From Planctomyces sp. (GTDB lineage Bacteria; Planctomycetota; Planctomycetia; Planctomycetales; Planctomycetaceae), in contig SXKJ01000151.1 in assembly GCA_005778115.1 (NCBI GenBank), positions 1 to 37,008 on the forward strand: 37,008 bases of DNA, written 5' to 3'. The notes under the pieces were generated by a model. That model did no database searches. It saw nothing but the letters and a program-made list of their open reading frames with translations, and was not told where the DNA came from. The position numbers were made by a program, and so were the translations under genes. Positions 1-37,008 of the stretch are shown here, piece by piece. Numbering within the stretch: position 1 is the first letter of the stretch; the number at the start of each line of letters is the position of its first letter.

Positions 1-2
1 GG

Positions 3-236
3 CTGCGAGGTCTGACAAAAGTGACGAAGCGCTACCAAGTGCTGGCGTTGTCTCACAACCTGGGCCTGATCCTGCGAAACCTCTGCGGAGCGGCCAAACC
101 GCGAGCGTTTACGCTCGTCTTGAGCCTTGGCACGTTGCGATTGGCCACCCTACGAACCCTGAAACCGGCCATCCATCCTCAACCAGCTTTTCCGAAGTTC
201 AAAATCACATTCTCGCAAACCGCACTCGCGACCTGA
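3..236 (+). pseudogene. Transposase C-terminal fragment (cut by window edge)
   Basis: The frame is open from the window edge and ends at TGA 234-236. The visible part (TKRYQVLALSHNLGLILRNL, then a Gly/Ala/Pro/Arg stretch) resembles the C-terminal end of DDE transposases of the IS1182-like type, where a KRY...HNLG..LR segment follows the last catalytic residue. The catalytic core would lie outside the window, so I cannot tell whether the element is intact. An insertion-sequence end follows about 30 bases downstream, which supports the call. The family assignment is from memory of the motif only. Confidence 0.55.
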
Positions 237-261
237 TCACGCCGCTCGCAAACGACAAACC

Positions 262-290
262 CAGACTTCTTCAACAGGCTGCTAGAACGA
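262..290. mobile_element. Probable insertion sequence end
   Basis: TTCTTCAACAGGCTGCTA at 267-284 resembles the terminal inverted repeat found at the ends of several transposase-bearing elements (the TTCAACAGGCTGCTA type). It lies about 30 bases after the transposase fragment stop, where an IS end is expected. The other end is outside the window, so the inverted partner and target duplication cannot be checked here. Confidence 0.45.
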
Positions 291-400
291 CGCAACTGGC
301 TGGCGTCTCCAAAAGTTGTGACGCCTCGAATTCAGAGCGGTCCTCGGAACTCGTGCGAAATAGATCGGCCGATCCGAGGCCGTGACGATTTGAGCCACGA

Positions 401-447
401 CCGTGCGGGGTTGGTTTTACGTTGCTCAAACAACCTCGCCCGCACGG
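401..447. repeat. Stem-loop downstream of the DUF1559 gene
   Basis: CCGTGCGGG (401-409) pairs with CCCGCACGG (439-447), and the adjoining GTTG/CAAC extends the stem. It lies about 60 bases beyond the stop of the minus-strand DUF1559 gene and could end its transcript, but no T-run follows. The rest of 237-505 shows nothing else that I recognise. Confidence 0.45.
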
Positions 448-505
448 GGCGCGGCTCAGAAACTCACAATCTCAATTGACGCGTCTACAATGCGGCTTCG
501 CCGCT

Positions 506-1519
506 TTAGAACTCACCGATTGGTTCGCGTCCGCCGCGTGTACCAAGCGCTCGCCATGTTGTGACGCTGATGTTGTTACTGATGCCGCGAACAGCACCAT
601 CGACCATCAGCGAATGCACCATTCCCGTGTGATGGCTTCGCGACGTGATAATCGCGGAGGTGCTGACTGTCGTGGAAGTTCCTTCACGCATCCCGGTCAC
701 GTCAATGTCGTAATTCACACCCGCTTGGATGTGTGGTACTACGGTGTTCGGCGTGAAGGTCGTCGTCACGCCGTTATGAATCGCGCGCCCACAGACCCAT
801 TCCGTGTGTCCGTTTTGAGCCGACCACGCGCCGCCCATCGTATAAGTTCCCGAAACAGCCGCCGGAGTTGCCGGGGCGGCAGCCGGCATCGTGGGCATGT
901 CTTGAAACCGTGGCGTGAATGCTTTGACTTCGCAGAACGCCAGCGTCGAACTGGTCCCATCGCGAAAATCACGCAATCCGATCCTGCCATTGGGTGCGAT
1001 CGCGCCAGTCCCAACTTGACCATTTACAGGGTTGAAGATGAGGTACTCGCCCATGTTTGCCGCGTAGCACAGTGGACGATGCTCGGCCACGCCCGACGCA
1101 TTGATTCGTGCCCGGTCATTGTTATCGCTCGGGCACATATAAATCGGAACTCGGACGGTCGCGATCCCGAACGGCGGGAAAGCCGCCGTGTTGACGGCAT
1201 GGTGATACCCAAAGCTGAAGTTGATCTTTTTGTACTCAGCACCGCCGTCAACGTACGGCAAAATAAAGGCCTGAGCCGACCACGGCTGAGTCACACTCGT
1301 TCCCGCCACGCAACCAGACGGAGGAAACATCTTGTGCGTCCCCTCGTAGTTAAGCAGCGCTAAACCAATCTGCTTCATATTGTTTTTGCATTGACTGCGA
1401 CGAGCCGCTTCGCGTGCCTGCTGCACAGCCGGTAACAGCAACGCAATCAAGATCGCGATGATCGCGATGACAACCAGCAACTCAATTAACGTGAAACCTC
1501 GATTTTTCGGACAAGCCAT
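506..1519 (-). CDS. DUF1559 family pilin-like protein (H-X9-DG)
   Basis: This 337-residue protein opens with a type IV pilin/pseudopilin leader: a short basic stretch, then GFTLIELLVVIAIIAILIAL, with the prepilin peptidase cutting after the Gly. The segment LLPAVQQAREAARRSQC follows, as is typical of the large planctomycete DUF1559 family. Near the C terminus HTGMVHSLMVDG fits the H-X9-DG signature. Such proteins are presumed to be exported and assembled or anchored at the envelope; their function is unknown, and planctomycete genomes carry many copies. AGGA lies about 10 bases before the ATG. It is divergent from hemP. Confidence 0.93.
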   Translation of the reverse strand: MACPKNRGFTLIELLVVIAIIAILIALLLPAVQQAREAARRSQCKNNMKQIGLALLNYEGTHKMFPPSGCVAGTSVTQPWSAQAFILPYVDGGAEYKKINFSFGYHHAVNTAAFPPFGIATVRVPIYMCPSDNNDRARINASGVAEHRPLCYAANMGEYLIFNPVNGQVGTGAIAPNGRIGLRDFRDGTSSTLAFCEVKAFTPRFQDMPTMPAAAPATPAAVSGTYTMGGAWSAQNGHTEWVCGRAIHNGVTTTFTPNTVVPHIQAGVNYDIDVTGMREGTSTTVSTSAIITSRSHHTGMVHSLMVDGAVRGISNNISVTTWRALGTRGGREPIGEF

Positions 1520-1654
1520 GATTCACCGTTCCTGAAAAAGTCTGGGAGTGCTTCTGGCTTCGACGACTCACGAACATCGCGAGCGGAACCAAGAAGCAAG
1601 TCGCAGTAGGTGGCTGGCGACCTATTTCGGTGCTGGCTGCCGATCGCGCCGTGC

Positions 1655-1683
1655 TTGCAAGTGAGATTCACTCTCAACACAAT
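1655..1683 (+). promoter_or_regulatory. Fur-box-like operator within a possible hemP promoter
   Basis: TGAGATTCACTCTCA at 1662-1676 is a 5-5-5 inverted repeat. It matches the 7-1-7 Fur operator form TGAGAATnATTCTCA at 12 of 14 specified positions. TTGCAA (1655-1660) and CACAAT (1678-1683) could be -35 and -10 elements with 17-base spacing, so a bound repressor would cover the spacer. The hemP start lies about 120 bases downstream. The promoter assignment is inference; the palindrome is seen directly. The rest of 1520-1795 holds nothing else I recognise. Confidence 0.5.
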
Positions 1684-1795
1684 GTAAACAATACTGGGCG
1701 GCTAGGCTATTTCAATCCTCAGACGCGTCATTTTTGGAAACTTACAGTTCGGGTGCGCAACTTCATTCTCCGGCTGTTCGAGAAAGGCAGTCCCA

Positions 1796-1960
1796 ATGTC
1801 CGACCTGGGTGAGCGTCCCAAGCTTTGTGAAAAGCCGAGCGTCCGAGAGGTCTCTTCGGAGGAGCTACTTCGAGGTCAATCCGAAGTCTTGATCCGTCAT
1901 GGCGAGGAGGTTTACCGACTAAAGTTGACTCGCAATCAGAAGTTGATCCTTCAGAAGTAG
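1796..1960 (+). CDS. hemP: Hemin uptake protein HemP family (54 aa)
   Basis: A short reading frame from ATG 1796 to TAG 1958-1960 encodes 54 residues. The second half, with SEELLRGQSEVLIRHGEEVY followed by RLKLTRNQKLILQK, matches the HemP/HmuP family, whose core is a S..LL.G...v.I.H.g..Y.Lr.T..gKLILtK pattern. Family members are about 50-80 residues and are linked to haem-iron acquisition; in some proteobacteria HmuP is a regulator of haem receptor genes. AAAGG lies about 9 bases before the ATG. No TonB receptor or haem transporter is adjacent, so the gene stands alone, and the Fur-box-like site upstream fits iron control. Confidence 0.82.
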   Translation: MSDLGERPKLCEKPSVREVSSEELLRGQSEVLIRHGEEVYRLKLTRNQKLILQK

Positions 1961-2469
1961 GATTGATGCGCCCGACAGAATTCGCCCTGGTTTATTCTGT
2001 GTTTGGCGAGGTTTGCGAAGCGCACTCGAATTGCGTGAAAAACGGATGACGCCACCAAACACTTAAGTGATCCTTTGGTCCACGGAGAGTCGAGACCGAT
2101 CAAGCTCCTTTCTCTAGCTTAAGGCCGCCGTAGCGGGTTCGGAGCCCGGCTCATTATTCTTGGGCGAATCGTGGCTCCTCCCGAACCATCCTCGCTTGGC
2201 GCGTCCAACGCCACTCGTTTCCAGCGACGGGAGCTTCATGGCTCTTCGATTCGCCGATCGGCAATTCTCATTGGCCTGAGAGAGTTTGAGTGCGACTTTC
2301 CGAACAGGCTCGGACCCGCTTGGGTAGGATTAGACTTCATCCAGATTGCTCCTTTCAGAAATCGCACCGAATCGAATGGCTGAGTCGACAACCCCTGCGG
2401 CTCACACGAATTGCCTGTCCGCAGTCTGCTATCTGGCAATCGTCATTGGGGAGGTTCAGAATTTACCAC
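1961..2469. other. Non-coding gap between hemP and the nuclease gene
   Basis: About 510 bases with no convincing gene. The open frames crossing it lack family resemblance and good ribosome sites. The frame of the downstream nuclease is open back to 2290, but that part reads as noise. No strong hairpin or tRNA was seen. Confidence 0.5.
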
Positions 2470-5358
2470 ATGCCAACGTCGATCACGCGAGAATTCTTGG
2501 GTTGGGAGCAGCCGCTGTTGCCATCAGCAGTCGAGTGGCTTGCTCAGAAATATGCGGCGAAAGACGAGTTCAACCTGGGCGAAGTGATCGTCGTTTTACC
2601 CGGCCGACGTGCGGGGCGGCGGTTGTTGGAACTACTGGTCCTTCGGGCCGAAAGCGAACGACTCCGGCTCACGCCTCCGCAGATTTTGACGCTCGGAGAA
2701 TTGCCAGAGCGGCTCTATCCGCTTCAGAAACCTCTGGCGAGCGACCTGATTCAACAACTGACCTGGGCGAAGGTGCTGCGAGAATCAGACCGTGGTCTAT
2801 TAGAGAGAATCATCCCTCGGCCGCCGGGCGAGGATGACGTGCTCGCGTGGTGGTCGCTGGGAACCTTGCTTTGGAATCAGCATCGCGAACTCGCGGCGGA
2901 CGGCCGTGACTTTGGCGATGTGACCAAGCTAGGTCGCCAACTGACGGGCTTCGCCGAAGCGGCGCGATGGGAGACTTTGCAGAAGGTGCAGAGCACGTAT
3001 CTGCGGAAGCTCGACGAACTGAAACTGTGGGACGTGCAGACCGCTCGGTTGGTGGCGATCAAGCATCGCGAACTCCAAGCGGATCGCGACATCGTGCTAG
3101 TTGGGACGGTCGATCGAAATCAATCCACGCGGCAGATTCTGGATCTCGTTGCGGATCGAGTGATCGCGCTGATCGCCGCGCCGCGCGACCGCGCGGATAC
3201 GTTTGATTCGCAAGGCTGTCTTTTGCCGGCAGCATGGGCCGAGATGACTGTGGACATTCCGGCCGAACGGCTCCGCGTCTGTGATGGCCCGATGGAGCAA
3301 GCCGAGCAAATCGCTCGCGAGCTATCGGTGATGGGCGAGCGATTCCGAGCCGATGAAGTCGTCATCGGTTTGGCTGATGATCGCCTCGGATCGTTCGTCG
3401 AACGGCAACTTGCTGAGTGCGGCGTCGCGACGCGTTGGGTTGAAGGGACGCGTCTGGCGGACTCTGGTCCCTGCCGACTGCTGACCGCGCTGGCGGATTT
3501 TCTGGAACGTGGCCGTTTCGATGATTTCGCGTCGCTCGTGCGGCACCCGGATCTCGATGCCGCGTTGGCCCGGAAGAATCCGATCGACTTGGCGGAGCTT
3601 GACTCGCTCCATCAAACGCATCTGCCGTTGGGGCCGGAGACGCTGTTGGCGATTCTTGAACAACCGAAGGCTCGGCGTCGTCGTTCCTCCAAGGGAGATG
3701 AGCCGGATGAAAACTTACCTCACGAATTGTTGCAAACCTTGCGCAAGGTCTTCGCTCCCTTGCAGAGTTCGTCGCGAGCTTTGAACGAATGGGCAATTCC
3801 GTTGCGAACCTGGCTGGCCGGGATCTACGGTGAGCGAGAAGTTGACGACTCGACACGCGATGGTCGTGTTCTGGTTACGGCGCTCAACAAGTTGAATCAG
3901 GCGATCGGAGAATTGGCGGAGGTTCCGCCGTCGATCGCACCGCTGGTGAGTGCGGCCGACGCAGTGCGTTGCGCCGTCAAGCGCCTCTCCGAAGAGGTCG
4001 TCCCGCCGGAGTCCAAGGCAGATGCCGTCGAACTACTCGGCTGGTTGGAGTTGCCGCTGGACGACACACCGGCCGCGATCGTCACGTCGTTCAACGAGGG
4101 GTTCGTGCCGACGAGTTTGAACTCCGATTTATTCTTGCCGAATGAGCTGCGGCAACGACTGGGGCTGAACGACAACGCTCGGCGATACGCCCGCGATGCC
4201 TATGCGGTGGCGCTGTTGCAACACGCTCGGAGCGAGGTCGTGTGGCTGGTCGGTCGCCGCGACTTGGATGACAACCCGCAGATCCCCAGCCGTTTGTTGT
4301 TCGCGGTCCCGCCGGATCAATTGCCCGATCGAGTATTACTGTTGATGAACCGGGAAGGCGCGGCTCCCGCAGAGCCGTCGGCAGTGACCACGAGTGAGTC
4401 TGCCACAGCGACTCGGCGGGAGCCTAGCCTGTCCGATGCTGCTGGTCTTAGCACCCCGCATCCGACGCTCATCATCGGGTCGCTGGGCCTGACGGAGTTG
4501 CAGCAGCCGACTCAAGCTCTGACGCTGAACGTGACCGAGTTCAAGTCGTATCTCGCGTGTCCTTACCGCTATTTTCTGAAGCATGTTCTGAAGCTGGAAT
4601 CGCTGGATGATCAAGCGGTCGAATTAGACGCGCTGGCGTTTGGCAACGTGCTGCATGACGTGCTGCGGTTATTCGGCGAATCAGATGCTCGTGATTCCGC
4701 CGATGAAGTGCGGCTGCGGCGCTGCCTGTTGGAACGGTTGGGTGAAGTCGCGAGACAGCGATATGGCACACGCCGCCGAGCCGCCGTCAATGTGCAATTG
4801 AAACAGTTGGAAGCGAGACTGGAGGCGTTTGCTAATTGGCAAGCGAAGTGGCGCGGTTCCGGTTGGCGAATCGAACACGTCGAGTGCGCAATCCGCCCTG
4901 AGCCAGGTGGCGAAACGCCGCCGTCGCTGGTCGTGGATGGCATCGAAATCTGGCTGCACGGCCGCTTGGATCGCATCGACTGCCATGAAGATAACGGTCA
5001 GTGCGCGATCTTCGATTACAAGTCCGGGGACAAGGGGCAGAGGCCGGGCGAGAGTCATCGCAAGCGAAACGGCGATTGGATCGACCTGCAACTGCCGTTG
5101 TATCGGCACCTTGCACGACACCTCGCGTTGCCCTCGGAGCCGCTGTTGGGCTACATCAACTTGCCGAAGGACTTGGCGGGAGTCGGTCCTGAGTTCGCCG
5201 AATGGTCTCCCAACGATTTCGCCGAAGCGGACGAAGTCGCGAAGCAGATCTCGCTCGGCATTGCGAATCGCGTGTTCTGGCCCGTGAAGACACTTCCGAC
5301 CGGCGCGTTTCGCGAGTTTGATGACCTGTGCCAGGTAGGAGTCTTTGGTGCGAGTTGA
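2470..5358 (+). CDS. AddB-like PD-(D/E)XK nuclease family protein
   Basis: The 962-residue protein resembles the AddB/RecB-like exonucleases that process DNA double-strand breaks with an AddA helicase. Near the N terminus VIVVLPGRRAGRRLLELL sits where AddB carries its nucleotide-binding loop, but there is no GxGKT Walker A, so this half is probably structural. Towards the C terminus, VTEFKSYLACPYRYFLK and later AIFDYKSGDKG are the typical PD-(D/E)XK (Cas4/AddB) nuclease motifs. Only one Cys of the AddB iron-sulfur set (in CPYRYF) is obvious. I start at ATG 2470 because MPTSITREFL begins the conserved part; GGGGAGG lies rather far upstream (about 15 bases). No addA gene is next to it. A low-complexity linker near residues 630-650 contains an inverted repeat. 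Confidence 0.85.
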   Translation: MPTSITREFLGWEQPLLPSAVEWLAQKYAAKDEFNLGEVIVVLPGRRAGRRLLELLVLRAESERLRLTPPQILTLGELPERLYPLQKPLASDLIQQLTWAKVLRESDRGLLERIIPRPPGEDDVLAWWSLGTLLWNQHRELAADGRDFGDVTKLGRQLTGFAEAARWETLQKVQSTYLRKLDELKLWDVQTARLVAIKHRELQADRDIVLVGTVDRNQSTRQILDLVADRVIALIAAPRDRADTFDSQGCLLPAAWAEMTVDIPAERLRVCDGPMEQAEQIARELSVMGERFRADEVVIGLADDRLGSFVERQLAECGVATRWVEGTRLADSGPCRLLTALADFLERGRFDDFASLVRHPDLDAALARKNPIDLAELDSLHQTHLPLGPETLLAILEQPKARRRRSSKGDEPDENLPHELLQTLRKVFAPLQSSSRALNEWAIPLRTWLAGIYGEREVDDSTRDGRVLVTALNKLNQAIGELAEVPPSIAPLVSAADAVRCAVKRLSEEVVPPESKADAVELLGWLELPLDDTPAAIVTSFNEGFVPTSLNSDLFLPNELRQRLGLNDNARRYARDAYAVALLQHARSEVVWLVGRRDLDDNPQIPSRLLFAVPPDQLPDRVLLLMNREGAAPAEPSAVTTSESATATRREPSLSDAAGLSTPHPTLIIGSLGLTELQQPTQALTLNVTEFKSYLACPYRYFLKHVLKLESLDDQAVELDALAFGNVLHDVLRLFGESDARDSADEVRLRRCLLERLGEVARQRYGTRRRAAVNVQLKQLEARLEAFANWQAKWRGSGWRIEHVECAIRPEPGGETPPSLVVDGIEIWLHGRLDRIDCHEDNGQCAIFDYKSGDKGQRPGESHRKRNGDWIDLQLPLYRHLARHLALPSEPLLGYINLPKDLAGVGPEFAEWSPNDFAEADEVAKQISLGIANRVFWPVKTLPTGAFREFDDLCQVGVFGAS
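4362..4424. repeat. In-frame inverted repeat within the nuclease gene
   Basis: GGCTCCCGC (4362-4370) pairs with GCGGGAGCC (4416-4424), spanning 63 bases or 21 codons. The encoded segment is Ala/Ser/Thr-rich and sits in a linker between the helicase-like and nuclease parts, where an insertion would be tolerated. It may be a palindromic element taken into the gene; the loop pairs only weakly. Confidence 0.4.
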
Positions 5359-7027
5359 TCTCCGACAGTCATCACCGGAACAGTCAGGCGAGCGAGGTGG
5401 CGTTAGCCCCCCGGTGTCCTCGCCGCCAGACCGGGGGGCTGACGCCGCCCCGCTCGCCTGTCTTAGTTGGCACCGACTCGCCAAGTGGCTGTTGATCGCT
5501 GGACTGATGGCGTTCTTGTTCTCACGCACGGCGAGTTGCTTTGTTGATCTCGATCTCTGGCATGAACTCGCCCTCGCACGCGAGGTCATGCAATCGGGAC
5601 ACGTCCCGTGGCAGGATCATTTCGCCTACACGCCGAAGCTCGACATTGTCGTGCATCACGAATGGGGCGTGGGAATGATTGCGTACTGGCTGATGCAATC
5701 GAGCGGTTCGTCCGGAATCCTGCTCGCGAAATTCGCGCTGGTTTTCGGATTGGCGAGCGTCTGCTGGCGCGTCGCGAGGAATCGTGGAGCCAGCGTCTTA
5801 GCCGTCGGGATCGTCTGTGGTTTGGCGGTCGTGCTCGGCGACTACAGCTTCGCGACGATCCGAGCGCAGATGTATTCGTACTTGCTGACAGGCCTGCTGC
5901 TGTGGGGCTTTGATCGCGACCGGGCCGGCGATCGCCGCTGGCTGATCGGATTGCTGCTGCTGTTTCCGTTGTGGGTGAATCTGCACGGTGGCTGCTTGGT
6001 CGGAGCAGGATTGCTCGGAGCCTACTGGTTGGAGCAGCTCATTCGTCGTCAGCCGCATTGGCACTTGTTGGCGGTGGGGATGTCGTTGATTCCGCTGGCT
6101 CTGCTGAATCCGTGGGGCTGGCACTATCACGAATATTTGGTCCGCGCGATCACGATGAAGCGACCAAGCATCGCCGAATGGGCTCCGCTTTGGGCCGAAG
6201 GGGAGTTACATCATTTGATGGCGTTCGGTGTGTCGGTCCTGTTGGCATGGCTGATTTTGCGAGAAGGTCGCTGGCGAAAGTTCCCCGGCATCTTGTTGTT
6301 GATCGCGACAGGGCTAGCCGGAGTGAAGAGCAATCGCTTCCTCGCGTTTTACGCGATCGTCTATGCCTGCTACTTGCCGGGGATGCTCAGCCGGATCGAA
6401 CTTGGCAAAGACCTGCGTCGCTGGTGGTGGAAGTATCAGAAGGGATTCGCCGCCGTTTCCGCGATCGCGACGGTCCTGCTGTTCGCGAAGGGGTTCGCCT
6501 CCGAACCGTGGCGACTGCGCGTGCCGAGTCGCCCCACCGCCGGCGCTGGCGAACACGCCATTTATCCGGTCGGTGCAGTCAATTACCTCGCCGAGCACCA
6601 TTTCCAAGGCAACGTCTTCGTGCCGTATGACTGGGGCTCCTACTTGATGTGGAAGCTCGGCCCCGAAGTGCAAATCTCCTTCGACAGCCGCTATGAGGTC
6701 GCATACCCCGCGTGGCGATTGGAAGAGGACCAAGCCTTCTATGAGGCTCGCAACAAGTTTCTGATGGGCTTCCCAAAGACGGTCGGTGACCAATCGGAGT
6801 TTTCTGTATTTGTTGATCATCGAAATGGTTGGCAGGTGGTTCTCTCGAAATACCCGACCGACATCGTGCTTGCTCCGAATCGGCTGCAAGTCGTCGCTGC
6901 GATGAACTCGGCCGACGGCTGGCGGCGAGTCTACCGCGATTCGCAATTCACGATGTTCGCTCGCGACGGCGTGGACCTGCCGACGTTTGAGTCAGACGCC
7001 GATCCGCCGGATGGCGTGTTTCCGTAA
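5348..7027 (+). CDS. Polytopic membrane protein, GT-C-like
   Basis: A protein of about 559 residues with many hydrophobic helices. After the first helix, DLDLWHELALAREVMQSGHV, PWQDHFAYT and HHEWG follow the D-D-W-H-(L)-x-G-x-(I)-x-x-(T)-G-x-x-P-x-x-D-x-F pattern of predicted GT-C-fold envelope proteins, which may be lipid-linked sugar transferases. The substrate is unknown. The GTG start at 5348 overlaps the end of the nuclease gene by 11 bases and has AGGAG (5337-5341) six bases upstream, so the two are probably translationally coupled. A TTG three bases earlier is less well placed. Codons 13-38 lie in a long GC-rich inverted repeat shared with another site in the window, so the mature N terminus has an inserted segment before the first membrane helix. 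Confidence 0.8.
   Translation: MRVDLRQSSPEQSGERGGVSPPVSSPPDRGADAAPLACLSWHRLAKWLLIAGLMAFLFSRTASCFVDLDLWHELALAREVMQSGHVPWQDHFAYTPKLDIVVHHEWGVGMIAYWLMQSSGSSGILLAKFALVFGLASVCWRVARNRGASVLAVGIVCGLAVVLGDYSFATIRAQMYSYLLTGLLLWGFDRDRAGDRRWLIGLLLLFPLWVNLHGGCLVGAGLLGAYWLEQLIRRQPHWHLLAVGMSLIPLALLNPWGWHYHEYLVRAITMKRPSIAEWAPLWAEGELHHLMAFGVSVLLAWLILREGRWRKFPGILLLIATGLAGVKSNRFLAFYAIVYACYLPGMLSRIELGKDLRRWWWKYQKGFAAVSAIATVLLFAKGFASEPWRLRVPSRPTAGAGEHAIYPVGAVNYLAEHHFQGNVFVPYDWGSYLMWKLGPEVQISFDSRYEVAYPAWRLEEDQAFYEARNKFLMGFPKTVGDQSEFSVFVDHRNGWQVVLSKYPTDIVLAPNRLQVVAAMNSADGWRRVYRDSQFTMFARDGVDLPTFESDADPPDGVFP
5385..5460. repeat. GC-rich palindromic element, copy 1 (inside a gene)
   Basis: The arms start CAGGCGAGCGAGGTGGCGTT and end in GCCGCCCCGCTCGCCTG. 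The inner GCCCCCCGGT pairs with ACCGGGGGGC. A second copy with the same arms but a different loop lies at 24548-24625. This copy is inside the first 40 codons of the GT-C-like gene and is read through in frame. Confidence 0.85.
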
Positions 7028-7033
7028 TCAGCA

Positions 7034-7105
7034 GCCGTACCGCGACCGTCAGGGAGCGGCCCTGGTGATCGTGCCAGTCCGCTGCCTGGCGGTCGCGGTA
7101 CGGAT
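7034..7105. repeat. CCGTACCGCGACC palindrome, copy 1
   Basis: CCGTACCGCGACCG pairs with CGGTCGCGGTACGG, with weaker pairing of the inner AGGGAGCGG and CCGCTGCCT. It begins seven bases after the TAA of the GT-C-like gene. A closer-to-perfect copy lies at 31782-31840. It could act as a transcript end or a 3' stabiliser. Confidence 0.85.
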
Positions 7106-7167
7106 TTGTCGCACTTGCCCTTGGTTAGCCATCGCCGTGACAATCGCCCCGCAAACCGGAGGCAACC

Positions 7168-7665
7168 ATGAGCGACCCTCGTTACCGCGTGCGAGTCACC
7201 AAAGATCATTTGGTCTTCAGCGCGGCCCATTTCATCACCTTCAACGGCAACATCTGCGAGCGTCTGCACGGACACAACTGGCGCATCGCCGCTGAACTCG
7301 CGGGGCCGCTGGATGAGAACCGCTACGTTTTCGACTTCATCGCCCTGCGCGATGCAATGCAGAAGATCGTGAGCGAACTCGATCACCACGTCCTGCTGCC
7401 GACGAAGCATTCTCAGATTCGAATTCAATCCGACGAATTTGAAGTTACCGCCACCTTCGAGGCCCGCCGCTGGATCTTTCCACGCGAAGATTGCGTGTTG
7501 CTCCCCGTTGCGAACACGACCGCCGAGGAAATCGCCGCGTGGATCGCGACTCGGCTGCGAGATGTCGTGAATGCTCAGCCGAACGCGAACATCGAAACCA
7601 TCCAAGTGGAAGTCGAAGAGAACTTTGGACAGTGGGCCATCTGCGAACTCAAAGCTGATGGCTGA
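7168..7665 (+). CDS. 6-pyruvoyl-tetrahydropterin synthase / QueD family enzyme
   Basis: The 165-residue length and motifs fit the PTPS/QueD (6-carboxytetrahydropterin synthase) family, which converts dihydroneopterin triphosphate to a tetrahydropterin. His21 (AAH), His34 and His36 (in CERLHGH) are the zinc ligands. Cys30 has the same C-x3-H-x-H spacing as the catalytic Cys of QueD. LDHH further on supplies the Asp/His pair and EVEEN the pterin-binding Glu. GGAGG lies five bases before the ATG. No queC, queE or queF is nearby, so a role in queuosine is not shown by context; a role in pterin cofactor synthesis near the H4MPT genes is possible but is inference. Confidence 0.85.
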   Translation: MSDPRYRVRVTKDHLVFSAAHFITFNGNICERLHGHNWRIAAELAGPLDENRYVFDFIALRDAMQKIVSELDHHVLLPTKHSQIRIQSDEFEVTATFEARRWIFPREDCVLLPVANTTAEEIAAWIATRLRDVVNAQPNANIETIQVEVEENFGQWAICELKADG

Positions 7666-7717
7666 TGACTGTCGGCTGAAAACTGTTATCCCAAACCTCA
7701 TCATTCGGATTTCGATC

Positions 7718-9157
7718 ATGTCGCGAATTTGGTCAACGCTGGTGGCCGGTCTCTTCCTTGTGACTTTCTCCACGAGCAGTTTCGCTCAATTCGGAGGTGG
7801 TGGTGGAGGCTTTGGAGGCGGCGGTGGGTTTGGCGGCGGTCAGGGCGGGGGACAACAAGGCGGTCAAGGTGGCGGCTTCCAAGCGGCCGGCGGCATCACC
7901 ATCGACGGTGATGGCGTCCTCTCCTCCCCGAAGGCGAAGACGATCTCCGCCGATGTGGCAAAGAAGCGAATGCAGGAGCTCGCCAAGCAATACCTGCCCG
8001 AAGACATCTCTCGCAGCAGTTCGTTGCGGAAGGTGTCGCTCGTGCGGTTGGAGCGATCCATCGCCGAGTTACGCGAGAAGGATCAGCCGATTCCGGAGTC
8101 GATGCAGTACCTCGCTGGCTTGCAGCGCATTGATTTCGTTTTCGTCTTTCCAGAGACCAAAGATCTCGTCATCGCCGGCCCTGCTGATGCGTTCGCTCCC
8201 GATCCAACCGGCCGAGCGGTCAGCCTCAGCAGCGGCCGGACAGTGTTGAGGCTGGATGACCTCTTGGTCGCGATGCGTACCGCCGAACGGACTTCACAGT
8301 TCGGCTGCTCGATTGATCCGGTTGAAGAGCGGCTTGCGGAACTGCAACGCTTTGTGAGGGCGAACTCGAACCCCGTTACCGCCAACGCGGCTCAGGGGCG
8401 GTTCCGACAGATGCAGAAGATCCTCGGCGACCAGGACGTCAAAGTTTTCGGCGTCCCGGACGACACACATTTCGCACACGCGCTGGTCGAAGCCGACTAT
8501 CACATGAAGCTGATCGCTATCGGTCTTGAAGATTCCAAGGTGCCGGGCCTGAAGAGTCACCTCGCTTTTGTCCAGCCGGGAACCAACAGCCTCAAACGTT
8601 GGTGGTTCATGCCGCTGTATGACTCGTTCAAGACCAGCGGCGACGGACTCGCTTTCGAGTTCTCCGGCCAGCGCTGCCAACTGATGTCACAAGAAGAACA
8701 AGCCGATGCCTTCGGCAAACGCTCGGACGCACCGTTCACGCAGGTCAGCACGCAGCTCTTCGCCAAAGGCTTCACCGAAAAGTTTCCAGAGCTGACGAAG
8801 CGGTTGCCCGTCTTCGCCGAGTTGCAAAACCTGTTCGACATCTCAGTCCTCGTCGCGCTGATGAAACGGGAACAGCTTCCGCAAAAAGTCAATTGGCAGC
8901 CGAGCCTGTTGCTCGACGACTCTAAAGTCCCGGTCCTGCGCGGCCCCGTCCCGAAGCACACCAAGACGCTGCTCAACATGAAGATGGCCAACGGCGGTCT
9001 CGCCATTGGCTTGCTCAGCGGCGGAGTCATCATCGACAGCCAGCACGTCGTGACGAAAGTTGGCTTCAATTCCGAAAAGGCCAGCGAGGTCTCCAGTCGC
9101 CGCTCGAAAGAAACGCCCCCCAGCGACCTCGACGCCATGCGCTGGTGGTGGGATTGA
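7718..9157 (+). CDS. DUF1598 domain secreted protein
   Basis: The 479-residue protein has a clear signal peptide (MSRIWSTLVAGLFLVTF, cleavage near SFA-Q). A Gly-rich linker of about 40 residues follows, made of GGGGGFGGG and GGQGG runs. The remainder resembles the planctomycete DUF1598 family, of unknown function, with conserved tracts such as RIDFVFVFPETKDLVIAGPA and KSHLAFVQPG. The Gly-rich part is probably a flexible spacer in the periplasm-like space. The start is ATG 7718, since the upstream extension is only the overlap with the QueD-family gene. A GTAG-headed palindrome begins six bases after the TGA. Confidence 0.85.
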   Translation: MSRIWSTLVAGLFLVTFSTSSFAQFGGGGGGFGGGGGFGGGQGGGQQGGQGGGFQAAGGITIDGDGVLSSPKAKTISADVAKKRMQELAKQYLPEDISRSSSLRKVSLVRLERSIAELREKDQPIPESMQYLAGLQRIDFVFVFPETKDLVIAGPADAFAPDPTGRAVSLSSGRTVLRLDDLLVAMRTAERTSQFGCSIDPVEERLAELQRFVRANSNPVTANAAQGRFRQMQKILGDQDVKVFGVPDDTHFAHALVEADYHMKLIAIGLEDSKVPGLKSHLAFVQPGTNSLKRWWFMPLYDSFKTSGDGLAFEFSGQRCQLMSQEEQADAFGKRSDAPFTQVSTQLFAKGFTEKFPELTKRLPVFAELQNLFDISVLVALMKREQLPQKVNWQPSLLLDDSKVPVLRGPVPKHTKTLLNMKMANGGLAIGLLSGGVIIDSQHVVTKVGFNSEKASEVSSRRSKETPPSDLDAMRWWWD

Positions 9158-9163
9158 GCGCTC

Positions 9164-9235
9164 GTAGCGACCCGATTTATCGGGTCGGTGGTTGAATTCG
9201 GATCGGCGACTCGACCGCATGAGTGCGGTCACTAC
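9164..9235. repeat. REP-like pair with GTAG head and CTAC tail
   Basis: GTAG (9164-9167) is followed by the hairpin GACCCGATTTATCGGGTC. A spacer and a second hairpin GACCGCATGAGTGCGGTC come next, then CTAC (9232-9235). It lies between two convergent genes: six bases after the DUF1598 stop, and covering the last codons and the TAA of the ATP-grasp frame on the other strand. Confidence 0.85.
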
Positions 9236-10002
9236 GAGTGCTCACCGCCTCAATGACCACGCGCGCGACGTCCATCCCCGTCACCTTTTCAAACGCTCGC
9301 CAGCCGGGCACCGCGTTGACCTCGATCACGAAGCCATTGCCGTCGCGATCGTACAAAATGTCGATGCCGGCAAACCGAGCCCCCGTCGCCGCCGCCGCTC
9401 GTAACGCCCACTCCGCTTCGGTGTCCGTGACGGTGTGAGCTTCACCGCGTCCCTCGCGCGACACGTTCGTTCGGAAATCGCCATCTGACACGCGCCGCAT
9501 CCCGCCGAGTACTCGGCCATCCAGCACGAGCACGCGAATATCGCACCCCGGATGATCGACGAATCTCTGCAAGTACAGCACGGCATCCAATCGTTCGAGC
9601 GTCCGAAACGTCCGCAGCGCGAGGTCCGGATCACTGACTCGCAGGATGCCGCGTCCCTCCGAACCGAAGATCGGCTTCACCACGACATCGCCGCCAAGCT
9701 GCTCAAACGCCGCGAGCGCATCGTCCGAGTTCTCACACACCACCGTCGCCGGCACCGGCAGGCCAGCCTCTTCGAGCTTCGCTGTCGTCAGATACTTATC
9801 CACGGCGCACTCGACGGACTTCGGCGGATTGAGCACGACAACTCCGCTCGCCTAACTCGCGCTCGCCCAGACAGGCCGCCACGATCCGCGAAAACTCCAG
9901 CCGCACGACCTCATGCCCCAGCTCGCCCCCGGCCCGCTGCAATTCGCGCACATACCAACTGTCCGAATTGCCGAGCACACCAATCAGCACGTTGTACTCC
10001 AT
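9177..10002 (-). pseudogene. Broken RimK/MptN-like ATP-grasp glutamate ligase
   Basis: Two frames make up one gene. The first (ATG 10002, MEYNVLIGVLGNSDSWYVRE, readable to about 9856) is the N-terminal part. The second (from about 9850 to TAA 9177-9179) carries VVVLNPPKSVECAVDKY, VVVKPIFGSEGRGI and FVIEVNAVPGW, the ATP-grasp signature of RimK-type ligases. In planctomycete H4MPT clusters such ligases probably add glutamate to the pterin cofactor. Relatives have about 45 residues between these parts, including a DAVLVRTMPPGSLEQVVFRM-like stretch, which is absent here, and the frame changes. A deletion with frameshift is the simplest reading. GGCGAGCG occurs twice around the join. The gene follows mch by three bases. 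The C terminus is encoded by a REP-like pair. A shortened protein could start at GTG 9836. Confidence 0.75.
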
Positions 10003-10005
10003 CTC

Positions 10006-10956
10006 TCAGAGGCCGAACGAACGACGCAACACTTCAGACGCGACGCCACCAAACGCCTGCACTCGCCCCGTGTCGAGATTCTGGAACACGACTTCTGCCG
10101 GACTGAAGAGGTGCGGATCGATCTTGTAGAAGTCTCGTCCCGCGTCTTCAAAGACTTCGGCAAACGGTTTGCCATGAGCTGCCGATCCGCTCGAAGGCAC
10201 GCGCGGTCCAATCGCCGAGATCGACTCATCATCACCGCGCACCATCAAGGTCACTCGGCCACCGTACAAGATCGAGTCGTTCGTCCGCCCGATCCCCGCG
10301 AAGTCATCCTTGGCCACGGGAGGCAACGGTGCGACGCCTATCGCCGACCGCACGCGCCACACGTCGAACCCGAGTTCAAACAGTTTGTGCAGCGATGTCT
10401 CGACCGACCGAGCCACCACTTGAAAGTTTCCCGCCAGACTCGCCGTGCGAGCGGCCAGCAAAACGATCATGTCTGCCGGCACCCCGGTCTTCTCCGAGAT
10501 CAAATCGAAGACCTCCGCCGTCGGCAGCTTGCCGGTTTCGAGTACTCCAACCGCGTGCGCCGCCGCCTCGCGGTAATCCAACTTCGAGAACAACTCTTCG
10601 CGAGCCGCCGCCGCTCGCATCGGCCCGGACCCCATCGCGAAGAATTTTCCAATGCTGATTTGCCATCCGGCATATTGACTGAGCAAGCACGCTTCGACCG
10701 GCCAGTCGGTCACCACTTGCACGTGCGGCCAAGCGATCCCGCCAATCTCATCCGGCACGATCCGCACTTTGCCAAGCCCTGCCAAACACATCTCGGACAA
10801 GAACCGCCCGGCTTCGAGACTCCCTTCCGCCTTCACTCCCAAGTCAACGACCTGCCCGCCGTTGTCGAGCTCCACCAACGTCCCGCGCAGATCACCGACC
10901 AACGGCAGCATCGGCTCGATTAACTCATTCGCTCGCTTGTTGAGCATGATTGACAT
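10006..10956 (-). CDS. mch: Methenyltetrahydromethanopterin cyclohydrolase
   Basis: The 316-residue protein matches Mch, which hydrolyses N5,N10-methenyl-H4MPT to N5-formyl-H4MPT in the tetrahydromethanopterin C1 pathway shared by methanogens, methylotrophs and planctomycetes. Visible family stretches are LNKRANELIEPML at the start, GKFFAMGSGPMRA in the middle and KDDFAGIGRTNDSILYGG with an SSGSAAHGKPF stretch after it. The length is normal for the family. The stop is three bases before the start of the ATP-grasp frame, so the two were an operon. A weak GAGAG precedes the ATG. In a planctomycete this usually means formaldehyde oxidation or detoxification. Confidence 0.95.
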   Translation of the reverse strand: MSIMLNKRANELIEPMLPLVGDLRGTLVELDNGGQVVDLGVKAEGSLEAGRFLSEMCLAGLGKVRIVPDEIGGIAWPHVQVVTDWPVEACLLSQYAGWQISIGKFFAMGSGPMRAAAAREELFSKLDYREAAAHAVGVLETGKLPTAEVFDLISEKTGVPADMIVLLAARTASLAGNFQVVARSVETSLHKLFELGFDVWRVRSAIGVAPLPPVAKDDFAGIGRTNDSILYGGRVTLMVRGDDESISAIGPRVPSSGSAAHGKPFAEVFEDAGRDFYKIDPHLFSPAEVVFQNLDTGRVQAFGGVASEVLRRSFGL

Positions 10957-10968
10957 GATGAATCTCTC

Positions 10969-11019
10969 GTAGAGCAGGCGGCTCGCCTGCCCGGGACACA
11001 GTCGAGCCGCCTGTGCTAC
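10969..11019. repeat. REP-like pair, CAGGCGGCTCGCCTG type
   Basis: GTAG (10969-10972) is followed by AGCAGGCGGCTCGCCTGC, and the other side carries GAGCCGCCTGTG before CTAC (11016-11019). On the minus strand the TAG in this tail is the stop codon of the upstream 198-residue protein. It separates that gene from mch. Single copies of the same core lie at 12797-12817 and 28495-28530. Confidence 0.85.
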
Positions 11020-11612
11020 GGTTTTGTCTTCACGAAGCTAGGCAACTCTTGCGGCTGAAGCCGAAACCGAATGTCCGCCTGACAGCAGTCGCATGGCTTG
11101 ATCTCGTACATCGGGATCGAACAGATATCGCACCAATAATCCATGTACTGTCGAGCCCCCGCGTCATCGAACACGAAGATCATCAGCACCTGCAAATAGG
11201 GAGCGGCCTTCTGCCGCGTCCCCACCAGATCGACGCGTCGATCGCGCAATCGCTCGTCCTGATAAAACGCCCGCCCGCGCCAGTCCGGAACGATCGGGAT
11301 CAATTCACCGGCGTCCGTCTCCAGAACGACCTGCGACTTGAACTCGTCAAACGCTTTGACCCCACGACGTTTCAACGCGTCTTGCAGGTTGACGACCTTT
11401 CCGCTGAAAAGCTCTTTGGGAGAGTCGTCTTTGTCTTTCGCAGGCTGCTTTGAAATGGCCGTTGACTCAGAATTCTTGAGAGGTTCGTCGTTCGCACGCG
11501 GTGCTGATCGACAGATTCCGATCAACGTGAGGCCGACGGACAACAGCGATATCACAACCGCCGGCCGAAACAGCCCGTTCGTTTTCGACAGTTTTGAAGT
11601 TTCTGGCGTCAT
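11016..11612 (-). CDS. Conserved hypothetical membrane-anchored protein with Cys cluster
   Basis: The 198-residue protein has one N-terminal hydrophobic helix (PAVVISLLSVGLTLIGI), a Ser/Lys/Asp-rich linker and a small domain. That domain has VVLETDAGELIPIVPDW and DRRVDLVGTRQ, which could be an OB-like barrel. The C-terminal part contains YWCDICSIPMYEIKPCDCC, a CxxC...CxCC array that might bind a metal. I do not recognise the family beyond its planctomycete look. It starts nine bases after the gene before it, so they are probably co-transcribed. Its stop codon lies in a REP-like element. Confidence 0.65.
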   Translation of the reverse strand: MTPETSKLSKTNGLFRPAVVISLLSVGLTLIGICRSAPRANDEPLKNSESTAISKQPAKDKDDSPKELFSGKVVNLQDALKRRGVKAFDEFKSQVVLETDAGELIPIVPDWRGRAFYQDERLRDRRVDLVGTRQKAAPYLQVLMIFVFDDAGARQYMDYWCDICSIPMYEIKPCDCCQADIRFRLQPQELPSFVKTKP

Positions 11613-11621
11613 AACTCTGAC

Positions 11622-11978
11622 TCAAAACACTTTTGATTCCGGATACAAGCTCCGAATGGTGCGATGCCGCAGAACTAAGAGCACGATCAGGTTGATCAAC
11701 TTCCAGACTAACAACCAACTTGTCAGCCGGAAGGCTTGGATGAAGTCGCTAACTCCAAACAACAAAAACGCCGTGGCGTAGCTCAACTCCAACCGCATCG
11801 ACTTGCGAAGACGCCAGTATCTCCGAACAACCAATCCGGCGAAGACCAGCCAACAGAAGCCCTCAACCAGAATGAATCCATGTTGCCAAATTAGATCTTG
11901 GACTGAGCCGTTCGGATCGAAGGTCCACCAAGTGCGCCACCACAACAAGTCCGCCCAGTCTGTCATTTTCCGGGCCAT
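11622..11978 (-). CDS. Small hypothetical membrane protein (118 aa)
   Basis: Three hydrophobic stretches are visible (HGFILVEGFCWLVFAGLVV, ATAFLLFGVSDFIQAF and LLVWKLINLIVLLVL), separated by basic loops (RRYWRLRKS, RHRTIR). A Trp-rich N terminus precedes them. No family is recognised. It lies 17 bases after one gene and 9 before the next on the same strand, so it is probably part of an operon. MTDWADL, four codons in, is an alternative start; neither start has a strong ribosome site. Confidence 0.6.
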   Translation of the reverse strand: MARKMTDWADLLWWRTWWTFDPNGSVQDLIWQHGFILVEGFCWLVFAGLVVRRYWRLRKSMRLELSYATAFLLFGVSDFIQAFRLTSWLLVWKLINLIVLLVLRHRTIRSLYPESKVF

Positions 11979-11995
11979 TCAAAAAACTGTGCGAG

Positions 11996-12667
11996 CTATT
12001 CGCCCGACTTGCCAATCACGACCATTCGCAACGCAACCTTCGATCCGCCTTTCGCGGCAAGTGTCGTGCTGAGCATGGTGTGGTCCTTACTGTCGTCATG
12101 CGTCAAAGTCGGCTTCTCGGCCGGCTTGTCGGACGGGAGCAGCGAGAAAATCGCCGGATGTGTCGAGCCAGCCGTCTTGGCACTTCGCTCCGACAAGTCT
12201 TTGAAATCGCCGAGTGGCTTGGGATCGGCATCCACGGCCGCCGGGATGGCCAACAGAAAGTCCGCCAGATCGCTCGTGCCGACGTGATTGCCGTCTTCCG
12301 GTTGCTGACCGTAACGCAGCGTGAAGACTCCCGGCTTGATCTCCTGCCCGCGGAAGTCGGTGTATTTCGACTTCGCCTGCACATGCAACACGCCGATCAA
12401 CTCGCCCGCCGCAAACGGATACTTCACGTTAAGAGTCGGCTTGAAGTTTGCTTTCATCGGCACCTCTTTGACCAGCCATACCGAGCAAACCGCTCCGTCC
12501 TTGCCGACAACTTTCTGACCATTCGCATCGACGACCGCTGCGATCTCTTTCGACAACCCGTCAGGCAGTCCCGCGACTGCTTCGAGCTTACCTTCGGCTT
12601 GAACGGAACCAGCCAGTGAACACAACGCGGCGGACACAATCACCGCTGTAAACATTCTCAAACGCAT
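11996..12667 (-). CDS. Hypothetical exported protein (223 aa)
   Basis: The protein begins with a signal peptide (MRLRMFTAVIVSAALCSLAG, cleavage near VQA-E). The rest is a soluble domain with no family I recognise. Visible features are VCSVWLVKEVP, FAAGELIGVLHVQAKSKYTD, RGQEIKPGVFTLRYGQQPED and a His/Asp-containing HDDSKDHTML near the end. GAGGAG lies nine bases before the ATG. It precedes the small membrane protein by 17 bases. The mixed beta look suggests a small periplasmic binding or structural domain. Confidence 0.7.
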   Translation of the reverse strand: MRLRMFTAVIVSAALCSLAGSVQAEGKLEAVAGLPDGLSKEIAAVVDANGQKVVGKDGAVCSVWLVKEVPMKANFKPTLNVKYPFAAGELIGVLHVQAKSKYTDFRGQEIKPGVFTLRYGQQPEDGNHVGTSDLADFLLAIPAAVDADPKPLGDFKDLSERSAKTAGSTHPAIFSLLPSDKPAEKPTLTHDDSKDHTMLSTTLAAKGGSKVALRMVVIGKSGE

Positions 12668-12745
12668 CGAACGAATCTCCTCTTGAGGGTGACGGCGAAT
12701 CGGCAGAGATGGTAGCCGTGCCGTTCGCCGATTTCATCAAACAGA

Positions 12746-12777
12746 ACAGCCCGGCTGTTCGAGAACAGCCGGGCTGT
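12746..12777 (-). terminator. Perfect hairpin, possible terminator
   Basis: ACAGCCCGGCTGTTC (12746-12760) and GAACAGCCGGGCTGT (12763-12777) form a perfect 15-base stem with a two-base loop. On the minus strand it is followed by TTCTGTTTGATG, a modest T-rich stretch. It lies 37 bases after the DUF1326 stop and before the next gene, so it could end or weaken read-through. Confidence 0.5.
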
Positions 12778-12796
12778 GATTCGGAATTGTCAGTCA

Positions 12797-12817
12797 CAGG
12801 CGAGCCGCCTGCGCTAG
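12797..12817. repeat. Single REP-like copy at a gene end
   Basis: On the minus strand it reads CTAGCGCAGGCGGCTCGCCTG. It is the same core as the copies at 10969-11019 and 28495-28530. Its TAG is the stop codon of the DUF1326 gene. Confidence 0.75.
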
Positions 12818-13491
12818 TATTTCACTCGGAACGTCGCCAGGAACGCGCTGCGGGTGTTGTTGTTCGTCCATTTGCCGTTCAACCCCTCACCCTGGTACGA
12901 CTGCTTCAGGGCATAAGCCGGAGCAAAATTCTCGACCTTCGTCAGCGGCTGATAAAAGACCATTTCGTTCGTGCAGACGCAGTCGTTCTTCCTCATCTGC
13001 CGAGTCTCAATCGACGCCAGTTTGCCGGCCGAGAAGACTCCCTTGCCTTCCAGATGGTCGTTCTTCAGCGTAATCGGGGCGGAGACGATGTTGATGACGT
13101 TCTTGGTCAACTCTCTCGCGTTTTCTTTGACGAAGGCGATCAGAGCGCTACGTTGCTCCGAGGAAGCATTCTCATCGACGATGATGACTGCTGCCGTCTT
13201 GCCGGCCTGCATGGGGAAGACGCCATCGGTCCCCAGCGTCCCTTCGGCCTTCACGACCAACGCCACACCCAATCCATCCAGCGTCACGCTTCTCCAACTT
13301 CCCTGGTCCACTTTCCAAGCCATCACGGCTTCTTTGCCGGCAAGGCTCATCTCGGCATTGGCGAAGCAAGGGCCGGTGTAAACGTCGCAGGTCCGAGCTT
13401 CGAGGTACTCGCCGGTGATCTTGTCCGCGAGCGCGGCCTGTACCGAGACCATCCACAAAATCGCCGTCAGCAGCAAAGTAAAGATCTTCAT
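12814..13491 (-). CDS. DUF1326 domain exported protein
   Basis: The protein of about 225 residues has a signal peptide (MKIFTLLLTAILWMVSVQAA, cleavage near LA-D). Directly after it comes GEYLEARTCDVYTGPCFANA, the hallmark of DUF1326, a family of unknown function often found beside metal-handling or membrane proteins. The two Cys (TCDVYTGPC) and a later CVC could be a metal or disulfide site. I choose ATG 13491 because AAGGAG lies seven bases upstream; ATG 13494 just before it is equally possible, and a further start ten codons upstream includes the ribosome site itself. Its stop codon lies in a REP-like element. Confidence 0.85.
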   Translation of the reverse strand: MKIFTLLLTAILWMVSVQAALADKITGEYLEARTCDVYTGPCFANAEMSLAGKEAVMAWKVDQGSWRSVTLDGLGVALVVKAEGTLGTDGVFPMQAGKTAAVIIVDENASSEQRSALIAFVKENARELTKNVINIVSAPITLKNDHLEGKGVFSAGKLASIETRQMRKNDCVCTNEMVFYQPLTKVENFAPAYALKQSYQGEGLNGKWTNNNTRSAFLATFRVKY

Positions 13492-13600
13492 CATTAAGCT
13501 CCTTTTTCCAAGGGCGAAGTTCATTCAGCGGTTTCCAAAACCGTTGGGATTCTTGCCTCGGCTCACGAAAACTGACAAGTGAAAAACCGGCCCGAGCTCA

Positions 13601-16459
13601 TTACTTCGCGGCCGCTTGAGCGGTCGTCTCTGGTGGTTTGGGCGGATCGAACTGGCGGATCAGTTGAGCGTTCGTGCCGTTCCAGACGCGGAGGACTCCG
13701 TCTTCGCCGGCGGCGACGACGATTTGCTCGTCGCGAGAGGCTGCAGCGCAGTACATGAAGTCGGTTCCTCCGGCAAAGGCTCGTGGCTGCGAGCCATTAG
13801 TCGCGTTGTGGTAGCGAACGGTCTTGTCGCCACCGGAACTGATTACGTTCTCGGTAACGCCCAGGAAGCGGATCGACGTGACCTGCTTGGAATAGCCGGG
13901 GATCGTGCGAGCTTGCTCGCCGGTTTCCACGTTCCAGATTTTGATGGCGTTGTCAGCCCCGGCACTGGCCAGCAGGCTATTGTCGGCTTTGATCGAGACG
14001 CCCAGGACGTGATGCGTGTGCCCCTCGAAGGATTTCACCAACTTGCCGGCGGCGATGTCCCAAAGCTTTACGAACTTGTCCGCCGCGCCAGTGACGAGGT
14101 ACTTTCCATCGCGGCCGAACTCGATGCTCATCACAGTGTCGCTGTGCGCGTCTTTGAATTCCTTGGCCATCGTTTGAGCGGCGACGTCCCAAATGAAAAG
14201 CTCACCGCTGCGCGATGCTTCGCCACCACCGGTTGCAAGCCACTTACCGTCACGGCTGAACGCGAGACTCAGCACTCGAGCTGCGAACGGCGAGCCGGCG
14301 AAGTCGAGCGGGGTCTCCTTCTTCGGGCCGAGTTGACCAATCAGCGACCAAGTCGGAATCGTCGTCCACACGGCAGCCGTTTGATCGGCCGAGCCGCTGA
14401 CCACGAGACCGTTCGGGCCGGTGGCGATCGCTCCGACGGCAGCCTTGTGGCCGGCAAAGGTTTCAATGGACTTGCCGGTCGTGCTGTCCCAGACATGAAT
14501 CAGGGTGTCGTCGGACGTCGTGAGCAACCGCTTGCCATCCACCGAGAACGCGACCCCTTTCACGGGCTTAAATCCGGCGGCGTCGGCGTCCGTCGCGGCC
14601 TTTAGATCCGCGTCGGATTTCGTGACCGCAGCGGTCGTCGCATCTTGCTGAGCCTTCGCAGCGGTAACTTGTTCCACAGCGGACTTCGCGGCTTGTTCAG
14701 CGAGCGTGATCGCTCGCATCGCCGAGGCAACAGCGTCCTGTCGCTTCTTCAGTTCATCCATTTGCTTCGTGACTTCCGCAGCAGCGTCCGTTGAAGCCTT
14801 GGCCAGAGCCGCATCATCCTTTTTCTCATCAGCCGCTTTCTTGGCGGCTTCGGCCTTCGTGACGGCCTCTTTCACTTTCGGATCTTGTTCGGCCACGGCC
14901 TTATCGGCGTTAGTTTTCGCTTCATTGGCCTTCTTAACCGCTTCGTCTCGCTCCTTCTGATTGGTCTCGGCCGCCTTAAACGAGGCGTCGGCGAGAGCTT
15001 TGAATTGCTGCGCGACCTTTTGGTCTTCCGTCCGTTCCACGATGGCTCGATTGAGCGTCACGTCTCCCTTGAGTTCCGCGACTTGCGCTCCGGTCTGGTT
15101 GTTCCACAGTTTGGCGATGTTGTTCGCACTGCCGGTCGCGACGAACAATCCGTCGGTTCGAACCGCCACCGAATTCACCGGGCCGCCGTGAGCAAACTGT
15201 CGGACCTGATTGCCGGCAGCGAGATCCCAAACGCGAGCCGTTTGGTCTTCGCTGCCCGACAAGACCTGAGCACCCGGAGCGATCAGCGCGAGCGCATTGA
15301 TCGGCCCAGTGTGGCCTTTGATTTCTTTCTCTGGCGTGAACGGAGCGGCTGCCGGAATCGGCCAGACGCGAATGATGTTGTCGGCTTGGCCAACAATGAC
15401 CTTGGCTCCGTCGGCCGTGAAGACAACTGCTTTGGCTGGTGCTGGGGACTCAATCTTGTTGGCTTCGGTGCCGTCGGCGAGATTCCAAACGCGAATCGTC
15501 TTGTCTTCCGAGGCCGAGGCCAGCTTGGTCCCGTCCGCGCTGAATGCGAGACTGTGAATCGCCGCCGCATGTCCGGCCAACACCTTGCCCGCCGCGCCGT
15601 CGGCGAGGTTCCACAACTTAATAGCGTTGTCGGCTCCGGCGGTTGCCAGCGTCTGTCCGTTGGGACTGATAGCAACCGTCGTCAAGACCGCTCCGACAGC
15701 AATCTCTCGCGTGCGATTCGTGGCGGGACGCTGCCACAATTTCACAGTGCGATATCCGCCGGATGCGATGGTGCGACCGTCCGGGCTGAACGCCAGCGAG
15801 TGAACGAAGTCGCGATGTGCGGCTCCCGTCGGATACATCGGCTTGCCATTGTGCAGAATCGCGTTGAGATTCGGATCGAGTAAACGGCCGATCTCGTCGC
15901 CAGTCTCGACATCGAGCAGCAACACCTGGTTGGCTCGACCCGCCGCGACGTAGCGTCCCCACGGAGCCATTGCCACGGAGTAAATGGCCTTAGCCGTCGT
16001 CGGCACCGGCTGCCAATTGACTTGGTCCTTCATTCCTCCCATACCGCCGGTCGCGCCTTCGATAATCCATTGCCGCAAGATTCCAAGCTCTTTCGGCGTG
16101 AGCGCCTTCGCATCAACCTTGTTCGGCAACGGCGGCATCGCTGGGCCTTTGGCCCGCGAGGCCACGACATATAACAAACTCTTATCCGGATCCTTCGGCA
16201 CGATCGACGGGCCGCGTTTGCCACCCTTGATCATCGCATCGAGCTTCTCCAGGTTGAGCTTGCTCTCTTGCTGGCCAAGGTTGTGGCAGGCGATGCAGTT
16301 GTTTTCGAGGATCGGCAGGATGTCCTTGTCGAAATCAACCGGACGGCCGAGGTTGATCGCTTCCGGTGTGATCGCACCGGCCACGGGTTTGGCCTCTTGA
16401 GCAAAGGCAGTCGATCCCATCAGGGCCAAAGTCAGTGACAGAATGGTGAGGCGAGGCAT
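13601..16459 (-). CDS. c-type cytochrome with 14 WD40 blades split by a coiled coil
   Basis: About 952 residues. After a signal peptide (MPRLTILSLTLALMG, cleavage near AFA-Q) comes a planctomycete-type cytochrome domain with haem motif CIACH (Cys55, Cys58, His59). A distal Met is possible in KGPAMPPLP. I count seven WD40 blades from about residue 150 to 465 (for example LASASEDKTIRVWNLADG). An Ala/Lys/Asp-rich coiled coil runs from about 470 to 627, and seven more blades follow (for example LVTGAADKFVKLWDIAAG). This fits two seven-bladed propellers. It is probably exported and involved in protein assembly or electron transfer. I start at ATG 16459, where the signal peptide begins; the TTG at 16486 is less likely. 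It is the last gene of the three-gene set, about 100 bases after the PPC gene. Confidence 0.9.
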   Translation of the reverse strand: MPRLTILSLTLALMGSTAFAQEAKPVAGAITPEAINLGRPVDFDKDILPILENNCIACHNLGQQESKLNLEKLDAMIKGGKRGPSIVPKDPDKSLLYVVASRAKGPAMPPLPNKVDAKALTPKELGILRQWIIEGATGGMGGMKDQVNWQPVPTTAKAIYSVAMAPWGRYVAAGRANQVLLLDVETGDEIGRLLDPNLNAILHNGKPMYPTGAAHRDFVHSLAFSPDGRTIASGGYRTVKLWQRPATNRTREIAVGAVLTTVAISPNGQTLATAGADNAIKLWNLADGAAGKVLAGHAAAIHSLAFSADGTKLASASEDKTIRVWNLADGTEANKIESPAPAKAVVFTADGAKVIVGQADNIIRVWPIPAAAPFTPEKEIKGHTGPINALALIAPGAQVLSGSEDQTARVWDLAAGNQVRQFAHGGPVNSVAVRTDGLFVATGSANNIAKLWNNQTGAQVAELKGDVTLNRAIVERTEDQKVAQQFKALADASFKAAETNQKERDEAVKKANEAKTNADKAVAEQDPKVKEAVTKAEAAKKAADEKKDDAALAKASTDAAAEVTKQMDELKKRQDAVASAMRAITLAEQAAKSAVEQVTAAKAQQDATTAAVTKSDADLKAATDADAAGFKPVKGVAFSVDGKRLLTTSDDTLIHVWDSTTGKSIETFAGHKAAVGAIATGPNGLVVSGSADQTAAVWTTIPTWSLIGQLGPKKETPLDFAGSPFAARVLSLAFSRDGKWLATGGGEASRSGELFIWDVAAQTMAKEFKDAHSDTVMSIEFGRDGKYLVTGAADKFVKLWDIAAGKLVKSFEGHTHHVLGVSIKADNSLLASAGADNAIKIWNVETGEQARTIPGYSKQVTSIRFLGVTENVISSGGDKTVRYHNATNGSQPRAFAGGTDFMYCAAASRDEQIVVAAGEDGVLRVWNGTNAQLIRQFDPPKPPETTAQAAAK

Positions 16460-16488
16460 GGCAGGTCTCTTGAGGCGGGGTGACAAAT

Positions 16489-16560
16489 TTTGGAGTGCGG
16501 TGTGTCAGCACCGATTTCAACTGAGCGACCCAAAGCGGTGCTGACACACCGCACTCCAAA
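16489..16560. repeat. Perfect 25-base inverted repeat between two genes
   Basis: The arms at 16489-16513 (starting TTTGGAGTGCGGTG) and 16536-16560 (ending CACCGCACTCCAAA) pair without mismatch around a 22-base loop. It starts one base after the PPC gene stop on the minus strand and lies before the cytochrome gene. It may lower read-through or stabilise the upstream message. No T-run is present. Confidence 0.9.
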
Positions 16561-16561
16561 G

Positions 16562-19500
16562 CTATTTCGCAACGTTGATGGCGACGGCTCCATCTGAGGC
16601 GGCCACCGCTCCATCGAAGTCCGCGGATGCGCGGATGACGGCATTGGCGATCGCGCCTTCGGTCGCGTCGCCTGCGGCGGTGACGATGATCGCGCCTTCG
16701 GCTTTGTCGGCCGGGATCGTCACTTTCTCGGCGGAGAGTCCGACCGTGCCGGGAGGCGGCACGAGTTCGAGAGTCACTGGCCCCGCGAATCCGTTGACGC
16801 GCTGGATGGTGACTTTGACTTCGACCTTGTCTCCACGCTTGACCGCTCCGCCGTTGGCCGGAGCGGTCGTGACGTTTACGGCATTGGGCTTCACGGTAAT
16901 GACGATGGGAGTCGACGGGGTAAAGACATTGACGGCGTTGGCTTTGGTGGCCGTGTTGGCGTCGGCGAGAGCCTTCTCTTTGGCAGCCTTGTCAGCCAGA
17001 GCCGCTTTGTTCTTGTCGTCGGCCACTTTCGCGTCCGCTTCGCCCTTCGTCTTGGCAGCAATGGCAGCCTTGTTCGCGGCGTCGGAATCGGCGAGAGCTT
17101 TGTCGGCGACAGCCAATGCGTCCGTCGCCTTCTTAGCTTCCTCTTGAGCGGCCGTGAGCGCCTTCGCGGTCGCTTCCTTGTCCGCGTCGGTCGTGGCTTT
17201 GTCTTTGGCTTCGGTCGCCTTCTTCACGGCTTCGGTGGTTACGGTGACTTTCTTTGCAGCCGCCTCTTTGTCTGTGGTCGCCTTCTTGAAAGCCGCGTCC
17301 GTCTCGACGGCCTTCTTGGTGACGGCGTCTTTTTCGGCGTTGGCTTTGGTCAACGCTTCGGTGGCTTGAGTCGCGGCAGCAACGGACAGATCCAGTGCGG
17401 CCTTCGCCTTGTCGGCAAGCTCCGGCCGACGACGGTATTGCACGGCGGCGGTGGCCTTCATGTAAAGCGTGTAGGTTCCGACCGGCACGTTGTTCGGCAG
17501 GAAGACGCGATAGACCCCTTCGGCCGCACCCTTATTGATTGGCTTGTTCTCTGCTTGCGCGTTCTGAGGAGTGCCGACAAACGTCAGGGTTACGTTTTCA
17601 TCGAAACCGTTTCGCTTGAGGAGCTTCACCGGAACGAGAATCTGCCGGTTGTGATTGGCATCGACTCGGAAGACGTCCGTGTTCACTTGGAAGGGGTAGG
17701 CTTCCGGCGTGATCGCCAGGCACAGGTCTCGTGAGAGACGCGAGATTGGGCCAGCCACCGCAGCGTTGCCATCCCAAACCGTTGTGGCGGCTCGGCCGAC
17801 GTGGGCGACGTCACGAGCCGCGGCCTTTTGGGCAGCAATCGCAGCCGTCACCGCCGCGTTGGCGTCCGCGATTCTCTTCTCGGCCGCGGCTTGAGCGTCC
17901 GTCGCGGTCTTGAGTTTCGCGACGGACTGATCGTGTTCCGTGACTGCTTTGGTCTTGGCTTGCTCTGTGGTCTTCAAAACATTGGCCGTATCGGTGGCCG
18001 CCTTGTCGGCGACCGTCTTCTCTTGCACCGCTGCTTTCGTGGCGGCGTCGGCTTCGTTCGCCGTTTTCTCTGCCGCCGCGAATGCGTCTTTCAGTTCTTG
18101 CTTGTCCTTGTCTTTATCGAGTTCCGTTTTGGCCGCCGCAAGTTTGTCGATCGCGACCTTGAGTGCGGCCGCGGTGTCCGTCGCTTTCTTATCAGAGACG
18201 ACCTTCGCGTCGGCCGCTTTCTTGGCGAGATCGGCGTCGGCGGTGAACTTCGTCTCAGCAGCCTGTCGTGTGACGAGGAATTTCTTATCATCCTCGGCCG
18301 CCTTGGCGGCGTCTTGCTGAGTCTTCGGCAACGCATCGACAGCCGGCTTCACAGCCGCTTTGGCGTCCGCGACCGCTTTGACCTTGGCGTTATCTTCAAT
18401 GCGAGCTTTCGCCACGATCTTCGCGAAGCCAAATGTTCCGTCGGCCGCGTCCTCAGTTGCCGAGAACACGATCGTGGCATTCGTCTGGCCGGGGCCGATG
18501 CTCGTTCCCTTGCAAGTGATCCCTGGCGGCAAGTTTTCTACGGTGACATCAATCGTGCCGTTGTAGCCGTCGCGGCGGTACGCGATGACTCGGCAAGAAA
18601 GGTTCTCCCCTTTACGGAGGTTGGCGGGATACGTTGCGGCAGTCGTGTTGTTGTCGGCCAGTGGAGATTCCGGCAACACGACCACTTTGAAGTCGGGAGC
18701 TTCTTTGCGAATCGACAGTCGGTAGACCATGCGAGCGTCACCGCGTGACTCGTAATAGCGGTCACGGATCGTCAGCCGATAAGTTCCGTCGGCCGGCACC
18801 ACAAACTGAAACGCCGGGTCGTCGCTGAGCGTCTCGAAGACGTTTGGGATCAAGTTTACTCCCGTGTCGTCCTGAGCCGTAATCCGCTGGACCGTCTCGA
18901 CCCCTTTGTCGTCTTTCGTGACTCGGTCGAGCGTGATGTAAGGATCGGCCTGGGAGCCGTGCCGGTCGCCGAACGCTTCAATCCAATAGACCTCTTGAGC
19001 CTTCGCGTCGAACGTGAAGAAGTCCACGTCACGGCGAGCCTGAAACTGCCCGGCGACTTCGGCAGGGACGGTAATCTTGTTGGCTTGAGCTGGTGCGTCG
19101 TTCGGTTCTTGTTCCAATCCGACCGGTGCGGGAGCGACAAACATCGTCAGAGGATTCGCATTACCGGCGGGGGTGTTCCAAACATAGCTGAAGGCATCCA
19201 CTCCCCCTTGGATCGCGCCGAGGTTGTCGGCTGCTTGGGTGTTCTCGGCATCGCCCGGCACCGTAACGGACACGGCGACCTTTTCGAGCGGCCGGCCATC
19301 GACGCTGACTCCGGCCGGTTGCCCGCCGGGAAGATTGCGGCCGAAGAGTGTGACCTGCGAATTCGATCCTGCCACGCCAGCGGGAGGCAACGCGAAGTCG
19401 ATGTAGGGGCCTGTCGTGACGGTCAGCCGATAGAAGTGATCGACACTGCCGCCATAGACCTGGTCGATGATTCGCAGGAAGTAATCACCGTCGGCCGGAA

Positions 19501-20188
19501 GTGTCACGTCGAGCACCGCATCTCGTCTTCCGGCACTACGAGAAAATGCCAAACGACGACCGGTTTGAACGGCCTGGGGACTCGGAGCCGCGGCCGCACC
19601 TGCCGCTGGGGGCGGAACGACGCCCGCTGCATCGTAGAGTTCGATTTGTGCTTTGAGCTTCGAGTCGATGCGACCAGCCTGGCAAAGACACAAGACCCGC
19701 TGTCCCGCCTTGCCGGTGAATTTGAAGTAGTCGTAGGCACTGCCGTCGGTGCGGCCGTTGACCGTCGAATTCAGCTCGACCGGCGTCGCCTGTTCGCGGG
19801 CGTTGTTCGGTTCGAGCTCGTTGATCTCTTTGCGTGACCCGACGACGAAGCTGCGCGGATTGCTGACGCCGAAACGTCCGCTGAATCGGACTTCATAGAT
19901 TCCATCCGGCACGCCCGCCGCGACAGTGACGACAAACGTGCTGGCGACGGGAGTCTTCACACCGTTGGCATCGGTGACCTTCTGCGCGGCCGTGATTCCC
20001 GGATGGTTGAAGATCAACCGATTGGCCTCATCCATCTCCGCACCGTTGGAGATGGCGACTTCCGTAGCCACGCCGACCTGTGCTCCCGGCGGGAACACCG
20101 AAAACAACTTCGCCTGGGGAAGTTGAGCGAACGCGGACGTCGCTCCGATCAAGGCCGTGGCGGCAACGAACGCAAAAGTGCGAGTCAT
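16562..20188 (-). CDS. PPC-domain exported protein with two long coiled coils
   Basis: About 1208 residues with a signal peptide (MTRTFAFVAATALIGATSAF). An N-terminal Ig-like part (about 25-100) is followed by two pre-peptidase C-terminal (PPC) domains, each opening with an ELEPNN or EQEPND motif (about 110-270 and 359-499). An Ig-like segment follows. A coiled coil rich in Ala, Lys, Asp and Thr runs from about 596 to 803, a beta segment follows, and a second coiled coil runs from about 926 to 1086. A C-terminal beta domain ends the protein. There is no protease domain. The coiled coils resemble the one in the neighbouring cytochrome/WD40 protein, which suggests that the two bind. The start is ATG 20188, where the signal peptide begins, with GAGAG upstream. 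It follows the DUF1549 gene by about 145 bases. Confidence 0.88.
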   Translation of the reverse strand: MTRTFAFVAATALIGATSAFAQLPQAKLFSVFPPGAQVGVATEVAISNGAEMDEANRLIFNHPGITAAQKVTDANGVKTPVASTFVVTVAAGVPDGIYEVRFSGRFGVSNPRSFVVGSRKEINELEPNNAREQATPVELNSTVNGRTDGSAYDYFKFTGKAGQRVLCLCQAGRIDSKLKAQIELYDAAGVVPPPAAGAAAAPSPQAVQTGRRLAFSRSAGRRDAVLDVTLPADGDYFLRIIDQVYGGSVDHFYRLTVTTGPYIDFALPPAGVAGSNSQVTLFGRNLPGGQPAGVSVDGRPLEKVAVSVTVPGDAENTQAADNLGAIQGGVDAFSYVWNTPAGNANPLTMFVAPAPVGLEQEPNDAPAQANKITVPAEVAGQFQARRDVDFFTFDAKAQEVYWIEAFGDRHGSQADPYITLDRVTKDDKGVETVQRITAQDDTGVNLIPNVFETLSDDPAFQFVVPADGTYRLTIRDRYYESRGDARMVYRLSIRKEAPDFKVVVLPESPLADNNTTAATYPANLRKGENLSCRVIAYRRDGYNGTIDVTVENLPPGITCKGTSIGPGQTNATIVFSATEDAADGTFGFAKIVAKARIEDNAKVKAVADAKAAVKPAVDALPKTQQDAAKAAEDDKKFLVTRQAAETKFTADADLAKKAADAKVVSDKKATDTAAALKVAIDKLAAAKTELDKDKDKQELKDAFAAAEKTANEADAATKAAVQEKTVADKAATDTANVLKTTEQAKTKAVTEHDQSVAKLKTATDAQAAAEKRIADANAAVTAAIAAQKAAARDVAHVGRAATTVWDGNAAVAGPISRLSRDLCLAITPEAYPFQVNTDVFRVDANHNRQILVPVKLLKRNGFDENVTLTFVGTPQNAQAENKPINKGAAEGVYRVFLPNNVPVGTYTLYMKATAAVQYRRRPELADKAKAALDLSVAAATQATEALTKANAEKDAVTKKAVETDAAFKKATTDKEAAAKKVTVTTEAVKKATEAKDKATTDADKEATAKALTAAQEEAKKATDALAVADKALADSDAANKAAIAAKTKGEADAKVADDKNKAALADKAAKEKALADANTATKANAVNVFTPSTPIVITVKPNAVNVTTAPANGGAVKRGDKVEVKVTIQRVNGFAGPVTLELVPPPGTVGLSAEKVTIPADKAEGAIIVTAAGDATEGAIANAVIRASADFDGAVAASDGAVAINVAK

Positions 20189-20334
20189 GGCAACTCTCAT
20201 CAAGGAAGGCGGGAAAAGTCTGAGGCTTAAAAAATGACAGAGGAATGTGGGCAGGGGAATGAGCTCGATTGAAGTCGATTCACTCCGGTGCCTCCATTCC
20301 TCTGCCAAGTGCTTTCATCGAAACGACGAACGAA

Positions 20335-22842
20335 TTAGTGGTTGAACAAGAACTCTTTCGTGTTGATGAGTGCCCACAGGATGTCCTCGTAGGCAACCTT
20401 CGGGGCCGCTTCGTGCTTGGCGAGGTGGGCCAACGCGATCTTGGTCTCGTCGGCGTTCGGTTCGCGGGAGTAGACCCAGCGGTACATCTCCTTGACCTTC
20501 TCCTCGTGCGTGCGGACTTTGTCATTGGCCATCGTGGTCGCTCGGCCGGAAGCGTTCGCGATCTTGTCTTGCACTTCGCTGCTGTTGAGTAGGTGCAGGC
20601 TTTGAGCGAGGTTCGCCTCTTGCGAGCGTTCACATTCGCAGGCGGTGTCCCCTTGCGGTTGACCGAAGACCTTCAAGAAATACGGGCCGATGCTGGCGTC
20701 CGGCAGTTGCACGGCCTTCGTGCCGGGGGGCAGCGAGCCGAAGTTCTGCGTGGTGTTCGTGACGCGATGGAAGCCGTCGTAGAGCACCTCGGCCGTCAGA
20801 CGTTTTGGGTAGTAGCGGGAGAAGTTTTGCTTGTCCTTCAAGTTGTAGTCGTTGGGCAGCGAGCTGAGTTGGTAGGTGCTCGACGAGGTAATCGTCTTGA
20901 CCAGCCACTTCAGGTTGAAGCCGCTCTCAATGAACCCCTTCGCCAGTTTGTCGAGCAGTTCCGGGTTCGAGGGGGGATTCGTCTCACGCATATCGTCTTC
21001 CGGTTCGACGATGCCGCGATCGAAGAAGTGTTTCCAGTAGCGATTGACAACAGACTTCGCGAAGAACGGGTTGTTCTTGTCGGCCATCCAATCGGCGAGG
21101 AAATGTCGCGGATCGCGATCGGCGGCGATCTCCAGAGCAGGCGAGCCAAGTCCCGTCGGCTTTAGTGACTGACCGTTACGCGGGTTCGTCGCGGCGGCCA
21201 CACCGTCATTGTGGAAGACACGCTTGTCGCGAGAAGCTTTCGCCATACCGGGCTCGAAAATGTTCTTCTTGCCAACTCGGGTGAAGAACGCACTGAAACC
21301 GTAGTAGTCGTTCTGGCTCCATTTCTCGAACGGATGGTGGTGGCAGCGAGCACATTGAATTCGCAGGCCGAGGAACAACTGGGCCGCGTCTTCGACTTGT
21401 TCGTTGTTCTCGTCCACTTCGCGGTACCACACAACCGCTGGGTTCGTGGCCGAGTCACCCGAAGCCGTCAGCACTTCGCGGACGATCTGGTCGTAGGGCT
21501 TGTTCTCGTAGAGGTTCGACCAAATCCATTGATAGAAACCGTAGGTCGCGGAGTTGTCGTCCAGGGTGCGGTTCTTGTTCCGCAAGACGAGGTTCCATTT
21601 GTTAGCGAAGTAGTCGGCGTAGTCAGTCGACTCGAGCAGCCGATCAACCAGCTTGTCTCGCTTGGCCGGATCGGTGTCGGCGAGGAATGCTCGGACTTGT
21701 TCTTCGGTTGGCAGCGTGCCACTGACATCGATCGAAACGCGGCGCAGAAAGGTCGCATCGTCAGCCAGCGGTGACGGCGGAATGCCGAGCACCTTCAGTT
21801 TGCCGAAGACGGCTTCATCGATGAAGCCTTTGGCCGTCGGAATGGTGCCGATGTCGGCACCGAGAGGAATCGTTGCACGAAATGTCGAGACAGTTCCTTG
21901 ATACCGCGCCATGATCGCGACCTCTCCGGCGAGGTCGAGCGTCTTGATCATGCCGGTGTTCGTGGCTTCGGCCATTTCGGTGTCGTTGGCTTCAAACAGA
22001 GCCATCCGAGTCACGTCTTCGGTCGTGCCGTCGCTGTAGGTCGCGATGACCGTGATCTGCTGATCGGCTCCACGATCCATGACCCGGCTTTCGGGCAAAC
22101 ACTTGATGCCGGCGACGTAAGCGTCCTTGTCGGAACCGTATGGCATTCCTTGCTCAACCCAGCGTGAGATCAAGCGGAACTCGTAGCTATCGACGTCCAT
22201 TCGCTTGCCGCCGCCGTGTGGCGAGCGGCCAGTGGCCTTCATCAACAGCAAGCTTTCGGAGGGAGACGAGGGGAAGAGACGTCGTCCGCGATTCTCTTTG
22301 ACGAGGAACTCGTGATCCTCATCGGGATAGAAACCAAGCAGCGAGAGCTTGAATCCGTTTTGCCCGGACGCCTTGCCGTGGCAGCCACCGCTATTGCAGC
22401 CGAGCTTCGTGAAGATCGGGACGATCTGGTTCTTAAAGTTGATGGGGATTTGGTTCTCGACTCCCTCGACGTGAATCGAGGCCGAGACGTTTAAGCCGTT
22501 GCCGGTGACTTTCAACGTGACATCGCCGTCTTTAATCGGCGTGATCAACCCGGTCGCATCGACGTTGACGATCCCCGCCGGTTCGGCGGAGTACTGCACC
22601 TTACGGGTGTGGTCGCGAAGCTGGCCACTGGAGTAATTGCCGGTGACATAAACTTGCTGGCGGGCGTCTCGGCCTCGCAGCACGATGGGCTTGCCGTCCA
22701 CCGTTGGCTCCACTTTCAGAGCGGAGAGCTGTCCCGGATCGCCCAATCCCTTGGGTTTCGCGGGTTCCGCAAACGCGGAGTTGAGGGTCGCGAACGCACT
22801 CGCGGCGGTCACGGCGAACAGCAAACGATTCGTCATCCTCAT
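20335..22842 (-). CDS. DUF1549/DUF1553 cytochrome-like exported protein
   Basis: The 835-residue protein is of the DUF1549/DUF1553 planctomycete type. A signal peptide is followed by a Big2-type Ig domain (about 40-125) and a haem-like motif C149-x4-C154-H155 (CNSGGCHG). A second Ig-like part follows, then DUF1549 (from about 340, VFGKLKVLGIPPSPLADDATF). C497-x2-C500-H501 (CARCHHHPFE) and DUF1553 (KSVVNRYWKHFFDRG, later DILWALINTKEFLFNH) complete it. These proteins are often paired with DUF1501 partners; here the partners are instead a PPC protein and a cytochrome/WD40 protein. Their role is unknown; haem binding is likely. TAGGAG lies six bases before the ATG. It is the first gene of the set. 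Confidence 0.95.
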   Translation of the reverse strand: MRMTNRLLFAVTAASAFATLNSAFAEPAKPKGLGDPGQLSALKVEPTVDGKPIVLRGRDARQQVYVTGNYSSGQLRDHTRKVQYSAEPAGIVNVDATGLITPIKDGDVTLKVTGNGLNVSASIHVEGVENQIPINFKNQIVPIFTKLGCNSGGCHGKASGQNGFKLSLLGFYPDEDHEFLVKENRGRRLFPSSPSESLLLMKATGRSPHGGGKRMDVDSYEFRLISRWVEQGMPYGSDKDAYVAGIKCLPESRVMDRGADQQITVIATYSDGTTEDVTRMALFEANDTEMAEATNTGMIKTLDLAGEVAIMARYQGTVSTFRATIPLGADIGTIPTAKGFIDEAVFGKLKVLGIPPSPLADDATFLRRVSIDVSGTLPTEEQVRAFLADTDPAKRDKLVDRLLESTDYADYFANKWNLVLRNKNRTLDDNSATYGFYQWIWSNLYENKPYDQIVREVLTASGDSATNPAVVWYREVDENNEQVEDAAQLFLGLRIQCARCHHHPFEKWSQNDYYGFSAFFTRVGKKNIFEPGMAKASRDKRVFHNDGVAAATNPRNGQSLKPTGLGSPALEIAADRDPRHFLADWMADKNNPFFAKSVVNRYWKHFFDRGIVEPEDDMRETNPPSNPELLDKLAKGFIESGFNLKWLVKTITSSSTYQLSSLPNDYNLKDKQNFSRYYPKRLTAEVLYDGFHRVTNTTQNFGSLPPGTKAVQLPDASIGPYFLKVFGQPQGDTACECERSQEANLAQSLHLLNSSEVQDKIANASGRATTMANDKVRTHEEKVKEMYRWVYSREPNADETKIALAHLAKHEAAPKVAYEDILWALINTKEFLFNH

Positions 22843-23298
22843 GGATCGCTCCTATTTATGACGGAGGGCATCGGGAGGTCATCCCGCGTGAGACCAAGGC
22901 AATCAATCAAATCCTCGTTGGCATGAATCCAACAGAGGCACTGTTTTGTCAGATGAGGTTCAGTGGCGAGATCAGCAACGATCATCCGTTGCTGGTGGGT
23001 TTTCAGGAAGGTCGCAGGCAGGTCAGTGTCTTGGCAGGATATTCGTGTCAGGGAGCTTAGGCTGCGGATTCGTCAGGCACAACATATCAACGGTGGCTTG
23101 GATGTCAATTGGCGTTCCGGCTTCTGGATGAATCGGTTCGTTCGCGCGAAGGGTCGCTGTGGATTCCCTGGCTCGTCCTAAAGTTCAACTGGTTTTTGTC
23201 AGATATGCCGCGAGAGATTTCTCCGACGCATGGTCGAGCGATACAGTATTGCCCGTGTTCGAGGGCTCAAAGTCTCGATGAATAGCAAAGGTCTCGAA
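22843..23298. other. Divergent intergenic region
   Basis: It separates the minus-strand DUF1549 set from the plus-strand kinase-like gene, so it should hold both promoters. I cannot assign -35/-10 elements with confidence. No gene, strong hairpin or repeat was seen. Confidence 0.5.
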
Positions 23299-24504
23299 AT
23301 GAATTGCGACCAAGTTCGCCAGAGCGTGATTGATGGCGGCCTGATGCCTGCCGGAGCATTTGGCAAGGCCCTCTCGGATTGGTTGGCGACCAACCACGCC
23401 CTTGGCGACGGCGAGGGTCTGGTTCGCCTGTTGGTGAAGCAGCAGTTGCTGACCGAATTTCAGGCGAGCGGCCTTCTCGCGGGAATTCCCGGTCCCTATC
23501 GGCTGGGCCCATACGAAGTATTTGACCGTGTCGCAGCGGGCCGGTTGGGGATGCTTTTTCGAGCAAGGCATCCGGAGTTCGATCAAGCGGTCTCTCTCAA
23601 GATCTTTCCGTTTGACGTGTCGAGCGATCGTGAGCAAGCCGCGCGGTTGACTCGCGAGTTACGGATCGACGTGTTGGCGGATCATCCCAACGTCCTGCGA
23701 ACGTTTCAGGTCGGCCGAGCAGGTCGCATGGTCTATGCGGCTCTTGAAGATCTCCAAGGAGAAACGTTAGCGACACGATTGAAGCGTGAGGCGTTGACCG
23801 CCACGCCATCTCTGCCTCTGGGAGAAGCCTGCCGACTCATTCGCGAGGCTGCACTGGGCATGGCCTACTTGCATGAAATGGGAGTCGTCCTGCGTGACGT
23901 GCAGCCCGCCAATCTCTGGGTGACGTCTTCCGGACACATCAAGATCATGGAGTTCGGATCGGCTCACGATTCACTGGAGTTTCTCGATGACGCCGATTCA
24001 GTTTCCACTGATCAGTCGGACGAACTGCGCTGGAATTTCGATTACGTTTCGCCAGAGCAGGGGGATAATGACCAGGTGAGCGATGGCCGCAGCGACACTT
24101 ATTCGTTGGGTTGCGTCGCCTTTCACTGTCTGACGGGGCGAGTCGTCTTCGCCGACAAGAACCCGCTTCGAAAGATGATTCGCCACGCACGCGATCCGGC
24201 CCCCTCGGCGAGTGAATTCAATTCGTCGCTGCCGCAACCCGTCGTGGAATTGCTGGCGAAGATGTTGTCAAAGAAGCCTGCCGATCGACCGGCCACGGCG
24301 TCGCTGGTGGCAGATGTCTTGGAGCCGTTCTGCTCAGCGGCGGATTTGAATGAGGAGATCAACGCCTTGTCGGACATCGAAGTTCGGCCAGATTTCCTGG
24401 ACTGGGTCGGGGCGCTCGACTCCTTTGAGCAGATTGAAGAAATCCCGCAGACGGAAACCGATCCAGCGGTGGTCGACTTCATCCACTCGATGACCGGCGA
24501 GTGA
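23299..24504 (+). CDS. Serine/threonine kinase-like protein, probably a pseudokinase
   Basis: About 401 residues. The first 65 residues carry a LVKQQLLTEFQASGLLAG segment, usual ahead of planctomycete kinase domains. The kinase domain follows: a degenerate Gly loop (AAGRLG, 79-84), beta-3 Lys101, a helix-C Glu (about 120), and a catalytic loop LRDVQPAN with Asp200 and Asn205. The usual loop Lys is Gln202, and DFG reads MEFG with Glu218 for the metal-binding Asp. SPEQ and SDTYSLG (Asp267) are normal. No transmembrane or sensor domain follows, only an acidic tail. Loss of the DFG Asp and the loop Lys suggests weak or no phosphotransfer, so it may act as a scaffold. AAAGG lies seven bases before ATG 23299; ATG 23278 is an alternative. 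Confidence 0.85.
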   Translation: MNCDQVRQSVIDGGLMPAGAFGKALSDWLATNHALGDGEGLVRLLVKQQLLTEFQASGLLAGIPGPYRLGPYEVFDRVAAGRLGMLFRARHPEFDQAVSLKIFPFDVSSDREQAARLTRELRIDVLADHPNVLRTFQVGRAGRMVYAALEDLQGETLATRLKREALTATPSLPLGEACRLIREAALGMAYLHEMGVVLRDVQPANLWVTSSGHIKIMEFGSAHDSLEFLDDADSVSTDQSDELRWNFDYVSPEQGDNDQVSDGRSDTYSLGCVAFHCLTGRVVFADKNPLRKMIRHARDPAPSASEFNSSLPQPVVELLAKMLSKKPADRPATASLVADVLEPFCSAADLNEEINALSDIEVRPDFLDWVGALDSFEQIEEIPQTETDPAVVDFIHSMTGE

Positions 24505-24547
24505 ATGTTGGCGGTGAAAATGATCATTCGCGCGGACGCGAACGAGA

Positions 24548-24625
24548 CAGGCGAGCGGGGCGGCGTCAGCCCCCCGGTCAACGCGCCGCGGAACCGGGGG
24601 CGGGGCTGACGCCGCCCCGCTCGCC
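24548..24625. repeat. GC-rich palindromic element, copy 2
   Basis: The left side CAGGCGAGCGGGGCGGCGTC pairs with GACGCCGCCCCGCTCGCC on the right. Inside, CCCCCCGGT pairs with ACCGGGGG. It shares arms with the copy at 5385-5460. It lies between the kinase-like gene and ribBA, where it may end the first transcript. Confidence 0.85.
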
Positions 24626-24687
24626 AAAAATGTCTGATGACTGACCAGCGAGTTAGACCACTCAAACCAGGAAGCCTTGAGGACACG

Positions 24688-25914
24688 ATGAACGCAGCGC
24701 ATCTCAACACAGTGGATGATGCGCTCGCCGCGCTGCGAGCCGGCAGGCTCGTGATCGTGGTCGATGCGTCGGATCGCGAGAACGAAGGGGACTTCGTCGC
24801 CGCTGCAGAGTCGATCACGTCCGAGCAAGTCGACTTCATGCTGACTCGCGGCCGAGGCGTGATGTGTGCGCCGCTGACTCGTGAGACGGCGGATCGCCTG
24901 CGACTGTCGCCGCTGGTCGCGGCCGAAGCGAATTCGTCATTGAATCACACTCCTTTCCTGACCCCGATCGATCATCGTGATGCGGGCACCGGGGTGAGTG
25001 CCGAGAGTCGGGCAAAAACCTTGCGAGCGTTGGCGGACGCGACGGCGTCGGCGGGAGATTTCGTTCGACCGGGACATCTCAATCCACTGCTCGCCAAGGA
25101 CGGGGGCGTCCTGCGTCGAGCCGGCCACACGGAAGCAACTGTCGATCTGATGCGCATTGCTGGGCTCAAGCCGGTGGGTGTGCTGATCGAGATTCTCAGC
25201 CAGAAGCACGCCGGCATGGCTGACCGGGCCGAGTTGGAAGAGATTGCTCAGCAGCAGAACATCCCGATCATCACCATCGAAGACCTGATCCGTCACCGCC
25301 GCTTGCGCGAGCGTCTGGTCACACGCGAGGTGGAAGTCTCAATGCCGCTCCGCGAGTTCGGCCAAGTCACCGTGATCGCTTACAGGGTCGAGCACGAAGA
25401 TCAGGAACCGTTGGCTCTGGTTTGGGGCGACTTGAAGTCGGTGGAGGCACCGCTCGTCCGCATGCACTCCAGTTGTTTCACGGGTGACGTGTTGGATTCA
25501 TTGCGTTGCGACTGTGGGGATCAATTGCACTTGGCGATGAGTCAGATTTCGCAAGCCGGAACCGGAGCGGTGGTCTATCTGCCGCAGGAAGGACGCGGCA
25601 TTGGTCTGGTGGCGAAGCTCAAGGCGTATCAACTGCAAGACCAGGGCTTGGATACCGTCGAAGCGAATCACAAGCTCGGCTTCAAGGCGGACCAGCGGGA
25701 CTACATGATCGGGCTGCAAATCCTCAAGGATCTCGGCCTCAGCCAGATTCGCATCCTGACCAACAACCCCAAGAAGCTCGAATCATTCGAGCAGACCTGG
25801 GATCTGCATGTGGTTGAACAAGTCCCGATCATCGCCCCGCCTCACGAGCACCGGCAGAAATACATGGACACCAAACGGGACAAGATGGGCCACAGGCTGC
25901 CGCCAACGATTTGA
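24688..25914 (+). CDS. ribBA: Bifunctional DHBP synthase / GTP cyclohydrolase II
   Basis: The 408-residue protein fuses RibB (3,4-dihydroxy-2-butanone 4-phosphate synthase) to RibA (GTP cyclohydrolase II), the two entry enzymes of riboflavin synthesis. In the RibB half, DRENEGD (29-35) and GHTEA are as expected. AESRAKT replaces the usual A-x-D-R-A motif and RPGHLNPL replaces RPGHIFPL, so this half may be less active. In the RibA half, Cys263, Cys274 and Cys276 (CFTGDVLDSLRCDC) bind zinc, and PQEGRGIGL is the catalytic loop. GAGGA lies about five bases before ATG 24688, which I prefer to the upstream start. It stands alone, with no ribH or ribE next to it. Confidence 0.95.
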   Translation: MNAAHLNTVDDALAALRAGRLVIVVDASDRENEGDFVAAAESITSEQVDFMLTRGRGVMCAPLTRETADRLRLSPLVAAEANSSLNHTPFLTPIDHRDAGTGVSAESRAKTLRALADATASAGDFVRPGHLNPLLAKDGGVLRRAGHTEATVDLMRIAGLKPVGVLIEILSQKHAGMADRAELEEIAQQQNIPIITIEDLIRHRRLRERLVTREVEVSMPLREFGQVTVIAYRVEHEDQEPLALVWGDLKSVEAPLVRMHSSCFTGDVLDSLRCDCGDQLHLAMSQISQAGTGAVVYLPQEGRGIGLVAKLKAYQLQDQGLDTVEANHKLGFKADQRDYMIGLQILKDLGLSQIRILTNNPKKLESFEQTWDLHVVEQVPIIAPPHEHRQKYMDTKRDKMGHRLPPTI

Positions 25915-26022
25915 TCGACGCGCGATTGACGATTCTGGCGAACGGTGACGGCAACGCGGGTGAGCCTTATCATCCGGCCCGGATTCTCGATTTCTCGGCG
26001 CTGTGTTTAGGAGATTGCTGGC

Positions 26023-27513
26023 ATGGAAGATCGCATTGTCGCTCGCGGGCTGACGTTTGATGACGTGTTGTTGGAACCGGCTTACTCGGAGGTCATGCCG
26101 AAGGAAGTCGATGTCTCGTCCCGGTTGACCCGCAACGTGCCGCTGAGCATCCCGGTGGTCAGCAGTCCGATGGATACGGTCACCGAAGCGGAGATGGCGA
26201 TCGCTCTGGCTCAGGAGGGAGGGATCGGCATCGTTCACAAGAACATGACGGTCGAGCAGCAATCTTTGCAGGTTGACCGGGTGAAGCGATCCGAACACGG
26301 AGTCATCGTCGATCCGGTCACGCTGCCGCCGGAAACCACGGTGGGTGAGGCTCGGCGGCTGATGGATCAGCGGAACATCGGCGGCGTGCCCATTACGCGC
26401 AACGGCAAGCTGGTGGGCATCTTGACGCGACGCGATCTCCGGTTTCTGGAGTCGAACGACCGGCTCGTCGAGGACGTGATGACCAAAGGAAAGCTCGTCA
26501 CGGCCCACGAGCACACCGATTTAGTCACGGCACAGCGGTTACTCCTGGAAAACAAAGTGGAGAAACTGCTCCTGGTTGACGACCTTTACCAATTAAAGGG
26601 AATGATCACGATCAGGGACATCGACAAGACCCTGCGCTTTCCGGGAGCGTCCAAGGATGCTCGCGGGCGGTTGCGTGTCGGAGCGGCGATCGGCGTGTTC
26701 GATTACGAACGGGCCGCGGCGTTGCTGGACAAGGGCGTGGATGTGTTGGTGGTGGATTCGGCTCACGGGCACTCGAAGAACGTCATCGAGACCGTCCGGG
26801 AGATCAAACGCCGCTGGAACATCGACGTCGTGGCGGGAAACATCGCCACCACCGAAGGAGCAAAGGATCTCGTCAAAGCCGGAGCAGACGGCGTCAAAGT
26901 GGGGATCGGGCCTGGCTCGATCTGCACGACACGCATCATCTCCGGAGTCGGAGTGCCTCAGCTCACCGCAATCGCCAATGCGGCGAAAGGGGTGGCCGGC
27001 ACCGATGTCCCGATCATTGCCGACGGCGGCATCCGCTACAGCGGCGATGTGACAAAGGCTCTCGCGGCCGGTGCTCACGTCGTGATGCTGGGTGGGTTGC
27101 TGGCGGGACTGGATGAATCACCGGGCGAGATGATCCTGTATCAAGGCCGCAGCTTTAAGCGGTATCGAGGCATGGGATCGCTCGGCGCGATGATGCAGGG
27201 ATCGGCGGACCGATATCGACAGTCAACGAATAAGGGAGAAGACGACAAGACGGCGACAAAGAAGCTCGTGCCCGAAGGGGTCGAGGGTCGAGTCGCTTAC
27301 AGAGGTCCGTTGGGAAGTTTCCTTTACCAACTGATCGGCGGCCTGCGAGCCGGCATGGGTTATCTCGGCACAGCGAACATTACCGAGCTCAGGACGAACA
27401 CTCGGTTCCTACAAATCTCAGCAGCGACGGTTAGGGAGAACCATCCACATGACATCGCCATTACTCAAGAAGCTCCGAATTACACGGCGGAGCACGCTCC
27501 GGATTCTTTCTGA
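26023..27513 (+). CDS. guaB: IMP dehydrogenase
   Basis: The 496-residue protein oxidises IMP to XMP with NAD, the committed step of GMP synthesis. [16 protein letters not shown] opens the barrel. Two CBS domains lie at about 95-205 ([19 protein letters not shown] and later [11 protein letters not shown]). The active-site loop has [11 protein letters not shown] with catalytic Cys301, and the flap and phosphate sites follow ([28 protein letters not shown]). Length and order are normal for bacterial GuaB. TAGGAG lies upstream of the ATG. The last 65 bases overlap the start of the next gene in another frame. Confidence 0.97.
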
Positions 27514-28492
27514 GGGCGCGGCGAGCGGCGCATTGAGCCTCGCCATCGTCTGCGGCGGAGACGCGGTCAGCGAAGCCGGCGTTCGCGACTTATTCTCGAA
27601 ACCCAACTCTCCATCCTCAAAGACTGTGATGCCGGCTGCGAGCTCTCGGAGTAGCGCCGCCATCAGCAAGCTGGCGGGAAAGCGGAAGCCCAATCAATTG
27701 GTCGCACAGGCAGATGAGCCACTCAATCGGCTCAAGCAACGCGATGCCGAGCAACGCTTCCGCGATGTCCTTTCCGAGGACGAGGAGTCGATTGATTCAG
27801 AAGCCGGCAAGGCGGTTGTCTCTCCCGCGACGGCCTCGCCGAAAGCGAGAGACGAGGAGGCCCGTCCTACGAAACAACTCGCAGAGCCCGCTCAGATTCT
27901 GCCTCCCGAGGAACGGATTGCCGCGCTGCCTCAGGAACAGCCCGGTGAAGGCCCGCTGCCTGAGCCGGTTACCAGTCCCTTGCAGTTGAAACGCATCGGG
28001 GAGATTCAGCCGTTCTACGACTATAAGCCGACAAGCGCGATTGAAGGGGAAGCTTGCTGGGATCTCTGTCCGCGTCCCGACGGAATGCCCTGCAAGCCCG
28101 ACAAAGCCGGCAACATGCCCGAATGCCCGAACGAGTTTCGTCTGAGCGACGCGGCCTATTCCAATCGCATGTACTCCGACTGTCTTTACCAGTGGCGAGC
28201 TGCGGATCAATGGTTCAATCCGCTGTACTTTGAAGACGCCGGTCTCGAACGCTACGGCCATGCTCATCACGAATTGGTCCAGCCGTTCGTCTCCGTCGCC
28301 CGCTTCGGCGTCCAACTGGTCGGTCTGCCGTATCAAATGACGATCGATCCGGTCCGCAAGAAGATGTACAACCTCGGCTACTACCGCGCCGGCGAATGTG
28401 CTCCCAAGAAGTTCTACCGCATTCCGTGGAATACTCACGCCGCGATCAATGAAGCGGCCGTCTGGACGGGGTTGGTCTTCATTTTCCCGTAA
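27449..28492 (+). CDS. Planctomycete exported protein of unknown function
   Basis: About 347 residues. The first 50 have a basic start and a short hydrophobic stretch ([11 protein letters not shown]), so export is likely though the signal is weak. A Pro/Glu/Arg-rich, probably disordered part runs to about residue 175. The conserved C-terminal domain has Cys-containing tracts ([31 protein letters not shown]) and ends with [22 protein letters not shown] do not know a function; the look is of a planctomycete-specific envelope protein. The ATG lies inside guaB with an AGGGAG about 12 bases upstream. A shorter start inside the linker would remove the signal, so I keep the long form. Confidence 0.7.
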
Positions 28493-28494
28493 CT

Positions 28495-28530
28495 GTAGCG
28501 CAGGCGGCTCGCCTGCGACTTCAATTCTAC
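28495..28530. repeat. REP-like copy after a stop codon
   Basis: GTAG (28495-28498) is followed by CGCAGGCGGCTCGCCTGCG, and CTAC (28527-28530) follows. It begins two bases after the TAA of the exported protein gene. The core is identical to that at 10969-11019 and 12797-12817. Confidence 0.75.
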
Positions 28531-28531
28531 G

Positions 28532-28566
28532 AAACGCCCGACGTTGCCGAGACGCCGGGCGTTTTC
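28532..28566 (+). terminator. Rho-independent terminator
   Basis: AAACGCCCG (28532-28540) pairs with CGGGCGTTT (28556-28564), and the right arm runs into a short T-run. It lies 40 bases after the exported protein gene and just behind a REP-like copy. Confidence 0.75.
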
Positions 28567-28661
28567 ATGCGCGATTTCCGCCAACTTCTGCCGTATCGCT
28601 TGCTCGTCCGTCGTGGCTTTGTTCTGTTACTCGCCCCAGAACGAACCTTTCGAGTCACATC

Positions 28662-29078
28662 ATGACCGCCACACCCACACAGACACTTGCCGCCGATCTC
28701 CTCAATCTTCTCGATGCGTTGATTCTCGACGCGGATCGACAAGCAAAGCCGCTGGAGCTTGAGCCGTATCGCAGCCAGCTTTTCGAGTTGTTCGTCATCG
28801 CGGACGCCAGCGGCCTGATGCGAGACGACTCGGTGCCGGATCTCTCACCGGAGGGACTCAGCCGTGAACTCGGAGAGCGATGGGGATTGAAGTCTGCCGC
28901 GCAGTCGTCTCAGACAGCGCTCAACAAGCTCTCGCCGGAGCATCTGTCGAAGATGCGGCTGCTGTGGTCGTTCCTGCGGATGTGGATGGAGTGGCAATAC
29001 GCCTGGAGCCGGTTTGTTGAGTTTCACGATGGGCCGGCAGAGCCTCATTCTGTGACGTCGGCCACCGAGAGTTCGTAG
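28662..29078 (+). CDS. Hypothetical protein (138 aa)
   Basis: Starts at ATG 28662 (MTATPTQTLAADLLNLLDAL). It has no membrane segment. It appears mostly helical, with an acidic middle (DDSVPDLSPEGLSRELGERW) and a Trp/Met-rich part (LLWSFLRMWMEWQYAWSRF). No family is recognised. No clear ribosome site is visible. The stop codon TAG at 29076-29078 is part of a GTAG-headed palindrome. The open frame upstream of the ATG is only the tail of the preceding intergenic stretch. Confidence 0.6.
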   Translation: MTATPTQTLAADLLNLLDALILDADRQAKPLELEPYRSQLFELFVIADASGLMRDDSVPDLSPEGLSRELGERWGLKSAAQSSQTALNKLSPEHLSKMRLLWSFLRMWMEWQYAWSRFVEFHDGPAEPHSVTSATESS

Positions 29079-29131
29079 TCCCGCCTTCAGGCGGTCGATG
29101 TGAGATAAACACCGCCTGAAGGCGGAACTAC
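29075..29131. repeat. REP-like pair with GTAG head and CTAC tail
   Basis: GTAG (29075-29078), CCGCCTTCAGGCGG, a spacer, CCGCCTGAAGGCGG and CTAC (29128-29131) make up 57 bases. It starts in the stop codon of the 138-residue gene and ends four bases before the bshB1 start. Confidence 0.9.
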
Positions 29132-29135
29132 AAAC

Positions 29136-29843
29136 ATGTACGCTCCTTCTTCACCGCTCGACGTCCTCGTGGTCGCTCCCCATCCTGACGATGCCGAGAT
29201 CGGCGTCGGAGGGACATTACTCGCCTGCCGCCAACAGGGATTGCGAGTTGGCGTCATCGACCTCACGAGCGGTGAACCGACGCCGCACGGATCACTCGAG
29301 CTCCGCGCCGCCGAGACCGACGCTGCTACGAAGATTCTGGGCCTCGATTGGCGAGCGAACCTCGGCTTGCCGAATCGCAGTTTGCGGTCCGATCTTGAAT
29401 CGCGCCGAGCGCTCGCTTCGATCTTCCGGCTGACGAGGCCGAAGATCATCGTTGCTCCGTATTGGGAGGACGCGCATCCCGATCATGTTGTCGCCAGCCG
29501 ATTGGCCGATGACGCGCGTTTCTGGAGCAAACTCTCGAAGACCGACATGATCGGAGAACCGTACTGGCCCCCGAAGATGCTCTACTTCTTCAGCCTGCAT
29601 CTGCGAATTCATCCCAAGCCAGCGTTCGTCTTCGACGTCACGCCGCACATCGACGCGAAGTTGGCGGGGATTCGCAGCTACGAATCGCAGTTTGTGGCCG
29701 GTCGTTCGCAAACCCCTCCGACGATCTTGGACGACGTTCGCGACCGCGCCCGCTACTGGGGCTGGACCATCGGAGTCCCATTCGCCGAGCCGTTCGCCAG
29801 CCGCGAAGAGATCGGCCTGAGCGATCTGCGGTCTCTGGTTTAA
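29136..29843 (+). CDS. bshB1: Bacillithiol biosynthesis deacetylase BshB1
   Basis: The 235-residue protein belongs to the PIG-L/LmbE family of zinc deacetylases. Residues 14-23 (APHPDDAEIG) give His16 and Asp19. AHPDHVVAS near residue 113 gives the third ligand. GLDWRANLGLPN and the SYESQF motif near the end are typical of BshB1, which removes the acetyl group from GlcNAc-malate in bacillithiol synthesis. bshA and bshC are not next to it. The start is directly behind a palindromic element with no visible Shine-Dalgarno site, so an unusual initiation or a slightly later start is possible. Confidence 0.9.
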   Translation: MYAPSSPLDVLVVAPHPDDAEIGVGGTLLACRQQGLRVGVIDLTSGEPTPHGSLELRAAETDAATKILGLDWRANLGLPNRSLRSDLESRRALASIFRLTRPKIIVAPYWEDAHPDHVVASRLADDARFWSKLSKTDMIGEPYWPPKMLYFFSLHLRIHPKPAFVFDVTPHIDAKLAGIRSYESQFVAGRSQTPPTILDDVRDRARYWGWTIGVPFAEPFASREEIGLSDLRSLV

Positions 29844-29909
29844 CCCGTCAAATCGACCTCCACCCAAGCCTTCAAAAAGATGTCGAGCGACCGCATTCGC
29901 TCGCCACAG

Positions 29910-30581
29910 CTACCGTTCGAACGCCGCCCGCTGTCCAGCCGGCAGGTCAAGTTGCGTCACTTCGCCGAGCAGGTCCATGACGAAGTACGACACTCGGATG
30001 TTCGTCCAAGCGTCCACTTTCTGCTTGGCCGACTCCTTGACTCGATCCCAGCAATCCGAATCCGCACCACACGACTCCCGCGCGGCGCGAAAATCGGTCT
30101 CGTGCAAGCGCCGCTGGGTATTAATGAAATCGGCCACCTCCCAGGCGAACTTGCGCGCTTCGTTCCTGTGGATTTCGGTCATGACCAAACGATCGGCGTT
30201 GGAGTACCGATCCCGAATTGTCGTGTCCGGGTGCAGATACCTGTAGGCTCCGCAATCCAGGTGCTCAAACAGGAACACGTCCTTGATCTGCCGGTGGAGG
30301 ACGTCGATCGCGGCATGCAAGTGGTCAAAGAAAACCGGCTGCCAAACAGACGACGGCGGGTTCAGACGTTGGACACCCATCGTCCCGCCAGCCAGGGCGA
30401 CTTGGTCATACCGATTGTGCAAGTTGAGGGCGTTCATAAACCGGACAGTGTCGTCCAGCAGCCGCTGATCCATGCAGGTGAGCAACAGCACCTTATTCCG
30501 TGCCGGGTCGTCAAACACCGATGCTAGGCGATGAGGCGGTGGTGGTGGTCCCCCTTCCTTATACTGTCTGATTTTGGCCAT
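29910..30581 (-). CDS. Beta-carbonic-anhydrase-like protein
   Basis: The protein of about 223 residues has the zinc motifs of beta-carbonic anhydrases: Cys36-x-Asp38-x-Arg40 (TCMDQRL) and His107-x2-Cys110 (EHLDCGAY). The usual C-x-D-S-R reads CMDQR, so it is a variant group and hydration activity is not certain. A second cluster near residue 170 (SCGADSDCWD) has two more Cys. The N terminus has a Pro run (PPPPP). GGAGG lies upstream of ATG 30581, which I choose over the longer form starting 10 codons earlier. It follows the isomerase gene on the same strand by 77 bases. Confidence 0.75.
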   Translation of the reverse strand: MAKIRQYKEGGPPPPPHRLASVFDDPARNKVLLLTCMDQRLLDDTVRFMNALNLHNRYDQVALAGGTMGVQRLNPPSSVWQPVFFDHLHAAIDVLHRQIKDVFLFEHLDCGAYRYLHPDTTIRDRYSNADRLVMTEIHRNEARKFAWEVADFINTQRRLHETDFRAARESCGADSDCWDRVKESAKQKVDAWTNIRVSYFVMDLLGEVTQLDLPAGQRAAFER

Positions 30582-30658
30582 CGTCTTCCTCCTGTTCGTG
30601 ATGATTGGCAAACTCGGTCGCAGAGTTATCCGCGACGAACGCGAAAGTCAACGAGTGG

Positions 30659-31585
30659 TCACAGCCGCTCGATCTTTGCCTTCGCCCGTTCTTGGGCGAG
30701 CACCTCGCGCTGCAATTCGGTCGAAAGCTGTTGCAGGATTTCTGGCCGAGCGTCTTCCAGGCTGAGTTGTCCTTCGCTCCGTTCGGTGACTGTGATCAGC
30801 AGGACTCCGAAAGGAGATCGCACCGGTTCGCAGACTTCACCCACTTTGAGGCCGAAGGCGACTTGCGGATAAGGCGGGGGCTGTCTGCCACGGAAACCAA
30901 ACCGGCCGAGATCGCCTCCCATTGCGGCGCTCGGGGCCTGCGAGTGCTTTTTCGCGGCGTCGGCAAACGTGATGGTCTTGTCGAGAATCTTGCCGCGAAG
31001 GTCGCGGAGTTTTTGTTCGTCGTCGGCGGGTTTGTCGCTCTTCAGGACGATCTGCGCGGCTTGGACTTCGCTGCCATCGAATTCCTGGCGGCGTTGTTTC
31101 CAGACGTCACGCAGCTTGGCTTCGGTCACGTCAAGTTTGACGAACGCTTCCCAATCGAGCGGCAGCCGCAGTTCGTGACGCAGGGACTCGACGGTCATCC
31201 CCGACTTCGCGAGCAACTGGTCGAAGTCCGCTTTGCGTTCCTTTAACCGCGTCTTCAATCGGGTGAGGTGCGCCTCCAACTGCTCCGGATTGGCGGAGAC
31301 GTTCTTCTGAGCCAAGTATGCTCGCAGCAACTGCCGGTCGATGAGTCGTTCAATGATCTGCTCGCGGCGCTGAGGAATCTCGTTGGCCGCCAGCCGCAGC
31401 GACTTCGCGAAGTTGTCGAGATCCGCCTCGGTGATCGGCTGCCCGTTGACCAGGACCAGCACCGGCGAGTCGCTCTTGGCGGTCTTCGATTTCGTTGACT
31501 TGGGTTCGTCCGCGCTCAGCCCGCAGGTGCCGAGGAACAACAAAGCAAAGACGACTGCTCTCGAAATCGGTGTCATGGTTTTCAT
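30659..31585 (-). CDS. SurA/PrsA-type parvulin peptidyl-prolyl isomerase
   Basis: About 308 residues. A signal peptide (about 1-25, ISRAVVFALLFLGTCGLSA) may be a lipoprotein type, since a Cys lies near its end. A SurA-like N domain follows (PVLVLVNGQPITEADLDNFA, then RLIDRQLLRAYL). The parvulin domain (about 180-285) has VQAAQIVLKS, FADAAKKHSQAPSAAMGGDL and a typical end SPFGVLLITVTER. It would assist folding of exported proteins, of which this region encodes many. ATG 31585 is chosen because the signal peptide begins there; ATG 31576 is an alternative. Confidence 0.88.
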   Translation of the reverse strand: MKTMTPISRAVVFALLFLGTCGLSADEPKSTKSKTAKSDSPVLVLVNGQPITEADLDNFAKSLRLAANEIPQRREQIIERLIDRQLLRAYLAQKNVSANPEQLEAHLTRLKTRLKERKADFDQLLAKSGMTVESLRHELRLPLDWEAFVKLDVTEAKLRDVWKQRRQEFDGSEVQAAQIVLKSDKPADDEQKLRDLRGKILDKTITFADAAKKHSQAPSAAMGGDLGRFGFRGRQPPPYPQVAFGLKVGEVCEPVRSPFGVLLITVTERSEGQLSLEDARPEILQQLSTELQREVLAQERAKAKIERL

Positions 31586-31876
31586 GCCTTGATTGTGGTG
31601 CGCCCCGCGAGACTTTCGCAATCGGCAGAGCTTCACATCGCTGCCGGATCGACAGGACGCTCACGGTCGAGTCGAAGCCTAAAAAGCTCGGCCCGGTCAC
31701 AGCGGATTTCGCGGTTGTGGCGACGAGGACGGACGATGTACCTGCTGGAGTCACACACACGAAGAGCGAGCCAAGAGTCAGCCGTACCGCGACCGTTAGG
31801 GAGCGGCCCTATTGGCCGCTCCCTAACGGTCGCGGTACGGATCGGCCACCAAATCTCAGATCTGAAATCTCAAATC
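31586..31876. other. Divergent intergenic region
   Basis: Between the isomerase and the AsmA-like gene. It holds the palindrome at 31782-31840. Just before the AsmA-like start comes an AT-richer stretch, AAATCTCAGATCTGAAATCT, that is itself partly self-complementary. No ribosome site precedes ATG 31877. Nothing else was recognised. Confidence 0.5.
31782..31840. repeat. CCGTACCGCGACC palindrome, copy 2 (perfect)
   Basis: A perfect 27-base stem (outer CCGTACCGCGACC with GGTCGCGGTACGG, inner GGGAGCGGCC with GGCCGCTCCC) encloses a five-base loop. The other copy is at 7034-7105. This one lies about 35 bases before the AsmA-like gene start. Confidence 0.95.
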
Positions 31877-34800
31877 ATGGCTTCAACCAGCCCACCATCG
31901 GCCAATCGCCTCGAACCATTAGGGACACCGCGGCGTCGTTGGCGCTGGATCGGGTTGTTTCTCATCGGCTTAATCGCGGGCGGAGCTTGGTTTGCTCCGG
32001 AGATTGTTTCGCAAACGAGCCTGCGGCACAGCGTCGCGAGCTGGGCCACACGCGACCTGCCACTGCGAGTCGAGTTGGGACCGACCTCGTTGGGCTGGAT
32101 GAAACCGGTCGTATTGCGCGAGCTGCGAGTCACCGATGCCAATGGACAAGCATTGCTGGAAGTGAAAGAGCTCCGCAGCGAGCGGAAGTTGTGGCAGTTG
32201 GCGACTCAACACGCGGATCTTGGTCGATTCACGTTGCATGATCCGGCGGGCCATGTCGTTCTACGAGCGGATGGCTCGAACGTCGAGGATGTGCTGGCGG
32301 TGTTGCTCAGTGGTTCGACGACGGAGCCGGCTCCCGCGTTCCGCGTTGAGATCGTGAATGCTCGCGTCGAGTTTGAGCATCCGGCATCGAAACGAAAGTC
32401 AGCCATTGAGTCGCTCGATTTGAAGGTGTCGAGCGGTGTGACGGGGATCGAATTGGTCGTGGCCGAGATGCCGTCGAAGACTGCGGCGGTGTCTGCCGAA
32501 GCCGGTCGCTTCGCGGCGTACTTTGGGAAGCCGATTAATCCATCTGAGGGCGCGGACGATTCCGTCGCGAATACCGAGGGGACGCGGCAGTTGCTGCTGA
32601 GAGCGAAGGACTGGCGACTGGATTGGCTCAATCCGATCCTGGCGAGATGGCACCCGCTGGGGGAATTGTCCGGAGTGCTGACTACGGACTGGCAAGCAAA
32701 CGCGGGACGCGTGAAGGGTGAGCTTCGATTGCAGGATCTCTGCCTCTCTGGGTTGAACGGCATGGGGACGGATCGGTTGCGATTGAACGAGACCAGTCTG
32801 CGTGGCAACGTCGCGACGAAAGGGGAGCGACTGATTGTCGAAGAGGCGGAATTGCTCACGGAAGTTGGCACGTTGACGGCATCCGGCGATTTCCCTCTGG
32901 GAGGCTGGTCGTTCGCATCTGGAGAGGAAGCGTTGCGACAGATCGGACAGGAAACATTTCGCGTGGATGGCGACATCGATCTCGCGAAGCTGGCAGCGTT
33001 CCTGCCACAGAAGTTGGCAGTGCGTGAAGGGACGCGAATCGACGGCGGTTCGATCCGGGTCGCGTTGGCCTCTCAGCCGCGGAATGGCTCACCTGCATTT
33101 CAAGGAAAGGTGGAGGTGGCTCGGCTGTCGGCCGTTGCGGATGGTCGGCGAATCGAATGGGACGTTCCGCTGGAAGCCCTGCTGACCGTGCATCGCGACG
33201 GCGAGCAATTCGTCTTCGATCGACTGACCTGCCGTTCCGACTTCCTGCAAGCGGACGCCAAGGGGACGCTGACAGATGCCACGTTTCAGGCACGCGCCGA
33301 TCTTGATCGGCTGCATCGCAACCTCAGTCGATTCTTCGATTGGGGACTGGTTCGTTTGAGCGGCCAGTTAGCAGCGAGCGGTCAGATTCAGCGTCAGGAC
33401 GGTGGCGAACTGGATTTGCGTGCGAAGGGAGATCTCACAAACTTTGAACTGCAACGTCGCGGCGAGTCGCCGTGGCGTGAACAGCGGCTTGAGATCGTCG
33501 CCGCATCTTCGGCGAAAATCTCTGAAACTCAGCAGTTGCGATCCGTTGAGTCAGCATCACTGCAGCTAGTCAGCGGTGAGGATCGGCTGGACGTGAAATT
33601 GACCGAGCCAATGGATTGGAAGTCGAACGCGCGATGGCGAGCTGTCGCGGATGTGGTCGGAGGTCTCGATTCGTGGCAAGCTCGGCTGCGTCCGGTGATG
33701 ACCATCGACGGCTGGCAGACTGCGGGGCAACTCGCGGCCCACGCGGACGTCGAGGCGAACCAACAAGCGATCGACGTCGCAAAACTGACGATCACGATCA
33801 ATGAGCTGCAAGCTCGCGGCCCAGAGTGGCTGATCCAAGAGTCGAAGCTGTCCCTCGAAACGGCGGGACACTGGGAGATGGCGACGAGTCGCTGGGCGGC
33901 TCCGAAAACGATCCTCACCGGGACCAGCGCGGCCGCGACGGTCAGCAATCTCGATTGGTCGCTGGCCGGTGCAGGCGGTGACGCTCGGTTTCGAGTGCAT
34001 CTTGGCAACGTCTCACGCTGGAAAGTTCAGGCTCAGCAGCAGCCGGGCTATTTCGTGTCCGGTGAAGCGGCCGGCTCGCTGCAACTGCAACAAAGAGGTA
34101 CGCGAACTCAGGCAATTCTCGATTCGCGAATTGAGAAATTCGTCGTGGCGGACGCTGCCAGCGTCCGTCCCCAAAAAACCGACGCTGGCAGCGTCGGCCA
34201 CGGCAGCGAAATCCTCTGGCTAGAACCAGAGATGAAGCTGGCAACACAAGCTGTGTTCGACTCGGCCAAGCAATCACTGACGCTCAGTGGCACGAAGCTG
34301 ACTGCCGACGGACTGGAAGTGAATCTCGCGGGACGTCTCGACGAGCTGGCCGAGACGCCGGTGGTCAATGTCACTGGCGAACTCGCGTATGATTGGGAAA
34401 GGTTGACTCAACGATTGGGTGAATCGCTGCGACAGAACGTGCAACTCGCCGGACAAGAGCGTCGCAAGTTCTCACTTCGCGGTCGGCTTTCGTCGCTGGA
34501 TGTCGAAGAATCAAAGACGACACTCGGCGCGGGTCTCCCGACCTCGCCCCGAGCAAGCCAGTTGTCGAGTATCTCGCGAACGTCGTCGCCATCCAATTCC
34601 GCGTTGACCGCGCTGACCGGCGAAGCGGGACTCGGATGGCAAACGGCAAAACTCTACGGGTTGTCGGCCGGGGCTGGTGACCTGTCGTGCAAACTCAACG
34701 AGGGTGTCGGCACGCTCATACTGCGCGACGTTCCGATCAACGAGGGGACGCTGCGGCTGAACTCGCAGTTGCGGTTAGATCGCACCCCCGCGCTGATCGT

Positions 34801-35518
34801 GTTGCAATCCGAACGAGTCATCGACAACGTCCGGCTGTCGCCGGAACTGTGCGCGGGCTGGTTACGGTTCGTGGCACCGCTCATGGCAAATGCGACTCGT
34901 GCGGAAGGCCGATTTTCGATGGTGCTCGCAAAGGGAGCGTTGCCCGTCAGCGATCCTGCGACCGGCGAGGTTTTCGGGCAACTCGCGATTCACGCGGCGC
35001 AAGTCAGCCCCGGCCCGTTCATGGACCAAATCCTCGCAGTCGTGGATCGGATCAAAGCACTGACGAAATCACGCTCGCTGAAACCGGCCGACCTGCTGTC
35101 TCTGGCCGAGCAATCCGTCTCGCCAGCCGGTGGGCGCGAGCGAGTCTTGGTCACTCTGCCGGAACAACAAGTCCCCGTTCACCTGCTCAACGGCCGTGTC
35201 CATCACGACGGTCTGACGCTCGTCACGAAAGAGGCAACGCTGAAGACACGCGGTTCGGTGGGGCTCGATGAGTCGTTGGATTTGATTGTCGATGTCCCCG
35301 TTCGCGACGAATGGGTTGCTCAAAACAAACAACTCGCGAGCCTGCGCGGTAAATCGCTGAGCATCCCTGTCCGCGGCTCATTGACGGCCCCGCAACTCGA
35401 TCTGCGGGTTTTCGAGATCTTCGCTCGCGAAGCGTTCACTGCACCGGTTGAGAACTTGCTGGAGAACGAACTCCAGAAGGGACTGAACCGGTTGCTGCCG
35501 GGGAAGAAGAAGCCGTGA
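31877..35518 (+). CDS. AsmA/TamB-like envelope protein
   Basis: About 1213 residues. One N-terminal transmembrane helix (WIGLFLIGLIAGGAWFAP, near 25-42) is followed by a very long beta-rich body with repeats of the kind F.v.G.l.l..., as in AsmA and TamB proteins, which bridge membranes and move lipids or assist outer membrane assembly. Examples are LPLRVELGPTSLGWMKPVVL and GSVGLDESLDLIVDVPV near the C terminus. The end is SIPVRGSLTAPQLDLRVFEI, also typical. At residues 757-775 a 57-base palindromic element is read in frame. No ribosome site is obvious at ATG 31877. Family level is sound; the exact role is not known. Confidence 0.82.
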   Translation: MASTSPPSANRLEPLGTPRRRWRWIGLFLIGLIAGGAWFAPEIVSQTSLRHSVASWATRDLPLRVELGPTSLGWMKPVVLRELRVTDANGQALLEVKELRSERKLWQLATQHADLGRFTLHDPAGHVVLRADGSNVEDVLAVLLSGSTTEPAPAFRVEIVNARVEFEHPASKRKSAIESLDLKVSSGVTGIELVVAEMPSKTAAVSAEAGRFAAYFGKPINPSEGADDSVANTEGTRQLLLRAKDWRLDWLNPILARWHPLGELSGVLTTDWQANAGRVKGELRLQDLCLSGLNGMGTDRLRLNETSLRGNVATKGERLIVEEAELLTEVGTLTASGDFPLGGWSFASGEEALRQIGQETFRVDGDIDLAKLAAFLPQKLAVREGTRIDGGSIRVALASQPRNGSPAFQGKVEVARLSAVADGRRIEWDVPLEALLTVHRDGEQFVFDRLTCRSDFLQADAKGTLTDATFQARADLDRLHRNLSRFFDWGLVRLSGQLAASGQIQRQDGGELDLRAKGDLTNFELQRRGESPWREQRLEIVAASSAKISETQQLRSVESASLQLVSGEDRLDVKLTEPMDWKSNARWRAVADVVGGLDSWQARLRPVMTIDGWQTAGQLAAHADVEANQQAIDVAKLTITINELQARGPEWLIQESKLSLETAGHWEMATSRWAAPKTILTGTSAAATVSNLDWSLAGAGGDARFRVHLGNVSRWKVQAQQQPGYFVSGEAAGSLQLQQRGTRTQAILDSRIEKFVVADAASVRPQKTDAGSVGHGSEILWLEPEMKLATQAVFDSAKQSLTLSGTKLTADGLEVNLAGRLDELAETPVVNVTGELAYDWERLTQRLGESLRQNVQLAGQERRKFSLRGRLSSLDVEESKTTLGAGLPTSPRASQLSSISRTSSPSNSALTALTGEAGLGWQTAKLYGLSAGAGDLSCKLNEGVGTLILRDVPINEGTLRLNSQLRLDRTPALIVLQSERVIDNVRLSPELCAGWLRFVAPLMANATRAEGRFSMVLAKGALPVSDPATGEVFGQLAIHAAQVSPGPFMDQILAVVDRIKALTKSRSLKPADLLSLAEQSVSPAGGRERVLVTLPEQQVPVHLLNGRVHHDGLTLVTKEATLKTRGSVGLDESLDLIVDVPVRDEWVAQNKQLASLRGKSLSIPVRGSLTAPQLDLRVFEIFAREAFTAPVENLLENELQKGLNRLLPGKKKP
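34145..34201. repeat. REP-like pair inside the AsmA-like gene
   Basis: GTGG (34145-34148), GGACGCTGCCAGCGTCC, an A-rich spacer, GACGCTGGCAGCGTC and CCAC (34198-34201) make up 57 bases or 19 codons. The gene stays in frame through it. Length and layout equal those of the element at 29075-29131. Confidence 0.85.
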
Positions 35519-35691
35519 GGAAGGGGAATTGGTGATTGATGATTGGCTATTGGCGATTGATTATTTCTGACTTCCAAATCATCAATCGCCAATAGCCAAT
35601 GACCAATCCTCAATCCATTGTTCTCCCTTCCGACCGCCGCTTGACTTCTTTAGGGGCGTCCCTCAAAACACGTTCCGTCGCCGGGACGCGA
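35519..35691. repeat. AT-rich inverted repeat upstream of nuoA
   Basis: ATTGGCTATTGGCGATTGAT (35542-35561) pairs perfectly with 35581-35600, around a 19-base spacer. Imperfect pairing continues outside (GGTGATTGATG with CCAATGACCAAT). This sequence is AT-richer than its neighbours. It follows the AsmA-like stop by about 24 bases. Confidence 0.85.
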
Positions 35692-35753
35692 GCAAAGTCG
35701 ACGAGTCACTCCGTGGCTCGAATTCGAGTCACGGAGTGACTCGTCGACTTTGC
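35692..35753. repeat. Near-perfect 62-base palindrome before nuoA
   Basis: A perfect 24-base stem (35692-35715 with 35730-35753, ends GCAAAGTCGACGAG and CTCGTCGACTTTGC) encloses CTCGAATTCGAG, which is itself palindromic. It ends 43 bases before the nuoA start, so it would be in the leader of the complex I message or at the end of the upstream one. Confidence 0.95.
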
Positions 35754-35796
35754 AGTTTCGCCGTCCCATGCTTTGCGAACTCGAAAGGAATCACCG

Positions 35797-36252
35797 TTGT
35801 CCGGCCAACTTGTGACTTTTTTGCCGATCTTTGTTTTCGTCGCCATTCTGTTGGGATTCGTGGTGACGAACCTCGTGCTGGCCCACACCGTCGGGCCTCG
35901 GAAATCGACCGCCGTCAAAGAGATGCCGTATGAGTCGGGGATGGACCCCGTCGGGGATGCTCGGCAGCCGTTTGATGTAAAGTTCTATCTGGTCGCGATT
36001 CTGTTTCTCGTATTCGATGTCGAACTGCTGTTTCTTTACCCGTGGGCTGTGAGCGCCTACGTCGATCAACCAAATCGCTGGGCCGGCTCGCCGTTCGAAG
36101 AACAGAATGTGGCCCAGCATCTCGGCCACGACAGTCCCGGCATTCCGCTGGAACTGCGAGGGACTGTATTCGGCGTGATGCTGGTGTTCATCGCCACGCT
36201 GGCGATTGCCTACGTCTATGCGTGGCGGAAAGGTGTTTTCAAATGGCGGTAG
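35797..36252 (+). CDS. nuoA: NADH-quinone oxidoreductase subunit A
   Basis: About 151 residues, a membrane subunit of complex I. The three expected helices are visible: [41 protein letters not shown] and [20 protein letters not shown]. The family motif [20 protein letters not shown] lies between the first two. [13 protein letters not shown] and the acidic FDVE are key family features. I prefer the TTG at 35797 as start because AAAGGA (35784-35789) lies seven bases upstream; a TTG eight codons earlier would place that site inside the gene. The stop overlaps nuoB by 10 bases. Confidence 0.95.
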
Positions 36253-36824
36253 GACTTCCCGAAAACGTGTTCATGACGACCGTCAACGCGGCGGCGAGCT
36301 GGTGTCGCAAGAACAGTCTCTGGCCGATGCCGTTCGCGACCGCCTGCTGCGGCATCGAGCTGATGGCGACGGCGTCGTCTCGGTACGACCTCGCTCGGTT
36401 CGGGGCCGAGGTCATGCGGTTTAGTCCTCGGCAGTGCGATCTGATGATCGTGGCCGGCCGAGTCGTCATGAAAATGATGCCCGTGCTGCAACGCATCTGG
36501 CTGCAAATGCCCGAACCGAAATGGTGCATCTCGATGGGAGCCTGTGCCTGCTCCGGCGGCGTGTTCGACACCTACGCGGTCGTGCAAGGAGTCGATCGCT
36601 TCATCCCCGTGGACATGTACGTCCCCGGCTGCCCGCCTCGGCCGGAGCAGCTCATTCAGGCGATCATGGACCTGCAAAACAAAATCCAAGCCACTGGCAC
36701 GCTCAACGGCACCGAGTTCGGCCTGCGAACTCAACCGATGGGCCCGACACCGTTTGACCGCGACGAAATGTGGCGCGTCGAAGACGCGGCGCTCGCGGCC
36801 AAGGCGGGCGGATTCGGAGTGTGA
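36243..36824 (+). CDS. nuoB: NADH-quinone oxidoreductase subunit B
   Basis: The 193-residue protein carries the N2 [4Fe-4S] cluster that passes electrons to quinone. Cys35, Cys36, Cys101 and Cys130 (in [16 protein letters not shown] and VPGCPPRP) have the spacing of E. coli Nuo[21 protein letters not shown] is the usual conserved tract. ATG 36243 overlaps the end of nuoA, so the two are translationally coupled. The remaining complex I genes are probably beyond the window; the next one is not seen within 184 bases because palindromes follow. Confidence 0.97.
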
Positions 36825-36871
36825 GTTTGAACGAGAAACGGGGAGAGACATGTCGGCCTTGTGCCCGAATC

Positions 36872-36957
36872 AGTCGGCTTCAGCCGACTCCCCATTTGCC
36901 ACCAGCTTTAGCTGGTGGTGAGCAGGCCCAACAAACAAAGTAGCTGGCTTCAGCCAG
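36872..36957. repeat. Three hairpins after nuoB
   Basis: AGTCGGCTTCAGCCGACT (36872-36889), CCACCAGCTTTAGCTGGTGG (36899-36918), and GTAG plus CTGGCTTCAGCCAG (36940-36957) are three separate stems. The first and third share GGCTTCAGCC, and the third has a GTAG head. Together they fill most of 36825-37008, in which no gene is visible. Confidence 0.85.
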
Positions 36958-37008
36958 CTTGGAGGCAGGTCTTCAGACTTCAACAACCCAGAGAAACCAT
37001 TCCAGCCA

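Follow-up and report, generated by a model that had tools for sequence, protein, structure and literature searches.

A conserved planctomycete gene set in which a cytochrome–WD40 protein and its PPC-domain neighbour carry hairpin arms, and copying of arm centres between them

We describe a gene set of planctomycetes that encodes a PSD1 protein, a beta-domain protein with a PPC domain (PPC) and a protein that joins a cytochrome c domain to WD40 propellers (WDC). PPC and WDC carry long helical hairpins, and what is new here is that in seven genera the long WDC arms are mosaics, their centre being a copy of PPC hairpin DNA from their own genome. We put the chances at about even that the three proteins form an exported module in which the hairpins are exchangeable spacers that make contact at their tips. 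The window referred to below is the whole stretch of DNA that was analysed (37,008 nucleotides of contig SXKJ01000151.1, Planctomyces sp.).

Results

A conserved set of three genes

The genes of the set and the one downstream of it are as follows.

20335..22842, minus strand: PSD1, a DUF1549/DUF1553 protein with a Big_2 domain and CARCH and Cx4CH motifs (Pfam, motif scan)
16562..20308, minus strand, probable start near 20188: PPC, a putatively exported beta-domain protein with two hairpins (open reading frame, Pfam PPC, model)
13601..16486, minus strand: WDC, with a cytochrome c domain, a double WD40 propeller and a hairpin (open reading frame, Pfam WD40, model)
12814..13524, minus strand: DUF1326 protein, downstream of WDC (Pfam DUF1326, 3e-16; neighbourhood comparison)

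In Pfam, the PSD1 protein belongs to both PSCyt2 (PF07583; 1e-50, 173 bits against a cut-off of 29.8) and PSD1 (PF07587; 7e-48, 163.5 bits against a cut-off of 28.5). PPC is placed in PF04151 (3e-6, 28.4 bits against a cut-off of 25.9), and its N-terminal part has a fold match to PPC/collagen-binding domains. Signal-peptide-like N-termini, read by eye from the sequence, occur on PSD1, PPC and WDC and suggest that all three are exported. The distribution of these genes was followed in 478 genomes from the class and in some 120 gene neighbourhoods. The order PSD1-PPC-WDC was kept in at least nine families of the class, which shows that the gene set is conserved, and we infer that the three genes constitute one exported module. 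On the 3' side of WDC (11996-13524), the DUF1326 protein is followed by a small open reading frame without assignment. Both were found in close relatives of the window only and not in the other genera searched, and because of this the DUF1326 protein probably lies outside the core module.

The Ig-like N-terminal stretch of PSD1 (residues ~46-127; window 22462-22707, minus strand) resembles the teneurin-like structures 9pt5 and 9ifo (E about 7e-19), a stronger match than its Pfam Big_2 match would suggest. In one relative (L069:4580-7120), a single stop codon splits PSD1 into two open reading frames of the same frame.

Helical hairpins on WDC and PPC

An HMM of composition found one stretch rich in Ala, Lys, Asp and Thr in WDC (152 residues) and two in PPC (203 and 163 residues). 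These agree with the preliminary description of this DNA, which had reported one coiled stretch of about 155 residues in WDC and two in PPC (596-803 and 926-1086), the latter matching after an offset of 40 residues in the numbering. Its observations that the two genes are adjacent and that the stretches are alike in composition also hold (Ala 28-34%, Lys 14-18%, Asp 10-11% and Thr 8-12% across both proteins). We analysed these stretches with AlphaFold2 models of single chains, made with alignments of 51 relatives of WDC and 48 of PPC (mean pLDDT 89.7 for WDC and 89.3 for PPC). The stretches had been taken to be open coils, but the models give symmetric antiparallel hairpins closed on themselves.

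14576..15061, minus strand: WDC hairpin, residues 476-637 (AlphaFold2 model; missing from the f2 relatives, which keep both propellers)
17819..18391, minus strand: PPC hairpin 1, residues 640-830 (AlphaFold2 model; clean insertion against hairpin-free relatives)
16949..17425, minus strand: PPC hairpin 2, residues 962-1120 (AlphaFold2 model; clean insertion against hairpin-free relatives)

In the models the two WDC helices cover 476-554 and 559-637 (79 residues each); those of PPC hairpin 1 cover 640-732 and 737-830 (about 93 and 94 residues) and those of hairpin 2 cover 962-1037 and 1041-1120 (76 and 80 residues). The predicted length of the arms is about 11-14 nm. Each hairpin is a clean insertion within a beta domain, and hairpin-free relatives read straight across the insertion sites of PPC. 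Both ends of an insertion connect to strands that lie side by side, so the chain has to come back to where it left, and this supports the hairpin independently of the model. At the WDC tip, Ala, Leu and Ala are conserved at 90% or more.

The midpoint of all three hairpin types often reads Pro-Asp-Asp-x-x-Leu-Lys or a near variant, which is likely to be a turn with a helix cap. Because helix-capping turns in general look much like it, this motif was given no weight as proof of homology.

A cytochrome domain and predicted nested propellers in WDC

WDC has a single CxxCH motif with a later Met-Pro-Pro, and these C, C, H, M, P and P residues are invariant in 51 relatives. Judged by its CxxCH motif and distal Met, the N-terminus of WDC can be classed as a c-type, mono-haem cytochrome domain. 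The parts of WDC other than the hairpin are listed here.

16019..16333, minus strand: cytochrome c domain; CIACH at residues 64-68, followed by Met117-Pro-Pro (alignment of relatives, motif scan)
15722..15985, minus strand: propeller B, first part, residues 168-255 (strand count, short-form sequence test; presumed to pair with the second part)
15071..15721, minus strand: propeller A, first part, residues 256-472 (superposition on seven-bladed propellers, sequence test with short relatives)
14348..14563, minus strand: propeller A, second part, residues 642-713 (superposition, sequence test with short relatives)
13649..14347, minus strand: propeller B, second part, residues 714-946 (strand count, short-form sequence test; presumed to pair with the first part)

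Pfam WD40 repeats and a Z score of 43 to 5yzv_D place WDC among the WD40 proteins, and the AlphaFold2 model contains 56 strands, that is, 14 blades. Model residues 240-692 superpose on known seven-bladed propellers (1.5 Å over about 281 residues), and this range fits 240-456 plus 626-692 in model residues with the hairpin omitted. The structural matches in the VIA list are single propellers, and the absence of other families among the matches listed carries no meaning. From the alignment ranges and the sequence tests, propeller A is predicted to be nested in propeller B and in turn to enclose the hairpin; propeller B would then consist of the 28 strands left over. Of the earlier idea of a coiled stretch between two sets of seven blades, the number of blades stands, but the position of the stretch does not.

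The nine single-propeller relatives (about 500 residues) gave their best score against WDC joined near residues 240 and 698; one short relative, for example, scored 865 against this form versus 502 against the first seven blades. The f2 relatives (about 780 residues) match WDC minus the hairpin alone, with both propellers kept. From these short relatives and f2 forms it follows that WDC occurs in three states: propeller B by itself, B enclosing a nested A, and this pair with the hairpin added. The superposition and the scores of the nine short relatives led us to reject a tandem order of the propellers.

Hairpins occur together but their lengths vary independently

We counted hairpins in the 95 operons in which PPC and WDC are both complete. 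Both proteins had hairpins in 73 of these, neither had one in 18 and a single protein had them in 4, so that 91 of the 95 are concordant. The one-sided operons are three from family f14 with a hairpin in WDC alone and one (G039) with a hairpin in PPC alone. PSD1 lay upstream at a distance of no more than 700 bp in 66 of the 73 operons with both hairpins versus 1 of the 18 hairpin-free ones. The co-occurrence is real, yet it is based on few events because each trait needs about four changes on the PPC tree, and an independent-pairs test, which was underpowered, gave no significance.

WDC arms have lengths of 121-344 residues and PPC hairpin 2 has 73-297, while hairpin 1 is often missing among relatives and otherwise reaches 321 residues. 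We compared arm lengths by phylogenetic contrasts (n = 72) and found no correlation of the WDC arm with hairpin 2 (r = -0.15) or with hairpin 1 (r = 0.11); a value of -0.04 was also obtained. Matched lengths are favoured by pairing in register, so that their absence from these contrasts counts against such pairing of WDC with PPC. The preliminary description had named independent variation of the coils among relatives beforehand as evidence against its proposal, and the lengths come close to that.

Paralogous clusters with the order WDC-PSD1-PPC-WDC, at times with one WDC more, were seen in several genera (L131, L132, L160, L161, L165 and L167). In these clusters the WDC after PPC has about 1330-1660 residues and a hairpin, and the WDC before PSD1 has no hairpin. 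Some paralogous PPC-PSD1 pairs (L117, L129 and L157) have a PPC hairpin, with no adjoining WDC found on the stretch covered. In L163:6577-9165, the PPC reading frame stops soon after the start of hairpin 2, which may be a truncation or a sequencing error.

Centres of long WDC arms in relatives, probably copied from PPC

Within the L104 genome, the WDC hairpin can be aligned with PPC hairpin 2 along some 200 residues, and the two tips coincide. At the DNA level, hairpins of WDC and PPC from the same genome score 113-406 in ten genomes of seven genera versus a maximum of 107 in 2322 cross-genus comparisons. The copied segments are 222-557 nt long with 70-80% identity, and in each of the two hairpins their centre lies at 0.42-0.59 of the length. 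When these sequences were shuffled by codon or by heptad register, the scores stayed below those observed; together with the cross-genus controls, these shuffles rule out shared composition alone as the source of the long similarity. A separate repeat finder recovered the same 300-nt direct repeats in L057, L104 and L110. For L057, tandem-repeat expansion was ruled out, as TRF detected no array within its hairpins. Direct repeats in the L104 and L110 hairpins are often 21 or 63 nt apart (7 or 21 codons), as expected for arms built of heptads.

The WDC arms of the seven genera are mosaic, with bases that resemble other WDC arms and centres that mostly resemble PPC arms, and the direction of copying would therefore be mostly from PPC to WDC. 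A copy was seen in 7 of 8 long-armed genera versus 0 of 31 short-armed ones. Genus g52 is mixed, with a copy in L106 and L189 but not in L188. The partner from the same genome was the best match at the tip in 11 of 79 cases versus 3 of 158 at the bases (p 0.0005). Hairpins 1 and 2 of PPC are copies of each other in L110 (85% over 428 nt) and L093. Whole-genome DNA search of G017 located the cassette in the WDC and PPC genes alone, and G106 has two extra short cassette matches, one of them within another WDC-like gene. There were probably four to six independent copying events because some of the seven genera are sisters. The lone long-armed genus with no detectable copy, g49 (L123, L124 and L125), has a WDC arm of 289 residues, a PPC hairpin 2 of 85-90 residues and no hairpin 1.

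Compared with congeners, the own-genome partner showed no excess overall (25 of 66 versus 24 expected). Copying is episodic and is not seen within most genera, and this lack of own-genome excess rules out continuing concerted evolution. Repeated copying of tips between neighbours that are otherwise not homologous is direct evidence that the arms can be exchanged. Lengthening of the WDC arm by copying the tip of its neighbour's arm suggests that WDC and PPC work together.

The hairpins of the window itself align with one another above first-order Markov shuffles at the protein level (p 0.005-0.007), and the DNA of its WDC and PPC hairpins has marginal similarity. The repeat finder detected no long repeat among them, and a genome search with PPC hairpin 1 of the window matched itself alone. 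It is relatives that provide the evidence of copying, and the window is without a recent copy.

Discussion

These results suggest a joint device of WDC and PPC in the cell envelope. In such a device WDC would combine a double propeller with a cytochrome c domain for a single haem, and PPC would be a scaffold of beta domains. The arms, which vary in length and are placed in loops with ends close together, would be interchangeable extension pieces; in relatives they grew in episodes, when the WDC tip received a copied PPC hairpin stretch with both arm halves and the tip. Their most likely role would be that of spacers. Through the tips, the propeller with its haem and the scaffold would reach a shared point of contact, which may be the tip of the partner's arm or a third component of the envelope. 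Unequal arm lengths are compatible with this because contact at the tips needs no equal lengths. The AlphaFold2 models are of single chains, and contact between WDC and PPC, if any, would be at the tips. We regard as distinctly speculative the fuller proposal of a modular, tip-grafted reach system that joins a haem propeller to an envelope scaffold, in which like tips on long arms link WDC to PPC, or both to a shared partner, and an arm grows in one step by copying the tip and distal halves of its neighbour.

A serious rival, although we think it somewhat unlikely, is neutral turnover of the arms. Permissive Ala/Lys-rich insertions would at times recombine through repeat-like DNA in adjacent genes, and those centred on the tip would survive, with no contact between WDC and PPC implied. 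What makes this serious is that the tip is the site where a copied arm pair can enter without breaking the hairpin, and the tip bias of the copies may reflect merely where insertion keeps the hairpin intact. The independent lengths of WDC and PPC arms, the episodic copying, the copying between the two PPC hairpins and the heptad-spaced repeats in the hairpin DNA are all consistent with neutral turnover. By contrast, the joint presence or absence of hairpins in nearly all operons, their association with a PSD1 neighbour and the conserved residues of the WDC tip argue against it.

The preliminary description had proposed a hetero-oligomer held together by coiled coils, which can be read as the WDC coil packing side by side with those of PPC. 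Gene adjacency and the co-occurrence of hairpins fit this, and sequences so alike would permit bundles of like with like; however, the hairpins close on themselves in the models, their lengths are uncorrelated, and the f14 and G039 operons have a hairpin on one side only. We consider lateral pairing improbable. What survives of that proposal is a joint function of WDC and PPC, which is likely given that the gene set is kept, that hairpins are concordant and that WDC arms were lengthened with PPC sequence. A reading in which the stretches form oligomeric, parallel rods like those of TolA, and the hairpin arises artificially from modelling one chain at a time, is very improbable: the arms share the Ala/Lys/Asp-rich helical composition of TolA domain II, and the WDC stretch has a weak, composition-level match to NCBIfam TolA (19.9 bits, below the cut-off of 213), but the arms are internal hairpins and not a rod, insertion between neighbouring propeller strands needs a return of the chain, the helices are symmetric about a central turn, and the copied segments are centred on that turn.

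The reading with spacers that meet at their tips can be set beside systems described earlier. Rhodopirellula and Verrucomicrobia have been reported to carry planctomycete-specific cytochrome genes, PSCyt1-3 together with PSD1-5 (PMC5615132). The module resembles these in the PSCyt2 and PSD1 domains of its PSD1 protein, in its haem motifs and in the occurrence of WD40 and Big_2 among such proteins, but the fixed order of three genes, the nested double propeller and the three hairpin arms are not in that report. Propeller A superposes on seven-bladed WD40 propellers such as 5yzv of Thermomonospora curvata. Unlike this protein and double propellers such as AIP1 (1nr0), WDC is predicted to have one propeller nested in another and an inner hairpin, and it starts with a cytochrome c domain. 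PPC matches collagenase PPC domains (5iku, 1nqd and 5sv5) in the fold of its N-terminal part and in sequence, but it has no protease, and its beta domains follow one another in a long chain that bears two hairpins. EmrA (4tko, HlyD type) and RipA (9hmx) also have a long antiparallel hairpin on a beta scaffold, with weak fold matches (E 0.015 for EmrA); this is a likeness of principle, too weak for kinship, and no transporter or peptidase neighbour was seen in neighbourhoods that were searched for the window's own genes alone. A literature search on PSCyt, WD40 and coiled coils and on conversion of coiled coils between adjacent genes, with most subscription papers outside its reach, found no description of such a system.

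The conserved three-gene module with its defined anatomy offers a concrete target. The copying of arm centres shows how long coiled-coil arms can grow symmetrically in a single event.

Follow-up and report, generated by a model that had tools for sequence, protein, structure and literature searches.

A paired REP element lies in frame within an AsmA-like gene

The window (the whole 37,008-nucleotide stretch analysed here, from contig SXKJ01000151.1 of Planctomyces sp.) contains the following features, with positions counted from its first letter.

31877 to 35518, plus strand: host gene, encoding a DUF748/AsmA-like protein; start inferred from conservation (mechanical open reading frame [ORF], 31589 to 35518)
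34145 to 34201, plus strand: family A REPIN; inverted REP pair tagged GTGG and CCAC; 19 in-frame codons
34145 to 34167, plus strand: left REP arm, GTGGCGGACGCTGCCAGCGTCCG; matches the family pattern with 0 mismatches
34168 to 34178, plus strand: spacer between the arms, 11 nt; spacers vary from copy to copy
34179 to 34201, minus strand: right REP arm, GTGGCCGACGCTGCCAGCGTCGG as read on that strand; matches the family pattern with 0 mismatches
29075 to 29131, no strand assigned: REPIN of family B (GTAGTYCCGCCTTCAGGCGG), used for comparison; between two genes

The host ORF comprises 1309 codons, and because conservation begins near the ATG at 31877, the protein is probably ~1213 residues long with the insert at residues 757 to 775, the position proposed in an earlier reading of the letters alone (the sequence-only reading) and correct if translation begins at that ATG. 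A Pfam match to DUF748 reaches 37.7 bits, under its cut-off of 50, and an NCBIfam match to GspN is also sub-threshold; the label AsmA-like, given by the same reading, would fit that superfamily. The AlphaFold model of the translation of window positions 33500 to 34801 (8 rows) had a mean pLDDT of 29.9 and was left unused; judging by its hypervariable surroundings, the insert loop presumably lies on the protein surface.

The element consists of GTGGCGGACGCTGCCAGCGTCCG TCCCCAAAAAA CCGACGCTGGCAGCGTCGGCCAC (57 nt), i.e., two 23-nt arms inverted around the spacer and bounded by GTGG and CCAC, and counts among the window's long close inverted repeats. It reads as 19 codons (VADAASVRPQKTDAGSVGH) with no stop, and the host ORF continues past it, exactly as the sequence-only reading had described its coordinates, ends, stop-free codons and read-through. 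Folding of the 59 nt at 34144 to 34202 as single-stranded DNA yielded one long hairpin of -29.4 kcal/mol (shuffle mean, -11.27; z = -9.4), which 0 of 200 shuffles equalled. The window element thus combines two inverted REPs able to form one hairpin with a GTAG-class tag, GTGG at both of its feet and GTGG or GTAG in the listed family A copies. A plasmid collection searched with positions 34100 to 34260 gave no match.

Family A is dispersed in the genome

The 15-nt arm core GACGCTGCCAGCGTC occurs 33 times in the 7.43-Mb genome of the window (G000) versus 0 control matches, and so is not a chance sequence. A degenerate 23-nt pattern with up to 3 mismatches gave 187 genome matches, in which a palindrome can match on both strands, versus 20 control matches; among the matches listed, we compiled 49 family A places. 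The unit is therefore dispersed and of high copy number, as is characteristic of REPINs, contrary to the single genomic occurrence that the sequence-only reading had named as telling against it.

Family A elements occur mostly in pairs (38/47 in G000), which are 44 to 81 nt long and most commonly 48 nt. Their arms vary by paired changes that keep the palindrome (e.g., GACGC..GCGTC to GATGC..GCATC), and their spacers are unrelated. C is the base outside the tag in 82/85 outward flanks in G000 and 45/46 in the congener G002, indicating that the unit sits as C^GTRG...CYAC^G. Neither the family A consensus nor the window copy has a stop in any of the six frames; a GTAG tag creates a stop in one frame.

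One could ask whether this is an ordinary protein-coding repeat (VADAAS...DAGSVGH) that is palindromic in DNA only by appearance, since 17 of the 25 in-ORF copies among the matches listed are read in the phase VADAAS...GH. However, about half of the copies are extragenic, others use two other frames (SWPTLPAS and RGGR), and the arm changes are paired and palindrome-keeping, so that this reading is already refuted and retains practically no probability.

Four extragenic 72-nt copies (L001, L014, L103 and L077) have similar spacers and shared neighbouring sequence, with GTAGTTCCAAGTTC preceding the tag in three of them; perhaps these copies are part of a longer repeated unit.

Many family A copies reside in apparently working genes

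Coding flanks were judged by a codon-usage score, for which 12 long window ORFs served as training set, and an element was counted as lying in an ORF when coding sequence was present on both sides and no stop fell within the element. By this rule, 25 of the 49 family A places in G000 (among the matches listed) are inside coding ORFs. Pfam matches were counted at E ≤ 1e-5, the window ORF being included with its sub-threshold DUF748 match; among the matches listed, 21 of the 25 ORFs carry a Pfam match, and 17 of 25 have the element inside a Pfam match or flanked by Pfam matches of the same frame. The latter comprise an RNB/S1 protein (L100), an amidase (L009), a molybdopterin oxidoreductase (L026), a P-type ATPase (L029), an ABC-F type protein (L088), Lhr helicase (L090), an alpha-2-macroglobulin (A2M; L093), SMC (L007), MlrC (L019), PheT (L020), and seven planctomycete proteins of DUF1549/1553/1592 type (L003, L016, L027, L078, L082, L083 and L097); the names PheT, Lhr and ABC-F are our interpretation of the Pfam matches. 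In-gene landings in apparently working genes are common in this genome, which does not support the view of the sequence-only reading that gene residence is exceptional: about half of family A sits in ORFs here.

In-gene pairs in G000 are unevenly distributed over the three phases (14, 1 and 5 of 20; p = 0.0013). Owing to this phase preference and the stop-free consensus, an inserted copy usually costs only a polar loop of ~16 to 27 residues. A length that is a multiple of three was considered as a sign of coding selection and rejected, as it was found in 14/20 in-gene versus 12/18 extragenic pairs (G000).

Three loci among the 49 places show a different picture. In L091 a stop lies within the family A element and in L085 the frame shifts across it, both possible gene disruptions. 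In a protein kinase ORF (L102:192-866, minus strand), the element lies between KPSNLL and the DLG motif and a stop follows one codon later; this kinase is possibly a broken gene or a sequence error.

Family A shows no gene avoidance in two genomes

For comparison with random placement, elements <250 nt from a locus end were excluded, and 1500 placements of 48 nt in the same loci served as the control. In G000, 24/47 family A elements were in ORFs (random placement, 55%), and likewise 16/25 in G002 (60%), for which the sample was 30 loci covering every 0-mismatch place out of 69 matches. In contrast, the same REP consensus in G063, which belongs to another genus, was in ORFs in only 1/27 cases (random placement, 48%; 247 + 221 matches, with 20 stretches sampled from the listed 0-mismatch places). 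The G000-trained score is usable in G063, because 48% of random places there were called coding. Fisher p values were 2.2e-5 for G000 versus G063 and 2.9e-6 for G002 versus G063. Family A thus shows no gene avoidance in G000 and G002, and departs in G000 from the extragenic location that classically defines REPs (24/47 versus 1/27 in G063). We limit this claim to these two genomes, because the handful of loci from other congeners (2/8 sampled elements in ORFs) is too small to extend it. Outside the genus, G063 excepted, 4/16 elements were in ORFs; all four were single arms that passed the mismatch limit and resemble chance hits in ordinary genes.

REPs were named for their extragenic location, and here a single consensus keeps to extragenic sites in one planctomycete genus and is gene-indifferent in another. 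What excludes REPs from genes (selection, target choice or element make-up being candidate factors) therefore becomes testable by comparison.

Y1 transposase loci

The genome contains 16 Y1 matches. Across 46 Y1 loci (16 of its own and 30 of the 61 in six relatives; genome 94% complete), no Y1 gene was directly flanked by a family A REP; one own locus has a family A REP 1.2 kb away, within another ORF. According to PMC3733652, REP-flanked RAYT units of this kind may be missing. Locus L031 (G000:C482) has a Y1 transposase gene with inverted REPs of another family, GTAGCCCCAGGCTTYAGCCTGGGG, on both sides, and is a classical REP-RAYT unit. Both L031 and L042 were rejected as family A transposase loci, being flanked by GTAGCCCCAGGCTTYAGCCTGGGG and GTAGGTCAGCC-type hairpins, respectively.

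Orthologues with filled and empty sites

An AsmA-like match was found in 48 of the 59 genomes searched, the window's own included. The relatives of the window are MAG contigs labelled by their depositors as Planctomyces sp., Planctomycetota or, in two cases, Candidatus Kuenenia; from the isolate names, we read the host as a lake planctomycete. The alignment has 11 rows (the window, nine congeners and G012 from another genus), the fragments from G005 and G011 being left out. Of the 10 orthologues aligned with the window, only that of G002 carries the element, differing at 4/57 nt, with the flanking DNA 80 to 84% identical. G009 has a 48-nt element there that is related but decayed and matches the consensus at 33/48 positions (best of 20,000 codon shuffles, 28). 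The other eight are without it: in G010, G006, G003, G004 and G007 its position is taken by 10 codons (such as IATPTDRTQS), and the more distant G001, G008 and G012 also lack it. The net gain is thus 9 codons rather than 19, i.e., ~30 nt (~10 ancestral codons) disappeared upon insertion or later. Accordingly, the REP-type in-frame insertion proposed from the letters alone is borne out by orthologues and dispersal, whereas a plain addition of 19 residues is not; nor did the orthologues show the same residues encoded by unrelated codons, which that reading had named as an outcome against it.

The gene tree, computed with the element columns excluded, pairs G000 with G002 as sister species (SH-aLRT 92) and places G010 and G004 next to this pair; it also joins G009 and G007 as sisters, and of these two only G009 bears the 48-nt relative of the element. 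Both two gains at one site and one gain followed by allele replacement fit the G009 element.

Filled and empty orthologues were found for four genes; the AsmA-like, ABC-F, A2M and DUF1592-type orthologues are the only ones that come from a protein search. In the ABC-F type gene (10 rows), G000, G010, G004, G009, G005 and G002 have the element and G007, G011, G003 and G001 lack it. For the L097 protein (10 rows), G000 and G004 have the element and G010 has other sequence there. At the L093 site of the A2M protein (L105 to L115), G000 has family A, G001 and G008 have a divergent element with two hairpins, G011, G009, G002 and G010 have family C-like sequence, and G006, G007, G004 and G003 have other sequence.

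Origin of the AsmA-like insert

The best explanation overall, to which we assign a probability of roughly 0.85, is that the window element belongs to a dispersed, non-autonomous REPIN family, inserted into the AsmA-like gene, survived and was inherited as coding sequence. It draws on what was observed directly, i.e., the family, its copy number, its in-frame residence in many genes, its presence and absence among orthologues, and its fixed borders. The copy would have entered a variable loop, most simply in the common ancestor of G000 and G002, and ~10 ancestral codons would have been lost at or after entry. The host gene could have survived because the element is stop-free in six frames, is usually a multiple of three in length and encodes small, mostly polar residues; afterwards the element would have been passed on like any other coding sequence. 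The mover was most likely a single-strand transposase of the Y1 (RAYT/TnpA-REP) type acting in trans, and family A inserts would be nearly neutral. Several observations weigh against this explanation: (i) the insertion is unclean, with 57 nt in versus ~30 nt out, which plain transposition leaves unexplained; (ii) the 48-nt relative at the same codon in G009, with its sister G007 lacking one, calls for a second event or allele replacement; and (iii) no family A-flanked Y1 gene was seen at the 46 loci, and only 2/8 congener elements are in ORFs.

Instead of transposing into an empty site, the element may have come from another REPIN by recombination or template switching, i.e., by gene conversion of a variable or REPIN-bearing loop. 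Such a route is consistent with the gain of 9 instead of 19 codons, with the related element of another length in G009, with the occupation of one A2M loop by different palindrome families in different species, and with the lack of a cognate transposase at the Y1 loci. However, the constancy of the C^G borders at unrelated sites is in keeping with a defined mobile unit, and conversion needs homology at the receiving site, where five congeners keep conserved ancestral sequence without a REP. We consider this route unlikely, albeit one that deserves real weight.

The sequence-only reading had called the insert domesticated, which would mean that its 19 residues are now of use to the host protein and maintained by selection. 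No stop interrupts the element in G000 or G002, it has changed at few positions relative to its flanks, and in the ABC-F gene three orthologues obtained from the protein search differ at 0 to 1 of 48 nt versus 14 to 18% of flanking third codon positions. Nonetheless, recent spread or conversion among copies explains such slow change equally well, decay is seen in the ABC-F copies of G009 and G005, and the host proteins are unrelated. Since the arm pattern itself had served to find most G002 copies, we do not claim slow arm change as selection; our analysis gave no sign of a selected function for the 19 residues, and domestication appears improbable.

Relation to known in-frame palindromes

Family A extends the in-frame intragenic REPs already known, for which the classic case is the RPEs of Rickettsia, and the notable point is its lack of gene avoidance. 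According to PMC3733652, in-frame intragenic REPs are most abundant in Rickettsia conorii and in the verrucomicrobium Opitutus terrae, those of the latter being of GTAG type; Planctomycetes are listed there among the GTAG-repeat hosts, with no planctomycete gene named in the part that deals with them. Like the GTAG-class REPs of Di Nocera et al. 2013 (PMC3733652), family A consists of palindromes with a GTAG-type tag that are often inverted dimers and add in-frame residues to ORFs (20 to 30 for the REPs of that study). Unlike those described there, it has another sequence, mostly a GTGG tag and the border C^GTRG, and to that account it adds residence of about half of the copies in genes, without avoidance relative to random placement, and filled and empty orthologues.

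With the REPINs associated with RAYT/TnpA-REP (PMC6006769, PMC8049555, PMC8266576), family A shares two inverted REPs, one long hairpin and dispersal in the genome; it differs from the RAYT-linked REPINs presented in PMC6006769 in its frequency in genes and in having no REP-flanked RAYT at the 46 Y1 loci. Class 3 Y1 proteins occur chiefly in Planctomycetes, Acidobacteria and Proteobacteria (PMC6006769).

RPEs occur in Rickettsia genes and are ~150 bp long (PMC10969869; Ogata 2000 and 2002 are cited for them in PMC10969869 and PMC3733652). Like them (PMC10969869, PMC3733652), family A comprises mobile palindromes lying in frame in unrelated genes and apparently translated, but its length (44 to 81 nt versus ~150 bp; PMC10969869) and GTRG tag set it apart; it acts like an RPE and we do not class it as one. 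In the literature searched, nothing closer was found on intragenic REPs in planctomycetes. Family A also provides a free-living counterpart to the Rickettsia protein-coding palindromes, and twelve congeners allow single insertions to be dated.

Other palindrome families

The family B REPIN at 29075 to 29131 is also 57 nt long, an equality to which the sequence-only reading had drawn attention. It has a different REP sequence, GTAGTCCCGCCTTCAGGCGG, and belongs to another family, and family A pairs span 44 to 81 nt; the equal length is therefore an uninformative coincidence. This REPIN is flanked by two same-strand genes: ORF 28398 to 29078 takes its stop codon from the TAG within the GTAG tag, and a BshB1-type deacetylase ORF begins 5 bases past it.

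Two families unrelated to A also enter ORFs: family B in 9/24 cases (G000) and family C (AARCCGGACGCTAGCGCRTTCCGGCT), which has 77 matches in G000 and is found in 12/12 genomes of the genus, in 8/25 cases (sample of 24 loci across the genus). The family B consensus has stops in four frames. Conceivably, the unrelated families A, B and C form a standing source of new protein loops in this genus that settles in genes as often as elsewhere and reuses loops, with the near stop-free make-up being evolved harmlessness; we regard this idea as doubtful and put it forward tentatively.

Near residue 604 of the window ORF, the AsmA-like genes of G004 (L053) and G007 (L054) have a 26-codon in-frame insert, FASDHQPQGASPGSEPDASAFRLMKH, which contains a family C palindrome and is absent from the other aligned AsmA-like orthologues.

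Further long inverted repeats indicate that the window itself holds several palindrome families. Those at 31782 to 31840 and 7035 to 7103 share sequence, as do those at 5382 to 5463 and 24550 to 24625; the repeat at 10968 to 11020 has GTAG and CTAC ends, and two more lie at 35528 to 35614 and 35692 to 35753.
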